Assembly (NCBI RefSeq): GCF_041429775.1
Contig: NZ_CP163421.1
Coordinates: 2,009,001 to 2,073,000 of the forward strand
DNA from: Glycocaulis abyssi
GTDB taxonomy: Bacteria; Pseudomonadota; Alphaproteobacteria; Caulobacterales; Maricaulaceae
DNA: 64,000 nt
Reading direction: 5' to 3'
This document shows positions 1 to 64,000 of the stretch, one piece after another. Every line of letters begins with the position of its first letter. Positions within the stretch are counted from its first letter, which is position 1. The notes below the pieces were generated by a model that saw only the letters and a program-made list of their open reading frames with translations, was not told the DNA's origin and did not search any database. The position numbers and the translations under genes are program-made.

Positions 1-230
1 CGGACTCAGAGCCGGAAATTCTGGCATCGATGATGGAGGCTTATGCCGCCTACGAGGCGCGCGTCGGCGTAATCCCGGTGCCAGAAGGCTTCAATGCCGC
101 CGAGCGCATCGCCGCGCTGGGCTGGAAAGCCTTCCTGGACCAGCATGGCCTGATGCTGATCGGGCTTGGCATGCTTGTTCTGGCACTGTTGGGCGGCGGC
201 CTCATTCTGGTGCTCACCCGCCAGCGCTGA
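1..230 (+). CDS. Sulfatase C-terminus with membrane anchor (partial)
   Basis: Only the last 75 codons lie in the window; the first complete codon is at base 3 and the gene begins upstream. The tail motif YEARVGVIPVPEGFN resembles the C-terminal end of arylsulfatases. It is followed by a hydrophobic helix of about 20 residues and a short basic tail (LTRQR), so the protein is probably held in the membrane by its C-terminus. The stop abuts the stop of the convergent gene at 231, which encodes a formylglycine-generating enzyme, the activator of Cys- or Ser-type sulfatases. That neighbour strengthens the call, but the catalytic domain is not visible. Confidence 0.62.
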   Translation, partial: DSEPEILASMMEAYAAYEARVGVIPVPEGFNAAERIAALGWKAFLDQHGLMLIGLGMLVLALLGGGLILVLTRQR

Positions 231-1157
231 TCAGTCTGGCGCAGGCCCGCGCCAGAGTGTGCGAAAGCCCAGATGCTCGGTGGAGAAGCGCTCGTCTCCC
301 GGTTGGCGCGCCGCCGGGCGGTAGCGGTGGCAATAGCTGTCCGAGCACAGGAATGACCCGCCCTTGATGACGCGGAAGCCCGGCTGCCCCCATTCGTCTT
401 GCGTCCATTCCCAGACATTGCCCGCCATGTCGTAGAGCCCGTACCCGTTGGGCGCATAGCAGCCGACGGGGGCAAGACCGGCATGACCGTCCGCGCCGCT
501 ATCTTCCACCGGAAACACGCCCTGCCAGTGATTGGCCATAAAGGCCCCGTCCGGGCGCATCTCATCGCCCCAGACATAGGGCGCGCCATCAATGCCGCCG
601 CGCGCGGCATGCTCCCATTCGGCCTCGCCGGGCAGGTCATGGCCGCGCCAGCGCGCATAGGCCAGCGCATCCTCATAGGCGATCTGGACCACCGGCCAGC
701 TATCCCGGCCCTCAATCGTGCTGGAGCGCCCCTGTGGCTGGCGCCAGCTCGCGCGCGGATCAAAGCGCCACCAGGTGCGGATATCCGACCAGTCGCGCAC
801 CTGCACGCCGGGGCCGAACACCCCGCCCCCGCCCACATCCGGGCCATCGCGCTCAGCCAGCGTCACATATCCGGTCGCCTCCACGAAGGCGGCGAACTCT
901 CCATTGGTAACCTCGTGAATGCCGATCCAGAAGCCATCCACTTGCGCGCTGCGCACCGGGCGCTCCTCGGGGAAGAAGTCCTCTGATCCCAGCTGGACGG
1001 TGCCGGGGGGCACCCACACCATGCCCGATGCGGGAGATTCAGGGTCGGGCAGGGTCAACGGCAGACAGGCTTCGATAGATGTTTCGCTACCGCCGCAGGC
1101 AGAAAGGCCCGCCATCCCGGCCAGCAACACCGCCAGACCCAGCCCATTGTTCTTCAT
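231..1157 (-). CDS. Formylglycine-generating enzyme, predicted lipoprotein
   Basis: 308-residue FGE-sulfatase/SUMF1-family protein that converts the active-site Cys of sulfatases to formylglycine. The N-terminus has a lipoprotein signal with lipobox LSAC (Cys21). Family motifs include VPPGTVQLGS, an HEVTNGEF segment, LPGEAEWEHAARGG and GNVWEWTQD. The two redox cysteines of true FGEs are present in FLCSDSYCHRYR (Cys271 and Cys276), which many FGE-like proteins of other function lack. The ATG at 1157 was chosen because the signal peptide starts there; the same frame stays open far upstream, antisense to katG. The gene converges on a sulfatase gene. Confidence 0.88.
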   Translation of the reverse strand: MKNNGLGLAVLLAGMAGLSACGGSETSIEACLPLTLPDPESPASGMVWVPPGTVQLGSEDFFPEERPVRSAQVDGFWIGIHEVTNGEFAAFVEATGYVTLAERDGPDVGGGGVFGPGVQVRDWSDIRTWWRFDPRASWRQPQGRSSTIEGRDSWPVVQIAYEDALAYARWRGHDLPGEAEWEHAARGGIDGAPYVWGDEMRPDGAFMANHWQGVFPVEDSGADGHAGLAPVGCYAPNGYGLYDMAGNVWEWTQDEWGQPGFRVIKGGSFLCSDSYCHRYRPAARQPGDERFSTEHLGFRTLWRGPAPD

Positions 1158-1241
1158 GCGAAAAATTCCCTCATCACCCGTCAACCAGACTTGCGAGCCA
1201 GTCGCAATCCATAAAGATTTTCTCTGTTTTGCGCACGCAGC

Positions 1242-1278
1242 ATAAACTTCGACTATACCGTCAATCAGGATAATCGAT
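1242..1278 (+). promoter_or_regulatory. OxyR-like operator upstream of katG
   Basis: Four tetramers lie with exact OxyR spacing: ATAA-N7-CTAT-N7-ATCA-N7-CGAT. The classical pattern is ATAG-N7-CTAT-N7-ATAG-N7-CTAT, so 12 of 16 informative bases agree. The site ends about 110 bp before the katG start, and katG is a standard OxyR target. Read by eye; no matrix score was computed and oxyR itself is not in the window. Confidence 0.45.
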
Positions 1279-1310
1279 TTAATTTCGCACGGCCCGCTTG
1301 ATACACATAG

Positions 1311-3566
<2,256 letters not shown>

Positions 3567-3592
3567 GAGAACCTTGCCTGACTAAATGCCAG

Positions 3593-3629
3593 CGCCCGGA
3601 TGCTTCCCCGCATCCGGGCGTTTCTTTTT
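3593..3629 (+). terminator. Rho-independent terminator after katG
   Basis: Perfect 11-bp stem CGCCCGGATGC/GCATCCGGGCG with a 6-base loop, followed by TTTCTTTTT. It lies 26 bp after the katG stop. Confidence 0.9.
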
Positions 3630-3723
3630 CCCGCTCCAGGACTTGATCCATGCCAAGGCTCCGATAGCGTCACCGGCAAGGGTGCAGTTAAAAAAACGCC
3701 CGTCCATCAGGGAGCCGGTATCC

Positions 3724-5181
3724 ATGACATTTCCGAAAAAGGGCCGCGCGGCCGACGCGCTTCTGGCTGAACTTGAAGCGCGCAAGGCCAATGATGTGCG
3801 CTGGCAGGAGGGGCGCGTCTTTGCCTATATCTACGATGCCGGCGCCGAGGCCATGGATGTCGTGAAGAAAGCCTATTCGGCCTTTCTGACCGAGAACGGT
3901 ATCGACCCGACCTCCTTTCCGTCCGCGCTGGAGCTGGAGCGCGATGTCATCGCCATGGCGCTGGACCTGCAGAACGCGCCACCCGGCGCCAAGGGCAGCT
4001 TCACCACCGGCGGCACTGAAAGCATCTTGCTGTCGGTGAAAACCGCGCGCGACCATGCCCGCGCCACCAGACCCCACATCACCGCGCCGGAGCTGGTCCT
4101 GCCGGAAACCGCGCACCCCGCCTTCTTCAAGGCGTGTGCCTATTTCGACGTGAAGCCAGTCATCACCCCGGTCGATCCGGAGAGCTTCACCGCCCTGCCC
4201 GGCGCCATGGACAAGGCGATAACCGGCCAGACGATAATGCTGGTCGGATCAGCCCCCTCCTACGCGCATGGTGTTATCGACCCGATTGCCGCCATCGGCC
4301 AGGTGGCGCTGAAAGCGGGCGTGCTTTTCCATGTCGATTGCTGTGTCGGCGGCATGTATCTGCCCTTTATCCGCAAGCTGGGCGCGGATGTGGAGGCCTT
4401 TGATCTTTCCACGCCGGGCGTGACGCAGATGTCGCTCGATTTTCACAAATGGGGCTACGCCGCCAAGGGCGCATCGAGCGTGCTCTATGCCAATGGCGAG
4501 CTTCGCAAATACCAGATTTTCGCCTGGTCGGGCTGGACCGGCTACACGATCGTCAACCCGACCATCCAGTCTGGCCGCTCCGCCGGACCCATTGCCGGGG
4601 CCTGGGCCGCGCTCAATTTCATAGGTGAGGACGGCTATCTGCGTCTGGCCAAAATCACGCAGGAAGCCTCAGCGAAAATGTGCGCGGGCATCCGTGAGAT
4701 CGAGGGGCTGAAACTGCTGGGTAATCCGCCGGGCAATCTGCTGGCCTTTGCGGCTGAAGGGTTTGACATATTTGCGCTGGCCGACGCGATGAAGGCCAGG
4801 GGCTGGTTCCTGCAGGCCCAGTTCGGGCATGGACCTTCTCCGGCCAATCTGCACGTCTCCATCGGCCCGGCCAACGCGCCTCATATCGATGCCATGCTGG
4901 ACGATCTGCGCGCCGAGACCACGCGCTTGCGCGCCGATCCGCAATATCACGTCGCCACGCCGTCTGCAGACGAGATCGCCGCCATCACGGCGATGGAACC
5001 GGCCGACCTTCTGGACGCCATGGAGAGCATGTTTGCCGGAGGCACGGGCGGCATGCCCGGCGAGATGCGGCCCATCAACACGCTGATGGATGCCATGCCG
5101 TTCGAGGCGCGCGACCGCATATTGAAGGAATATATCAACCGGCTCTACGCCAAGCCGGCGGGCGCAGCAGCGGACACCTGA
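3724..5181 (+). CDS. PLP-dependent decarboxylase, sphingosine-1-phosphate-lyase-like
   Basis: 485-residue fold-type I PLP enzyme of the group II decarboxylase/S1P lyase group. The pyridine-nitrogen Asp205 is in FHVDCCVGG, and the Schiff-base Lys242 is in DFHKWGYAAKGAS, a motif close to that of bacterial S1P lyases. FTTGGTES (about 93-100) is the phosphate-binding loop. S1P lyases cleave phosphorylated long-chain bases to an aldehyde and phosphoethanolamine; that substrate is inferred from family resemblance, and an amino-acid decarboxylase role remains possible. The ATG at 3724 is preferred over the longer open frame because the upstream part overlaps the katG terminator. No membrane helix is evident. 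Confidence 0.75.
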   Translation: MTFPKKGRAADALLAELEARKANDVRWQEGRVFAYIYDAGAEAMDVVKKAYSAFLTENGIDPTSFPSALELERDVIAMALDLQNAPPGAKGSFTTGGTESILLSVKTARDHARATRPHITAPELVLPETAHPAFFKACAYFDVKPVITPVDPESFTALPGAMDKAITGQTIMLVGSAPSYAHGVIDPIAAIGQVALKAGVLFHVDCCVGGMYLPFIRKLGADVEAFDLSTPGVTQMSLDFHKWGYAAKGASSVLYANGELRKYQIFAWSGWTGYTIVNPTIQSGRSAGPIAGAWAALNFIGEDGYLRLAKITQEASAKMCAGIREIEGLKLLGNPPGNLLAFAAEGFDIFALADAMKARGWFLQAQFGHGPSPANLHVSIGPANAPHIDAMLDDLRAETTRLRADPQYHVATPSADEIAAITAMEPADLLDAMESMFAGGTGGMPGEMRPINTLMDAMPFEARDRILKEYINRLYAKPAGAAADT

Positions 5182-5238
5182 CGCAGTGCAGCATATCCGC
5201 TAGCCTGCCTGCCCGAACCCCTTGCAGAAGGCACCGCC

Positions 5239-8046
5239 ATGACCACCCGATCCGATCACCCGGATACACGCCTGCCGGGCACGCCGGACGCGCTGGCCGC
5301 CTACTGTCTTGACGCGCTGAAAGGCGGGTGGGGCGATGACTGGGATGCGCCGCTGAAAAACCCGGTCGGGGATCTGGCCAACGAGATTTTCTCCGGCCTG
5401 CATCGCGGCGCGGTATCGGTGGAGGGGCTGGGCGCGCTTGTCCGCGAGCTGGCTGATATGGGACTGGCCGGACGCGCAAAGGCCCTTCGGGCGCTGCACG
5501 CTGACGGGCTGTCGGGTGCAGCGCTGGAGGCGGTCAAAGCCCGTCTTGACACGCTGGCGGCCAAGGGCTTTGACGCCTACGCCGAGGCCGTGACCCGCCG
5601 CAAGGCAGGCATCGTATTTACCGCCCATCCCACTTTTGCGCTGTCAAAGGCCATGCGCGCCGCACTCGCCAATGCCGCCGTGGACGGTACGCCGGCCAAT
5701 CCGGACAGGCTGGCGCACGGGCCGGATGAGGATATCTCCCTGTTAAGCGAGCATGACGCGGTGAAAGAGGCGCTCGCGCGGGCCCGCGAAGCTATCACCG
5801 AGCTTGACCGGCTCATCCTCGACACCGCCCGCCGCCACTTCCCGGATCGCTGGCACACGCTAAAGCCCGATCTCATCTCGCTGGCCAGCTGGGTCGGCTA
5901 TGATCTTGATGGCCGCACCGATATTCACTGGGGCCGCTCCATCGCCTTCCGTCTGGAGGAAAAGGCCATCCAGCTGGAGCGCTATGCCCGCCTTGCCGGC
6001 GAGGCTGGCAGTAGCGCGCTGGCAGCGCGTCTGGAGCGTGCCGGAGCCCGCGCGCGCGATCATGCGAAACTGTTCGAGGGTGATCTGGAGCGCCCCGCCA
6101 CCGTGGTACGCGCCGCCAACGCCCTGACCGCGCCGCATGCCGACAGGCTGGTATCGCTGAAAGGCATTATCAGCGAGCTTGATGACGCCATTGAAGCCGC
6201 TACCGACGAGAACAGGCCAGCCCTTGCTGCGCTGCGCGCCGAGATGGCATCAGCGGGCCTTGGCGCGGCCCATATCCATCTGCGCATCAATGCAGCCCAG
6301 CTGAAAAGCGCGGTCAGGGCCGATCTGGGACTTGAGGAGGATGAGGAGGATTTCGGCCGCCTTGCCCTTGCCCGCGCCGCCGAGCGCGCCCAGAGCGCCG
6401 AACTGCACAGTGTCAGCTTTGCATCCGTTTTCGTTGAACAGATGACGGCGCGCCGCCAGTTCATGATGTGCGCGCAATTCCTCAAGCATATCGACGCCGA
6501 TACACCGATCCGCTTCCTGCTGGCCGAGTGCGAGACACCGGCCACCGTCATGGGCGCGGTCTATCTTGCGCGGCTTTATGGCGTCGCTGACAAGGTGGAT
6601 ATCTCACCCCTGTTCGAGACCCCTGAAGCGCTGGAGCGGGGTGGACGCCTTATCGACCGGCTCATCAGCGAGCCGGCCTACCGCGATTATGTCGAGGCGC
6701 GCGGACGGCTGTCCATCCAGCTGGGTTTCTCTGACGCGGGCCGCTTCATGGGGCAGGCGGGCGCGGAGCTGGCCATTGAGCGCCTGCATATCCTCGTCGC
6801 CCGCGCGCTGGCGCGCCATGGCGTGAAGGATATCGAGATCGTCGTCTTCAACACGCACGGCGAATCCATGGGGCGCGGCGCGCATCCGGGCAGCCTGGCA
6901 CAGCGGCTGGATCATTTGCTGACCCCCTGGGCGCGGTCGCGCTTCAAGGCTGCGGGCGTGCCTCTGGTCCATGAGACCAGCTATCAGGGCGGTGACGGCT
7001 TCGTGCATTTCGCCCGGCAGGAGCTGGCCGATTCTGTTGTCCTGCAGACGGCGCTGCATGCGCTGGACATACCCGACGGCAACAAGGCCGATCCGTTCTA
7101 CGCCGAGATCGACTACACCTGGGACATCTACCGCGCCCTGAAAAGCTGGCAGGAAGCGCTGTTCGAGAACGCCGATTACCGCAACGCGATTACCGCCTTT
7201 GCGCCAAACATGCTGGTCAAGTCCGGCTCGCGCAAGGCCAAGCGGCCCGGCGCGCCGGGCCAGGCGCTGGACCTCTCCATGCTGCGCGCGATTCCGCACA
7301 ATGCCGCCCTGCAGCAACTGGCCATTCCGGTGAACGTGTCGGGCGGTATCGGCGCGTCCACCCAGTCTGAACCCGAACGCATGGCGGCGCTGATGGAGCG
7401 CTCTCCAAGGATGGCGAACCTCATCGCCATGGTCATGCGAGCGCGCACCCTGACGAGCCTGAGCGCGCTGCGCGGCTATGCGCGCCTGTTTGATGCCAGC
7501 GAATGGACCGGGCGCGCTGCCTGGGCACGCTCGCCCGCCATGCAGCGTGCGTTTCTGGATCTCGCCGGGCGGCTGTCAGATCAGTCGCGCCACACGGCGC
7601 TTGTACGGCTCGCCAACCATCTCTCTGCCGATCTGATGAAGTTTGACCAGCTGATTGCCGATCAGGGCTGGCGCGATGATCCCGACCGGCAGGCAATCGA
7701 GGCGCTGCACGCCGTGCGGCAGGCGCTTATCATGCAGGCTTTCCTCATCATATCGCGCCTGCCGGGCTTCTCGCCGCGCCACGATCTGACGCGCGCTGAC
7801 CTGATCGATCTGGTGCTGGCCTTGCGCATTCCCGAAGCCGTGGCCGCGCTCGACGAGATATTCCCCGAGGCCAGCGAGGCGCTCAGCGCGCTCGACGCCA
7901 TTGAGGAGCCGAGCACCACCGATTCACCGGCCTTGCGGGGATATCCTGAGATTCAGGCGCGCATCGTGCGCCCGCTGGAACAGCTCCACCCGCTGATCAC
8001 GCAAGTGAGCGTGGCGATCAGCCATTATCACCGGGCGATAGGGTAG
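5239..8046 (+). CDS. ppc: Phosphoenolpyruvate carboxylase, divergent
   Basis: 935-residue PEP carboxylase homologue (carboxylation of PEP to oxaloacetate, anaplerosis). The N-terminal catalytic His is kept in VFTAHPT (His130), and LRAIP plus the basic SRKAKRP segment are recognisable near 660-690. Other hallmarks differ from the E. coli pattern: the glycine loop FHGRGGSIGRGG reads FNTHGESMGRGA (538-548), the SDSAKDAG motif reads SDAGRFMG, and the usual C-terminal QNTG is replaced by HRAIG. Function as a carboxylase is therefore likely but unproven. It follows the S1P-lyase-like gene by 57 bp on the same strand. Confidence 0.82.
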   Translation: MTTRSDHPDTRLPGTPDALAAYCLDALKGGWGDDWDAPLKNPVGDLANEIFSGLHRGAVSVEGLGALVRELADMGLAGRAKALRALHADGLSGAALEAVKARLDTLAAKGFDAYAEAVTRRKAGIVFTAHPTFALSKAMRAALANAAVDGTPANPDRLAHGPDEDISLLSEHDAVKEALARAREAITELDRLILDTARRHFPDRWHTLKPDLISLASWVGYDLDGRTDIHWGRSIAFRLEEKAIQLERYARLAGEAGSSALAARLERAGARARDHAKLFEGDLERPATVVRAANALTAPHADRLVSLKGIISELDDAIEAATDENRPALAALRAEMASAGLGAAHIHLRINAAQLKSAVRADLGLEEDEEDFGRLALARAAERAQSAELHSVSFASVFVEQMTARRQFMMCAQFLKHIDADTPIRFLLAECETPATVMGAVYLARLYGVADKVDISPLFETPEALERGGRLIDRLISEPAYRDYVEARGRLSIQLGFSDAGRFMGQAGAELAIERLHILVARALARHGVKDIEIVVFNTHGESMGRGAHPGSLAQRLDHLLTPWARSRFKAAGVPLVHETSYQGGDGFVHFARQELADSVVLQTALHALDIPDGNKADPFYAEIDYTWDIYRALKSWQEALFENADYRNAITAFAPNMLVKSGSRKAKRPGAPGQALDLSMLRAIPHNAALQQLAIPVNVSGGIGASTQSEPERMAALMERSPRMANLIAMVMRARTLTSLSALRGYARLFDASEWTGRAAWARSPAMQRAFLDLAGRLSDQSRHTALVRLANHLSADLMKFDQLIADQGWRDDPDRQAIEALHAVRQALIMQAFLIISRLPGFSPRHDLTRADLIDLVLALRIPEAVAALDEIFPEASEALSALDAIEEPSTTDSPALRGYPEIQARIVRPLEQLHPLITQVSVAISHYHRAIG

Positions 8047-8051
8047 GCTGA

Positions 8052-8207
8052 CTACCGCCCGTCGGTCTCGATACGCAGGGTCTCGTCGCCGATATTGATT
8101 TCCATCGTATTGGTCTGGCTGTCGCGCCACATCGCATAGCCGACAGCGCCGATGACAATCAGCAAAACGGCCACACCGGCATACACAAGCTTCTGGTTGG
8201 AACGCAT
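8052..8207 (-). CDS. Small single-pass membrane protein
   Basis: 51 residues: a short basic N-terminus (MRSNQKL), one transmembrane helix (about 8-26), then a polar tail ending MEINIGDETLRIETDGR that may lie in the periplasm. A good GAGGAG ribosome-binding site precedes the ATG. It sits between convergent ppc and nth. I recognise no family; it looks like a short conserved-type hypothetical protein. Confidence 0.6.
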   Translation of the reverse strand: MRSNQKLVYAGVAVLLIVIGAVGYAMWRDSQTNTMEINIGDETLRIETDGR

Positions 8208-8284
8208 CTGACTACTCCTCTGCCTGCCCCGCCACGGGGGAGCGCCAAGGAGAAACGTTCGTGCTGTCAGCCGGTTCCCTCGCG

Positions 8285-8974
8285 TCAGCTCCCTGGCGGG
8301 GGCGTCTTGGGTTTGAAGCGGCAGTACTCTGCAATCGCGCAGCGCCAGCATTCCGGCTTTCGCGCCTTGCATACATAGCGCCCGTGCAGGATCAGCCAGT
8401 GATGCGCGCCTTTGAGATATTCGGGCGGCGTGATGCGCTCCAGCCCCGCCTCCACCGCGTCAGGCGTCTTGCCCGGCGCCAGTTTCGTACGATTGGAGAC
8501 GCGGAATATATGCGTATCGACGGCTATGGTGTGCTGGCCGAACGCCTCGTTGAGCACGACATTGGCCGTCTTGCGGCCGACACCCGGCAGGCGGATCAGC
8601 TCGTCGCGGGTCTGCGGCACCTCGCCGCCAAACTCCTCGATAATCATGCGCGAGAGCGCGATGACATTCTTTGCCTTGTTGCGGAACAGCCCGATTGTCT
8701 TGATGTGCTCGCGCACCGCGTCCTCGCCGAGCGCCAGCATCTTTTGCGGCGTATCGGCTACCGCAAACAGGCGGCGGGTCGCCTTGTTCACCCCGACATC
8801 GGTTGCCTGCGCAGACAGGGCGACGGCGACGACCAGCGTGAACGGGTTGGTGTATTCCAGCTCGGTCTTCGGTTCGGGCATGATGCGCGACAGGGTTTCA
8901 AAGATCGCCGCCGCATCGGCGCGCGGGATCGCACGCGGGACGGGCTTCTTGCGGGGTTTTGGCTTTTCGCTCAT
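8285..8974 (-). CDS. nth: Endonuclease III
   Basis: 229-residue DNA glycosylase/AP lyase for base-excision repair of oxidised pyrimidines. The helix-hairpin-helix LPGVGRKTANVVL carries the catalytic Lys, and VDTHIFRVSNR carries the catalytic Asp. The C-terminal 4Fe-4S cluster motif is C-X6-C-X2-C-X5-C (YVCKARKPECWRCAIAEYC). The start MSEKPKPRK is chosen over an ORF extension; the basic N-terminus is usual for the family. Confidence 0.95.
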   Translation of the reverse strand: MSEKPKPRKKPVPRAIPRADAAAIFETLSRIMPEPKTELEYTNPFTLVVAVALSAQATDVGVNKATRRLFAVADTPQKMLALGEDAVREHIKTIGLFRNKAKNVIALSRMIIEEFGGEVPQTRDELIRLPGVGRKTANVVLNEAFGQHTIAVDTHIFRVSNRTKLAPGKTPDAVEAGLERITPPEYLKGAHHWLILHGRYVCKARKPECWRCAIAEYCRFKPKTPPPGS

Positions 8975-9019
8975 GGCAGTGGAGCTAGCGGGAGCGGGCG
9001 GCCAGGGCAAGGGTGTACG

Positions 9020-11440
9020 CTAGACCCGTTCCCGCTCCGGCAGGTAGATCTCGCGCTTTCCGGAGTGATCTGCCGGGCCGATCATGCCCTCATCTTCCAT
9101 GCGCTCGATGAGCGAGGCGGCGCGGTTATAGCCGATCTGCAGGCGGCGCTGGATATAGCTGGTTGATGCCTTGCGGTCGCGCGCCACCACGGCCACGGCC
9201 TGATCGAAGAGATCATCGCCGGAGCCGCCCTCCCCGCCATCAAGGCCGGGAATACCGCCCTCTTCTTCGATGTCCTCTGTGACGGCGTCGAGATATTCCG
9301 GCGCGCGCTGCTTTTTCAGGAAGCTTGCGACCTCCTCCACCTCACGGTCGGAGACGAAGGGACCATGCAGGCGGCGTATACGCCCGCCCCCGGCCATCAG
9401 CAGCAGATCGCCCTGCCCGAGGAGCTGTTCGGCCCCCTGCTCACCCAGAATGGTGCGGCTGTCGATCTTGGAAGTAACCTGATAGGAAATACGGGTCGGG
9501 AAATTGGCCTTGATCGTGCCGGTGATGACATCGACCGACGGACGCTGGGTGGCCATGATGACATGGATGCCGGCTGCGCGCGCCATCTGCGCCAGACGCT
9601 GCACCGCACCCTCGATCTCCTTGCCCGCCACCATCATCAGATCGGCCATCTCGTCGATCACCACGACGATATAGGGCATGTGATCGGGCTCGATCGTTTC
9701 GGTCTCGTAGACCGGCTCACCGCTTTCCCGGTCAAAGCCGGTCTGGACGGTGCGGCTGAGCATCTCGCCTGCCTCGCGCGCCTCTGCGGCCTTCTCGTTG
9801 AAGCCGGCCATGTTGCGCACGCCGACCTTGGACATGCGCAAATAGCGGCTTTCCATCTCGCGCACGGTCCATTTGAGCGCCGCGACGGCCTTTTTCGGAT
9901 CGGTCACGACCGGCGAGAGAAGGTGCGGAATGCCGTCATAGACGGACAGTTCCAGCATTTTCGGGTCGATCATTATCATGCGGCACTCTTCGGGCGGCAG
10001 CCGGTAGAGCAGCGACAGGATCATGGCGTTGATACCTACCGATTTACCTGAACCGGTCGTACCCGCAATCAGCAGGTGCGGCATGCGCGAGAGGTCAGCG
10101 GTAAACGGCTCGCCGCCAATGGTCTCGCCCAGCGCCAGCGGCAGTTCGGCGCGGTTCTTCTCAAACCCGGAAGAAGAGAGCAGCGTGCGCAGGAAGACGG
10201 TTTCCCGGCTGGTATTGGGCAGTTCGATGCCGATGGCATTGCGGCCCGGTACCACCGCCACCCGGCAGGCGACAGCGGCCATGGAGCGGGCTATATCATC
10301 GGCGAGGTTGATGACGCGGCTGGTCTTCACGCCCGGTGCCGGTTCCAGCTCGTAGAGCGTCACCACCGGGCCGGGGCGGACCTCGACAATCTCGCCCTTG
10401 ACCCCGAAATCGCCCAGCACGGCGGCCAGCAATTCGGCGTTCTGGCGCAGACCATCGGCGTCCACCACATCCTTGCGCGGCGTCGCCCTGGCCAGAAGGT
10501 CAAGGCGCGGCATCTCAAACTCGGAGCCAGAGCTGAAAGGCAAGGCGGCCTGCGCCTCGCGCGCTTCCCGGTCGGAGGCTTTCGGCTTGCCCTTGGGGGC
10601 GATCTTCACGTCAGGGGCGGTCCGGGCTGCGGTCTCCACATTGCGCCGCGTTGTGGCCATGCCGGCTGCGGGCGCGCGTCCGCCACGCAGAATGGCCGGG
10701 GCATTCTCCGCGCGCGCCTCGCCATCTATTTCCAGCGGGCGGTCTTCGGCGCTGCGCCAGCTCGCGGGCAGTTCATCGGCCAGACGTTCGGCCCAGCCGC
10801 GCACCGTGTTCCAGACCGTCACCGCAGCGGCGCTGGCTGCGGCAAGGTCATGCGTGTTCAGTCCGAAGCAGAAAAATGTGCCCAGGATTGCCGCCAGCAG
10901 GCCCAGCACGGCGGCTATCGCGTTGGCACCGCCGATTTCCGCCTGCATCGCCAGCCCTGACATGCTGGCAAGCAGGCTATCGCCAAGCAGACCGCCAAGG
11001 CCCGATGCGAACGGCCAGCTGACCGGCACCGGCAGGGCCGCAACCGCCATGGCAAAGCCGAGCAGCGCAAACCCGCCGCACACAATCCGGAACAGCACCA
11101 CCGGCCAGGGCCGCCGGCGCGGCCCCTGCAGGGTAAGGATAATGCCCCAGCCCAGCACGATCAGCGCGAGGCCCGCGCCCGCCCAGCCCATTGTCTGCAG
11201 GAGCAGGTCAGCGGCGACAGCGCCGGAGGGGCCAGCCAGATTGCTGACACTCTGGCCGGTCGCGGCATTCAGGCTGGGGTCGAGCGGGTTGTGGCTGAAA
11301 ATGGCAATCAGCGCCAAGGCGGCCGACGCGGTCATCGCGCCGCCAATCACTACCGACCATATACGAGACAGCAATCCGGCACGGGCTGGCAGGGGCGCAT
11401 CGCGGCTGGCGGCGCGGGATGAGGTGGATGTTCTGGCCAT
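9020..11440 (-). CDS. ftsK: DNA translocase FtsK
   Basis: 806-residue septal DNA translocase that moves the terminus region during division. Four or so N-terminal transmembrane helices (first about 200 residues) are followed by a short linker and the RecA-like motor with Walker [14 protein letters not shown] and Walker [15 protein letters not shown]. The C-terminal gamma winged helix begins near [16 protein letters not shown] and includes [20 protein letters not shown], which reads KOPS. The ATG at 11440 is preferred; an in-frame TTG at 11464 is an alternative. A CtrA-like element lies just upstream. Confidence 0.96.
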
Positions 11441-11477
11441 GTCGCGCGCCAGTGTGACGGGCAAATCTTCCCGGCTG

Positions 11478-11492
11478 GTAAATGCCGGTTAA
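11478..11492 (-). promoter_or_regulatory. CtrA-like box upstream of ftsK
   Basis: On the minus strand the sequence reads TTAA-CCGGCAT-TTAC, one mismatch from the CtrA consensus TTAA-N7-TTAA. It lies 38 bp before the preferred ftsK ATG. Weak evidence by itself: one short motif, spotted by eye. Confidence 0.3.
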
Positions 11493-11506
11493 TCAAATAC
11501 CGGGCG

Positions 11507-12778
11507 TCAGGGCACCGGCATGAAGAGGATGACCGGATCGCGCCGTTCGCGCTGCGGCGGCGAGCCGTCTTCAGGAAACAGCTCCCACTGCGCATTGGCC
11601 AGCACAAACAATCGCCCGTCAGACACGCGCGCGGTGGTGGGCTCATCAAAGTCCGGGTGGCCGGTCAGGACCGGGCGGACCGTCGCCTGCTGCCCCCAGG
11701 CGTCCAGCGCGATGTGAAAGACGCCATGCGGCTGCACGCCGTTGCGCACGCCATAAAGCTCGCCATAGCTGTCGATTGTCAGGCCGTCAAAGCCGATCAG
11801 GCTGCCTTCGAGCACCTCTACCCGCGAAGCCTCGCGGCTGACCGGATCGATGCGCCACAGCCCCGTGGCATAGTCCACCACCCAGAGCGCGCCCTGCGCT
11901 ACGGCCAGACCCTGCAGGGAGGCAAACCGGCTGTCTTCGGCGTAAATTTCAAGAACATTGCGCGGCGCGGTCAGCGTGTAGATACGCCCCTCCACACTGT
12001 CGCTGGCATAGACGATACCGTCCTGCACCACGACATCGGAGAAACGTCCGGCACCGGCGATTGTATGACGCTCGGAAATCTCGCCAGTGAACAGATCAAA
12101 CGCAATCAGGGCGGTCTCACGTTCGCCGGGTAGCCCTTCAGGCGTCAGCGCGGTACGCGCGGTGGCGGCGTAGAGAATGCGGTTACGTCCGTCGAGCGCC
12201 ATGCCGTACACCGAACCCATGCCGTCTTCCGGGCCGGCCAGGCGTTCAGGATTGCGCGGATCGTCAAGACGCACCGCATAGATGGAGGCATCAGCCACGG
12301 CACCGAGATACAGCCGCTCGGCATCGATATCGACCGCGAAAGTTTCAACCAGCGCATCGGGCAGCGGCACCGACAGATAGCGCTCGGCCCGGCCTACCGG
12401 CACAAGGTTCTGCGCCATCCGTTCGCGCAAGGCCGCAAGCCGGGATGGTGCATGTTCTTGGAGCGCTGCTTCCAGCCCGCGCGCTGCCGCCAGATCAAGG
12501 CTGAACCCCGCCTGGATGAGCGCATCGAGCGCATCCAGCGCACCATCCAGATCGCCGCCATTGGCCGCCAGCGCCACCGCATTGGTCAGCAGCCCGAAAT
12601 GGCCCGGCTGAAGCGCCAGCGCGGCGGCATTGGCTTCCGCCGCGCCTGCCCAGTCGCCTTCAGCCGCCAGCATGCGCGTTTCAGCGCGCAGGGCCTGTGA
12701 CTGGCCCAGAAGCGAGCCGGGCGCGGGTGTATCGGAAAGAGCGAGCGAGGCCGCAAGGGCAAGAGCAAGTGTGATCAT
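11507..12778 (-). CDS. Exported TPR-like plus beta-propeller protein
   Basis: 423 residues with an N-terminal signal peptide (MITLALALAASLALS). Residues about 25-120 are Ala-rich helical repeats resembling TPR units (GDWAGAAEANAAALALQPGH). From about 135 onward the sequence has repeated blades of NHL/SMP-30 type, for example DGRNRILYAATA, GIVYASDSVEGRIY, GALWVVDYATGLWRID and DGLTIDSYGELYGV. The propeller may bind a ligand or partner in the periplasm. No enzymatic signature was found and I assign no function. It lies 66 bp upstream of ftsK on the same strand. Confidence 0.65.
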   Translation of the reverse strand: MITLALALAASLALSDTPAPGSLLGQSQALRAETRMLAAEGDWAGAAEANAAALALQPGHFGLLTNAVALAANGGDLDGALDALDALIQAGFSLDLAAARGLEAALQEHAPSRLAALRERMAQNLVPVGRAERYLSVPLPDALVETFAVDIDAERLYLGAVADASIYAVRLDDPRNPERLAGPEDGMGSVYGMALDGRNRILYAATARTALTPEGLPGERETALIAFDLFTGEISERHTIAGAGRFSDVVVQDGIVYASDSVEGRIYTLTAPRNVLEIYAEDSRFASLQGLAVAQGALWVVDYATGLWRIDPVSREASRVEVLEGSLIGFDGLTIDSYGELYGVRNGVQPHGVFHIALDAWGQQATVRPVLTGHPDFDEPTTARVSDGRLFVLANAQWELFPEDGSPPQRERRDPVILFMPVP

Positions 12779-12828
12779 GGGACGGGAGGTTTGCCCTCAC
12801 CGCCCCTGATGGCAAGCCGCAATGGCTG

Positions 12829-14055
12829 CTAGTCGTTCTCGCCCAGCACGCGCTTGCGCCGCGCCATCAGCTTCAGGCGCAGGGCGTTGAGGCGGATAAA
12901 GCCTTCTGCGTCCTTCTGGTCGTAGACCATGTCTTCCTCGAAGGTGACATGGGCCAGCGAGTAGAGCGTAGCGGGCGAGGACCGGCCGACCACATTCACG
13001 CTGCCCTTGTAGAGTTTCAGACGCACCTCGCCGGTCACATGGCGCTGGGAGTGGTCGATGGCGGCTTGCAGCATCTCGCGCTCAGGGCTGAACCAGAAGC
13101 CCTCATAGAGCAGCTTGGCATAGCGCGGCATCAGCTCGTCTTTCAGGTGCATCGCGCCGCGATCAAGCGTGATCTGCTCGATACCCCGGTGGGCCATCAT
13201 CAATATGGTCCCGCCCGGCGTCTCGTAAATGCCGCGCGACTTCATGCCGACAAAGCGGTTCTCGACGAGGTCCAGACGGCCAATGCCGTGAATGCGGCCA
13301 TACTCGTTGAGCTTCGTCAGCAGCGTGGCAGGCGAGAGCGCCTTGCCATTGATCGACACCGCATCGCCGCGCTCAAACCCGATGGTGATGTATTCCGGCT
13401 TGTCCGGCGCAGCTTCAGGGTCATTGGTGCGCTGATAGACAATGTCGGAGGCTTCCTCGGCCGGGTCTTCAAGGATTTTGCCCTCAGAGGAGGTGTGCCA
13501 GAGATTGGCATCGACCGAGAAGGGCGCTTCGCCGCGCTTGTCCATGGCCACCTCGATGCCGTTGGCCTCGGCATAGGCGATCAGCTTGGTACGTGAGTTG
13601 AGATCCCATTCGCGCCACGGCGCGATGCATTTGAGGTCCGGGTCGAGGGCGGCCACGCCCAGCTCAAAGCGCACCTGGTCATTGCCCTTGCCGGTCGCGC
13701 CGTGGGCCACGGCATCCGCGCCGGTTTCATGGGCGATCTCGACAAGCCGCTTGGCGATGAGGGGCCGCGCGATGGAGGTGCCGAGCAGGTACTGACCCTC
13801 ATAGACGGCATTGGCCCGCACCATGGGGTAGCAGTAATCGCGTACGAACTCCTCGCGCAGATCGTCGATATAGATCTCCTTCACGCCGGCCTTTTCGGCC
13901 TTGCGGCGAGCCGGTTCCAGCTCCTCGCCCTGCCCCAGATCAGCGGTGAAGGTGACAACCTCCGCGTCATAATGGTCCTGCAGCCATTTCAGGATCACCG
14001 ACGTGTCCAGCCCGCCCGAATAGGCGAGGACGATCTTCTTGACGGACTTGGACAT
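12829..14055 (-). CDS. argG: Argininosuccinate synthase
   Basis: 408-residue arginine-biosynthesis enzyme joining citrulline and aspartate with ATP. The PP-loop AYSGGLDTS is at residues 10-18, and the family segments [25 protein letters not shown] and NLWHTSSEG are all present. The start [15 protein letters not shown] is preceded by AAAGGA and matches the family; a longer open frame upstream is not used. argE of the same pathway is about 40 kb away in this window. Confidence 0.97.
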
Positions 14056-14227
14056 GGGCGGGGTTCCTTTCTTCAGGCAGGCTTTGCGGCGGCGCACCAT
14101 AGTGGGAAGGAGGCTGGCAGGAAAGCGCCCGATGCGTATCGTCCCGCCGCGCGCCGAGCAGCACTGGACAAGCGAGCCAAGCATCGTCACTTTCCGCGCC
14201 AACGCGACAGGATAAGGAGTGACCCCC

Positions 14228-15055
14228 ATGGCCCGCCATCTGGTTATCGTAACAGGAGCCTCGTCAGGCATCGGGGCGGCCTTCGCGAGACAGTTTGCCA
14301 GCAAGGGCTGGGATCTGGCTCTGGTTGCCCGCCGCGAGGACAGGCTGCGTGAACTGGCCGAGGAGATGAAGGCGCGCTTTGGCGTGGACAGCGTCATCAT
14401 CGCGGCAGACCTCTCCAAGGCAAACGCGCCCAAGGAGATCGTCAAGGCGGTGGAGGATGCGGGCCGCCAGGTTGACGGCCTCGTCAATAATGCGGGCGCA
14501 GGCCAGCCGGGCCATTTCATCGAGACGAAATGGACCGATCAGGCGCGCTTCCTGCAGCTCATGGTCACCAACTATCTCGCCCTTGCCCACCTGGTAGCGC
14601 CGGGCATGGCGGAGCGCGGGTTTGGCCGCATCATCAACGTGTCCTCGGTCTCGGCCCTGCTGCCGAGCGCGAACGCCCATACCCGTTTTTCCGGTACGCT
14701 ATATCCGGGCGCCAAGAGCCTGCTCATCAAATTCTCCGAGGCGCTGCATCTGGAGCTGTCGGGCAAGAACGTGCATGTGAGCGCCGTCGCGCCGGGCTAT
14801 ACATGGTCTGAATTCCACGATGTGAACGGCGCGCGCTCGACCGTCTCGCAAATGCCGAAATTCTGGATGCTGACGGCAGAGGAAGTCGCAACCGCAGGGT
14901 ATGACGCGGTAGAGCGCGGCATAGTGCTGCGTGTGCCGGGTGCCTGGTACAAATTCCTCACCGCCCTTTCCAAAGTCCTGCCTGACCCGGTGGGCCGGGC
15001 CATCATGCGCGCGCAGGAAAAGCGCATGGCAGCGCGGGCGGGAGCGAGCCAGTGA
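14228..15055 (+). CDS. Short-chain dehydrogenase/reductase
   Basis: 275-residue SDR with TGASSGIG (nucleotide binding), NNAG and the catalytic YPGAK motif (YxxxK). The Ser is in [10 protein letters not shown]. Length and the C-terminal extension fit the DltE-like group of SDRs; the substrate is unknown. The ATG at 14228 has AAGGAG 8 bases upstream, so the upstream in-frame GTG is rejected. Its last bases overlap the GTG start of pyrF (GTGA), suggesting translational coupling. Confidence 0.85.
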
Positions 15056-15741
15056 GCGCCGATGCCCGCCTCATTACCGCGCTCGATCTGCCGACCATTG
15101 ACGGGGCGAAAAAGCTCGTGGCCGCGATTGGCGATGCGGGCTGCTTCTACAAGATCGGCCTGCAACTTTTCCCGCTGGGCGGGATGGAGCTGTGCCGCGA
15201 GCTCAAAGCCGCAGGGCACGGCGTGTTCCTCGATTTCAAGCTGCACGACATCTCCGCCACGGTGGAGAAGGCCACACGCTCCATCGCGCCTTCAGGGGCC
15301 GATTACCTGACCATCCATGCCGAGCCGCCGGTCATGCGTGCCGCGCACAAGGGCCGCGAGGGGACGGGGCTGAAGCTTCTCGCCGTCACCGTGATGACCT
15401 CCTATGACGATGCCATGCTCAAAGAAATGGGTTTTGCCAAGGGCGCGCGCGATCTCGTGCTGATGCGTACCGAGCAGGCGCTGGAAGCGGGCTGTGACGG
15501 CGTCATCGCGTCCGCCCACGAGGCCGCAGAGCTGCGCGCCCGCTTCGGCGACGGCTTTGACATCGTCACCCCCGGCATCCGCCCGGCGGGCAGTTCTGCC
15601 GACGATCAGGCGCGTATCGCGACACCGGCGGAGGCGATCTCGATGGGTGCCACCCGCATCGTGGTCGGACGGCCGGTCAATGCCGCCCCCGACCCGCGAG
15701 AAGCCGCGCTCGCGATCAATGCGGAGATGGCGGGAATTTAG
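15052..15741 (+). CDS. pyrF: Orotidine-5'-phosphate decarboxylase
   Basis: 229-residue TIM-barrel enzyme making UMP from OMP. The catalytic charged network is in FLDFKLHDI (Lys and Asp), with TPGIRP and the phosphate-binding VVGRPV near the C-terminus. It starts with GTG overlapping the stop of the upstream SDR gene by four bases. A nested inverted repeat begins 4 bases after the stop, followed by a bidirectional terminator. Confidence 0.96.
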   Translation: MSADARLITALDLPTIDGAKKLVAAIGDAGCFYKIGLQLFPLGGMELCRELKAAGHGVFLDFKLHDISATVEKATRSIAPSGADYLTIHAEPPVMRAAHKGREGTGLKLLAVTVMTSYDDAMLKEMGFAKGARDLVLMRTEQALEAGCDGVIASAHEAAELRARFGDGFDIVTPGIRPAGSSADDQARIATPAEAISMGATRIVVGRPVNAAPDPREAALAINAEMAGI

Positions 15742-15745
15742 TTTT

Positions 15746-15853
15746 CCCTCGTCCTTCGAGACGCTTCGCTTCGCTCGCCCTCAGGATGAGGGAAAAGCAC
15801 GACCCAAGCCCTCATCCTGAGGAGCCACGCAGTGGCGTCTCGAAGGACGAGGG
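15746..15853. repeat. Nested inverted repeat, copy A
   Basis: 108-bp palindromic element. Outer 19-base arms CCCTCGTCCTTCGAGACGC and its exact reverse complement lie at 15746-15764 and 15835-15853. Inner arms CCTCAGGATGAGG and CCTCATCCTGAGG face each other. Two further copies occur at 41446 and 42201. It begins right after the pyrF stop. It looks like a REP/MITE-type intergenic family. Confidence 0.88.
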
Positions 15854-15864
15854 CGTAACCAAAC

Positions 15865-15896
15865 AAAAACCCCGGACGTTTCCGTCCGGGGTTTTT
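15865..15896. terminator. Bidirectional terminator between pyrF and trxA
   Basis: Stem CCCCGGACG/CGTCCGGGG with loop TTTC, flanked by AAAAA on the left and TTTTT on the right, so it can serve both convergent genes. Confidence 0.92.
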
Positions 15897-15918
15897 CAAT
15901 TCCAACAGCGAACAGACG

Positions 15919-16239
15919 CTAGATCGTCTCGCTGATCCATTCCTCGATCTTGCCCTTGGCCATGGCGCCCACCTTGGTGGAGACCAGCTCGCCATTATTG
16001 AAGATCATCAGGGTGGGGATGCCGCGCACGCCATACTTGCCCGGCGTCATCGGATTTTCATCGATATTCACCTTGGCAATCGTGATCTTGCCGGAGTGCT
16101 CGGAAGCGATCTGATCGAGCGCAGGCGAAATCTGTTTGCACGGCCCGCACCATTCTGCCCAGAAGTCCACAAGCACGGGGCCACCGGCCTTGAGAACATC
16201 GGTTTCGAAGGAATCGTCAGACACCGCTTTGGTCGCCAT
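15919..16239 (-). CDS. trxA: Thioredoxin
   Basis: 106-residue cytoplasmic thioredoxin. The redox motif WCGPC is at residues 30-34, preceded by VLVDFWAE, and the cis-proline segment is GIPTLMIF. Length is standard. It lies 75 bp downstream of addA on the same strand, the order common in alphaproteobacteria. Confidence 0.97.
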
Positions 16240-16314
16240 GGGCTTTCTCCCTTGGAAGGTTTAAGGCCAGCGCCCGCACATCGGCACGCCAGCCAGCCTT
16301 GATTGCCAGTACAC

Positions 16315-19300
16315 CTAGGAAGCCGCTCCCCTACGGTCAAGCGCGCCGGGCTGCGCGGCCAGTTCAAGGGCCGCATCCATCGCTGCATCGGGCAATGCCA
16401 TAAGGCGGGCTGCGTCCGTCCACACCAGCGCGCAATCGACCCGCCTGCCCGGATAAAGTGCACGCAGGAGCGCTCTATAGGCACCCATCTGCGCCAGATA
16501 GGCCGGGGCCACGTCGGCGACGTCAGCAGGCGGCGGACGGTTGGTCTTGAAGTCCACCACCAGCACGGCCTCCGGCGTGACCAGCAGCCGGTCGACCTGA
16601 CCATTGACCCGCACACCGGGCGGCAGGCCCGGCGCCGTGCCGTTTAAGGACACCTCGGCGCGTGAGCCCGGACCGAACAGGGCGGCAAATTGGGGATGAT
16701 CGATGAGGGTGAGCGTCTCATGGGCAATGGCGTTTCGCTCATCATCGCTAAGCGAAGGCTGGCGGGCGAGAAAATGCTCTGCCGCCTCGCCGCGCCGGCC
16801 GGCAGCGATGTCGGGCAGTATCTGCAAGAGCTTATGCACGAGCGTGCCACGCCGGAACCGGTCACGCCCCCCATCGGCCAGCGGCGACAGGCCCGCAGGC
16901 TCAGCGCCCGCCTCCAGTCCGGCCAGCAGGCGCGAGGGCGCGATGGCGCGGGCAGTGATGGACTCTGTGGGCGCAGGCGCGCGCAGCCAGGCGGGCTTCT
17001 CCCCGCGCTTGTCCTGCCGGTCCGCCTTCTTCTCCTCGGGCTGCGGATCGACGCCATAGCGCCGGGCCTGAGAGGGGCTTTCCCATTCATAATGGGCGGC
17101 AATCTCGTCAATCGCCGTGCCGACGCTGCGCCAGTCATCGCCCTGCCAGGCATTGGCCAGGCGGGCATACCAGGAACTCTTGTCCGGCTTAGCGGAATTG
17201 CCGTAGGCATGGCCGCACACGATCAATCGGTCGCGCGCACGCGTCATCGCCACATAGAGCAGGCGGGCGGACTCGTTCTCCTGATCCTTCTTCCAGCCTT
17301 CGCGCAGCGCGGTGATGATATCCGGCGCGAACGCATCATTCTCTGACCAGAGGAGGCCGCTTTCCTCGTGATCCTCCAGCTGCGGATAGCGGTTGGAAGG
17401 CGGGCTGGTCGTGTCCGGCAGGAAGACGATGGGCGCTTCCAGACCCTTGGCCGCATGCACCGTCATCACGCGCACCTCATCACGCCCGCCTTCGGGATCG
17501 CGTTTGAGCTGGCTGTCAGAGCGGGTGATGGCATCGATGAAACGGGCGAGCGAGGGCGCGCCTTCGCGCTCATGGGCGATGGCGCGGGAGAGGAACTCCT
17601 CCAGCGGATCGCGCGCCTCCTCTCGCAGGCGGGCATAGACGCGCGCTGCGCGGCTCTCGCCCGTGTCAGACGTCTCGCTCAAAAACCGTGCGAAGAAGGC
17701 ATAAGGGGTCAGCGTATCGACGCGGGCGCGCATCGCCGTCAATGCTGCCCTGGCATCGGCGAGGGCGGGATCATTGCTGCGCAGAAGCGCCTCCCACAGC
17801 GTGCCCTTGCGGCCATGGGCGAGGCGGAACAGCACGTCCTCATCAATCGGGGGTGTCTTGGCGTCCAGAGGATGGAAGGCCGGACCCTTGAGCACTTCAG
17901 CCAGCGCCAGATCATCGCCCGGCTGCAGGGCAAAGCGCGCAAGCGAGAGCATGTCCTGAACGACCAGCTGCTCGGGCAGCACCATGCGGTCCGCGCCCGC
18001 CACCGGCACATCTTTTATTTTCAGTTGACGGATGATCTCGGAAAAAAGCCCGCTGCGCTGGCGCACCAGTATGACGATATCGCCCGGCGTTGCTGCGCGG
18101 CGCTCCCAGCCGCCCTTCTTCTCATCCCACACCGTATCACCGCGATCAATAATGCCCTTGATCTCCGTCGCCACCGCTTCGGCGAGCTGGTTGCGCGGGG
18201 AGTTGTAGCGGGCCTTGTCGACCGGACCGTCCACCTCCTCGTCAAGGCTGTCTTCCTCGCCCTTGGGCAGTCTGGGCGTGACCGGCCAGATCTCCACGCA
18301 GCCCGGCGTGCCGCGCCGTGCCGCCTCATGCCCGCGATAGGCCATGAAGGGGTGGTTGCTGGGGGCCGGTTGCACCGGCCGGTCATCGAGAAACTTCACC
18401 TCCGGCGCAGGTGCCGACTCCAGCGTCTCGCGAATATCAGCAAAGGCGAGATCGACCGCGCCGAGCACTTCAGGGGCCGAGCGGAAGGAGGTTTTCAGCT
18501 CCGGCCGGACAAAATCCAGCCGCGCGCCTTCGGCGAGCCCAGCAAGCTTGGTCCCCTGCTCGATAAACCGGGCCGGATCAGCGTTCTGGAAGGAATAGAT
18601 GGACTGTTTCTCATCGCCCACGCAGAACACGGTGCGGGCCAGCTCAGCCGTCCGCTCGCGCCCCTCTCCGGCGAAAAACTCCGCCGACAGAGCATCGATG
18701 ACATCCCATTGTTCCGGCGCGGTGTCCTGCGCTTCGTCAACAAGGATATGATCCAGCCCGCCATCGAGCTTGTAGCGCACCCAGGCCGCCATATCGGCGC
18801 TGCCAAGGAGGCGCGAGGCGCGCACCACCAGATCGGCAAAGTCCACCGCCCGCTCGCGGGCCAGCAGGCGCTCATACTCGGTGATGAAGGCCCGCGCGAG
18901 GGTGAGGCTTGCCGATGTAAGCACGTGCAGGCGCGCAGCCGTAACTCTAGCGAACACGTGCTCCATCCGGACGAGTTCGATCCCGCGAGGTTCGTCTGTC
19001 CCGAAGAGTGCTTCCAGATCGGAACAGGTTTTAGCCGACGCGTCGTTGAAAAACGTCTTGTAAATCTTGCGCTTCGAATCGAAAAAGAAGTCGCGGTAGG
19101 CGTCGTAGGCTGCCTCGAATCTGCTCTCCGAAAGGGCGTCGAGAACAGCATACAGACGGTCTGCGCGTGTCTGGTCTTTTGACTGCGGATTGGCTCGCAA
19201 TGCCTCAGCGCATCGCGTGAGTGATTTAACGTCAACGGCCTGCATCGCCTCGCGGACCACCGATTCTGGTGTTTCACCGGCTTCCACACCCAGCAGGCGC

Positions 19301-19995
19301 GCTGCGGCGGCGATCAGCGGACCGTCGCCTTGCGCCTGCTCGAACAGGTCTGACAGCCTATGGCGATCGTGCGCGGCCTTCTTGAACACCGCCTCAAAGC
19401 CGGTCGGCCCGGCACGGACGGTAATCTCCTCGATGGCGCGCGCGAGGCGGCCAGCCGGGTCCCGGCGCGCGTCCAGATACACTGCGCGCTCGGCCTCAAG
19501 ACGCACCCGCGCGCTCTGTGCATCCTCCTGCGTGGAGAAGCCGGGGGGCAGGCCCGCCTCCAGCGGGAACTGGCGCAACAGGCTGTCACAGAAGGCGTGC
19601 AGGGTCTGGATTTTCAGCCCGCCCGGCGTTTCCAGCGCGCGCGCGAACAGCTTCCTCGCCTCGGCAAGGCGGCGCGGATCGGTATCGGCGTCCTCCCCGG
19701 TCAGGTCTTTGAGCTGAGCCTGAAGCTGCTCATCGCCCATCACCGACCAGTCGCCCAGTTTGCGGAAAAGCCGGGTCTGCATCTCCCCTGCGGCAGCCTT
19801 GGTGAAGGTCACGCACAATATGCGGTCCGGTGACACGCCTTCGAGCAACAGGCGCGCCACCCTGTCCACCAGCACGCGCGTCTTGCCCGAGCCCGCATTG
19901 GCCTCCACGAACACGCTGGCGCGCGGGTCAGCCGCCGCGCGCTGGGCGGCGGAGGCAAGGGCCGCGATGGCGGGGTCAAAGCCGGGCGCGCTCAT
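16315..19995 (-). CDS. addA: Double-strand break repair helicase/nuclease AddA
   Basis: 1226-residue UvrD-type helicase subunit of AddAB, which resects double-strand breaks for RecA loading. Walker A ANAGSGKTRVLVDR is near residue 31 and motif Ia is ILCVTFTKAAAGEM. Motif II is LVDEAQDT and motif VI appears as YVAMTRARDRL. The C-terminal nuclease has the VVDFKTNR motif of the PD-(D/E)XK fold. Its ATG overlaps the addB stop (ATGA). Confidence 0.96.
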   Translation of the reverse strand: MSAPGFDPAIAALASAAQRAAADPRASVFVEANAGSGKTRVLVDRVARLLLEGVSPDRILCVTFTKAAAGEMQTRLFRKLGDWSVMGDEQLQAQLKDLTGEDADTDPRRLAEARKLFARALETPGGLKIQTLHAFCDSLLRQFPLEAGLPPGFSTQEDAQSARVRLEAERAVYLDARRDPAGRLARAIEEITVRAGPTGFEAVFKKAAHDRHRLSDLFEQAQGDGPLIAAAARLLGVEAGETPESVVREAMQAVDVKSLTRCAEALRANPQSKDQTRADRLYAVLDALSESRFEAAYDAYRDFFFDSKRKIYKTFFNDASAKTCSDLEALFGTDEPRGIELVRMEHVFARVTAARLHVLTSASLTLARAFITEYERLLARERAVDFADLVVRASRLLGSADMAAWVRYKLDGGLDHILVDEAQDTAPEQWDVIDALSAEFFAGEGRERTAELARTVFCVGDEKQSIYSFQNADPARFIEQGTKLAGLAEGARLDFVRPELKTSFRSAPEVLGAVDLAFADIRETLESAPAPEVKFLDDRPVQPAPSNHPFMAYRGHEAARRGTPGCVEIWPVTPRLPKGEEDSLDEEVDGPVDKARYNSPRNQLAEAVATEIKGIIDRGDTVWDEKKGGWERRAATPGDIVILVRQRSGLFSEIIRQLKIKDVPVAGADRMVLPEQLVVQDMLSLARFALQPGDDLALAEVLKGPAFHPLDAKTPPIDEDVLFRLAHGRKGTLWEALLRSNDPALADARAALTAMRARVDTLTPYAFFARFLSETSDTGESRAARVYARLREEARDPLEEFLSRAIAHEREGAPSLARFIDAITRSDSQLKRDPEGGRDEVRVMTVHAAKGLEAPIVFLPDTTSPPSNRYPQLEDHEESGLLWSENDAFAPDIITALREGWKKDQENESARLLYVAMTRARDRLIVCGHAYGNSAKPDKSSWYARLANAWQGDDWRSVGTAIDEIAAHYEWESPSQARRYGVDPQPEEKKADRQDKRGEKPAWLRAPAPTESITARAIAPSRLLAGLEAGAEPAGLSPLADGGRDRFRRGTLVHKLLQILPDIAAGRRGEAAEHFLARQPSLSDDERNAIAHETLTLIDHPQFAALFGPGSRAEVSLNGTAPGLPPGVRVNGQVDRLLVTPEAVLVVDFKTNRPPPADVADVAPAYLAQMGAYRALLRALYPGRRVDCALVWTDAARLMALPDAAMDAALELAAQPGALDRRGAAS

Positions 19996-22900
19996 GCCTC
20001 ATCCTCCCCGTTGCCGCTCTCCTTGTCCGGCGCCGTCGACCATTCCTTGCGGCGGGCAAGATGGTCGTAATCGCCATACTCATTGACGAATTTGCGCCGC
20101 GGTTGGCTATGATAGGGCGTAGACGGATCATCGAATTTGGCGATATAGCGCCCCAGCCGCTCCAGCGCCGCGTCGGCCAGCTCTTCAGGGTTGCGCGCCG
20201 GCTCACCCTTGGGCGGCTGGTCGGTGATGCCGCGAACCTCGCCTGGCTTTTTGGTGCCTTTGACGCCGATATAGGCATAGCCGGCGATCGGCCCGGCCGG
20301 AATACCGTCAAATCCGCCGCCCGCCAGTATCGCGCCCTGCAGTGTGAGCTGGGGCGAGAACCCGGCCAGCACCTCCTTGACGCTGGGAATTCTCCCGGTC
20401 TTGAAATCCAGGATGTGATATCCGTCAGGACCGCTATCGATCCGGTCGGCTCTGGCCGTCAGGCGGAACGGGCCGCCGGGCGCGCGAATATCGATCCGGC
20501 CTTCGGCTTCAACGCCTTGGCCCGCCGGGACGATGCCATTGACGCGGCGTTCAGCCTCCCAGGCCACGACCCAGCTGGCCGCGTGGGAAAAGCGGGGCAG
20601 CTCGCTTCCCAGATCGCTTTGGGCAAATCCGGCCTCCAGCAGGGCGGCCTCGCCCAGCGCCACCAGCTCAGCATGCGCGGTTTCGGGGAGTATGGGCCGG
20701 TCACCCAGCTGGCGCGTCCATTGTTCCAGTGCCGCATGCCACGCCGTCCCGCGCTCGGCGCCGCCGGGCTCCTGATCCAGCGGATCAAGCACTCTCAGCT
20801 TCAATATCCGTTTTGCATATACCGCATACGGATCACGTACCCATGTCTCCGCGCCAGTAACCGGCATTTCGCGGGGCCGGTCGGCGAGAGGCGGGGTGGG
20901 CAAGGGCTCCGGAGCGGGCAACAGAACCCTTTCAGGGGCGTCCAGCGCGCTGGCAAGCGCCGCATAATCGGGGTCCGGTTTCAGGGCATCGCCCACATGG
21001 TCCGCTCCCAGCTTGCCGCGCGCGAGCGTCTGCAATCGCCACATCCAGCGCGATGCGACCGTGGGCGCACCATCAGCCATGGTGGAGCGTGTAAGGATCA
21101 CCTCTGCGGTGGAGGCAAGCTCGGCAAAATCGTGGGCGGAAAGGCCCAGCCTGCGTTCGGGCGAGGGCAAGCCGGCTGCCTTGCGCATCCCGCGCGACAG
21201 GAAGGGATCGGCGGCCATGGCCTGCGGCCACACGCCTTCGTTTAGCCCAGCCAGGATTACCAGATCAGCGTGAAGCAGGCGCGCTTCGAGCGGGCCGAGC
21301 AGAGCCAGTCTTGGATGCGTGCCGGAGCGCGGGCGCACGCGCCGGGCGCGCGCGGTTTCCAGCCATATCCGCGAGAAGGCCCGCAAGGACAGAGCCGGCA
21401 GGGCGTCCGCCTCCTCCAGAAATTCCCGCATCAGCCCGGCGGCCTGCTCACCCGCTTCCCCGGCCCAGAGCCGGTCTGCCCCCGCCTGCGCCGCACCGCG
21501 CGCCAGCGCTTCGCCGGCCTGCGCCAGAGCAGCTGCCCACACGCGCACAGGCTGTTCACCCTCAAGGGCGAGGAGCGGGGTCAGGCCCTGCTCGATCTCA
21601 TCGATCAGCACACGCCATATATCCGGGTCGCCATCCTTTATCCGTGCACGCACATCACCCAGCGACTGGCCGGGCCTGCGCCCGCGCAAGCGCTTTGCCT
21701 CCAACGCCGTCAGCGCCGCCATCAGGGCGGGCCGCGGCCGTCCAAGCGTGAACAGGGGCGAGGCCCACAAGGCCGTCAGGGCCAGCGCGGAGCCGGGATC
21801 GCTCGCAGCTTCCAGCACGCGGACGAGAAAGCTGCCCGGCGCCGTATCGCTCAAGGCTTCGCCCGCACTGTCATCAAGCCGGACATCAAAGCGCGCCATT
21901 TCGGTGGTGACACGCCGCGCCAGTGCGCGGTCCGGCGTGACGACCATGGCGGTACGCCCCGGTATTGTCAGTGTATGGCGCAAGGCCAGCGCAATCGCCC
22001 GCGCCTCGCTGGCCGGATCACGCGCCTCAATGACCGAGAGGCCGCGCAGCCCCTCCTTCACGATATCGCCCTTCCATTCCTTTCCCAAAGCTGCAAGCCG
22101 CAACAGCCAGTCGGCGGTCTGGTCCGCCGGACGCAAAGCCTCCGTTACAAGCCGCGCCCGCGCCTCGGCGGACCGGCCGGGCCAGTATATCCGTTCACGG
22201 ATTGGCCACTCACGCACTTCCTGCCGGCTGATACCGATGCGCTCGATAAGAGATTTCATCGCGCGTTGCGGATGGCCGTCATCAATCGCGTTCCAGCTGG
22301 AGTCGTCCATGAAGCCGGCAAAGCCCGGCAGCACGACCGCGCCCTGCTCAAGCCTGCAGACCGTGGCCAGCAATTCAGCCGCCGCCGGAATGGAGCCTGT
22401 GGAGCCTGCCGCGATTACCGGGCCATCGGGCGGCACCTCACGCCAGCGCGCGGCGAGCGCGTTCAGAAGCCCGGAGCGGCGGCGGGCCGGATCCACCAGC
22501 CCCAACGCAGCCAGATGCCGGGGCCATGCCTCCAGCACGATGTCCAGGAACATCGCCGCTTCCTGCCGCCCTTGCGGCAGCGCGGCGCGCATAGCCGCGT
22601 CCAGACCCGACAGATCGTCAACGCCTTCAGAGGCAAATTCGTCCAGCAGGCCGGCCAGCGTATCGGCCAGCACCAGTGCGCCATCGGCGGCCATCTCCCG
22701 GCCTGATGCCGTCTCGCGGGCGATGATGAGGCTGGCCAGTTCAAAGCGCCGCCGCGCCGCGCTGATGGCAGGCAGGGCGAGCGTGGCGAACTCGCCCGGC
22801 TCGAAGGGTGGTTCGTCTGCGTCCACATCGCCCAGTGGGCGGATCAGCGGCAATATCGCCGCCGGAATACCTTTTTGCGCCTGTATGGCGCTGAACGCCT

Positions 22901-23075
22901 CACCGAGCGCCCGGCCCGCCCGGCGCGTCGGCAGCAACACGGTGACACCCGCCAGCGCTTCGGGTTCGGGGAAAGCCTCAGAGAGCGTGCGCGCCAGTGA
23001 CAGCAGGAAATCAGCCGCCGGAGACAGCGTGAAAACGCGCGGAGCAGGCGTATCAAAGATTATCGGGGCGCTCAT
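19992..23075 (-). CDS. addB: Double-strand break repair protein AddB
   Basis: 1027-residue partner of AddA, of the alphaproteobacterial AddB type. The N-terminus has a helicase-like domain in which the Walker A is replaced by VLLPTRRAGRALGEAF, so ATP hydrolysis there is unlikely. The C-terminal nuclease motif is HILDFKTGRIP. The start MSAPIIFDTPAP at 23075 overlaps the stop of murU (ATGA); a longer open frame into murU is rejected. The stop in turn overlaps the addA start. Confidence 0.94.
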   Translation of the reverse strand: MSAPIIFDTPAPRVFTLSPAADFLLSLARTLSEAFPEPEALAGVTVLLPTRRAGRALGEAFSAIQAQKGIPAAILPLIRPLGDVDADEPPFEPGEFATLALPAISAARRRFELASLIIARETASGREMAADGALVLADTLAGLLDEFASEGVDDLSGLDAAMRAALPQGRQEAAMFLDIVLEAWPRHLAALGLVDPARRRSGLLNALAARWREVPPDGPVIAAGSTGSIPAAAELLATVCRLEQGAVVLPGFAGFMDDSSWNAIDDGHPQRAMKSLIERIGISRQEVREWPIRERIYWPGRSAEARARLVTEALRPADQTADWLLRLAALGKEWKGDIVKEGLRGLSVIEARDPASEARAIALALRHTLTIPGRTAMVVTPDRALARRVTTEMARFDVRLDDSAGEALSDTAPGSFLVRVLEAASDPGSALALTALWASPLFTLGRPRPALMAALTALEAKRLRGRRPGQSLGDVRARIKDGDPDIWRVLIDEIEQGLTPLLALEGEQPVRVWAAALAQAGEALARGAAQAGADRLWAGEAGEQAAGLMREFLEEADALPALSLRAFSRIWLETARARRVRPRSGTHPRLALLGPLEARLLHADLVILAGLNEGVWPQAMAADPFLSRGMRKAAGLPSPERRLGLSAHDFAELASTAEVILTRSTMADGAPTVASRWMWRLQTLARGKLGADHVGDALKPDPDYAALASALDAPERVLLPAPEPLPTPPLADRPREMPVTGAETWVRDPYAVYAKRILKLRVLDPLDQEPGGAERGTAWHAALEQWTRQLGDRPILPETAHAELVALGEAALLEAGFAQSDLGSELPRFSHAASWVVAWEAERRVNGIVPAGQGVEAEGRIDIRAPGGPFRLTARADRIDSGPDGYHILDFKTGRIPSVKEVLAGFSPQLTLQGAILAGGGFDGIPAGPIAGYAYIGVKGTKKPGEVRGITDQPPKGEPARNPEELADAALERLGRYIAKFDDPSTPYHSQPRRKFVNEYGDYDHLARRKEWSTAPDKESGNGEDEA

Positions 23076-23794
23076 GCCCGCGAGCGTAACCGATTCTCGA
23101 CCTCGCGGTGCGTTTGCGGATCGCCGACATGCATCCAGAACGCGTCCATGACCTGCCCGGTCACGCGGCCCTGCGTCAGCGCCGCATCCCATATCCGGTT
23201 GGTGGAAAACGGCTCGATCTCGCGGCCCGCCAGCACGCGCGGATGCATCACCTGCACACCTGCATAAAATAGCGGTTCGGCTCCGGCGGGCGCATCCGCA
23301 AAACGTTGCAGGCGGCCTTGCGGGTTCATGGCGAAATCGCCCGCGCCTTCCAGCCCCAGAAGATTCTCCCGGCGCGCGAGCAGCAGGCGGAAATCCATCG
23401 CGCCTGCGTCAAACCCGTCTGCCAGCCGGGTCAGCTCCGCGCCGTCCTTATCGACCCAGAAGGCATCGATATTGGCGACAAACACCGGATCACCGCCCAG
23501 CAGAGGCGAAGCCTTGACCAGCCCGCCGCCGGTTTCGAGCAGCAGGTCTGTCTCGTCAGAAATATGGATACGCGGCGCGCCATCCCGGCTGGCCAGATGG
23601 GTGCGCATGCGGTCGGCAAAATGGTGGATATTGACCACCGCATCGGCGACGCCCGCCCGCGCCAGTGCATCCAGCGTCCAGTCCAGCAGGGCACGGCCAC
23701 CGACCTCCACCAGCGCCTTGGGCCGGTCATCGGTCAAGGGGCGCATGCGCGTGCCCAGCCCTGCGGCCATCACCATGGCGCGCGACGGCCTCAT
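23072..23794 (-). CDS. murU: N-acetylmuramate-1-phosphate uridylyltransferase
   Basis: 240-residue nucleotidyltransferase of the GT-A fold with MVMAAGLGTRMRPLT (nucleotide binding) and RPKALVEVGG. The immediately upstream sugar kinase identifies the pair as AmgK-MurU, which returns N-acetylmuramic acid from wall turnover to UDP-MurNAc, bypassing the fosfomycin target MurA. Start and stop each overlap the neighbouring gene by four bases, indicating translational coupling. Confidence 0.88.
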   Translation of the reverse strand: MRPSRAMVMAAGLGTRMRPLTDDRPKALVEVGGRALLDWTLDALARAGVADAVVNIHHFADRMRTHLASRDGAPRIHISDETDLLLETGGGLVKASPLLGGDPVFVANIDAFWVDKDGAELTRLADGFDAGAMDFRLLLARRENLLGLEGAGDFAMNPQGRLQRFADAPAGAEPLFYAGVQVMHPRVLAGREIEPFSTNRIWDAALTQGRVTGQVMDAFWMHVGDPQTHREVENRLRSRA

Positions 23795-24909
23795 CGCGCA
23801 ATCTCCGGCATCGCCTTGCGCACCAGCGCGGCCAAATCACGCAAGGCCGGATGGGCGAGATCATGGTCGAAATGGGCTTTCACGCGGGGGATGAGATCGA
23901 GATAGCGCGCCTTGCCATCGCGCTCTGCCAAGCGCACGAAAATGCCCAGGATTTTCGCGTTGCGCTGCGCGCCCAGCACCGCATAGGCCGCGTCAAAGCT
24001 CGCCCGGTCATTGAGCTTTGCCGCCTTGAAGAAGCGGTCCTTCAAGGGCTCGGCCAGATCGGGCGATACGTCCCGGCGCGCGTCTTCGATGAGCGAAACC
24101 AGATCATAGGCCGGGTGCGCAAAGAGCGCGTCCTGGAAGTCCAGCAATCCGGTGCGCCCTTCCACCTCACGATCGGGCAGCCAGATCAGGTTTTCGGCAT
24201 GATAATCGCGCAGCGCCAGCCCTGGCGCATGCGCCTCCAGACCGGCAAAAGCCGCCTGCCAGACGCCCTCCCATTCGGCGCGCAAATCGTCCGAAGGCCG
24301 GGCCGCAAAGCGGGGCAGATACCAGTCGAGATAAAGCCCGGTCTCGGCCAGCAGTGCCGTCTCGTCGTAGGCGTGCACGCGCCAGGACCGGCCCTGCGCC
24401 TCGAACACCGAGGGAAAGCTGGAGCGGTAGATCGCCGCCAGCGTATCGACCGCGCTGGCATAAAGCTTACCCTCATGCGCGCCTGCCGGAATGGCGCGCG
24501 CATAAAGCCCCTCGCCAAGATCCTCGATCAGCAGAAGACCCCGCTCCATATCAGCGGCCAGAATTCGCGGGGCAGAAAACCCGCGTTCAATCAGCGCCTG
24601 GGCGATACCGGCAAAGGCGGCAACATTGTTTCCCGCGAGCCTTGCGACCGCGTTATAGCCGAGCGCATGGCGGTCCTGCGGGCTGGCATTGTCGGGAGCC
24701 AGAGGCGTTTCGGCGGCGGCAGGCGCATCCATCAATATGGCGCGTTCACCGCCCTTGCTGGCACGGAAATAGCGCCGCGTAGAGGCGTCGCCCGGAAAGA
24801 CGGTGACAGCCGCATCACCCCAGCCTGCACTATCCAGAAATGCGGCGCGCTCGGCAGCGCGGACATCCTCAGACACTGATACGGGCAAGGCGCTCCCCCC
24901 AGCTGCCAT
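23791..24909 (-). CDS. amgK: N-acetylmuramate/N-acetylglucosamine kinase
   Basis: Aminoglycoside-phosphotransferase-fold kinase of up to 372 residues. ATP-site residues are near DASTRRYFR, the catalytic loop is ALRDYHAENLIWL, and the metal-binding segment is LLDFQDALFAHPAYDLVSL. It phosphorylates anomeric MurNAc in peptidoglycan recycling and feeds MurU, encoded directly downstream. With the ATG at 24909 it overlaps tsaE by 41 bp; internal TTG (24888) or GTG (24876) starts are possible and would shrink that overlap. Confidence 0.88.
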   Translation of the reverse strand: MAAGGSALPVSVSEDVRAAERAAFLDSAGWGDAAVTVFPGDASTRRYFRASKGGERAILMDAPAAAETPLAPDNASPQDRHALGYNAVARLAGNNVAAFAGIAQALIERGFSAPRILAADMERGLLLIEDLGEGLYARAIPAGAHEGKLYASAVDTLAAIYRSSFPSVFEAQGRSWRVHAYDETALLAETGLYLDWYLPRFAARPSDDLRAEWEGVWQAAFAGLEAHAPGLALRDYHAENLIWLPDREVEGRTGLLDFQDALFAHPAYDLVSLIEDARRDVSPDLAEPLKDRFFKAAKLNDRASFDAAYAVLGAQRNAKILGIFVRLAERDGKARYLDLIPRVKAHFDHDLAHPALRDLAALVRKAMPEIAR

Positions 24910-25342
24910 GCGCGGCGAGGCGCGCTATCCGCCTGTGCTCTTGCCCGTCAACGCCGTCAAAATCCAGTGTGATCTCCAGCCGGTTATCGCTCAAAGCATC
25001 ATCCAGCCGGTCCGGCCATTCGATGATGAGGACGCCCGTTTGCGCCCCGTCCTCCAGCCCCAGCTCGATCAGCTCTGACGGATCCTCCACGCGGTAAAGA
25101 TCAGCGTGGAGCACATCAAACCCGGCGCGCGACACATAAGCCTGCACCAGCGTGTAGGTCGGGCTTGGCACCTCCTCCACGCCCGCAATTTCGCCGACAA
25201 AAGCGCGCGCCAGTGTGGTCTTTCCCGCGCCCAGAGCGCCAGTCAGCAGGATGACATCGCCGGGCACGGCCAGCCGGGCCAGCGACGCGCCAAGCCGCTG
25301 CGTCGCCTCAATACTGTCCAGATGAATCGCAATCTCGCTCAT
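24869..25342 (-). CDS. tsaE: tRNA t6A threonylcarbamoyl-transfer ATPase TsaE
   Basis: 157-residue ATPase needed for the t6A modification of ANN-decoding tRNAs. Walker A is LTGALGAGKTTLAR, with SPTYTLVQ, LHADLYR and the conserved IIEWPDR. The start at 25342 (MSEIAIHLDS) is preferred over an upstream in-frame Met. First gene of the minus-strand block tsaE-amgK-murU-addB-addA. Confidence 0.94.
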   Translation of the reverse strand: MSEIAIHLDSIEATQRLGASLARLAVPGDVILLTGALGAGKTTLARAFVGEIAGVEEVPSPTYTLVQAYVSRAGFDVLHADLYRVEDPSELIELGLEDGAQTGVLIIEWPDRLDDALSDNRLEITLDFDGVDGQEHRRIARLAAHGSWGERLARISV

Positions 25343-25448
25343 GGCGCGCAGTAAGGCGCGCATTCACGCCCGCCACAAGAGCCGTCAGGCCAGCGCAGGC
25401 AGCCCCTTCCCCTTGCAGGCCCGCCGCAAACCGGCCAAGAAAGCAGGC

Positions 25449-26675
25449 ATGAGCACGAAGGCGGGAACGGTCATCATCGGAGCGAGTCAGGCGGGCCTGT
25501 CCTGCGCGGCGGAACTACGCCGGCGCAAGTATGACGGCCCGGTGACCCTGATCGGGGCAGAGCCGCACCTGCCCTATCAGCGCCCGCCCCTGTCCAAGGC
25601 CTATCTGTCAGGCGAGATGCCGGTGGAGCGCCTGTGGCTGAAACCTGAAGCCTTCTATCCGGCGTCAGACATTACCTGCCTGACGAATGCCAGTATCACC
25701 GCGATTGACCGCGATTCGCGCGAAGCCGTGCTGGCCGATGGCCAGCGCATCGGCTTTGAGCATTGCGTCATCGCCACGGGCGGCGAGGCGCGCATTCCGC
25801 CAATTCCGGGCGCGAACCTGCCGGGCGTGCAATTGCTGCGCAATCTGGGTGAGGCCGACCATCTGTCCGCCGCGCTGAATGACGCCAAATCGCTGGCCGT
25901 TATCGGTGCAGGCTATATCGGGCTGGAAGTGGCGGCATCGGCGCGCAAGCGCGGCCTGAAGGTGACGGTGCTGGAAGCGGCCGAACGGCCCATGGCTCGC
26001 ACGGCCAGCCCCATTCTGGGCGGCTGGTTTGGCGCCATCCATCGCGGCTATGGCGTTGATCTGCGCGTCAGCACGCCGGTTGCTTCCATCCTTGAAAAGA
26101 ACGGGCGCGCTGGCGGCGTCGTGCTGGGCGATGGCGAGGAAATCGCCGCTGACAGCGTGTTGCTGGCCGCTGGCCTGGCGCTCAATACGGGGCTGGCCGA
26201 GGCGGCGGGGCTGGACTGCGAGAATGGCATTCTGGTCGATACCGCCTGCCGGACGAGTGACCGGTTCATCTATGCCTGCGGTGATGTGGCCCGCTTCCAT
26301 TCAGCCCTTTATGGCCGCTCGATCCGGCTGGAATCGGTGCAGAACGCCATTGAACAGGGCAAGGCGGTGGCCGCCGCCATTACAGGCGAGGATGTACGCT
26401 ATGACCCTGTGCCGTGGTTCTGGTCAGACCAGTACGAGCTGAAACTGCAGATCGCGGGCCTGATCGACGGGGCCGATTCCATCGTGCGGCGCGGCGATCC
26501 GGAAATGGGTAATTTTGCCGTCTTCCACCTGAAAGAGGGCCGCATCATTGCGTGCGAGGCCATCAATTCAGCGCCCGAATACATGGCAGCGCAAAAACTG
26601 ATCCGTAGCGGCAAGCCGGTCGATGCCGACGCCTTGCGCAATCTAGATGTGGCGATGCGCGACCTTCTCGCCTAG
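25449..26675 (+). CDS. FAD-dependent ferredoxin reductase
   Basis: 408-residue two-dinucleotide-fold flavoprotein of the putidaredoxin/rubredoxin reductase group. The FAD motif is VIIGASQAGLS (residues about 8-18), PYQRPPLSK is the typical flavin-side segment, and the NAD site is VIGAGYIGLEVAA. The second FAD motif is YACGDVA. It lies 42 bp upstream of a 2Fe-2S ferredoxin, so the pair likely passes electrons from NAD(P)H to an oxygenase such as a cytochrome P450. No oxygenase lies nearby. Confidence 0.92.
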   Translation: MSTKAGTVIIGASQAGLSCAAELRRRKYDGPVTLIGAEPHLPYQRPPLSKAYLSGEMPVERLWLKPEAFYPASDITCLTNASITAIDRDSREAVLADGQRIGFEHCVIATGGEARIPPIPGANLPGVQLLRNLGEADHLSAALNDAKSLAVIGAGYIGLEVAASARKRGLKVTVLEAAERPMARTASPILGGWFGAIHRGYGVDLRVSTPVASILEKNGRAGGVVLGDGEEIAADSVLLAAGLALNTGLAEAAGLDCENGILVDTACRTSDRFIYACGDVARFHSALYGRSIRLESVQNAIEQGKAVAAAITGEDVRYDPVPWFWSDQYELKLQIAGLIDGADSIVRRGDPEMGNFAVFHLKEGRIIACEAINSAPEYMAAQKLIRSGKPVDADALRNLDVAMRDLLA

Positions 26676-27038
<363 letters not shown>

Positions 27039-27106
27039 ACTTTACCCCCTGAAATTCCGGGCGAGCGGCGCGAGACCCGGGACCTGATGCAGGATGAGCG
27101 GAGAGA

Positions 27107-27142
27107 GGCCCCGGCTCTGCGCTACGCTGCGGCCGGGGTTTC
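27107..27142. terminator. Possible terminator between ferredoxin and SDR genes
   Basis: GGCCCCGGC pairs with GCCGGGG across a roughly 16-base loop and is followed by a short TTTC. It lies between convergent genes. The weak T-run lowers confidence. Confidence 0.45.
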
Positions 27143-27149
27143 AACCTGT

Positions 27150-27932
27150 TTAGACCCGCTCCACCTCACGCCTCACAATGGCCTGCACCAGCCCTGCCGG
27201 GGCGAGCTTGGTGAGTATGTAGACCGCGCGCATTTTCGCGCCGGACACCACAAAGCGCTTGCGTCCGTCCAGCCCGCGCATGACGTCGCGCGCCACCTCG
27301 TCGGCTGTGGTGGAGGTGAAGCTGTCGAAGGTACGAAGCCCGTCCATGCCGGCAGCACCCTTGAAGGGTGTGTCCTTTACCGCTGCCGGGCAGACCGTCA
27401 TGACCCGGACATTGGACCCGGCCTCTGTCAGCTCGCGGTCCAGCGCCAGCGAGTAATGGCGCACAAATGCCTTGGTCGCCGCATAGACTGCCATGAAGGG
27501 CACGGGCTGGAAAGCGGAGTTGGAGGCGATATTGGCGATGGTCCCGCCCTTCTTCTCCATCAGAGGAATGAAGGCGCGCGTCATGGCGTGCAGGGCGGAG
27601 ATATTGAGTGCAATCATTGCCTGCTCGCGCGCCGGGTCGAGCTGCGCTGATGCACCGAAAAAGCCGATCCCGGCATTATTGACCAGAATGTCCGGCGCGG
27701 CCGTCTTCTTCACCCATTGGGTGATCCTGTCGATGGCATCGGCTTCGGTCAGGTCCACGCACAGCGCATCAATGTCCGCATCCGGATAATCAGCTTTCAG
27801 CGCGTCCTGCGCAGCGCTGATCTCAGCCGGATCGAGGCTGATCCACGATACGTTCCAGCCGCGTGCGAGCGCGCGCCGTGTCAGCGCCAGCCCGATACCG
27901 CTGGACCCACCGGTAATGAGGATACGTGTCAT
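27150..27932 (-). CDS. SDR family oxidoreductase
   Basis: 260-residue SDR with TGGSSGIG, NNAGIG and the catalytic YAATK motif. The C-terminal AGLVQAIVRREVERV resembles acyl-carrier or lipid-acting SDRs, but the substrate is unknown. Its ATG overlaps the stop of the upstream SMP-30-like gene (ATGA), so the two are probably co-translated. Confidence 0.88.
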   Translation of the reverse strand: MTRILITGGSSGIGLALTRRALARGWNVSWISLDPAEISAAQDALKADYPDADIDALCVDLTEADAIDRITQWVKKTAAPDILVNNAGIGFFGASAQLDPAREQAMIALNISALHAMTRAFIPLMEKKGGTIANIASNSAFQPVPFMAVYAATKAFVRHYSLALDRELTEAGSNVRVMTVCPAAVKDTPFKGAAGMDGLRTFDSFTSTTADEVARDVMRGLDGRKRFVVSGAKMRAVYILTKLAPAGLVQAIVRREVERV

Positions 27933-29011
27933 TCAGCTGATGTCTCATCCAGGCGGGGCGGCACAGGGAAGGCGTCGACCGTCGGCCGGTCGAGGCCGCC
28001 CGTCCATATCTGCCCCTGCCAGGGCACCACGGTGGTCGCGCCCAGCTCGCCCTCGCGCGTCGGCCCGTAGAGCACACGCACCGGCTCGCCCAGACGGTTC
28101 ACGGCCAGCCCCATGACCGGGCGGGCGGGCAGTTCCGGCTCGCCAAACACGTCGGCAAAGCGGCGCATCAGCCGTTTGAGCAGGGGTCGCGGATGGAAGA
28201 ACTCCATCAGCTCGCTGCGCAGGGACGGCATGGCGATCCAGAGCAGCTGCTCCTCCTCATCCCAGTGAATATTGTCCGGATAGCCGGGCAGGCCATCGAT
28301 CAGGATGCGCAGATTTCCCGTAACAGGATCAAGCACATGCACCTGGGCGGCCCAGGTTTCATTGATGAACACATCACCTGATTGCGGATCGTGCGCGACG
28401 CCATTGGCAAAGGCCAGATCATCGGCCAGCACGCGGCGCGTGCCATCGGGCGTGTAGGCCAGGATGCGCGCCGTACGCTCACCCTCCCAGAAGCTCTCCA
28501 TGTATTCGCCATAGCCATAGCGGCCAGACGCGTCGGTGAGGATGATGGTGCCATCTTCGAGAATGGTCAGATCATCGGTGAAGACGAGCGCGGGAAACGC
28601 GCCGGGTTCATCGATAACCGTCCACTCGCCATCATCAAGGCGGATCAGGCCGGCCAGCGCATCGGCCACGTGCAACACCCCGTCAGGCGAAAAAGCGAGA
28701 CCCAGCGGACGCCCGCCCGTATGGGCCACTTCCTCCCAGCCGCCTTCTGCTGAGCGTGCCATGATCCGGCCATCAGCCAGCCCGGTATAGAGCCGCCCGT
28801 CCGGACCCGGCTCAAGATCTTCTGCCCCGTACAGGCCCTCCTCGGTCAGGACAGGCTCGACAGGGCTGGCAAACAGCGCCTCAAGCTCCGGGTCTGGCGG
28901 CACAGGATTGAAATAGCGCGCATCAAGCGAGCCCGGCCCGAACAGAAGCAATATGGCAAGCCCGAACAGGCCGAACAGAACCGCCACCAGCCGGATAATC
29001 CACGCCATCAT
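27929..29011 (-). CDS. SMP-30/strictosidine-synthase-like beta-propeller
   Basis: 360 residues. An N-terminal membrane anchor (about residues 4-25) is followed by a six-bladed propeller of SMP-30/gluconolactonase/APMAP type. Signature segments include GPDGRLYTGLADGRI, FANGVAHDP and the strictosidine-synthase hallmark GLPGYPDNI. Members of this group hydrolyse lactones or esters; the substrate here is unknown. Two adjacent ATGs can start it (29011 and 29008). Confidence 0.8.
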   Translation of the reverse strand: MMAWIIRLVAVLFGLFGLAILLLFGPGSLDARYFNPVPPDPELEALFASPVEPVLTEEGLYGAEDLEPGPDGRLYTGLADGRIMARSAEGGWEEVAHTGGRPLGLAFSPDGVLHVADALAGLIRLDDGEWTVIDEPGAFPALVFTDDLTILEDGTIILTDASGRYGYGEYMESFWEGERTARILAYTPDGTRRVLADDLAFANGVAHDPQSGDVFINETWAAQVHVLDPVTGNLRILIDGLPGYPDNIHWDEEEQLLWIAMPSLRSELMEFFHPRPLLKRLMRRFADVFGEPELPARPVMGLAVNRLGEPVRVLYGPTREGELGATTVVPWQGQIWTGGLDRPTVDAFPVPPRLDETSAE

Positions 29012-29094
29012 CGCCCCCTTAAGCGCCCAAACTTATCCCGTCAGCTTCCCTTGAAGGCCCAAGCTTGGCAAGGGCTGAGCCATGCCGGTTCGCC

Positions 29095-30300
29095 TCAGGT
29101 CACCGCGTTGCGCTTGCCAAAACGCGGCTCGGAAAAGCGCCCAGACTGGACAATATCCACCATGATCTGCCCGGCGCGGAAGACCTGCGCGTGGGTAAGG
29201 TAAAGCGGCGCGAAGCCGAAGCGCATCACGTCCGGCTCGCGGAAATCGCCGATCACGCCTTCAGCGATCATCGCCTGCACAACCGCATAGCCGTCTTCAT
29301 GGACCAGGCTGACATGTCCTGCCCGCTGCGCCGAGGGCGGCGAGATCGTCTCAAGGCCGAGCGGCGCGATGGCCGCCAGGAAGGTATCGCCCAGCGCGCG
29401 GGCCTTGGCCTCCACCTTGGCCATATCCAGGCCCTCAAAGGCGCTCAGCGCCCCGTGGAGCGCGCTCATGGAGAGGATGGCGGGTGTGCCAGCACCGAAG
29501 CGGGAAACGCCTGTGGCGGGCTTGTAGCCATCCCTGAAGGCAAAGGGCGTGGCATGGCCCATCCAGCCCGATAGCGGCTGGGCGAAGCTCTCCACCACAT
29601 CGCGGTGGCAATAGACGAAGGCGGGCGCGCCAGGGCCACCATTGAGATATTTATAGCCGCAACCCACGGCGTATTTCGCGCCATCGCGCTCCAGCTGCAA
29701 GCCGACAAGCCCCGCCGCGTGAGACAGATCCCAGATGATCGTCTTGCCGAGGCGGGCAGCCTCGCGCTCCTCCGCCGCGACATCGACCTTGGCGGCTGTC
29801 TTGTAGTGCACCGCGCTCCTGACCAGCACATCATACCCGTCCGGCAGGCCCGCAACGCCCGCGCCCGGCTCGATCAGGGTGAAAGGCGTGCCGGAGAGAC
29901 GCGCCAGCCCTTCCATCACATAACCATCGGTCGGAAAATCCCCGCGCTCCACCGCCACGCCGCGCGCCCCGCCCATGACAAGGCCGGCGGCGAGCTTGAA
30001 GAGATTGACCGAGACGGAATCGCCCGCGATCACGCTTGTCTGATCGACGCCAATCAGGCGGGCAATGCGCGCGCCGGTGCGAAGCGGCAGTCCCATCCAG
30101 TCAGCGCTGTTCCACGAGGCGATGAGGTCATGGCCCCATTCCATTTGCGCCGCTTTTGCCAGCGCATCGAGCGCCGGACGCGGCGGCGGGCCCAGCGAAT
30201 TGCCATCCAGATAGATCACGCCCTGCGGCAGATCGAACAGCCTGGCCGTATCGGCAAACGGGTCATCGCGGTCCAGCGCGCGCGCATCATCAAATTGCAT
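29095..30300 (-). CDS. kynU: Kynureninase
   Basis: 401-residue PLP enzyme that cleaves kynurenine to anthranilate and alanine. IYLDGNSLGPPPR near the N-terminus and the Schiff-base Lys in VGCGYKYLNGGPGAP are typical. It directly follows the kynurenine formamidase gene with the two codons sharing one base (TGATG). Tryptophan 2,3-dioxygenase (kynA) is not in the window. Confidence 0.94.
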   Translation of the reverse strand: MQFDDARALDRDDPFADTARLFDLPQGVIYLDGNSLGPPPRPALDALAKAAQMEWGHDLIASWNSADWMGLPLRTGARIARLIGVDQTSVIAGDSVSVNLFKLAAGLVMGGARGVAVERGDFPTDGYVMEGLARLSGTPFTLIEPGAGVAGLPDGYDVLVRSAVHYKTAAKVDVAAEEREAARLGKTIIWDLSHAAGLVGLQLERDGAKYAVGCGYKYLNGGPGAPAFVYCHRDVVESFAQPLSGWMGHATPFAFRDGYKPATGVSRFGAGTPAILSMSALHGALSAFEGLDMAKVEAKARALGDTFLAAIAPLGLETISPPSAQRAGHVSLVHEDGYAVVQAMIAEGVIGDFREPDVMRFGFAPLYLTHAQVFRAGQIMVDIVQSGRFSEPRFGKRNAVT

Positions 30301-30944
30301 CAGTTCAATTCCCTCAAGACCGCCCGCACCGGCGCAGCATCCAGCCCGGCGAGCTTCAGCGGCAGGGCTATCAGCTCGTAGCGGCCTTCGGCCACATCAT
30401 CCAGCACCAGCCCCTCAAGAATGCGCATATCGTGCGCAGCCACGCGCTTGTGCGCGTCCATGGTCTTTGAGGTTTCAGGATCGACTGAAGGCGTATCAAT
30501 ACCGATCAGACGCACGCCGCGCGCATGGAGGAGATCGATGGCTTCCGGTGCCATAGCGGTGAAATCACTGTCCCACGCATCTTGAGCCGCCACGTGGCAG
30601 GTGCGGATCAGCACGCGCGCAGGCACATCATCACCGCAGACCGCCTCCAGCCGTGCGGCCAGTGCCTCTGCGCTCACTCGCTCGCCAGCATCAAGGCAAT
30701 GGATGACCACGCAAGGCCCGATGAACACATCAAGTGCCATCGCGGCGGCGTCCTGGCCCTTCGCATCGTAATGCAGCGGGGCGTCCGCATGCGCACCGGT
30801 ATGGGTTGAGAGGGTCAGCTTGGAGACATTGACCGGCGAGCCCTCACCCATGTCCCAGGTGCGCTGGAAATCAACCGGCGTATCACCCGGCCAGACCGGC
30901 AGGCCGGGGTGGATGACAGGAGAGATGTCGATGATGCGGGTCAT
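30300..30944 (-). CDS. kynB: Kynurenine formamidase
   Basis: 214-residue metal-dependent cyclase-type hydrolase that removes the formyl group from N-formylkynurenine. The metal-binding motif is [13 protein letters not shown] (HxxxHxD), with IDTPSVDP near the C-terminus. It is the first gene of a kynB-kynU operon, overlapping kynU by one base. Confidence 0.93.
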
Positions 30945-30973
30945 GGTCTCACGCGCCCTGTGGTTCCGTGTTT

Positions 30974-31085
30974 CCTCCCCCGTTTACGGGGGAGGTGTCA
31001 GCGAAGCTGACGGAGGGGGGAAACTATTTGAACTATCCCCCCCTCGGCCCTTCGGGCCACTCCCCCCGTTTACGGGGGGAGAAAC
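30974..31085. repeat. GC-rich multi-hairpin intergenic element
   Basis: About 110 bp between kynB and an SDR gene. It holds the hairpin CCTCCCCCG-TTTA-CGGGGGAGG (30974-30995), then GTCAGC-GAA-GCTGAC, and ends in a second hairpin CTCCCCCCG-TTTA-CGGGGGGAG (31060-31081). The two end hairpins are near-identical. It is a separate family from the repeats at 15746, 41446 and 42201. Single copy here. Confidence 0.7.
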
Positions 31086-31095
31086 TGTCAGCAGC

Positions 31096-31875
31096 CTATA
31101 ACGGCCCCCGGCCCATGATGCCGCCATCGATGACGAGGCACTGGCCGGTCATATAGCTGGAGGCGTCGCTGGCGAGGAAATGGATGGCTGCGGCCATGTC
31201 TTCGGGCTGACCGACACGCTGGAGCGAGAAATTGCGCTTCATCATGTCATCAAGGCCCGGATTGGAGGTAAGGGCGCTGGCGAGCTTGGTCTCGGTGAGG
31301 CCCGGGCAGAGCGCGTTGACGCGGATCTTGTGGCCGCCCGCCTCCTGCGCCAGCACCTGCGTCATCGAAATCACGGACGCCTTGGTGATGGAATACACGC
31401 CCTGGAAGAAGCCGGGGCGCAGACCATTGACCGAGGCGACATTGACGATCGAGCCGCCGCCTGTCTCCTTCATCATGTGGATCGCGCCGGTGGAGAGGAA
31501 GAACGGCCCCTTCACATTGACCTCGAACGTCTTGTCGAACGCGTCTTCGGGCGTGTCTTCAACGGGGCCGAAATACGGGCTGGTCGCGCCGTTATTGACG
31601 AGGATGTCCAGCCGGCCTTCTTCCTTGCGGATCGCTTCCAGCGCCGCATCGCGGTCCTGCGCGCTGCCCAGATGCAGGGTCATGGCGCGCGCCTTGCCGC
31701 CGGCTTCACGGATTTCAGAGGCCACGCGCTCACAGTCTTCAATCTTGCGGCTGGCCGCGATCACGATGGCGCCATTGCGCGCCAGACGCTTGGCCGCAGC
31801 CTCACCAATCCCGCGGCTGGCCCCGGCAATCAGCGCCACCTTGCCGTCCACGCGCAAATCCGTCTCGGTCATCAT
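31096..31875 (-). CDS. FabG-like SDR oxidoreductase
   Basis: 259-residue classical SDR with AGASRGIG, catalytic YSITK, and the C-terminal YMTGQCLVIDGG typical of 3-oxoacyl reductase relatives. The usual NNAG is NNGATSP. The substrate is not determinable. Start is one of two adjacent ATGs (31875 or 31872) after AAGGGGA. Confidence 0.87.
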   Translation of the reverse strand: MMTETDLRVDGKVALIAGASRGIGEAAAKRLARNGAIVIAASRKIEDCERVASEIREAGGKARAMTLHLGSAQDRDAALEAIRKEEGRLDILVNNGATSPYFGPVEDTPEDAFDKTFEVNVKGPFFLSTGAIHMMKETGGGSIVNVASVNGLRPGFFQGVYSITKASVISMTQVLAQEAGGHKIRVNALCPGLTETKLASALTSNPGLDDMMKRNFSLQRVGQPEDMAAAIHFLASDASSYMTGQCLVIDGGIMGRGPL

Positions 31876-31898
31876 CCGGTCCCCTTGTTGATTGTCTG

Positions 31899-31940
31899 AA
31901 AAATGCCCGCCACCGCCCGTCCATGGACGAGCGGTGGCGG
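31899..31940 (-). terminator. Terminator of the S9 peptidase gene
   Basis: On the minus strand a long hairpin pairs CCGCCACCGC with GCGGTGGCGG, and the loop contains the self-complementary CGTCCATGGACG. It is followed by GCATTTTT. It lies 22 bases after the S9 peptidase stop. Confidence 0.8.
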
Positions 31941-31961
31941 TATATGGGCCGCCTCTTTTGC

Positions 31962-34034
31962 CTAGTCGGCAGCCAGAAGCGCGTCGTAGTCGAGTTCCGA
32001 GGAGGGGATTTCCCCGCCCGGTCCTTGCAGATAATGGCGCATCCAGCCCATCAGCCGGTGGGCATAGTCAAACTGGGCCGCTGCGTTGCGCAGGCCATGG
32101 CCCTCGCCCGGATAGGTGACAAGACGCACAGGCGCTTCACCGGCCAGCTTGAGATAGCGGTAGAGGATATAGCCTTGCGAGGGCGCGACGCGGGTATCCA
32201 CCTCGCCATGCATGACCAATGTCGGCGTGGTCGAGCCGTGCGCATGCATGATCGGGGAATGCCGGAAATACCACTCCCAGTTCTCCCACGGATAATGGAT
32301 GAAATGGACATCGACCATCTCGACCGGGATGTCAGTATTGCCCATGAAGGACACCAGATCGGTCAGGGCGACGAAGGGTACGGAGGCCGCGAAATGCTCG
32401 CTGGCAACCGTCGCGCCCCAGGCAGACGCGAACCCGCCATAGGATCCGCCCGTTATGCCGACGCGGGCCGGATCGATCAGGCCCTGATTGGCCAGATAAC
32501 CGACACCATCGACAATATCCTCGAACTCCTCGCCCGGCGGGTTGAGGTGATCAAGCTCGATAAAGGCAAAGCCGCGCCCGGTGGAGCCGCGATAATTGGG
32601 GTAGAAAATGGCAAAGCCCTCGCCTGCCCCGATCTGGCCGGGCCGCGAATAGCCGGTCAGCCAGCCATTATGATCGTGCGCTTCCGGCCCGCCATGCACC
32701 ACAGCGATCATCGGCCAGCCGTTTTCGGGCGCTTCGCCCTGCGGGGTGATCAGCACACCTTCCACCTCGACACCGTCACGCGCCGTCCAGCGCACCACGC
32801 GCTGATCGCCAAGCGTACGTTCCGCCAGCCACGGATTGAGATCGGCCCAGCGAGCCGGGGCCTCGCCCGGACGGGCGACATACACGTCTCGCGGATGGGC
32901 CGGGCTGTCAGCCACGAAGGCGATTGTTTCGCCTGAAGAATCAAGGCTCAGCGAGTGGGCGACATAGCCGCCATGGGCTTCGCGTGAGACTTCCTCGCCC
33001 TCGGGCGTGTAGCTCACCCAGGCGCTGTCCTGGCGTACATGGGCGAGCGCGAAAATATGTCCGTCCCGCCATTCAAACGTGCGGATATGCTGTTCGGCAT
33101 CAGGCGCGATCTGGATGTATTCACCGGTCTGCACATCGGCGACATGGATCGTGCCGGCAGTCGCGTCAGAGCGGTTGATCGCCGCCAGGAAGGCAAACTG
33201 CGAACCATCGGGGGAGAAACGGCCGATATCGATCTTGCCGGGCGTTTCAACCGTGCTGATGACTTCGCCGGTTGCGATGTCTGCAAAGCTCCAGCGCTGC
33301 TCCATCATGGAATCGTCCACAGACGGGGTCGGCGCCAGTCTCACCGCCAGGACTGATCCGTCCGCGCTCAGCTGAATGGCAGAGGCATGGCCGGTCAGGT
33401 CCAGCCGCTCTGCGGCGCTTTCATCATCGCCCAGCCCGGCCCGCCAGACATGGGAAAATGGCTGGTTTTCCTCATAGATATTGGCCCGGAAGCCGCGCTC
33501 GCGCAGTTCGCTGTGGTCAGGCTGGTCCGGGTCACGGCCAATGAAATAGATCGAGCTTGCATCCGCGGTCAGGAGATAGCCCTGCACGCCCGTGTCCGGG
33601 TGATAAAGCCGCTCCGGCTCACCGCCCGACAGCGCTACCCGGTAGAGTGCAGGACGTTCATCGCCCTCGCGGCGGGCCAGAAAGGTGACGCTCTCGCCAT
33701 CAGGATGTAGTGCTACGCCGCTAACCGTATCTTCACCGGCAACCAGCGCGCGCAAGGCACCGGGTGCGTCGGCGGCATAAAGGTGCAGGGACGGGGCGCC
33801 ATCGCTTTCACCGGTACGGATATCGCGCGGAACCGAGACCGTGAACGCCACTGTGCCGCCCTCTGGCGCAATCATCACCTGGCCGGCCTGACGCAGCTGG
33901 AACAGATCATTGATCGAAACGCTTCTGGCCTCGGCCTGCTCCTGCGCCAGAGCGGGCGCGGACACGGCCGGCACAGCCATGGCAGCGCCAGCCAGAACGG
34001 CGGCCATCAGGCGGTGTCTCATGCGAAATGTCAT
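31962..34034 (-). CDS. Secreted S9 family (prolyl oligopeptidase-type) peptidase
   Basis: 690 residues with a signal peptide ending near APALAQ. A beta-propeller of WD40/TolB-like blades (about 40-400) precedes an alpha/beta-hydrolase domain. The catalytic triad is visible as Ser531 (GGSYGG), Asp613 (HGEVDTR) and His646 (GEGHG). HGGPEAHDH is the oxyanion segment. It probably digests peptides in the periplasm or outside the cell. GGGAGG precedes the start. A second S9 enzyme is at 57921. Confidence 0.93.
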   Translation of the reverse strand: MTFRMRHRLMAAVLAGAAMAVPAVSAPALAQEQAEARSVSINDLFQLRQAGQVMIAPEGGTVAFTVSVPRDIRTGESDGAPSLHLYAADAPGALRALVAGEDTVSGVALHPDGESVTFLARREGDERPALYRVALSGGEPERLYHPDTGVQGYLLTADASSIYFIGRDPDQPDHSELRERGFRANIYEENQPFSHVWRAGLGDDESAAERLDLTGHASAIQLSADGSVLAVRLAPTPSVDDSMMEQRWSFADIATGEVISTVETPGKIDIGRFSPDGSQFAFLAAINRSDATAGTIHVADVQTGEYIQIAPDAEQHIRTFEWRDGHIFALAHVRQDSAWVSYTPEGEEVSREAHGGYVAHSLSLDSSGETIAFVADSPAHPRDVYVARPGEAPARWADLNPWLAERTLGDQRVVRWTARDGVEVEGVLITPQGEAPENGWPMIAVVHGGPEAHDHNGWLTGYSRPGQIGAGEGFAIFYPNYRGSTGRGFAFIELDHLNPPGEEFEDIVDGVGYLANQGLIDPARVGITGGSYGGFASAWGATVASEHFAASVPFVALTDLVSFMGNTDIPVEMVDVHFIHYPWENWEWYFRHSPIMHAHGSTTPTLVMHGEVDTRVAPSQGYILYRYLKLAGEAPVRLVTYPGEGHGLRNAAAQFDYAHRLMGWMRHYLQGPGGEIPSSELDYDALLAAD

Positions 34035-34119
34035 CGGGTTAGCCTCCCTGCAATCTTGTCATTGCATGGAAAGCTAAAGCGGCAGAGCCCTCACGTCGAG
34101 CTTCAGGCCGCAGAAGGCG

Positions 34120-34329
34120 TCAGGCGATAATGTCGGGATTGAGCTGGTCTTCGATGGCGAAGATCATGTCCTTGAGCATCAGCTTGCGCCGTTTCAGGCG
34201 CACCAGCTTGAGCTGGTCGACCACGCCGCAATCCTGTGCGGCGCGCACTTCTGCGTCCAGCGCGCGATGTTCACGGCGCAGCTCGGCCAGCTTGGCCACC
34301 AGCGCATCTTCATCCAGATCACCGAACAT
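34120..34329 (-). CDS. YdcH-like DUF465 small protein
   Basis: 69-residue alpha-helical protein of the YdcH/DUF465 type. ELRREHRALDAEVRAAQ and LKLVRLKRRKLMLKDMIF are the two heptad-rich halves. Such proteins form helical hairpins of unknown role. The start MFGDLDEDAL is chosen from family length; a longer open frame upstream is unlikely. A second, related gene is at 35671. Confidence 0.8.
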   Translation of the reverse strand: MFGDLDEDALVAKLAELRREHRALDAEVRAAQDCGVVDQLKLVRLKRRKLMLKDMIFAIEDQLNPDIIA

Positions 34330-34452
34330 TCTCAGCCAATACACCTGTTTGGAGTGCAACCAGCCCGCCCGGCCGGGCCGGCTCTGATTGCAAATGCGTG
34401 GACATGACCCGTGTTGCGTCCGCGATGGCCGGCAAGCCACGGGAGACGCACA

Positions 34453-34947
34453 TTACCCTTTTTCGAGCGCGGAGAAAACGGCTTCTTTGAAGCGCGTGAC
34501 GGGCGCGCCGGGCGAACAGCGCGCGCGATATCCGTCCAGCGCGGCCGCCGCTGCATCCGGCCAGTGCGCAGCGCCGGAAAGGGCGGGCGTATCGAGCGCC
34601 TGCAGCATGGTTTGCGCCACATGTTCTGCGGCCAGCTCTGCGCCAAGCACGGACTGGCGCAAGGACTGCGCAGCCTCCAGCGGGACCGGCGCAGGCGGGG
34701 CTTTCAGCCGGTCACGCACGCCGCGCAAGGGCCCGACCGCCAACGCGTGCCAGTCACCGGCAATGCGCACGGCCTTCTCAAGGGCGAGCAGCGGATCACG
34801 CCCCTGCCCGGTGCTCCAGACAAGCCAGAAGGCGATATTCACGTCCAGCCCGGCATCCTGCAGCGCCAGCGCGGAGTGCTTCACCGGCTCATGGTCATAA
34901 AGCGCGACGGAAAAATCCCACAGGCTTTGCCCGCGCGTGTCTTGCAT
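34453..34947 (-). CDS. TIGR02444-family protein (DUF2390)
   Basis: 164 residues. The N-terminal SLWDFSVALYDHEPV, LALQDAGLDVNIAFWLVW and GRDP segments are characteristic of the TIGR02444/DUF2390 family of unknown function. The ATG shares one base with the ubiX stop (TGATG), so it is probably co-translated with ubiX, although no direct role in ubiquinone synthesis is known to me. Confidence 0.85.
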   Translation of the reverse strand: MQDTRGQSLWDFSVALYDHEPVKHSALALQDAGLDVNIAFWLVWSTGQGRDPLLALEKAVRIAGDWHALAVGPLRGVRDRLKAPPAPVPLEAAQSLRQSVLGAELAAEHVAQTMLQALDTPALSGAAHWPDAAAAALDGYRARCSPGAPVTRFKEAVFSALEKG

Positions 34948-35573
34948 CACGCCTTGCCCTTGCGGGCTGCGCCGGGCCGCTTGCCTTCCCTGATGTCCTC
35001 GCCCCAGCGCCGGGTCGGCGTCCAGTCAAGACCGAACAGGTCCAGCGCCCGGCCCACGGACTGGTCCACCATGTCATCAAGGGTTTCAGGCTTCGCGTAG
35101 AAGGCCGGCAAAGGCGGCATGATGATCGCGCCCATTTCCGTCAGCTGCGTCATGGTGCGCAAATGGCCGAGATGGAAGGGCGTCTCGCGCACCATCAGCA
35201 CGAGGCGGCGGCGCTCTTTAAGCACTACATCGGCGGCGCGCGTCAGCAGGCTGGAGGTCACGCCGGTCGCGATCTCGCTCATCGTCCTGACAGAGCAGGG
35301 CGCGATCAGCATGCCAAGCGTCTGGAAGGAGCCGGAGGCTATTGGCGCGCCGATATCGGGAAACGCGTAGACATGATCGGCGCGCGCGTGGATGTCAGCG
35401 GCCTTCAGCCCCATCTCGTAGCCCAGCGTCATCTCGGCAGCCTTGCTGGCCACGACATGGGATTCGATGCCCAGATCGCGCAAGGCTTCCAGCGCACGCA
35501 TGCCGTAGATCACGCCGGACGCGCCTGACAGTCCGACAATCATGCGCGATGGCAAGGACTTGGCTTCAGACAT
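34947..35573 (-). CDS. ubiX: Flavin prenyltransferase UbiX
   Basis: 208-residue enzyme that makes prenylated FMN, the cofactor of UbiD-type decarboxylases in ubiquinone synthesis. FMN-binding GLSGASGVIYG is near the N-terminus, with APCSVRTMSEIATG and the basic KERRRLVLMVRETPFH typical of the family. The start MSEAKSLPSR at 35573 follows GGAAGGG; an upstream in-frame start is less likely. Confidence 0.94.
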   Translation of the reverse strand: MSEAKSLPSRMIVGLSGASGVIYGMRALEALRDLGIESHVVASKAAEMTLGYEMGLKAADIHARADHVYAFPDIGAPIASGSFQTLGMLIAPCSVRTMSEIATGVTSSLLTRAADVVLKERRRLVLMVRETPFHLGHLRTMTQLTEMGAIIMPPLPAFYAKPETLDDMVDQSVGRALDLFGLDWTPTRRWGEDIREGKRPGAARKGKA

Positions 35574-35670
35574 GGGAAACCCTTCCGCAACACGGACAGT
35601 TTTCACCATTGATAGGAAGGGGTGTTTGATGTTTCACTTCCAGTCCTTGATCCAGCGAAGGAGGCTACAC

Positions 35671-35841
35671 ATGCCAGCTGAAGCGCGTATCCGTGAGCTT
35701 GACCAACGTCACACGCAACTGGAAAGCCGCATCGAGAAAGAACTCAAGCACCCTTCGGCAGATACGCTGCACCTAGCAGAGCTCAAACGACAGAAATTGC
35801 GCCTCAAGGAGGAAATTGAAACCCTCCGGCGCCGACATTGA
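35671..35841 (+). CDS. YdcH-like DUF465 small protein, second copy
   Basis: 56-residue helical hairpin protein of the YdcH/DUF465 group: ARIRELDQRHTQLESRIEKE then LAELKRQKLRLKEEIETLRRR. The strong AAGGAGG ribosome-binding site before the ATG at 35671 decides the start against the longer open frame. A palindromic terminator follows. Related to the gene at 34120. Confidence 0.82.
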   Translation: MPAEARIRELDQRHTQLESRIEKELKHPSADTLHLAELKRQKLRLKEEIETLRRRH

Positions 35842-35872
35842 CGTTTTTTGCGGCAATTCACCACACATGATG

Positions 35873-35902
35873 AAGGGCGGGCTGATATCAGCCCGCCCTT
35901 TT
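35873..35902 (+). terminator. Palindromic terminator after the YdcH-like gene
   Basis: 14-bp arms AAGGGCGGGCTGAT/ATCAGCCCGCCCTT ending in TTTT, 31 bases after the stop. Confidence 0.88.
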
Positions 35903-35992
35903 GCATTTCCTGCCCGCCCGGATGGACCGGGCCGCACTCGCGTGCCTATCATGCGCGGGTCATGCACCCGAACCTGCTGTAGAAGGCCATCC

Positions 35993-36877
35993 ATGCTGAC
36001 TCTTTCCCGCGCGCTCGTCCTGCTGGCGCTGAGCTGCCTGGCAGCCCCGGTCTTCGCGCAGCCTTCCGGCGGCAACCCGCAAGGTGCAGCGGCCTGCCCT
36101 GAGGCCAGCGAGGCGATGGCAGCCGGGAATGCCGAAGACGCCGTTGCCGCGCTTCGCGCCTGCCTGTCGGCGCGCCTGCACCCCTGGCAAACCGAGGCCG
36201 AATTGCGCGTGCGCCTGGGCGCCAGCCAGCTGGCCCTCGGCGAAAGCGAGGCTGCGCTTTTCACCTATAATCAGGTGATCGCATTATTGCGCGACAATGG
36301 CGGCAATACCGATATCCCCATCGTGCGGCGCAACCGCGCGGTCGCGCTGTTCCAGCTTGATCGCCTCGAGGAAGCACTGGCCGACCTGCTGATCGCAGAG
36401 CGCGGCATGGCGCAGGATGATTTCGTCCATATCCTTCTGGGCGGGGTCTATATGGAGCTGGACCGCGGGACCGAAGCCATCGCCGCCTATGACAATGCGA
36501 TCCGCCTGGCCCCGGATTCGCCCGGCGGCTGGATTGGCCGCTCGGCCGCCTTTATCGAGCTTGATCTGATGGACCGGGCGGTCGAGGACGGGCGCGAAGC
36601 GGTGGCCATCGCGCCTGATGACGGATCGGCGCTGAACGCCTTGTGCTGGGCGCTGGTGAAGGCACAGCGGGCCAGCGAAGGCATGGATATCTGCTATGCC
36701 GCTGTCGAGGCCGAGCCCGATTCCGGTGCCATCATTCATTCCCTCGCCGCCGCGCTTGAACAGATCGGGGAGCATGAAGAAGCCTATCCGCTCTTCGCCC
36801 GCGCGTTCGAGCTGGAGCCGGACAATTCCACCATCGCTGATGATTATGCGCGCGTGAGCGCCGCGTCCGGCGATTAG
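35993..36877 (+). CDS. Exported tetratricopeptide-repeat protein
   Basis: 294 residues. A signal peptide (MLTLSRALVLLALSCLAAPVFAQ) is followed by TPR units, for example LGESEAALFTYNQVIAL, LDRGTEAIAAYDNAIRLAPD, LMDRAVEDGREAVAIAPDD and IGEHEEAYPLFARAFELEPD. TPRs are protein-binding scaffolds; no partner is apparent. The start at 35993 follows AGAAGG and places the signal peptide at the N-terminus. The next gene follows 32 bases on. Confidence 0.85.
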   Translation: MLTLSRALVLLALSCLAAPVFAQPSGGNPQGAAACPEASEAMAAGNAEDAVAALRACLSARLHPWQTEAELRVRLGASQLALGESEAALFTYNQVIALLRDNGGNTDIPIVRRNRAVALFQLDRLEEALADLLIAERGMAQDDFVHILLGGVYMELDRGTEAIAAYDNAIRLAPDSPGGWIGRSAAFIELDLMDRAVEDGREAVAIAPDDGSALNALCWALVKAQRASEGMDICYAAVEAEPDSGAIIHSLAAALEQIGEHEEAYPLFARAFELEPDNSTIADDYARVSAASGD

Positions 36878-36909
36878 GGCCTTTCCTTATCAGACACGGA
36901 GTTTGCCGC

Positions 36910-37728
36910 ATGGCCGGTTCAGAACGCGTTGCCATCGTCACCGGGGGTGCCAGCGGAATTGGCGCGGCATGCGCCCGGCGCCTGGCAGAGGAGGGCGTGC
37001 GCGTCGTCATCGCCGACATTGACAAGAAGGCGGGCGAGGCGCTGGCCAACGATCTGGGAGCGGCCAAGAATCGCGCGCTTTTCGTCAGCTGCGATGTCGC
37101 CGACAAGCTCTCGGTCGCCAATCTGATGGCCGAAACCCTGTCGGCCTTCGGCCAGCTCGACATCCTCATCAATAATGCCGCCATACTCGCCAAGGGCGAC
37201 ATACTCTCGCTGGAGCTTGCCGATTTCGACAAGGTCATTGGCGTCAATCTGCGCGGCGCCTTCCTGGTGGCCCGCGCCTGCGCACGCCAGATGACCCGCC
37301 AGATCGAGGAGGATGACACGCGCGGCGACGATGCGCGCCGCCGCTATGCCATCGTGAACATGAGCTCGATCAACGCCGTGGTGTCGATTGCCGACCAGCT
37401 CGCCTATTCCACATCCAAGGGCGCGCTCAACCAGATGACCAAGTCCATGGCACTGTCGCTGGCCCCCTATGGTATCCGCGTGAACGCCATCGGCCCCGGC
37501 TCGGTCAATACCGATATCCTCAAGGCGGTGAACGAGGACAAGGCGGCGATGGAGGCGGTGCTATCGCGTACCCCGCTCGCCCGGATCGCCGACCCGGACG
37601 AGATCGCCTCTATCGCGTGGTTTCTGGCCTGCAAGGAGTCCAGCTATATCACCGGCACCTGCATCTATGCCGATGGTGGCCGCCTCGCGCTCAACTATGT
37701 GATGAAGCGCGAGGATTACGAAGACTAG
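36910..37728 (+). CDS. SDR family oxidoreductase ending in an IS target site
   Basis: 272-residue SDR with TGGASGIG, NNAAIL and the catalytic YSTSK motif. The C-terminal SSYITGTCIYADGGR is typical of FabG/glucose-dehydrogenase-like members. The substrate is unknown. The stop codon TAG (37726-37728) is inside the left CTAG copy duplicated by an IS5-family insertion, so the coding sequence is intact despite the IS starting one base later. Confidence 0.9.
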   Translation: MAGSERVAIVTGGASGIGAACARRLAEEGVRVVIADIDKKAGEALANDLGAAKNRALFVSCDVADKLSVANLMAETLSAFGQLDILINNAAILAKGDILSLELADFDKVIGVNLRGAFLVARACARQMTRQIEEDDTRGDDARRRYAIVNMSSINAVVSIADQLAYSTSKGALNQMTKSMALSLAPYGIRVNAIGPGSVNTDILKAVNEDKAAMEAVLSRTPLARIADPDEIASIAWFLACKESSYITGTCIYADGGRLALNYVMKREDYED

Positions 37729-38524
37729 GACACAGACTCATAATTTCTGAGCCATATCTGGATAGCGGCGAGTTTGACGAGGGCAAGGTAGTTATCGGCG
37801 TGTTTTTCGTAGCGCGTTGCGATGGCCCGGAAGTGTTTGATCTTGCTGAAGAAGCGTTCGACGAGATTGCGGTAGCGATAGAGGAAGGGGCTGAAGCTGG
37901 GCGGGTTCTTGCGACGTGAGACCGGTTTGATGCAACCCCATGCACCACGCGATTTTAGGCTGTCGCGCAGGGCGTCGCTGTCATAGGCCCGGTCGGCCAG
38001 CAGGATCTGGCCTTCGCCGATCCCGCCGAGCATATCGGTGGCGCTGCGTCCGTCATGGGCCTGGCCGGGCGTGAGCTTGAGTGCGACGGGCAGGCCGTTG
38101 GCGTCCACGAGGGCATGGATTTTCGTCGTCAGCCCGCCCCGCGAGCGCCCCATGCATCGGGGGTCAGGAGTGTCTCCGGCGGCGGCGTCCGCGCCCCCTT
38201 TTTTGCGTTCGCCCCGTGCTGGTGAACGCGGATCGACGAGCTGTCGATCATCTGGATGTCGCCGTCGTAAGCCGCTGTGATCGCGTCGAATATCCGATCC
38301 CAGACGCCCAGCTTGCGCCACCGGACGAAGCGGTTGTAGCAGGTTGTCGCCGGACCGTAGCGCTCCGGGATTTCCGCCCAGGGCGACCCGGTGCGCAAGC
38401 GCCAGTAAATCCCGTTGAGCACCTTGCGATCGTCCACACGCGGCACACCGCGCGGCTTGTTCGGCAGCAAGGGTTCGATGATCCACCACTCGAAATCGGT
38501 CAACTCGTAGCGGCGACGGCCCAT
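37725..38524 (-). CDS. IS5-family transposase made by -1 frameshift
   Basis: Two overlapping frames encode one DDE transposase of about 266 residues. The first (from 38524) has the N-terminal IS5-type domain, with ELTDFEWWIIEPLLP, and the first catalytic Asp in MIDSSS. At a heptamer A-AAA-AAG (38198-38204) a -1 slip joins it to the second frame, which carries the second Asp in LLADRAYDSD and the Glu in YRNLVERFFSKIK. Without slippage translation ends at 38129. The full product's TAG stop (37727-37725) is in the target CTAG, not in the IS itself. Confidence 0.88.
37729..37743 (+). repeat. IS left terminal inverted repeat
   Basis: GACACAGACTCATAA, pairing imperfectly (12 of 15) with the right end at 38582-38596. 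Confidence 0.75.
38198..38204 (-). other. Slippery heptamer A-AAA-AAG
   Basis: In the zero frame GCA-AAA-AAG, this is the canonical -1 slippage pattern X-XXY-YYZ. The second transposase frame lies exactly in the -1 phase and continues in-family sequence from here. Confidence 0.8.
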
Positions 38525-38581
38525 GATCCATATCCTCCTCGCGAAGGTTGAATCAGGCTTCGGCCAAAAACGGAATCCCGT

Positions 38582-38596
38582 TTATGAGTTTATGAC
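38582..38596 (-). repeat. IS right terminal inverted repeat
   Basis: Minus-strand GTCATAAACTCATAA, the counterpart of the left end at 37729-37743. Confidence 0.75.
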
Positions 38597-39262
38597 CTAG
38601 TCTTCGTCCTGCGCAGGAGCCTTGCCGAACAGCTCGTCGAGCGTGGTCGGGCCGGTGGCCGCAGGCGCGGTTTCCTCGGCGGGTTTGAGCACGTCTTCCT
38701 CGATCTTCACCGTGCCGGCGTCTTCCATTTCCTTGCGGCGCTTGGACGCCTTGCGCACCTGTTCATCGAGATCGATCTGGCTGCACAGCCCCAGCGAGAC
38801 CGGATCGGTCGGCTTGATATTGGCCGAGTTCCAGTGCGTGCGCTCGCGCACCGCCTCGATCGTGGTCTTGGTGGTGCCGACCAGCTTGGAAATCTGGCCA
38901 TCGGTAAGCTCCGGGTGATTGCGCACCAGCCAGGCAATGGCATCCGGGCGGTTCTGGCGGCGCGAGAGCGGCGTGTAGCGCGGCCCCTTCTTGCGCGCGG
39001 TCTCCTGCAGATCAGCGTATTTCGGGCGCGTGGCCTGCATGCGGTAGGCCGGATCAGCTTCGGCCTTCGAGATCTCTTCAGAGGTCAGCTGCCCGCCCGC
39101 GATAGGGTCGGCACCGCGCACGCCGGCCGCGACGTCGCCATCGGCAATGCCCTTCACTTCAAGACGGTGCAGGCCGCAGAAATCGGCGATCTGCTCAAAA
39201 GACAGGCTGGTATTGTCGACGAGCCAGACAGCTGTCGCCTTGGGCATGAGAATGTCGGACAT
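38597..39262 (-). CDS. DUF1013 family cell-cycle regulator
   Basis: 221 residues, DUF1013 family, annotated in some databases as cell-cycle transcriptional regulator TrcR and restricted to alphaproteobacteria. The N-terminus MPKATAVWLVDNTSLSFEQIADFCGLH has a helix-turn-helix look, as does AIAWLVRNHPELTDGQISKLVGTTKTTIEAV. The tail is acidic. AAGGAG precedes the ATG. Its stop TAG is within the right CTAG copy of the neighbouring IS, so the insertion left it intact. Confidence 0.82.
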   Translation of the reverse strand: MSDILMPKATAVWLVDNTSLSFEQIADFCGLHRLEVKGIADGDVAAGVRGADPIAGGQLTSEEISKAEADPAYRMQATRPKYADLQETARKKGPRYTPLSRRQNRPDAIAWLVRNHPELTDGQISKLVGTTKTTIEAVRERTHWNSANIKPTDPVSLGLCSQIDLDEQVRKASKRRKEMEDAGTVKIEEDVLKPAEETAPAATGPTTLDELFGKAPAQDED

Positions 39263-39300
39263 GGCAATAGGCTCCTTGGTCTAGGGGGAGCGCCGGAGAC

Positions 39301-39330
39301 AAAAGAAAACCCGGCGCGGTCCGCCGGGTT
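39301..39330 (-). terminator. Terminator of the quinone oxidoreductase gene
   Basis: On the minus strand AACCCGGCG pairs with CGCCGGGTT around a 5-base loop, followed by TTTCTTTT. It is about 125 bases after the stop at 39454. Confidence 0.8.
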
Positions 39331-39453
39331 TCGGTCGATCCGACCCGCCAAGGCTGGTGTCGATGACACCTGATATCAATGACGGGGTTTGGCGTGCTTA
39401 TAGCGTGTGAGCGCGCGCCTTGAAAGGGGGTATTCCCGGCACGCGCGCCATGC

Positions 39454-40440
39454 CTATGGCACCAGCAATATCTTGCCTGCATGGGCCATGGAATCCATGC
39501 GCTCATGGGCTTTTGCCACATCGGCCAGCGCAAAACGGGTATCGATCAGCGGGCGCACCCTGCCCGCCTCCACCCATGGCCAGACATGGCTACGCACGGC
39601 AGCGGCAAGGGCCGCCTTCTCCTCATCGGAGCGGGCACGCAGTGTCGAGCCAGTGATGGTCTGGCGTTTGAGCATCAGCCCCATCAGATCAATTTCCACC
39701 CGCGAGCCTTTGAGGAAAGCGATCTGCACCAGGCGCCCGAACCGGTTCAGTACGGCGAGGTTCTTTGCCACATAATCTCCGCCCACCATGTCGAGGATCA
39801 CGTCCGTGCCGCCAGCATCCTTCACGCCCTCCACCCAGTCGTCTTCGCGGTAGTTGAAGACAAAATCTGCGCCGAGCAAGCGGCAGGTTTCGCACTTGTC
39901 CGCGCTGCCCGCCGTCGCCATGACAACAGCGCCGTGCGCCTTGGACATCTGGATTGCCGTAGTACCGATACCGCTCGACCCGCCATGGACCAGAAAGCGC
40001 TCACCGGGCTTGAGTGCGCCCGCCTCGAACACATTGGTCCAGACGGTGAAGACGGTTTCCGGCAGGCCCGCAGCGGCAACCAGATCAACACCATCCGGCA
40101 CCGGCAGGACAGAGCCGGCAGGCGCGCGCGCGATATCGCCATAGCCGCCGCCCGCCACCAGTGCACATACCCTCTGGCCAATATCAAACCCGCTCACGCC
40201 TCCGCCAATCGCCAGCACGGTGCCGGACACTTCCAGCCCCAACCCCTTCGGTGCGCCGGGCGGTGGCGGGTAAAAACCCATCCGCTCGATCACATCGGGC
40301 CGGTTCACACCGGCTGCTGCAACCCGGATCAGGATTTCCCCGTGGCCGGGCGGGGCAAGCGTGATCTCTTCCAGCCGCAGGGCGTCCGGCCCACCGGGCT
40401 GCGGGGCGGTGACGATGCGGGTCTTGTAGGGTGCGATCAT
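39454..40440 (-). CDS. NAD(P)H quinone oxidoreductase, zinc-less MDR type
   Basis: 328-residue medium-chain reductase of the zeta-crystallin/PIG3 group. The N-terminal barrel contains VAAAGVNRPDVIERMG and GLEVSGTV, and the NADP-binding fold contains LVHGGSSGIGTTAIQ. No catalytic zinc Cys/His set is present, consistent with quinone reductase activity. The start MIAPYKTR is chosen for family length; the longer open frame upstream overlaps the divergent DUF1192 leader. Confidence 0.9.
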   Translation of the reverse strand: MIAPYKTRIVTAPQPGGPDALRLEEITLAPPGHGEILIRVAAAGVNRPDVIERMGFYPPPPGAPKGLGLEVSGTVLAIGGGVSGFDIGQRVCALVAGGGYGDIARAPAGSVLPVPDGVDLVAAAGLPETVFTVWTNVFEAGALKPGERFLVHGGSSGIGTTAIQMSKAHGAVVMATAGSADKCETCRLLGADFVFNYREDDWVEGVKDAGGTDVILDMVGGDYVAKNLAVLNRFGRLVQIAFLKGSRVEIDLMGLMLKRQTITGSTLRARSDEEKAALAAAVRSHVWPWVEAGRVRPLIDTRFALADVAKAHERMDSMAHAGKILLVP

Positions 40441-40564
40441 GGAAACTGATCCGTGTAATGGCGTAATTTGGGGGCGCATCACGCGCCCGTTTACGCTATT
40501 GTGCAGCAAGACAGGCGCTCGCAAACCGTCCAGACGCAGCCGCCAGAACAGGGAGGTGATGCCC

Positions 40565-40756
40565 ATGTTTGACGATGAACTGCCGGTCACCCGGCGAGCG
40601 GTCATCACACCGGGGGAGGATATTTCCGCCCTGTCCGTCGCAGATCTGCAAGAGCGTATCGAGACGCTGAATGGCGAGATTGCGCGCGCCAAGGCCATGA
40701 TCGATCACAAGCAGGACAAGCTGGGAGCGGCGGAAGCCTTCTTCAAAAAAGCCTGA
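40565..40756 (+). CDS. DUF1192 family small protein
   Basis: 63 residues: MFDDELPVTR then LSVADLQERIETLNGEIARAKAMIDHKQ, the alphaproteobacterial DUF1192 signature with a single coiled helix. Function unknown. GGGAGGTGAT lies 8 bases before the ATG and decides the start. It precedes rcdA on the same strand. Confidence 0.87.
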   Translation: MFDDELPVTRRAVITPGEDISALSVADLQERIETLNGEIARAKAMIDHKQDKLGAAEAFFKKA

Positions 40757-40899
40757 CTTTTTCGGTAACTGGCCCCGGCCTTGCTTGGAGACGGGTCTAA
40801 CAGGCATGCTGCGTCCCGATATGGGTGCCGGGTGCTACGGGGTATCAAGGCCAGCGCGTGCAATACGATGCGGCAAATTGCGTGAGGGATGACGGGTTA

Positions 40900-41442
40900 A
40901 TGGACACGGAAACCGGCAAGTCCGGCACGAACGACATGGTCAGCGAAGCGGCCGTCCGGGTAGCCGATTTTGCGGCCTCCGAGCATTTCCGCCGCCTGTT
41001 CCGCGAAGGCATGGACCTGGTCGAGGAAACCGCCAGCTATCTGGACGGGCCGGGCCGGGAGGACGCCAAGCGGCTTGGCCGCGCCGGTGCGCTCGCCTAT
41101 GCGGCTGAGTCCATGACGCTGACCACCCAGCTGATGCAGTCTGCCTCCTGGCTTCTGACCCAGCGTGCGGTGAATGAAGGCGAGATGACGCCCTTTGAGG
41201 CCGCCGGCGAAAAATACCGGCTTGGCGGCAAATCCCATCCGCGCGACGGCATGTGGCCGGCAGACGATGATCCCTGCCCGCCGCGTCTTGGCGATCTCGT
41301 CGCCCGCTCGCAGAGCCTGCACGAGCGTTTGAAACGGCTGGACGACAATCTTTTCCGCGAAGCACCCGGTGGTGCGCCGGGCGAAAACCCGCTGGCGGGC
41401 CAATGGTCCGCGCTGGAAAGCGCGTTCGCGGGGCGGGGTTAG
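40900..41442 (+). CDS. rcdA: RcdA/DUF1465 adaptor of CtrA degradation
   Basis: 180 residues of the DUF1465 family, whose Caulobacter member RcdA helps ClpXP degrade the master regulator CtrA at the stalked pole. FAASEHFRRLFREGMDLVEETASYLDGPGR and MQSASWLLTQRAVNEGEMTPFEA are the conserved three-helix-bundle segments. The ATG at 40900 gives family length. An adaptor role here is inferred from homology. A nested inverted repeat starts 4 bases after the stop. Confidence 0.8.
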   Translation: MDTETGKSGTNDMVSEAAVRVADFAASEHFRRLFREGMDLVEETASYLDGPGREDAKRLGRAGALAYAAESMTLTTQLMQSASWLLTQRAVNEGEMTPFEAAGEKYRLGGKSHPRDGMWPADDDPCPPRLGDLVARSQSLHERLKRLDDNLFREAPGGAPGENPLAGQWSALESAFAGRG

Positions 41443-41445
41443 CAG

Positions 41446-41552
41446 CCCTCGTCCTTCGAGACGCTCACTACGTTCGCCCTCAGGATGAGGGCAAGACCGC
41501 AATAATCCCTCATGCTGAGGAGCAGCCTTGGCTGCGTCTCGAAGCACGAGGG
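41446..41552. repeat. Nested inverted repeat, copy B
   Basis: 107-bp element with the same outer arm CCCTCGTCCTTCGAGACGC (41446-41464) as copy A; the right arm (41534-41552) has one change. Inner arms CCCTCAGGATGAGGG and CCCTCATGCTGAGG are present. It starts 4 bases after the rcdA stop and accounts for most of the 300-base gap to rpmE, together with the terminator at 41651. Confidence 0.88.
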
Positions 41553-41650
41553 AAAAGCAAGCTCTCAGGCATGGGTTCCCCGGATGGCTTCGCCACCGGA
41601 GAATGACAGGAAGCAAAGCTCTCGCCGGCGTTCTCACCAACCCGCCCATG

Positions 41651-41686
41651 AAAAAACGCCCGCAGCTGAGGGGAGCTACGGGCGTT
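41651..41686 (-). terminator. Terminator of rpmE
   Basis: On the minus strand AACGCCCG-t-AGCT pairs with AGCT-g-CGGGCGTT, followed by TTTT. It is 60 bases after the rpmE stop. Confidence 0.82.
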
Positions 41687-41744
41687 CTTCTAAAGGCCCC
41701 GGCCGTGTCGAGGGGACACGCGCCCAGGTGAGGGGGGTGGGCGG

Positions 41745-41966
41745 TTAGACACCGAAGCCTTTGAACTTGTCTTTAAAGCGCGACACGCGGCCCGCGCGGT
41801 CAACGAGGGTTTGCGAACCACCGGTCCAGGCCGGGTGTGTGCGCGGATCGATATCCAGCGAGATCTGGTCGCCTTCCTTGCCGTAGGTCGAGCGGGTCTT
41901 GAACTTGCTGCCGTCCGTCATCACCACTTCGATGAAGTGATAGTCGGGGTGGATATCCTGTTTCAT
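41745..41966 (-). CDS. rpmE: 50S ribosomal protein L31
   Basis: 73 residues: [47 protein letters not shown] and SRFKDKF are classic L31 segments. The zinc-binding cysteines of the C+ form are absent, so this is a zinc-independent type. The start follows GGGAG; the upstream in-frame extension is not L31-like. Confidence 0.96.
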
Positions 41967-42200
41967 CTGACGGCTCCCGCCTTCAATGTCCGCCACCCCC
42001 AGACCGGCCTTGGCCTCAAGGTTTAGCGGAACAAGTCTGCTAGAAATGAGCCGCGGTGTATATACGTGTGAGAGCTGCGGCGCAAGACCATGCAGAGCGC
42101 TGAGAGTCAGTGCGTTTTTCCACAATGACTTAGAGCGCGCCGCTCACCCCAGAATCCTGTGGATATCGTCATGGGCGTGTGACGAAACCTGCCGCACCCG

Positions 42201-42302
42201 CCCTCGTCCTTCGAGACGCTCACTTGCGTTCGCCCTCAGGATGAGGGCGATTGCACTTTTCCCTCATGCTGAGGAGCGCAAAGCGCGTCTCGAAGCATGC
42301 CT
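42201..42302. repeat. Nested inverted repeat, copy C
   Basis: Third copy: left arm CCCTCGTCCTTCGAGACGC (42201-42219), inner arms CCCTCAGGATGAGGG and CCCTCATGCTGAGG, right arm GCGTCTCGAAGCATGC shortened. It ends at the stop of the MotB-like gene. The rest of the 337-base gap from rpmE (41967-42200) shows no gene; it should hold the rpmE promoter. Confidence 0.86.
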
Positions 42303-42303
42303 G

Positions 42304-43296
42304 CTACCGCGCTTCCAGCTTCAGCTCGATGCGCCGGTTGCGGGCATGGTCAGCCTCGGTGCGGCCGCGCGATATCGGATAATGTTCGCCCAGCCCCGCC
42401 GCCATCAGACGGTTTGCCGGCACGCCCTCGCCCACCAGCCAGTTGATGACCGAGAGAGAACGCGCGGTAGAGAGCTCCCAGTTGGACGAAAACTGCGCGG
42501 TCGGCCCCAGCGGACGCACATCGGTATGACCATCCACCCGGATCACCCATTCAATATCATCCGGGATTTCGCGGGTGAGCTGGATTATCGCTGCTGCAAT
42601 CGGGCGCAGCCCTTCCTGGCCTTCTACGGACAATTCGGCCGAAGCGGAGTCAAACAGCACATCGGTCTCGAACACGAAGCGGTCGCCCACCACGCGCACG
42701 CCGGAGCGATTGCCGAGTATCTCCACCAGCCGCCCGAAGAATTCGGAGCGGTATTGCGACAGCCGCGCCACTTCGCTGGCGAGCGCCGCATTGAGGCGTG
42801 TACCCAGATTGATGACTTGTGTTTCCAGCTCGGCTTCGCGCGCTTCGGAGGCTTCCAGCGCCGCGTTCAGGCGCGCCAGCTCCATGCGCAATATCTCCAT
42901 CTGCTCTGACAGCATGGCGATGGTCAGCTGCGCCTCGTCGGAAAGCTCTTCGGCCTCATCCAGCTGCTCGCCCAGCGCCGTGATGCGCGCCGTTGTCGCC
43001 TCCAGCTGCTCGGTGAGGCTCTCGTTTTCCGCCGTCAGCGTGCTGACGCGCACGGTCAGGCGGGCATTTTCCGCTTCGGCGAGGTTGAGCTGGTCGGCAA
43101 GCTCGGCGAGACGCGCATTAAGGTCTGCCAGCTGCTCATCGCGGCCCGTCAGGGCGGTGGAGAGCGCGTACTGCCCCGTCACGAAGACGGCGAGCAGGAA
43201 GACGATGACCAGCAGCAAGGTTGCCAGCGCATCGACAAAGCCCGGCCAGTAATCGCCGTTATCGGCGTCACGCTGGAGGTGGCGCGCAATGGCCAT
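42304..43296 (-). CDS. MotB/OmpA-domain peptidoglycan-anchored stator-like protein
   Basis: 330 residues. One transmembrane helix (about 18-40) contains a buried Asp22 (GFVDALATLL), placed like the proton-binding Asp of MotB. A long coiled coil (about 50-185) and a C-terminal OmpA-like peptidoglycan-binding domain follow, with RVDGHTDVRPLG and ARNRRIELKLEAR. Paired with the MotA/TolQ/ExbB-like gene 3 bases upstream, it should form a proton-driven stator or force-transmitting complex. It is not clearly the flagellar MotB, as no flagellar genes are near. Confidence 0.85.
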   Translation of the reverse strand: MAIARHLQRDADNGDYWPGFVDALATLLLVIVFLLAVFVTGQYALSTALTGRDEQLADLNARLAELADQLNLAEAENARLTVRVSTLTAENESLTEQLEATTARITALGEQLDEAEELSDEAQLTIAMLSEQMEILRMELARLNAALEASEAREAELETQVINLGTRLNAALASEVARLSQYRSEFFGRLVEILGNRSGVRVVGDRFVFETDVLFDSASAELSVEGQEGLRPIAAAIIQLTREIPDDIEWVIRVDGHTDVRPLGPTAQFSSNWELSTARSLSVINWLVGEGVPANRLMAAGLGEHYPISRGRTEADHARNRRIELKLEAR

Positions 43297-43299
43297 GGC

Positions 43300-44319
43300 C
43301 TACCGCTCTCCATCCCGGCGGTTGAGCCGGGCCTGCGCTTCCAGCGCACGCACCAGCACCTTGATCTCGTCACGCAGAAGGCGCGCAGCCTCCCGGTTGG
43401 CTTCTGCCGCGTCATCGGCAAAACGCGAGAGTGTCACTTCGAGCTGGCGCGAATGGCGCTCCATGGTGGAGGCAAGCCGGTCGACCGTATCGGCGGTCTG
43501 TTCCAGCAGCGCGCCGACATAGGCGCTGGAACTATCGCCCTCGCCCGCACCCACCGGGCCGGCGGCAGACAGGCGCGAGATGGAGGACAGCCATTCCTCG
43601 ATCTCGTTGTAGAAACGGTTCTGCGCCCGGCTCGCCTGCAATTCCAGAAAGCCGATAATGAGGGAGCCTGCCAGACCAAAAAGCGAGGAGGCAAAGGCCG
43701 TTCCCATGCCTTGAATGGGTTCCTCGATGGCCGCCATCAGGCGCGCCGCTTCCACCTCGCCAGCACCGGAAGAGGTGGCAGAGACTGCCCGTACCGCCTC
43801 GCCCACATCAGAAACCACCAGCAGCAGGCCGTAGAACGTGCCAAGCAGACCGAGGAAGATCAGAAGCCGGCCGAAATAGCGGGTAAAGGCACCGCTTTCG
43901 GCCATGCGTGCGGCCACCGAATCCAGCACCACGCGGGCCGAGGCTGCCGACAGGCGCGCGCGCCCGTCCGCCGCATCGGTGATGAGGGCGGCCATGGGCG
44001 CGATGAGGGCGGGTGGATTGCCCAGCTGGTCCGGGTGGGCGCTGTCACGCAATTTCACCAGCCAGCGTGCGCTGGGGCCAATCGCGAGCGCCTGCTGGAA
44101 GGTGTAGAGAATGCCTATCAGGAGGACGCCAAGGATCACGCCATTGATCGCGGCATTTGCCTGAAACGCCGTAATCAGCGGCTCGTGCAGGAAGGCCGCA
44201 AGCGCGGCCACCACGGCGAGGAACACCATCATCCAGACGATATACTGGCCGGGGCCGGTAAAGCGCACCTTGCGCGGCTGCGGGGCTTCAGGCGGTAAAG
44301 GCAGGTCGCGTGAAGGCAT
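43300..44319 (-). CDS. MotA/TolQ/ExbB-like proton channel subunit
   Basis: 339 residues with four predicted helices at about 25-44, 57-78, 150-169 and 203-226. The last two have the Gly/Ala-rich pattern of the MotA/TolQ/ExbB channel, including FLGLLGTFYGLL and GMGTAFASSLFGLAGSL. A long charged C-terminal helix (about 245-339) extends into the cytoplasm, unlike ExbB. It lies 3 bases upstream of the MotB-like gene. The start MPSRDLPLPP is chosen over an upstream in-frame Met. Confidence 0.83.
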   Translation of the reverse strand: MPSRDLPLPPEAPQPRKVRFTGPGQYIVWMMVFLAVVAALAAFLHEPLITAFQANAAINGVILGVLLIGILYTFQQALAIGPSARWLVKLRDSAHPDQLGNPPALIAPMAALITDAADGRARLSAASARVVLDSVAARMAESGAFTRYFGRLLIFLGLLGTFYGLLLVVSDVGEAVRAVSATSSGAGEVEAARLMAAIEEPIQGMGTAFASSLFGLAGSLIIGFLELQASRAQNRFYNEIEEWLSSISRLSAAGPVGAGEGDSSSAYVGALLEQTADTVDRLASTMERHSRQLEVTLSRFADDAAEANREAARLLRDEIKVLVRALEAQARLNRRDGER

Positions 44320-44414
44320 AGGCGGGCTGTCCCTTCTGTTCCGGCACGGGGTCAAGGCATGACCCGTTTGACCATCAGAGACAAGCTTCTTGGCTGTTTT
44401 TGGGCGAAGAGCGG

Positions 44415-45191
44415 CTACTTGCCGACTTGCGACAGACGCTTTTTCAGCTCGCCGAAGACGAACTCGTTACCGGCCACGATATGGCCGGTCTCCAGCACAT
44501 CGCCGGTACCATCCAGCGAACCGGCATAGCCGCCCGCCTCACGCACCAGCACGATGCCGGCTGCGATGTCCCAGGCTTTGAGATTGCGCTCAAAGAAGCC
44601 GTCAAACCGGCCCGCCGCCACCCACGCCAGATCAAGCGAGGCCGCGCCATAGCGGCGGATTCCGGCCGTATGGGGCATGATGGCGTGCAGCTCGGTGAGG
44701 AATTTGGCATGGCCGGTCTTGCCCGCGAACGGCATGCCGGTGGCGATCACGCATTCATCGAAATGCTCGCGGCCAGACACGCGCAGGCGCCGGTCATTCA
44801 TATAGGCGCCGCGGCCCTTTTCGGCGTGGAAGAAATCGTCGGTTGCAGGGTTGTAGACGATGCCGGCAATCAGCTCGCCCTCGCGCTCCAGCGCCACCGA
44901 GACCGCAAAGTGCGGCTGTCCGTGCAGGAAGTTCGTGGTGCCGTCCAGCGGATCGACGATCCAGCGGTGGGACTTGTCTGTCCCTTCCACCAGCCCGCGC
45001 TCTTCCATCAGGAAGCTGTAGCCGGGCCGGGCTTTTGAGAGCTCCTCAAAGAGAATTTCCTCAGCCTTGGCGTCCGCCGTGGAGACAAAATCGGCCGGGC
45101 CTTTTTTGGAGACCTGCAGATGCTCCACCTCGCCGAAATCGCGCGCGAGCTTGCGGCCCGCCTTGCGCACGGCGCCGGTCATCACCTGCAT
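44415..45191 (-). CDS. suhB: Inositol-1-monophosphatase family protein SuhB
   Basis: 258 residues with metal-site motifs FLMEERG, WIVDPLDGTTNFLHG and, near the C-terminus, AWDIAAGIVLVREAGG. Members dephosphorylate inositol phosphates; SuhB also acts in rRNA antitermination in E. coli. The start MQVMTGAVRKAG matches the family; the frame extends upstream but that part overlaps efp. It lies 22 bases after efp. Confidence 0.92.
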   Translation of the reverse strand: MQVMTGAVRKAGRKLARDFGEVEHLQVSKKGPADFVSTADAKAEEILFEELSKARPGYSFLMEERGLVEGTDKSHRWIVDPLDGTTNFLHGQPHFAVSVALEREGELIAGIVYNPATDDFFHAEKGRGAYMNDRRLRVSGREHFDECVIATGMPFAGKTGHAKFLTELHAIMPHTAGIRRYGAASLDLAWVAAGRFDGFFERNLKAWDIAAGIVLVREAGGYAGSLDGTGDVLETGHIVAGNEFVFGELKKRLSQVGK

Positions 45192-45213
45192 GAGGGCAGA
45201 AACTTGCGCCAAA

Positions 45214-45792
45214 TCAGAAGCTTCCCATTTCCGCGCGGCGCACGTAGGAGCCGTCCTCGGTCGCCACCACCACACGCTCGCCCACGCCCACGAAAGGCGG
45301 CACGGCGGAGCGGATATTCCCGGTCAGGATAGCCGGCTTGTAGGAGTTCGCCGCTGTCTGGCCCTTGACCACCGGCTCGGTGTCGATGACTTCCAGCTCG
45401 ACATGCTGGGGCAGCTCAACGCCGATCGGCTTGTCCTCATAGAGCTCGACCACCACCATCATGCCGTCGGTCAGATAGGCGGCGCGCTCCTCGCCGACGA
45501 AATCGATGTGCAGCGAGATCTGCTCATAGCTCTCGGTATTCATGAAGACCAGCATCTCGCCCTCGGCGTAGAGATACTGATAATCGCGCTGATCGAGGCG
45601 CACGCGCTCCACCTTGTCGGCCGAGCGGAAACGCTCATTGAGCTTGCGGCCATCAAGAATGTTCTTCAGCTCGACCTGCGCGAACGCGCCGCCCTTGCCC
45701 GGTTTCACATGGTCGGCCTTCACAGCCGTCCACAGCGTGTCCTGGTGCTTGATCACCATGCCCGGCTTGATTTCGTTACCGTTGATCTTCAT
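45214..45792 (-). CDS. efp: Translation elongation factor EF-P
   Basis: 192-residue EF-P that relieves ribosome stalling at proline runs. Three beta-barrel domains are visible. The tip Lys33 (KPGKGGAF) is the usual modification site of Lys-type EF-P. The start [11 protein letters not shown] matches the family; the longer open frame is rejected. No EpmA/EpmB or EarP gene is in the window. Confidence 0.96.
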
Positions 45793-45874
45793 CGGAAAAC
45801 TTCCCACTGACCCCTGCCTGCCAAGGCGGCCGGGATGCCACATCAAATCGGGCGCGGGTGTATCAGCGCCAGCG

Positions 45875-46393
45875 TCATGCGGCAAGGCTGGTGGGGAGTG
45901 CCCCCACAAGGGTTCCCATCAGCCGCCTCGACCAGCCAAGGCCGAATGTGCGGAAATGGGCAAGATTGCCGTAGAGCACCATGCGCCGGGCGGCGATCTC
46001 GGTGACAAGGGCTGCGGGCCGGGCTGACGCCACGGCGCCGAGCGTCACCGGGCCGATCCGGCCATCTGACGCAACGCCAACCGTCTCCTGCAGGATACGC
46101 ACAGCCCGGCTGACCCCGTGATTGACCGCCGCATCAAACACGATAAAGGCCACTGGCCCCGGCAGCTCGTCGCACCGGCAGCTATCCCAGTAGCGCGCCT
46201 TGTAGATTTCGCCCGCCTCCCCCTTCGTGAGCGCGCGCACATCGGCTTTTGTCACGCTGCGTCCGCGCCAGCCCTGCAGGGTGGCCAGCGTAATGCCGAA
46301 ATTGGTCGCGCCGCCGGGATCATCCGGGTGGTCGACATAGCCGCCCTCATGGACCAGCACATGGGCGAGGGCATGGGCGAAAGCGTCAGACAT
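45875..46393 (-). CDS. GH108 muramidase (phage-lysozyme-like)
   Basis: 172-residue glycoside hydrolase 108 family protein. The catalytic Glu16 is in [22 protein letters not shown], followed by [26 protein letters not shown] and a C-terminal peptidoglycan-binding half ([21 protein letters not shown]). It should cut peptidoglycan glycan strands. No signal peptide is seen, as in phage endolysins and some secretion-linked muramidases. Its neighbours are core genes, so it is not part of a prophage here. Confidence 0.88.
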
Positions 46394-46444
46394 GGGCAGG
46401 GCTCCGGCGGGACTGGATCATCAGGCCCGCCAGTATGCGCCCGT

Positions 46445-47620
46445 TTAGTCCCCAGCCGGATTGAGCCGGTATCTATCGGCCATTCCCGAGATCGCCTCGG
46501 CTTCCAGCCGGGTTAGCGTGTCATGGGTAAACAGCTCCTCCAGCTGGGCTTCCAGCCGGTCACGCTGGGGGTTGTCCTCCAGCGAGTTGTCCCGCGGATA
46601 GCCGGCTCTGCGTACCCAGACATAAGCCTGTTCCATGTTGCGCAACACGCCCCGGCCCGTGGCCAGCGCGCCCGCATAAAGGAACTGGGCCTGCGCATCG
46701 CCTGCTTCCGCGCCGCGCCGCGCCCATGCGGCCGCCTGCTGGTAGTCCCCGCCGCGCCCTTCGGCCTCCTGCATCAGCAGCAGGGCATAATCACCCATGG
46801 CGGCGGGCAGGCCCATCTCGGCGGCATGGCGCAGCAGGGTGCGGCCCGCTTCCTCGTCGGCTGGCCCGCCCTCACCGGTAATCAGCATGACGCCTGCAAT
46901 CGCGGCTGAGGGTGCATCGCCCGCCTCGCCCGCACGGATATACCAGGGACGGGCGAGCGAGGGATCGCCCGGCCCATGCACCCAGTCATCCAGCGCGGCG
47001 GCATAGGCAGCCATGGCGCGCGGCATACCTGCCTCTGCCGCCAGCCGCAGCCAGTCCAGCGCCAGATGCGATAGACCCGGATCGCCGGTATCACGCAGGA
47101 AGGTGCCAAACTCATACGCGCCGCGCGCATCACCGGTCTCGGCGGCCTGACTTAGAAACTCGCGCGCATGGAACGGCTCCAGCCCGCCCCGGCGCTCGGA
47201 CGCCAGCGACGCCAGGATCACCAGCGCGTCGATATCGTCGTGCTCGGCGGCCCGGCGCAGCCAGCGCACCGCACCCGCCTCGTCAGCTGTACCAGACAGG
47301 CCATGCAGCAGAATATGACCGGCCAGCGTGGCGCCGCGCGGTTCGCCTGCAGCCGCAGCGCGCTCGGCATGGACGCGCGCGCTCAGATAGTCCCCCGTCA
47401 CATAGGCGGCTGATGCACGCGCCATCGCCTGATCAGACGGGCTGCGCTCTTCAATGGCTTCGCCTGACCGGTCGCGTTCGGCCTCTTCGGCAAGGCCCGG
47501 CGGCAAGGCCGGTTCCTGCGCCACGGCCAGCGATACGGCCAGCGACAGCGCGCCTAGCGCGCCGAGAGCAGCGCCCCAAAGGCCCGCACCGCCTCCACCG
47601 GACCGGAGGGATGGTTCCAC
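46445..47620 (-). CDS. Exported Sel1-repeat protein
   Basis: 391 residues with the GTG start at 47620, which places a signal peptide (ALSLAVSLAVAQ) at the N-terminus; an ATG at 47707 would overlap thiE further. About eight Sel1-like repeats follow, such as GATLAGHILLHGLSGTADEA, DARGAYEFGTFLRDTGD and DAQAQFLYAGALATGRGV. Sel1 proteins act as scaffolds; no partner is known. It overlaps the thiE end by 67 bp. Confidence 0.8.
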   Translation of the reverse strand: MEPSLRSGGGGAGLWGAALGALGALSLAVSLAVAQEPALPPGLAEEAERDRSGEAIEERSPSDQAMARASAAYVTGDYLSARVHAERAAAAGEPRGATLAGHILLHGLSGTADEAGAVRWLRRAAEHDDIDALVILASLASERRGGLEPFHAREFLSQAAETGDARGAYEFGTFLRDTGDPGLSHLALDWLRLAAEAGMPRAMAAYAAALDDWVHGPGDPSLARPWYIRAGEAGDAPSAAIAGVMLITGEGGPADEEAGRTLLRHAAEMGLPAAMGDYALLLMQEAEGRGGDYQQAAAWARRGAEAGDAQAQFLYAGALATGRGVLRNMEQAYVWVRRAGYPRDNSLEDNPQRDRLEAQLEELFTHDTLTRLEAEAISGMADRYRLNPAGD

Positions 47621-48177
47621 ACCCCGCCCGATACCGCGATGAAATCCGCGCCCGCCTCGATCACCGGACTGGCATTCTCCGGCGTTATCCCGCCAATCGC
47701 TACGCATGGCACCTCAAAGACTTCACTCCACCACTCGATGAGCTCCACAGAAGCCGACGCCTTGGGCGATTTCGTGGCAGTGGGAAACATTGCACCGAAG
47801 GCGACATAGTCTGCGCCTTTTTCCGCTGCTGTCATCGCCAGATGGCGGCTGTCATGGCAGGTCACGCCGACAATGCCGGCCTTGCCCACGGCCGCGCGCG
47901 CCTGCGCATACGGCGCGTCCTCCTGACCGATATGGACCCCGTCCATGGCGTAATGGACAGCGAGATCCGGCCGGTCATTCATCAGCACCGATACGCCATG
48001 ACGCCTGGCGGTCTTCACCAGCGGCGGGATGAGGCCCGGCAGCTGGTTTTCAGGCTGATCCTTGAGGCGTATCTGCAACACGCTTGCCACGCCTTTGGCC
48101 AGCACCGCGTCCAGCAGGTCTGTAAATCCGGCATCAATGCGCGGCGGGGTGATGAGATAAAGCTGGCATCGTGACAT
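47554..48177 (-). CDS. thiE: Thiamine-phosphate synthase
   Basis: 207-residue TIM-barrel enzyme joining the thiazole and pyrimidine phosphates of thiamine. Motifs: LQIRLKD, MNDRPDLA, GVHIGQEDAP, YVAFGAMFPTATK and IGGITPEN. Start MSRCQLYLITPP is typical. Other thi genes are not in the window, and no TPP-riboswitch motif was seen upstream. Confidence 0.92.
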   Translation of the reverse strand: MSRCQLYLITPPRIDAGFTDLLDAVLAKGVASVLQIRLKDQPENQLPGLIPPLVKTARRHGVSVLMNDRPDLAVHYAMDGVHIGQEDAPYAQARAAVGKAGIVGVTCHDSRHLAMTAAEKGADYVAFGAMFPTATKSPKASASVELIEWWSEVFEVPCVAIGGITPENASPVIEAGADFIAVSGGVWNHPSGPVEAVRAFGALLSAR

Positions 48178-48387
48178 GGAAGAACCCGATACACGCTTCG
48201 AGCCGCCAGCGAAAGCCGGGCCTGCCGGAGCCAACGCGGCACGGGCTGCGGCATACTGTGCATGCGCAAAAATTTCGCTTAGTTCCCTTATAAAAGCCTG
48301 CTACCAATCAGGATGTTAGCGGGAAATTTCCTGTCATCCGCTGGCATTGAGGGGGGATGAATCCCCATTGCCTTTATGGAGACTTTC

Positions 48388-48828
48388 ATGATTGTCAGAA
48401 CTGTTGCCTGCGCCGGTCTTGCCGCGCTGGCCATGGGCGCTGCTGCGTCCGCCCAGAATTACTCGCTGAACCCGAATTTCGGCACGTTTTCGCTGAACGC
48501 CGGCTTCCTGCCTGATCCTTACACCGTCAACGTCGTCGCCGGCGGCAATATCAATGCCAGCCGCCTGGGCTCTGGCTGCGTTGGCTCGATCTCCGACGCG
48601 CCGGACGTTCGCCTGAACTTCAATGGCGGCCGCATCTCCATCGGTGCTGAATCGACCTCCGACACCACCATCGTGGTCAACGGCCCGGATGGCCGCTGGT
48701 ACTGCAATGACGATTTCGACGGTCTGAACCCGCGCGTCACCCTGTCCGGCTCCGGCCAGTATGACATCTGGGTCGGCACCTATTCGGGCGGCACGGCCCA
48801 GGCGGTGGTGTACTTCACCGAGTTCTAG
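48388..48828 (+). CDS. Secreted beta-sandwich protein, PPC-like
   Basis: 146 residues with a signal peptide (VACAGLAALAMGAAASAQ). The mature part is rich in short strands, with IVVNGPDGRWYCNDDFDGLNPRV and YDIWVGTYSGG resembling the bacterial pre-peptidase C-terminal (PPC) fold. It is all beta and stands alone, without a catalytic domain. GGAGA precedes the ATG at 48388. A strong terminator follows. Role unknown; no exact family is recognised. Confidence 0.72.
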   Translation: MIVRTVACAGLAALAMGAAASAQNYSLNPNFGTFSLNAGFLPDPYTVNVVAGGNINASRLGSGCVGSISDAPDVRLNFNGGRISIGAESTSDTTIVVNGPDGRWYCNDDFDGLNPRVTLSGSGQYDIWVGTYSGGTAQAVVYFTEF

Positions 48829-48857
48829 GTTCGGGTTTTACCCAAACCTGAAACGCG

Positions 48858-48886
48858 AAAGGCCCGGCAATGCCGGGCCTTTTTTT
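48858..48886 (+). terminator. Terminator after the PPC-like gene
   Basis: AAAGGCCCGG, loop CAATG, CCGGGCCTTTTTTT; a strong stem and seven Ts. It lies between convergent genes. Confidence 0.92.
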
Positions 48887-48906
48887 GTGTACGATGGCAG
48901 GAGGCC

Positions 48907-49929
48907 CTACCCCTCCATGCCCTCATCCCACTCGCCGAGCGCGGCAAGGCCGTTCATGCGGGCGCGGTGATTGAAGGCTTTTTGCCCGGCGGCTTCGTCC
49001 TTTCCGCCCCAGGCGGCCAGCGGCGCGGCCTGCAGCGCGCGGCCATAGGAGAAGGTCAGCGGCCAGGGCAGGTCAAAGCCCGCATTCATGATGTTGAGGT
49101 GCGCGGTTGCGTCCACATCGGACTGCCCGCCCGACAGGAAGGCGATGCCCGGCACCGAGGCCGGCACGCAATTGGTCAGGCACTGCACGGTCATCTCTGC
49201 GACTTCCTCGCGGCTCGCCTGCGCGGAACAATTCGTACCGGAAATGATCATGTTGGGTTTCAGGATCGTGCCTTCCAGCACCACGCCCTGCTCGAACAGT
49301 TCGGCATAGAGCCGCTTTAGACCAAACTCGGTCACCTCGTAGCAGCGGTCGATATCGTGGTCGCCATCCATGATGACTTCCGGCTCCACGATCGGCACGA
49401 TACCCGCTTCCTGGCACAGCATCGCATAGCGCGCGAGCGCGTGCATATTGGTGTTGATGCAGTACTGGGAGGGCACGCTCTCATCGCCGCCAGCGCCGAT
49501 ATTGATGACGGCGCGCCATTTGGCAAAGCGCGCGCCCAGCGCGTCATACTCGGCCAGACGCTCGCGCAGGCCGTCCAGTCCTTCGGTTATCATCTCGCCC
49601 GGCGCACCGGCCAGCGGTTTGGCGCCGGTATCCACCTTGATGCCCGGCACCGCGCCGGTCTTGGCGATCAGCCCGGCCAGCGGCGTGCCATCCTTGGCTT
49701 TCTGGCGCAAGGTCTCGTCATAGAGGATGACGCCGGAAATGTGCTCACTCATCGCCGGTTCGGTGCGGAACAGCATTTCACGCCAGTCACGGCGGCTGTC
49801 CGCGGTCGATTCCAGCTTGATCGTGTCAAAGCGTTTCCGAATCGTGCCGGTGGACTCATCGGCCGCCAGAATGCCCTTGCCCGGCGCGACCATGCGCATC
49901 GCGGTTTCGTAGAGCGCATCAATATCCAT
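48907..49929 (-). CDS. fba: Fructose-bisphosphate aldolase, class I
   Basis: 340-residue Schiff-base aldolase of glycolysis and gluconeogenesis. ILAADESTGTIRKRF near the N-terminus, VPIVEPEVIMDG, and the catalytic Lys in EGTILKPNMIISG are hallmarks of class I enzymes; PGIAFLSGGQSD follows. It ends the gap-pgk-fba cluster, 53 bases after pgk. Confidence 0.97.
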   Translation of the reverse strand: MDIDALYETAMRMVAPGKGILAADESTGTIRKRFDTIKLESTADSRRDWREMLFRTEPAMSEHISGVILYDETLRQKAKDGTPLAGLIAKTGAVPGIKVDTGAKPLAGAPGEMITEGLDGLRERLAEYDALGARFAKWRAVINIGAGGDESVPSQYCINTNMHALARYAMLCQEAGIVPIVEPEVIMDGDHDIDRCYEVTEFGLKRLYAELFEQGVVLEGTILKPNMIISGTNCSAQASREEVAEMTVQCLTNCVPASVPGIAFLSGGQSDVDATAHLNIMNAGFDLPWPLTFSYGRALQAAPLAAWGGKDEAAGQKAFNHRARMNGLAALGEWDEGMEG

Positions 49930-49982
49930 GTTTCAAACTCCCCCGTATTGCCTGCTGATCGCGTGCGTGTGCGGCACTATTG

Positions 49983-51218
49983 CTAGGACGCAGTGTCCAT
50001 ATCCGTTTGTGCGGTTTGCCGCAAAACCTCGATGCCGGGAAGGGATTTGCCTTCCAGCCATTCCAGGAATGCGCCGCCGGCCGTCGAGACGAAGGTGAAA
50101 TCACCCATGACCCCGGCATGATTGAGCGCGGCCACCGTATCACCGCCGCCAGCAACCGCCACCAGCTCGCCCTCGCGCACGCGCTGGGCGGCAAAGCGGG
50201 CCGCCTCCGCCGTGCCGGTATCAAACGGTGCCATCTCGAACGCGCCCAGCGGGCCATTCCAGACAAGCGTCTTTGCGCTCTCGATGGAATCGGCCAGCGC
50301 ATCAATCGTCGCCGGACCGCAATCGAGGATCATCTCGTCGCGGGCGATCTCATCAAGGCCCGCCACGCGCCGGGCGGCCTTGGCTTTCAGTTCGCGCGCC
50401 ACCACCACGTCTTCGGGAAGCAGGAGCTGGCAGCCGGACTTTTGCGCTGCCGCGATGATCTCGCGCGCGGTGGACAGCAAATCCGGCTCATAAAGGCTCT
50501 TGCCGACATCGACGCCCTTGGCGGCCAGGAAGGTATTGGCCATCGCGCCGCCGACAAAGAGCCGGTTCACCTTGGTGACGAGGTTCATCAGAAGGTCGAT
50601 CTTGGTCGACACTTTCGCGCCGCCGACAATCGCCAGCAGCGGGCGCTCAGGATTGTCCAGCGCCGCGGCTACATGGTCGGTCTCCCGCTGCAGGGCGAGC
50701 CCGGCATAGGCGGGAAGCAGGCGCGCCACCCCTTCGGTAGAGGCATGGGCGCGGTGCGCCGCCGAGAAGGCGTCGTTCACATAGACATCGCCAAGCGCGG
50801 CCAACTGTGCAGCGAACTCCGCGTCATTGGCCTCCTCGCCCGCGTGAAAGCGCGTGTTCTCCAGCAGCAGAACCTCGCCGCCCTTCAGCTCGGACACGGC
50901 CTTTTCGGCCACCCGGTCCACACAGTCACCGGCAAAGCCTACCGGCGCGCCGAGCAGTTCGGACAAGGGTGCGACGACAGGCTTCAGGCTCTGGCCAAGC
51001 TCGGGCTTGCCCTTCGGGCGGCCAAAATGAGCCAGCAGGATCACCTTTGCGCCTTTTCCGGTCAGATGCTGGATGGTCGGCAGAGCTGATTTCAGGCGCG
51101 TATCATCGCTGACCTTGCCGTCGGCCATCGGCACGTTGAAATCCACGCGCACCAGTACGCGCTTGCCGGAAACGTCTGCATCTTCGAGGCGGGAAACTCT
51201 AAAATCTGTTTTGCACAC
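49983..51218 (-). CDS. pgk: Phosphoglycerate kinase
   Basis: 411-residue glycolytic kinase making ATP from 1,3-bisphosphoglycerate. VLVRVDFNVPM and HFGRPKG in the N-domain, VGGAKVSTKI, and the nucleotide-site VAGGGDTVAAL in the C-domain are all present. The GTG at 51218 (MCKTDFRVSRLEDADV) follows TGAGGG and fits family length; a TTG at 51233 is an alternative. The first codons are unusually AT-rich, like the small gene just upstream. Confidence 0.96.
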   Translation of the reverse strand: MCKTDFRVSRLEDADVSGKRVLVRVDFNVPMADGKVSDDTRLKSALPTIQHLTGKGAKVILLAHFGRPKGKPELGQSLKPVVAPLSELLGAPVGFAGDCVDRVAEKAVSELKGGEVLLLENTRFHAGEEANDAEFAAQLAALGDVYVNDAFSAAHRAHASTEGVARLLPAYAGLALQRETDHVAAALDNPERPLLAIVGGAKVSTKIDLLMNLVTKVNRLFVGGAMANTFLAAKGVDVGKSLYEPDLLSTAREIIAAAQKSGCQLLLPEDVVVARELKAKAARRVAGLDEIARDEMILDCGPATIDALADSIESAKTLVWNGPLGAFEMAPFDTGTAEAARFAAQRVREGELVAVAGGGDTVAALNHAGVMGDFTFVSTAGGAFLEWLEGKSLPGIEVLRQTAQTDMDTAS

Positions 51219-51229
51219 CGCGTTAGCCC

Positions 51230-51496
51230 TCAAAACAAGCTAAAAAGCAAACGAAATCCTACGCCGATATAGAAGATAATTGCGACCGTAAATATCTGTG
51301 AAATATACGTTATTATGATTATTTGGATGCCATCTCCAGCACCCATTTGGAACGCGCGGATAAAGCTAGCTGACCGCATAAAGTAATAAATTATCGAAGC
51401 TATTGCGGCAAACAACAGTATAAGCAGTGGACTTGCTCCCATCAGCCCAAACACAAAAACGATTATAATTAGAGCGGTTGCAAGCAAACCTGACAT
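51230..51496 (-). CDS. AT-rich small membrane protein within the gap-pgk operon
   Basis: 88 residues, almost wholly hydrophobic, with about three helices: ALIIIVFVFGLMG, LLILLFAAIASIIYYFM and IFTVAIIFYIGVGF. Its codons (many ATA, TTA and other A/T-ending ones) contrast sharply with the GC-rich genes on both sides. AGGAG lies 7 bases before the ATG. The gap is 9 bases to gap and 11 bases to the pgk start. I recognise no family; the composition suggests acquisition by transfer. Confidence 0.72.
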   Translation of the reverse strand: MSGLLATALIIIVFVFGLMGASPLLILLFAAIASIIYYFMRSASFIRAFQMGAGDGIQIIIITYISQIFTVAIIFYIGVGFRLLFSLF

Positions 51497-51505
51497 TAAA
51501 TGCTC

Positions 51506-52516
51506 CTAGATCAGCCGGCCCATCGCCACCGCCGTATCGATCATACGGCAGGCAAAGCCCCATTCATTGTCATACCAGGTCATCACGCGCGCCAGCCTGC
51601 CGCCGATTACATTGGTCTTGTCGATGGCCACGATGGACGAGCGCGGATCATGATTATAGTCGATGGAAACCAGCGGCAGGGTGTCATAGCCGAGCACGCC
51701 CTTCATCGGGCCGTCTGCGGCCTCGCGGATCGCGGCGTTGATTTCCTCGATGCTGGTCTCACGGCCCGGCGTGAACACCAGATCGATGACCGAGACATTC
51801 GGGGTCGGCACGCGGATGGCAGAGCCATCAAGGCGGCCCTTAAGTTCAGGCAGCACCTCGCCGACGGCTTTCGCCGCGCCGGTGGTGGTCGGCACCATGG
51901 ACATGGCGGCCGCACGCGCGCGGTGCAGATCCTTGTGATTGCGGTCCAGCGTCGGCTGGTCACCGGTATAGGCATGGATCGTCGTCATGTGGCCGTGTTC
52001 GATCCCGATGGCGTCGTTAAGCACCTTGGCCACCGGCGCGAGCCCGTTCGTCGTGCACGACGCGTTGGAAACGATCACGTCGTCTGCGGTCAGGCTGGCA
52101 TGGTTGACGCCGTAGACGATGGTCTTGTCGGCATTCTTGGCGGGCGCAGAGCACAGCACACGCTTGGCACCGGAGGAGAGGTGCGCAGAGGCCGCCGCCT
52201 TGTCATTGAACTTGCCCGTGCATTCCAGCACCAGATCGATGCCCAGATCCTTCCAGGGCAGCTGGGACGGATCGCGGTTGGAGACTTTGGTGATCTTGCC
52301 AAAACCGGCATCGAACCCGTCTTCAAACAGCTTGATCTCGCGCGGATAGCGGCCATGTACGCTGTCATAGGTCAAAAGGTGCGCGTTTACCTCCGGCGTG
52401 GCGCTGTCATTGATCGCAACGACCTCCACCTCATGCCAGCGCTGATGCTCCAGCACCGCCCGCAGGGCCAGACGCCCGATACGGCCAAACCCGTTGATCG
52501 CCACCCGAAGAGCCAT
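51506..52516 (-). CDS. gap: Glyceraldehyde-3-phosphate dehydrogenase
   Basis: 336-residue type I GAPDH. NAD site NGFGRIGRLALRA at residues 8-20, catalytic Cys154 in SNASCTTNG, and WYDNEWGFACRMID near the end. AAGGAG precedes the ATG at 52516. First gene of the cluster gap-(membrane gene)-pgk-fba. Confidence 0.97.
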   Translation of the reverse strand: MALRVAINGFGRIGRLALRAVLEHQRWHEVEVVAINDSATPEVNAHLLTYDSVHGRYPREIKLFEDGFDAGFGKITKVSNRDPSQLPWKDLGIDLVLECTGKFNDKAAASAHLSSGAKRVLCSAPAKNADKTIVYGVNHASLTADDVIVSNASCTTNGLAPVAKVLNDAIGIEHGHMTTIHAYTGDQPTLDRNHKDLHRARAAAMSMVPTTTGAAKAVGEVLPELKGRLDGSAIRVPTPNVSVIDLVFTPGRETSIEEINAAIREAADGPMKGVLGYDTLPLVSIDYNHDPRSSIVAIDKTNVIGGRLARVMTWYDNEWGFACRMIDTAVAMGRLI

Positions 52517-52693
52517 GACGCGCTCCTTCAAAAATCCGCTAGAAACTTCTGGAGACCCTGCAGCGGCAGCTCCGCGCCGGGCAATTGCGCACGGGGTTTA
52601 GACGCTTCCCCGCGCCGCGTCCATATCCGAGCGGCGATGCTTTGCGGCTGGGGCTGGAACAGTGTAGAATTGCCGTGCATTCGAGGATGATTG

Positions 52694-52924
52694 ATGAGCA
52701 CACAATTGCTGGACCGGATCACGACAGACCCACAGGTCATGGGCGGCCAGCCTTGCCTGCGCGGCTTGCGCATGAGGGTGGGCGACATACTCGACCTCCT
52801 CGCCTCCGGCATGAGCAACGATCAGATACTCGCGGATTATCCCTATCTGGAACACGATGACATTCTGGCCGCGCTGGCGTATGCGGCGCGTCTCGCCAAT
52901 CATCGCGTCATAGCGGCAGAGTGA
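52694..52924 (+). CDS. DUF433 antitoxin
   Basis: 76 residues of the DUF433 family: PQVMGGQPCLRGLRMRVGDILDLLASG is the conserved block. DUF433 proteins are antitoxins with a DNA-binding fold, paired with PIN-like toxins. The next gene overlaps its stop (GTGA). GAGGA precedes the ATG at 52694. Confidence 0.9.
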   Translation: MSTQLLDRITTDPQVMGGQPCLRGLRMRVGDILDLLASGMSNDQILADYPYLEHDDILAALAYAARLANHRVIAAE

Positions 52925-53259
52925 CCCCGCTATTCTTTCTGGTAGATGTTCAGCTGCCGAAGGCGCTGGCCCGCTGGATCACGGAACAAGGGGCTGAGGC
53001 GGTACACGCCCATGATGTTGGCCTCGGACGGGCAACCGATCACGAAATTTGTGAACTGGCACAGACTCAAGGCCGCATCATCGTAACGAAGGATGCTGAT
53101 TTCCTTGGTCTGTCTTTGCGCTTTGATCCGGCCATCCGGCTGGTTTGGGTGCGCATGGGCAATGTGTCCACCAACGCCTTGCTGGACCGCTTTTCCACGG
53201 CATGGCCGCAAATACGCACGGCGCTGAACTCCGGCGAGGCGATTGTGGAACTGTGCTAG
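52921..53259 (+). CDS. DUF5615 PIN-like toxin
   Basis: 112 residues of the DUF5615/Mut7-C-like PIN family. Acidic residues typical of a PIN nuclease are visible in FFLVDVQLPKAL, DHEICELAQ and VTKDADFLGLSL. It starts with GTG overlapping the antitoxin stop by four bases. With the DUF433 gene it forms a two-gene toxin-antitoxin unit; the target is probably RNA. Confidence 0.88.
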   Translation: MTPLFFLVDVQLPKALARWITEQGAEAVHAHDVGLGRATDHEICELAQTQGRIIVTKDADFLGLSLRFDPAIRLVWVRMGNVSTNALLDRFSTAWPQIRTALNSGEAIVELC

Positions 53260-53323
53260 ACCGGCAGAGGACCGGATGGCAGCGCCGCCCGGCAGGATCA
53301 CCCGCCGGGTGGCATCGCATGGA

Positions 53324-55333
53324 TCAGAAGGCTACGCGCCAGCTGGCGGCGACCCAGCTGCTCGCGCTTTCGCCGCGCGTTGTGCCATTGGCCATGACCG
53401 ACAGCGTCGAGCCCGCAATATCAAGCTCGAAACCGGCACCGGCGCGCAGCCAGTCCCGCTGGTAGGCAGCCTGCCCGAGATCAAACCCGCCAAGCCCGAT
53501 CACCTGTCCGGTCACATTCGATCCGCTACCCTCGAAACGGCGCACACCTTCCAGCGTGCCGACCAGGCGCAAGCCTTCTGTCACAGGCAGGGTTGCGTCA
53601 ACGCCATACCGCGCCTCGGTGGCCGTATCGCACAGCCTGTTGAAGGCGGCCGGGAACGACCCGCCGGTTTCGCTGTAGGCATCGAGGCAGACGCGCGCAT
53701 AGGACAGCTCGCCATAGGGTGACACGCCGGGCAACGCGTTTTCCCATTGCAGACGGGTGCGCACGCCATAGCCCTCGACATCGGTACTGCCGGTGGATGT
53801 ATCGACCAGGCCGCCATTGGCTATGTAATTGCGGCGGATATCAGCCTCGCCCCAAAGCCCGGTGCCGGTAACGGCCAGCCAAAGCCCGCCATTATCTGTC
53901 ACTTGGAGCGGCGCCAGAACCTCCAGCTTGACATAGTGGGCGTCAACATCGCTGCGCCCGCCAAGCAGCGTGTTCTGCTCCAGCGCAGTGATGCCCAGCA
54001 CGCCATTCAGCTGCAGGCTGCCAAAGTTGTGACCAAAGCCGATTTCGCCAAGACGCGCATCGCCATCACGCGCGCCATGACTATCCCGGCCCCAGTCGCC
54101 GCCGATCCATGCCGTGCTGCGCCCGGGTTCGGCCCGCCGGTCCAGCGGGCGGCTGCCCGCCCCGTTCATTGCCAGGCCGAGCCCGCCCGCCGACATGGCG
54201 TTGCTTGCGCCTGTGCCGGACAGGCTTTGTGCCAGATCATCCAATGTAATCATGCCCACCCCGCTCTGCGAGACACGCGCGATGAACATTTCATTGTCAT
54301 GCGTATCGCCGACGACGACGGTGCCATCACCATTTACCCCACGGGCATTCCAGGTGATGTCTGACTCGATGTCTGCCCCGGCGTCGCGCAGCCAGTCCTC
54401 GACCGTCTGCATGCCGGTATCTTCAGTCCAACGAAAGGCGCGGAAGACGTTGTTCTCGTCGCCGTTGGCCGCCGATCCGACAATGACGAGACCGTCATCG
54501 GAGACGTCGTAGGCGATGGACAAATTGCCATCATTGAGCATGCCAAGGCTTTCCATGCCGGTTTCCTCGGTCCAGCGGATGGCCGTCTGCTGCTGCGTCT
54601 CGCCATCACGCGCCCAGCCGACGATCACACTGCCGTCAAACGAGGCGGCACGCGCCTGGGACTGATCGCTATTGTTGAGCTTGCCAAGCTCGACCATGCC
54701 GGTGGCTTCAGTCCAGCGGAAGGCTTCTGCCCAGGGACCGGACGTGCCCGAGCTGGACTCGCCTACAATAACCAGCCCGTCCCCGGAGACACCGAAGGCC
54801 GTTGAGCGATTGCCGCCCTCAAGCGTGCCGAGACTGAAAGCCTGACCATCGGCGTTCCAGCGCACGGCAGTGGCCGAATTGTTTTCACCCGTTGAGCTCC
54901 CGACAATAACACTGCCATCAGCCGAGACACCGTACGCCAAGGCGCTCACGCCGCCGTCCGGCAGATCAAGCACCTGCAGTCCGCCATCCGTAGTCCAGCG
55001 GAAAGCATGGTTGGTATCGTCCTGCGAAACCGAGCCGACAATTACCGTGCCGTCAGAGGACAGCGCGTTCGCCGCCGACGCGGCGTCCGCAAGCTGCTCA
55101 AACCCGCCATCGCCGGTCCAGCGGAAGGCACGGTAGCCATCAATCGTGCTCGCACGGCTACGCCCCACGACGACGAGGCCATCGGCTGACACCGCGTTGG
55201 CGTAGGTCTCGAACGCTTCATCATCGTGGTAGGTTTCAAGTTCCTGCGACATGGCCGGGGCCATGGCGAGTACGGTGAGAATCGAGGCAAGCGCCGTGCT
55301 TGCTGCGAGTGAGCTTTTGATGGTCTGGATCAT
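53324..55333 (-). CDS. HAF-repeat autotransporter
   Basis: 669 residues: signal peptide (to about Gln30), then about seven HAF-type repeats (for example AFRWTGDGG, ALSSDGTVIVGS, GVSADGSVIVGS and DVSDDGLVIVG) in residues 40-350. A C-terminal autotransporter beta-barrel (about 400-669) ends in Trp-Arg-Val-Ala-Phe, as outer-membrane barrels do. The passenger would be displayed on the cell surface; its ligand is unknown. A dyad lies 55-82 bases upstream. Confidence 0.9.
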   Translation of the reverse strand: MIQTIKSSLAASTALASILTVLAMAPAMSQELETYHDDEAFETYANAVSADGLVVVGRSRASTIDGYRAFRWTGDGGFEQLADAASAANALSSDGTVIVGSVSQDDTNHAFRWTTDGGLQVLDLPDGGVSALAYGVSADGSVIVGSSTGENNSATAVRWNADGQAFSLGTLEGGNRSTAFGVSGDGLVIVGESSSGTSGPWAEAFRWTEATGMVELGKLNNSDQSQARAASFDGSVIVGWARDGETQQQTAIRWTEETGMESLGMLNDGNLSIAYDVSDDGLVIVGSAANGDENNVFRAFRWTEDTGMQTVEDWLRDAGADIESDITWNARGVNGDGTVVVGDTHDNEMFIARVSQSGVGMITLDDLAQSLSGTGASNAMSAGGLGLAMNGAGSRPLDRRAEPGRSTAWIGGDWGRDSHGARDGDARLGEIGFGHNFGSLQLNGVLGITALEQNTLLGGRSDVDAHYVKLEVLAPLQVTDNGGLWLAVTGTGLWGEADIRRNYIANGGLVDTSTGSTDVEGYGVRTRLQWENALPGVSPYGELSYARVCLDAYSETGGSFPAAFNRLCDTATEARYGVDATLPVTEGLRLVGTLEGVRRFEGSGSNVTGQVIGLGGFDLGQAAYQRDWLRAGAGFELDIAGSTLSVMANGTTRGESASSWVAASWRVAF

Positions 55334-55387
55334 ACTGGCCTTCCCTTGTTGAGGTCGGGCGCAATATCCGTTCGCGGGGCTAAGCCC

Positions 55388-55415
55388 TTCAACTTACAAG
55401 CCCTGTAAGCTTGAA
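55388..55415. promoter_or_regulatory. Dyad upstream of the autotransporter gene
   Basis: TTCAACTTACA and TGTAAGCTTGAA form an imperfect inverted repeat around AGCCC, with one bulged base. It is 55-82 bases before the autotransporter start, suited to a repressor or activator site. There is no T-run, so a terminator is unlikely. Confidence 0.4.
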
Positions 55416-55439
55416 TTGTCAGATTTGGGGGGAGCGGGT

Positions 55440-56597
55440 TCAGACGCTCAGGCGCTGCTCCAGCTTCTTCAGGAAGACCATGCAGGCTTCGAGCTGGCTT
55501 ACTTCAACAAACTCGTCGGGCTGGTGGGCCTGATCGATATGGCCGGGACCGCAGATCACCGCTGACATGCCGCCATCCTGAAACTGTCCGCCTTCCGTGC
55601 CGTAGGAGACGACGCGGGGCGCATTGTCGCCGGTCAGGGCGCGGGCAATGCCTTCGGCCTCACCGTCGGTTTCCGGGCGCAAGGGCGGCACGTTCGACAC
55701 TTCAGTAATACGGATTGACGCTTCCGGCGCTGTCCGGCGCATATCGGCCTCCACCTCGGCTGCCAGTTGGCGCAGGCGCCGGCCCACGCCGGGGCCATCG
55801 TCCCAGGGCGCCGGGCGCATCAGGGCTTCAAACCAGGCGTCTTTGGCCAGGATATTCATCGCCGATCCGCCGCCCATACGGCCAATGGTCAGCGTACCAA
55901 AGGGCGGGTCAAACGGGCTGTCGTCTGGAGCCGCAGCGCGCAGGGCCTCGCCCTCGCGGCGCAGGAAATCCATCAGGATCACGGCGTTGGTCACCGCGCA
56001 GGCACCGGCATTGATCAGGCTGGAATGGGCTTCGTGGCCAGTGATCTCCACACGCACCGAATAGAGCCCCTTATGGCCCGTCACCACCTTCATGCCGGTG
56101 GGCTCGCCCACCAGCACGGCAGAGGGCTTGGGATGCCCGGCGGCAATCGCCCGTATCATGGAGGGCGCGCCCAGGCAGCCCACCTCCTCATCATAGGAGA
56201 GCGCGAAATGGACCGGGCGTTTGAGGGGCGCCGCCGCCAGGTCAGGCGCAGCCGCCAGCGCGCAGGCGACAAAGCCCTTCATGTCGCACGTGCCGCGCCC
56301 GTAGAGCTTGCCATCTTTCTCGGTCAGCACGAACGGGTCGGTGGACCAGTTCTGCCCATCGACGGGCACCACGTCGGTATGACCGGAGAGCACCACCCCG
56401 CCATCGGTTTCCGGCCCGATAAAGGCATGCAGATTGGATTTCTGTCCGTCCGGGCTCGGCACACGCTCGCAGCGCGCGCCCAGCCCGGTCAGATAGTCTT
56501 CCACCCAGTCAATGAGGGCGAGATTGGAATTGCGCGAGGTCGTGTCGAACGCGATCAGGCGTTCAAGCAGCGCAATGGCTTGCGGGCTCTGGCTCAT
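55440..56597 (-). CDS. argE: Acetylornithine deacetylase
   Basis: 385-residue M20-family zinc hydrolase that frees ornithine from N-acetylornithine in arginine synthesis. Zinc-site motifs are SGHTDVVPVDG, GTCDMKGF and SYDEEVGCLGAPS. The C-terminal CGPGHIDQAHQPDEFVEVSQL is typical of ArgE. The start overlaps the stop of the FKBP gene (ATGA). argG is also in this window. Confidence 0.93.
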   Translation of the reverse strand: MSQSPQAIALLERLIAFDTTSRNSNLALIDWVEDYLTGLGARCERVPSPDGQKSNLHAFIGPETDGGVVLSGHTDVVPVDGQNWSTDPFVLTEKDGKLYGRGTCDMKGFVACALAAAPDLAAAPLKRPVHFALSYDEEVGCLGAPSMIRAIAAGHPKPSAVLVGEPTGMKVVTGHKGLYSVRVEITGHEAHSSLINAGACAVTNAVILMDFLRREGEALRAAAPDDSPFDPPFGTLTIGRMGGGSAMNILAKDAWFEALMRPAPWDDGPGVGRRLRQLAAEVEADMRRTAPEASIRITEVSNVPPLRPETDGEAEGIARALTGDNAPRVVSYGTEGGQFQDGGMSAVICGPGHIDQAHQPDEFVEVSQLEACMVFLKKLEQRLSV

Positions 56598-57322
56598 TCG
56601 CGATCCGGCAGGCCAAGCAGTTCCAGCTGGAAGACCAGCGCCGCGTTGGGCGGGATCGGCCCGCCCGGCGTGCCGCGCGCGCCATAACCCAGCTCAGGCG
56701 CGATATAGAGCGTCCATTTCTCGCCGACGCGCATCAGCGGCAGGGCCTCGACCCAGCCGGCAATCAGCCGGTCGGACGGAAATTCTGCCGGTTCACCGCG
56801 CGCATAGGAGCTGTCGAACTCGCTGCCATCCAGCAGCTGGCCAGCATAATGCACCCGGACCATATCGCCGCTCACCGGGGAAGGATTATCCGGACCGGCT
56901 GCCCGCTCGATGCGGTATTGCAGACCCGATGGCGTGGTGTAGACGCAAGGCTGTTCGACATTGCGTTGAAGGAATTCTTCGGCCATCGCGCCATTGTAAT
57001 CGGCGCTGGATTCGTCCTCGCTGCGTTCGCGCGGCTCGAAGCGGTGCAGCGGCGCATCACCCGGCTCGCATCCGCGCGCGGCACGCAACTCGCGCTGGAA
57101 CACGGCCGCCGCCTGATCCTCTTCGCTCATCCCTTCCACACGGGCGCGGAAGACTTCGGCGTCCTCTTCGGGCTCAAGCGGGGAAAGTGTGATCGTCTCC
57201 TCACCGGTATCCATGGCAGGCGGCTCAGCGCCCTCTTCCACCGGCGCGGGCGCTTCACGCTCCCCGCAGGCGGCGAGCACAAGAGCGGCGATCGAGGCAG
57301 TTATCGCAAGGCGGGTCAGCAT
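56594..57322 (-). CDS. FKBP-type peptidyl-prolyl isomerase lipoprotein
   Basis: 242 residues. Lipoprotein signal with lipobox LAAC (Cys19), an acidic Pro/Glu-rich linker, then a helical dimerisation part and a C-terminal FKBP domain (from about 140): MVRVHYAGQLLDGSEFDSSY, IAGWVEALPLM and GGPIPPNAALVFQLELL. Likely a folding helper facing the periplasm. It overlaps argE by four bases. Confidence 0.92.
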   Translation of the reverse strand: MLTRLAITASIAALVLAACGEREAPAPVEEGAEPPAMDTGEETITLSPLEPEEDAEVFRARVEGMSEEDQAAAVFQRELRAARGCEPGDAPLHRFEPRERSEDESSADYNGAMAEEFLQRNVEQPCVYTTPSGLQYRIERAAGPDNPSPVSGDMVRVHYAGQLLDGSEFDSSYARGEPAEFPSDRLIAGWVEALPLMRVGEKWTLYIAPELGYGARGTPGGPIPPNAALVFQLELLGLPDRE

Positions 57323-57390
57323 GAAATATCTCCTGGGCTGGCCGGGGTCATAACGGGCCAGAGTGCCGGATTCATAGCAGATGAAGCCGA

Positions 57391-57921
57391 TCAGTCACCC
57401 GCCGCATCAGTCCTTGCCGACGGCATGGAGGTGAGAACATGCGGCCAGACGCGCTCGAAATAGGTGAAAGCCTCATCCCATGCCTCGCCCTCCCCCCAGC
57501 CTGAATGGGTCAGGTTGATTCGGGTACGGGCCTCATCCAGCGTCTCGAACCGCAAGACGAGATGAGTGTGGTGCGGGCGCACCTCGGCCATGTAGGGCGG
57601 CATCGCCCAGCTGACCGAGAGCATGCGGTTTTCCTGATACCCCAGAACGATCGTGTCTTCAGAGCCGCGCTGGCCGGGCTCGGCATCGGGTGCGAAGAAC
57701 AGCTCGAACGGGCCTTGCGGGCGCAGCTCAATATTGGCTGCCGGCGCGAAGAAGCTGGTGACGCCCTCATTCGTGGTCCAGAGCCGCCAGGCTTCAGAGA
57801 CCGGCAGTTCCACCACCACGCTGGCGGTTACCGCCCGCTCCGGCACGGGCGCAGGCGCGTCCTCCGCCCATGACGGCGCGGCCATGAAAACCAGCAGTGC
57901 AGCAGCAGCGGCAACTCGCAT
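57391..57921 (-). CDS. Exported SRPBCC/AHSA1-like protein
   Basis: 176 residues with a signal peptide ending at APSWA. The rest is an SRPBCC helix-grip domain of the AHSA1 type: VELPVSEAWRLWTTNEGVTSFFAPAANIELRPQGPFELFF. These domains bind hydrophobic ligands. The ATG shares one base with the stop of the upstream S9 peptidase gene (TGATG). No binding partner is known. Confidence 0.85.
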   Translation of the reverse strand: MRVAAAAALLVFMAAPSWAEDAPAPVPERAVTASVVVELPVSEAWRLWTTNEGVTSFFAPAANIELRPQGPFELFFAPDAEPGQRGSEDTIVLGYQENRMLSVSWAMPPYMAEVRPHHTHLVLRFETLDEARTRINLTHSGWGEGEAWDEAFTYFERVWPHVLTSMPSARTDAAGD

Positions 57922-59846
57922 CAGTCCAGCTCCAGAACATCCCTCAGAAACAGGGTCTCGGCCTCGCGCTGGAAGTCGCGGTTGGACTGGCGCGCAAAGC
58001 CATGCCCCTCATCCATGGCCACGAGATACCACGGATCACCGCCCGCTTCGCGCACGGCGGCGAGAATCTGCTCGGCCTCCGAGAGCGGCACGCGTGGATC
58101 ATTGGCGCCCTGAATGATGAAGAGCGGGGCCGTGATGCGGTGGGCGTGATTGGCGGGCGAAATGCTCTCCAGAAACTCGCGCACTTGCGGGTCACGCTCA
58201 TCGCCGTATTCGGCGCGGCGCAAATCCTGCCGGTAGCCGGCCGTGTTTTCCAGGAAGGTCACGAAATTGGAGATGCCGACAATATTGATGCCGCCCGCCA
58301 GCCGGTCGGAGTAATGCACCAGCGAAGCCAGCACCATATAGCCGCCATAGGAGCCGCCATAGACAACCACGCGGTTTTCGTCGAGATCGGGCTGGGTGGC
58401 GATCCAATCGAGCAGCGCGCCGATATCGCGCACCGAGTTCTCGCGCAGGAACACATTATCCAGATTGACATATTCGTTCCCGTACCCGGCCGAGCCGCGC
58501 ACGTTTGGCACGACAACCGCCGCGCCCAGCTCGTGCTGCCAGTACTGGAAGGCAGCGTTGAAGCCGGGGCGGGCCTGGCTTTCCGGCCCGCCATGGATGG
58601 AGACTATCACCGGATAGGGACCGTCGCCGGGCGGGCGATGGACAAAGGCGGGAACTTCCAGCCCGTCAAAGCTCTCATAGCTGATCAGTTCAGGGGTCTG
58701 GAAACGGCTGGTGTCGAGCCCGCCCACTTCGGACTGTGTCCACCGGACCAGCTCCTGCCAGGACAGGTCATAGGTCCACGCGTCACCCGGTGAGGCAGCC
58801 GAGCTGTGAGTGAAGCCGATAAGCGAGCCATCCGCGCTGAAATTGATACCGCCGATCAGGCCAACCGGCAGGTCAGGGGCGGGCAGCCGCTCGCCACTGG
58901 CCGCGTTGATGATGTAGATTTCCGAGATGCCGCCTTCATTGGTCGTGTAGGCGATGGTCGAGCCATCCGGGGACAGCGCCATGGCCTGCACATCCCAGTC
59001 ATGCTCGGCAACGATGCGCTTTTCACCGCCATCCAGCGGGATTTCCATGATGCGGCGGAATTCTGACCCTTCGTCGGTTACGACGAAAATGCTGTCGCCA
59101 CTGGCCGAGAAGCGGGCCGCGCCATATGCATTGGTCTCGTCCGGATTGATCTGGGTAAGCGTGCCCTCCCCGATATCAAGCACGTAGAGCCTTGCCTCGT
59201 TGATCGAGAAATACCGCCCGATCAGCAGTTTCGACCCGTCCGGCGACCAGTCCACCGGGCTCATCGCGCCTTCGCCCTGCAGGACTTCCTGCGCGGTCGT
59301 CGGGTCGGCCGGATCGGCCATGTAGATGGTGTAATCGGCATCACCCCAGCCGGCCGCCGCCCAGGCAATCATCCGGCCATCGCGTGACCAGGAAAAACCC
59401 TGATTGCGGATCTGGTCGGTGGTGAACTGGATGGAGCGTGATTGTTCGGGATCAAAGAGGAAGCCCTGGAAGAACTCGTCCCCGCCGACATCGCGGGTGA
59501 AGAGAAACTGGCCTGAGCCATCCGGGCGGATGGTCGCCCCGCTGGTGCGCTCGTCATAGAAGGTGATCTGACGGCGCGCGCCCATGGGCTGAGCGACGTG
59601 GTGGATCTGGTCGGTCTCGCCAAAACGCGTGGTGATGTAGATGCCGCCATCGGGGGCAAAATCGGAGAACATCGCTCCGCGCACATTCTGATACTGGCGC
59701 AAACGCTCGCGCACCTCGCCGGGAATCTCCGGGATGTTCTCCATCACCAGATTACCGCGTGTCACCCGCTCCGGGGCGCTCTGCGCCAGGGCAGGCGAGG
59801 CCAGTATCGCGGCCACACACATCGCGGCGGGCAGAATCATTCTCAT
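57921..59846 (-). CDS. Secreted S9 family peptidase, second paralogue
   Basis: 641 residues with a signal peptide (ILPAAMCVAAILASPALAQ). TolB/WD40-like propeller repeats are followed by the catalytic domain: HGGPESQARPGF, Ser499 in GGSYGGYMV, Asp583 in GANDPRVP and His615 in DEGHGF. It belongs to the dipeptidyl/acylaminoacyl-peptidase group. It is 71 bases downstream of an M16 peptidase gene. Start at 59846 preferred over the upstream GTG. Confidence 0.94.
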   Translation of the reverse strand: MRMILPAAMCVAAILASPALAQSAPERVTRGNLVMENIPEIPGEVRERLRQYQNVRGAMFSDFAPDGGIYITTRFGETDQIHHVAQPMGARRQITFYDERTSGATIRPDGSGQFLFTRDVGGDEFFQGFLFDPEQSRSIQFTTDQIRNQGFSWSRDGRMIAWAAAGWGDADYTIYMADPADPTTAQEVLQGEGAMSPVDWSPDGSKLLIGRYFSINEARLYVLDIGEGTLTQINPDETNAYGAARFSASGDSIFVVTDEGSEFRRIMEIPLDGGEKRIVAEHDWDVQAMALSPDGSTIAYTTNEGGISEIYIINAASGERLPAPDLPVGLIGGINFSADGSLIGFTHSSAASPGDAWTYDLSWQELVRWTQSEVGGLDTSRFQTPELISYESFDGLEVPAFVHRPPGDGPYPVIVSIHGGPESQARPGFNAAFQYWQHELGAAVVVPNVRGSAGYGNEYVNLDNVFLRENSVRDIGALLDWIATQPDLDENRVVVYGGSYGGYMVLASLVHYSDRLAGGINIVGISNFVTFLENTAGYRQDLRRAEYGDERDPQVREFLESISPANHAHRITAPLFIIQGANDPRVPLSEAEQILAAVREAGGDPWYLVAMDEGHGFARQSNRDFQREAETLFLRDVLELD

Positions 59847-59917
59847 CAACACATACTCCCTCTGGCTGTCCGGCGGGCGGGTGCTGCGCCCGTCCTCAGG
59901 CTGGATGCGCGGGAGCG

Positions 59918-62847
59918 CTATTCGCTCCCATCTGCGCTGCGCGGCAGGATCGACACCCGATATGCCTGCTCAGGCGAAAGATACTCTGACGCCAGCGCGG
60001 CGATCTCCTCGGCCGTCACCGCGTTATAATCCTCTACAGCCGTGCGCAGCCGGTCCAGACGTTCAGGATAGGTCTGCGAGCGGCTGATCTGGCTCAGCCA
60101 CATCCTGTTGCTTTCCATGCTCTGGTTCAACCGCTCCAGCACCGGTTGGCGCGCGCGCTGCAGCTCATCCTCGCTGATATCGCCTGCCGCCATCGCGGCG
60201 GCCAGCTCATCGGCAATCGCATACATGCGCCCGACATCCTCGCGGTCCACATCCAGTCCCACCCACAAGAAGCCAAAGCCGGGAAAGATGGTGGAGGTCT
60301 GACTGGACACGATGGGCGAGTAGGTTGCCCCCTCCCTCTCCCGGAAGCGCTCGGTAGCTTTCAGATTGTAGACTTCAGCCATCAGATCGAGCGCGCGGGC
60401 GCGCCGGGGATCGAACGCATCGCCGACAGGCCAGTATATGTTCGCCATGCCGCTATCGGCCTGACCGTTGAACTCCACGACGGCCGGGTCGGCACGCGGG
60501 TCCGGGAAGCCGAGCTGGCGGGCCTCGTCATAATCCGGCCAGCTGTCAGCGCGTTGCGGCAGGGCGCCGAATGTGCGCGCCGTCATGGCAATGGCATCAT
60601 CGCGCGTAATATCGCCGACAATGGTGATCTCCAGCGGTGCCGTGCTGAGCGCTTCGGCCACCAGCAAGCGGGCATGATCCATGGTGAATGCGGCAATTTC
60701 CCCGGCTTCGGGGAAACCCCAGCGCGGATCGCCATTGCGCAGCATCCGGCTGACCCGGTTCACGGCGACCTGTACGGCCTGCGCGTTCTGACCCCGGCGC
60801 ACTTCCTCGGCGATGGAACGGAACTGGTTCAGGCCGTCATCGCGCCAGCCCGGCGCGACCATGAAGGCGGTCAGCACCTGCATCTGCAGCTCGAAATCGT
60901 CCGGCGTTGTGGCGGAGGTGAAGGAAAAGCTGTCTGCGCCCACGCCGAGGCCATAGCCGACCGAACGGCCCGCCAGCAGGCGTTGCAGCTCGTCGCGGTC
61001 GTGGGCTTCCAGCCCGCCACCGCCAAACACCGCGCCCAGAATGGTGCCTGCGGCCGGTGTCGGCTGGGGCGTGAGATCGCCGGCGCCGAACTCGGCGCGG
61101 ATGCGGATGATATTGTCCTCGAAATCGGTCTGCTTGACGTTCAGCCGGACACCGTTGGCAAATACGATCTGGTGAAAATCGAGATCCTCGACATAAGAGG
61201 CCGAGACCACCTCTCCGGCTGGTCCGAAATCGGTATAGGCAAACTCGTTCGCGTCCACCTCGTCCATCGGATCAACCGGGGTGGACTGCGATTCGCTCCA
61301 CGCCTCGCGTACCGCCGCTTCCCCGTCTTCAAGCGGCTCGTTGACGGCGACATAGATTTGCGCCGGCGCCGCCGCCCAGATGGCGCGGAACGCGGCCTCG
61401 ACATTTTCGAGCGTCAGCTGGTCCTCGCTGGCTTCCAGCCATTCGGCCTTCCAGGAAGGATGGTGGAGCGTTGATCTGCCCAGCCAGCCCTGCCAGATAC
61501 CGTCGGCCAGTTCCGGCGTGCGGCGCGTGCGCGCGGCGTTGACCGAATTGCGCACGCTGGTGCGCAGATTGGACATCTGCTCATCCAGCTCGGCCTGGCT
61601 GAAGCCGTGCTCCAGCGCCCGGCGCACCTCCTGCTCGACAACGGCCAGCCCTTCGCGCCAGCGCTCCGGCGACAACACCGCGAACACGCCCGCGCGATGG
61701 GCAAGGTCAAAATCGTTCGTGTAGGAGAAGTTTGCCTGCACCAGCGGCGACAGGCCCGAATTGATCTGCGACTGCAAACGGCGCTGCACGATGGCATTGC
61801 CCAGCTGACGCAAGGTGGACTCCACCCGCGCCTGCGCACTGTCGGGGCGGGGGACGCCGGGCACAATCACATCATAGGTAATCAGCGTGAAAACTTCAGG
61901 ATCGTGGAAATAGCCAAAGCGCGGCGCGTCCACCGCGCTGACGGTCCCGATATCGGGATGGGCTGGCGCATCAGCGGGCGCCTGCCAGGTCGAGAAGCCC
62001 TCAACCGCGCTGACCTCAAGGCCGGGAAGCTCGATATCGAACCCGTCGCGGATCATCACCTCGATGGCGTCAGCGTCGATATCGCCGGTTACCACCAGAA
62101 GCGCGCGCTGGGGCACGTAGAAGTCCTGATAGTACTCCATGAAGGCATCGCGCTGTGCGTTATTGATGACGTCCAGCGTGCCGATAGGGCTGCGCTCGGC
62201 AACCAGCGTGTCGGGGTAGAGAAAGCCGTAATAGCTCATCAGGAAGCGCTGGATGGGCGTATCGCGATAGCGCATCTCGCTGCGGATTACGCCGCGTTCT
62301 GAGTCAATCGCGTCCTGGTCCATCACCATTTCGGTGGCAGTTTCGCGCATCAGGAACAGGCCGGTCTTGACGATCTGCTCCTCCACCGAGGGCAGATCGA
62401 GCTGATAGCCGACCACCTCCTGGCCGGTGAAGGCGTTGGTGTCAGGGCCGAACGCCAGGCCGTAGCGCTCCAGAAGCGGGATCATCTCGCCTTCTGGCAC
62501 ATTGGTGGTGCCGTTAAAGGCCATGTGCTCGATGAAATGGGCCAGCCCGCGCTGATGTTCGGCCTCGGCCAGCGAGCCCACATTGAAGACCAGACGCAAG
62601 GCCGCCGTACCGCTGGGCGTCGAATTGGGCATGATGGCGTAGCGCATGCCGTTATCGAGCTGGCCAAAGCGTATGCCCGGATCGGCCGGATCCCGCTGGT
62701 AAGATGGGCGAACTCTGTTTCGATACCCCCAGCCGCCGCATCACCGGCTGGCACGTCACCGGTATGGGCCGGGTCATCGGCGCACGCCGCGAGGGCGAGT
62801 AGCAGAATACCGGCGAACAGACCCTTGGCGGCGTTGACGGTTTTCAT
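59918..62847 (-). CDS. M16 family zinc peptidase, apparently frameshifted
   Basis: The first part (ATG 62847) encodes a lipoprotein signal (MKTVNAAKGLFAGILLLALAAC); the rest of the peptidase lies in another frame. The frames join if one more base is present in the C5 tract at 62726-62730: the product then reads on into YQRDPADPGIRFGQLDNGMRY and the 909-residue remainder. The zinc motif HFIEH is in RGLAHFIEHMAFNGT, and two M16 repeats are complete. So either the sequence has a one-base error or the gene is disrupted. Alternatively translation could restart at 62647 without a signal. Neighbours are another secreted peptidase and a peptide transporter ATPase. Confidence 0.82.
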
Positions 62848-62949
62848 GGTTGTTTCCCGGATTGTTGGCGCGCTCATCATGCACGCGAAACTAAGGCACA
62901 CTGACCGGGCTTCAAATGAAAAAGGCGTCACAACCGGCTTTGTCAGATA

Positions 62950-64000
62950 TCAGACCGGATCATGTTCGGCGACCCAGTGGCCAGGCGTAACCTCCAGCAA
63001 TTGCGGCCGGTACTGCACGGCATCGTCGCCATCGACGAGGCGCGATTTCAGGAAGCGCAGCTGCGCGCGGCTGTCGAGCGGGCTGGGAAGGTCGCCGGAA
63101 AGCTTGATGCGCTCGCGCTGGCGTTCGATCTGCGGGTCGGGGATCGGCACCGCAGAGATCAGCGCGCGGGTATAGGGATGGCGGGCATCGTCATAGATGG
63201 CATCGCGGGTGGCGAACTCCACGATCCGGCCCAGATACAGCACCATCACGCGGTGAGAGACCTCGCGCACCACAGACAGGTCATGCGAGATGAACAGCAT
63301 GGACAGGCCCAGATCGCGCTGCAGGTCCGCCAGAAGGTCAATGATCTGAGCCTGGATGGACACATCCAGCGCCGATACCGCCTCATCACAGATGACCAGT
63401 TTCGGGCTGAGGATCATCGCGCGGGCAATGCCGACGCGCTGGTTCTGACCTCCGGACAGCTCGTGCGGGTAGCGGTTTATCATGTCAGGGTCCAGCCCGA
63501 CCCGCTTCATCATCGCGCGTACCGCCTCGTCGCGCTCTTTGGCCCGTATACCGGGCCGGAAGGTCAGCAGCGGCTCGGCGATCGACGCGCCAATGGTCAT
63601 GCGCGGATTAAGTGAGGCAAGCGGATCCTGGAAGACAATCTGCATGTCCTTGCGCGCCTGACGCATGTCGCGCGCATTCTTCTCCAGCAGGTTGGTGCCG
63701 ATCCAGCTGACGGCGCCGTCAGTGGATTCCACCAGCCGCAACACCGCCCGGGCGAGCGTGGACTTGCCGCACCCGGATTCTCCCACAATACCGATTGTCT
63801 CACCGGGCAGGAGGTCAAAACTGACACCGTCAACGGCTTTCAGCGGGGTCATTTTCGGAAACAGGCCCGTTCCGTCAGGCACCGGGAACCAGACCTTGAG
63901 GTCCTTTACCTCCAGAACCGGCTTTTCGCCTTCAACCGCCTTGCGGGTCTGGGTGATCGGGCCGGTAATCCGGTCCGGCCGGTCCAGGCGCGGCATCGCA
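62950..64000 (-). CDS. Oligopeptide/dipeptide ABC transporter ATPase, partial at right edge
   Basis: At least 348 residues. Walker A GESGCGKST, signature LSGGQNQRVGIARAM and Walker B LVICDEAVSAL show one DppF/OppF-type ATPase. It starts MPRLDRPDRITGP, which looks like the end of a preceding OppD-type domain (usual ...SIPRLDG...), and the frame is open to the edge. It is therefore probably the second half of a double (YejF-like) ATPase. The C-terminal region lacks the Cys residues usual in these ATPases. Confidence 0.88.
   Translation of the reverse strand, partial: AMPRLDRPDRITGPITQTRKAVEGEKPVLEVKDLKVWFPVPDGTGLFPKMTPLKAVDGVSFDLLPGETIGIVGESGCGKSTLARAVLRLVESTDGAVSWIGTNLLEKNARDMRQARKDMQIVFQDPLASLNPRMTIGASIAEPLLTFRPGIRAKERDEAVRAMMKRVGLDPDMINRYPHELSGGQNQRVGIARAMILSPKLVICDEAVSALDVSIQAQIIDLLADLQRDLGLSMLFISHDLSVVREVSHRVMVLYLGRIVEFATRDAIYDDARHPYTRALISAVPIPDPQIERQRERIKLSGDLPSPLDSRAQLRFLKSRLVDGDDAVQYRPQLLEVTPGHWVAEHDPV

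Follow-up and report, generated by a model that had tools for sequence, protein, structure and literature searches.

A One-Base Loss Private to the Glycocaulis abyssi Assembly Divides a Predicted Exported M16 Peptidase Gene

Results

Why do a lipoprotein signal and the M16 peptidase that follows it lie in different frames in Glycocaulis abyssi? We addressed this question in a window of 64 kb—the whole stretch of DNA analyzed, C1:2009001-2073000—from strain LMG 27140, whose genome of 3,053,755 bp consists of two contigs (completeness 100, contamination 0.12). The contig C1, at 2,883,807 bp, has the length of the larger of the two published replicons (2,883,807 and 169,948 bp; PMC11559359).

A first-pass annotation had described signal and peptidase as being in different frames one base apart, and this is borne out. 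On the minus strand, the frame carrying the lipobox signal MKTVNAAKGLFAGILLLALAAC (start 62847; LAAC within LLALAAC, read by eye) is out of phase by one base with the peptidase frame, to which it is not joined in the G. abyssi sequence. Both M16 Pfam domains in the latter exceed their gathering scores (PF00675, 76.3 bits with a cut-off of 22.3; PF05193, 93.1 bits with a cut-off of 23). M16 peptidases are recognized by HxxEH and then a distal Glu. Counted from 62647, the metal-site motif is HFIEH at residues 37-41 and E117 lies in ERGVIRSE. A pattern search for a C-terminal M16 motif gave no match. PqqL-like M16 peptidases of known structure (PDB 6ofs and 9ldy) are distant in sequence from the predicted G. 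abyssi peptidase but match it over its whole length (1.9e-40 and 5.8e-52, respectively) and have the HxxEH metal site in common with it. Comparison with relatives shows the locus to be one gene, predicted to encode a long, PqqL-like M16 zinc peptidase that is exported as a lipoprotein; at 62686-62694 the assembly is one base short (Table 1).

Table 1. Features of the M16 peptidase locus, in window positions
Feature	Position	Strand	Remarks
S9 prolyl-oligopeptidase-family gene	57921-59852	-	PF00326; comes after the M16 gene
M16 peptidase frame	59918-62740	-	Open after stop at 62741-62743; homology restarts at about 62689
Lipoprotein signal frame	62482-62847	-	121 aa as written; first 53 residues (62689-62847) conserved, remainder out of frame
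Frame-break site	62686-62694	-	One base fewer than relatives; in or beside GGATCC (62688-62693); coding signal on both sides
C5 tract of the first-pass annotation	62726-62730	+	Not the break site; signal frame conserved past the tract
Oligopeptide ABC transporter ATPase	62950-63996	-	PF00005, PF08352; upstream, intact, outside the break

As written, translation from 62847 would give the lipoprotein signal and 53 conserved residues and then run out of frame to a stop at 62482, so that the gene as drawn would be a null allele: 121 residues from the lipoprotein start and no exported peptidase. The peptidase frame has no ATG, GTG, or TTG between its stop at 62741-62743 and 62647, where the first start opens 909 aa (59918-62647, minus strand); this internal start would leave out both the signal and the first conserved segment.

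Where is the frame lost? The break had been placed at 62700-62760 and ascribed to the C5 tract, where one extra base would, mechanically, join the two frames. That much holds, but the frame survives the tract: reading from the signal crosses it and goes on in frame for a further 13 residues, GIETEFAHLTSGI, before leaving conserved sequence. These residues match G. albus at 13/13 positions, G. alkaliphilus at 12/13, and the HLUCCA04 MAG at 11/13, and only the first G of the alternative frame just past the tract, GYRNRVRPSYQRD, is common to the relatives. At the same place G. albus reads GIETEFAHLTSGI and then PADPGMRFGQLDNGMRY in one frame; G. alkaliphilus and the HLUCCA04 MAG read GVETEFAHLTSGI and GIQTEFAHLSSGI, respectively, each followed by PADPG. 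Because GIETEFAHLTSGI is still in the signal frame and the G. abyssi PADPGIRFGQLDNGMRY sits in the other (peptidase) frame, the frame must change after the Ile codon and before the Pro codon, at 62686-62694, just outside the interval first proposed and 32-44 bases beyond the tract. Alignments to G. alkaliphilus and G. albus have a net one-base gap at this site. Over the C5 tract, the alignment to G. alkaliphilus contains two compensating gaps with zero net change. On either side of the break, and as far as the break itself, substitutions fall mainly at codon third positions as set by the relatives' frame. The label of a homopolymer error does not fit a site where no run exceeds three bases and a homopolymer of six or more is absent. 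The C5 tract plays no part in the frame break, and its nearness is unremarkable in a window that contains 55 C or G runs at least five bases long.

Is the gene divided in other genomes? All 61 genomes searched, G. abyssi included, have a match at E <= 0.001. The match is strong (E <= 1e-100) in 45 genomes, and in the remaining 16, which include two drafts that are 70-73% complete, there are only weak partial matches to M16 proteins. The gene is intact and in one frame in all five other Glycocaulis genomes. The G. albus and G. alkaliphilus copies are the same gene as that of G. abyssi, sharing its peptidase (89% identity), lipobox signal, and S9 neighbor, but have signal and peptidase in one frame where G. 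abyssi is one base short. More broadly, the upstream part was read in 37 relative loci. Of these, 29 came from the 30 best matches (own included) and 8 from a further search; two duplicate others, leaving 35 distinct. Every one of the 37 has a single continuous signal-plus-peptidase frame with at least 59 codons ahead of the peptidase, a hydrophobic segment, and HxxEH. A strict lipobox pattern is present in 19 and a looser one in 10 more; four of the eight loci that fit neither have a cysteine in place, as judged by eye. An S9 gene follows the M16 gene, within a 1.5-kb flank, at 12 of the 37 loci (10 distinct genomes). Judged against these sequences, the one-base loss is private to the G. abyssi assembly.

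Does the divided gene bear marks of decay? Between G. abyssi and G. alkaliphilus, the dN/dS of the peptidase is 0.084. Among 205 genes of the same 400 kb, whose median is 0.093, this value ranks at the 41st percentile. Among four genomes, changes private to G. abyssi number 21 nonsynonymous and 67 synonymous, and the corresponding ratios in the other three are 9:58, 2:52, and about 38:105; the G. abyssi ratio is thus above those of G. alkaliphilus and G. albus and close to that of HLUCCA04, which is more distant. The peptidase gene gives no clear indication of decay, so the loss must be very recent if the cell carries it at all.

How common are such breaks in the assembly? Three 400-kb samples of G. 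abyssi were set against three of G. alkaliphilus, and one was set against 400 kb of G. albus; the third sample overlapped little (36 and 43 genes tested). Our first filters returned 24 and 31, then 26 and 25, candidate genes, mostly over-extended ORF starts. An earlier filter overlooked the M16 break when G. albus was the reference, and we substituted a two-sided test that accepted an uncompensated gap only if coding signal flanked it on each side; this strict test has a sensitivity below one and misses some cases. Of 422 genes tested in G. abyssi (505,042 aligned bases), two had clean internal breaks, the M16 gene and a YhhN-family gene; so did 2 of 432 genes (495,958 bases) of G. alkaliphilus 6B-8 (chromosome of 3,019,659 bp). 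In the comparison with G. albus, 1 of 135 G. abyssi genes was broken (the M16 gene), and in the reverse direction 1 of 151, by a 32-base gap. There is no excess of breaks in the G. abyssi assembly, and this result weakens, without excluding, an explanation by consensus error.

Two other candidates from the survey were set aside. An IspH/LytB gene was dropped, its break preceding the LytB domain. A G. abyssi sulphur-transport-like gene in C1:2320001-2720000, whose G. alkaliphilus copy (L069:10048-10842) is intact, shows one-base gaps at two places but did not pass the two-sided test, and we leave it out of the count. In the YhhN-family gene, from the same sample and likewise intact in G. alkaliphilus (L079:19130-19864), the break is one extra base outside any homopolymer; like the M16 break, this may be error or mutation.

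Is the break site one at which base modification might be expected? G. abyssi has two C5-cytosine methyltransferase genes (predicted; L162:1429-2661, minus strand, and L163:1486-3455, plus strand) and one of the N6/N4 type, and no D12-type methyltransferase was found in the genome. One C5 enzyme is Dcm-like with an N-terminal helix-turn-helix, is encoded near an HNH endonuclease gene, and is 95% identical in G. alkaliphilus. The gene for the other adjoins a NotI-family endonuclease gene (PF12183), and this enzyme is 94% identical in G. albus. GGATCC is rarer than expected in G. abyssi (observed/expected 0.38), more markedly than in G. alkaliphilus (0.58) or G. albus (0.52); this low usage is not decisive, and many palindromes are avoided in these genomes. 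Following methyltransferase genes and palindrome usage, we found no motif tied to the break site besides this low usage of GGATCC. A separate feature of palindrome usage is that AGGCCT is strongly avoided in G. abyssi (observed/expected 0.19) compared with G. alkaliphilus (0.75) and G. albus (0.91). The NotI-linked methyltransferase is not an obvious cause, because it is 94% identical in G. albus, which lacks the avoidance.

Discussion

Was the base lost during sequencing or in the cell? Sequencing error, fresh mutation, and a contingency tract had all been proposed; the first two remain, and one or the other probably accounts for the missing base.

We slightly favor, tentatively and at close to an even chance, an error in the consensus of an assembly made from native DNA by Nanopore alone; in that case the cell would carry an intact, ordinary gene. 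The assembly was built from Nanopore reads of a native-DNA library (Rapid Barcoding Kit, R10.4.1, SUP v4.2.0) and has no short reads; its consensus was made with Trycycler across 18 assemblies and then Medaka (PMC11559359). A break private to such an assembly, in a gene that is in one frame at every relative locus and is strongly conserved in its remainder, argues for error; the two predicted C5-cytosine methyltransferases and the position of the break at GGATCC, a site rarer than expected, may point the same way. According to the available text of PMC12506013, nearly all erroneous indels obtained with the same kind of kit were one missed base, albeit with a different basecaller version and in unpolished assemblies. 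In the same text, of 103 Neisseria rapid-kit indels, 77 coincided with or adjoined a methylated base, and for 18 there was neither methylation nor a homopolymer. Polishing with Medaka did not give a consistent gain in accuracy, as far as the available part of PMC11649196 goes. The G. abyssi break is like the errors described in those sections of PMC12506013 in its kit, its single missing base, and its conserved gene, but differs in having no long homopolymer and no tie to a known methylated motif.

Several observations weigh against error. All 28 Salmonella rapid-kit indels in the available text of PMC12506013 lay in homopolymers of six or more, while the G. abyssi site has no homopolymer and the consensus was drawn from 245x depth (PMC11559359). 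GGATCC was counted 212 times on both strands of the 1.2 Mb sampled, and no other gene break was found at any of the approximately 106 other sites. The gene can also be lost, judging from the 16 genomes with weak partial matches only.

We give a little less than an even chance to the reading that LMG 27140 has in fact lost the base, very recently, whether in its natural habitat or during culture. Such a deletion would make the sequence a null allele of the exported M16 peptidase, not a regulated state. The absence of a homopolymer at the site is in keeping with mutation; the similar numbers of breaks in G. abyssi and G. alkaliphilus make a natural background of such size plausible, and a second G. 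abyssi gene, of the YhhN family, is broken by an extra base. The genome is listed with 22 pseudogenes compared with 6 in G. alkaliphilus 6B-8 (PMC11559359), and the 16 of 61 genomes searched that are without a strong match to the gene belong to its own order. Against a recent deletion stand the lack of any trace of relaxed selection across 909 codons, the intact gene in 5/5 other Glycocaulis genomes, and the assembly's want of short-read support (PMC11559359).

A contingency tract that switches export of the enzyme by phase variation is very unlikely. The C5 tract is close to the break, and a change in its length would be another way to bring the two frames together, but the break is elsewhere: the criterion for a contingency locus is a frame change in a repeat tract that varies among relatives, and the change lies 32-44 bases away. 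Comparing tract length in relatives, as the first-pass annotation had suggested, gave no C/G run of five at this position in any of the 37 loci, although five of them have a C or G run of at least five elsewhere in the 130 bases before the peptidase start; a contingency switch is therefore unsupported. The continuous frame at all 37 loci and the 55 such runs in the window speak against it as well.

We consider it just as unlikely that the locus naturally encodes two products, a short lipoprotein and a cytoplasmic peptidase started at 62647. The ATG at that position does open a frame of 909 aa with the metal-binding motif, but none of the 37 relative loci, in which a separate short lipoprotein gene was looked for, is arranged in this way. 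The start at 62647 also omits the conserved RFGQLDNG segment, has no obvious ribosome-binding site before it (by eye), and is overrun by the signal frame, which continues 165 bases beyond it before a stop. Programmed -1 ribosomal frameshifting would act in the direction needed to join the two frames, but it is the least probable explanation of all, as the signal frame (62847-62482) contains no X XXY YYZ slippery heptamer and the relatives read need no shift.

What does the locus mean for G. abyssi? It is an ordinary gene for an exported M16 peptidase, short of one base in this assembly alone, and we see no evidence for a switch. That a tract lies close to a frame break does not show that the break is in the tract; protein-level alignment to a few relatives relocates the site. 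Were the deletion real and fixed, which we think unlikely, deep-sea G. abyssi would recently have given up an exported peptidase that all five of the other Glycocaulis genomes sampled keep in one frame, with the neighboring S9 peptidase and peptide-transporter genes still open. If the base is missing from the consensus only, a conserved exported peptidase wrongly appears broken in the public record of a type strain, and that record needs correction.
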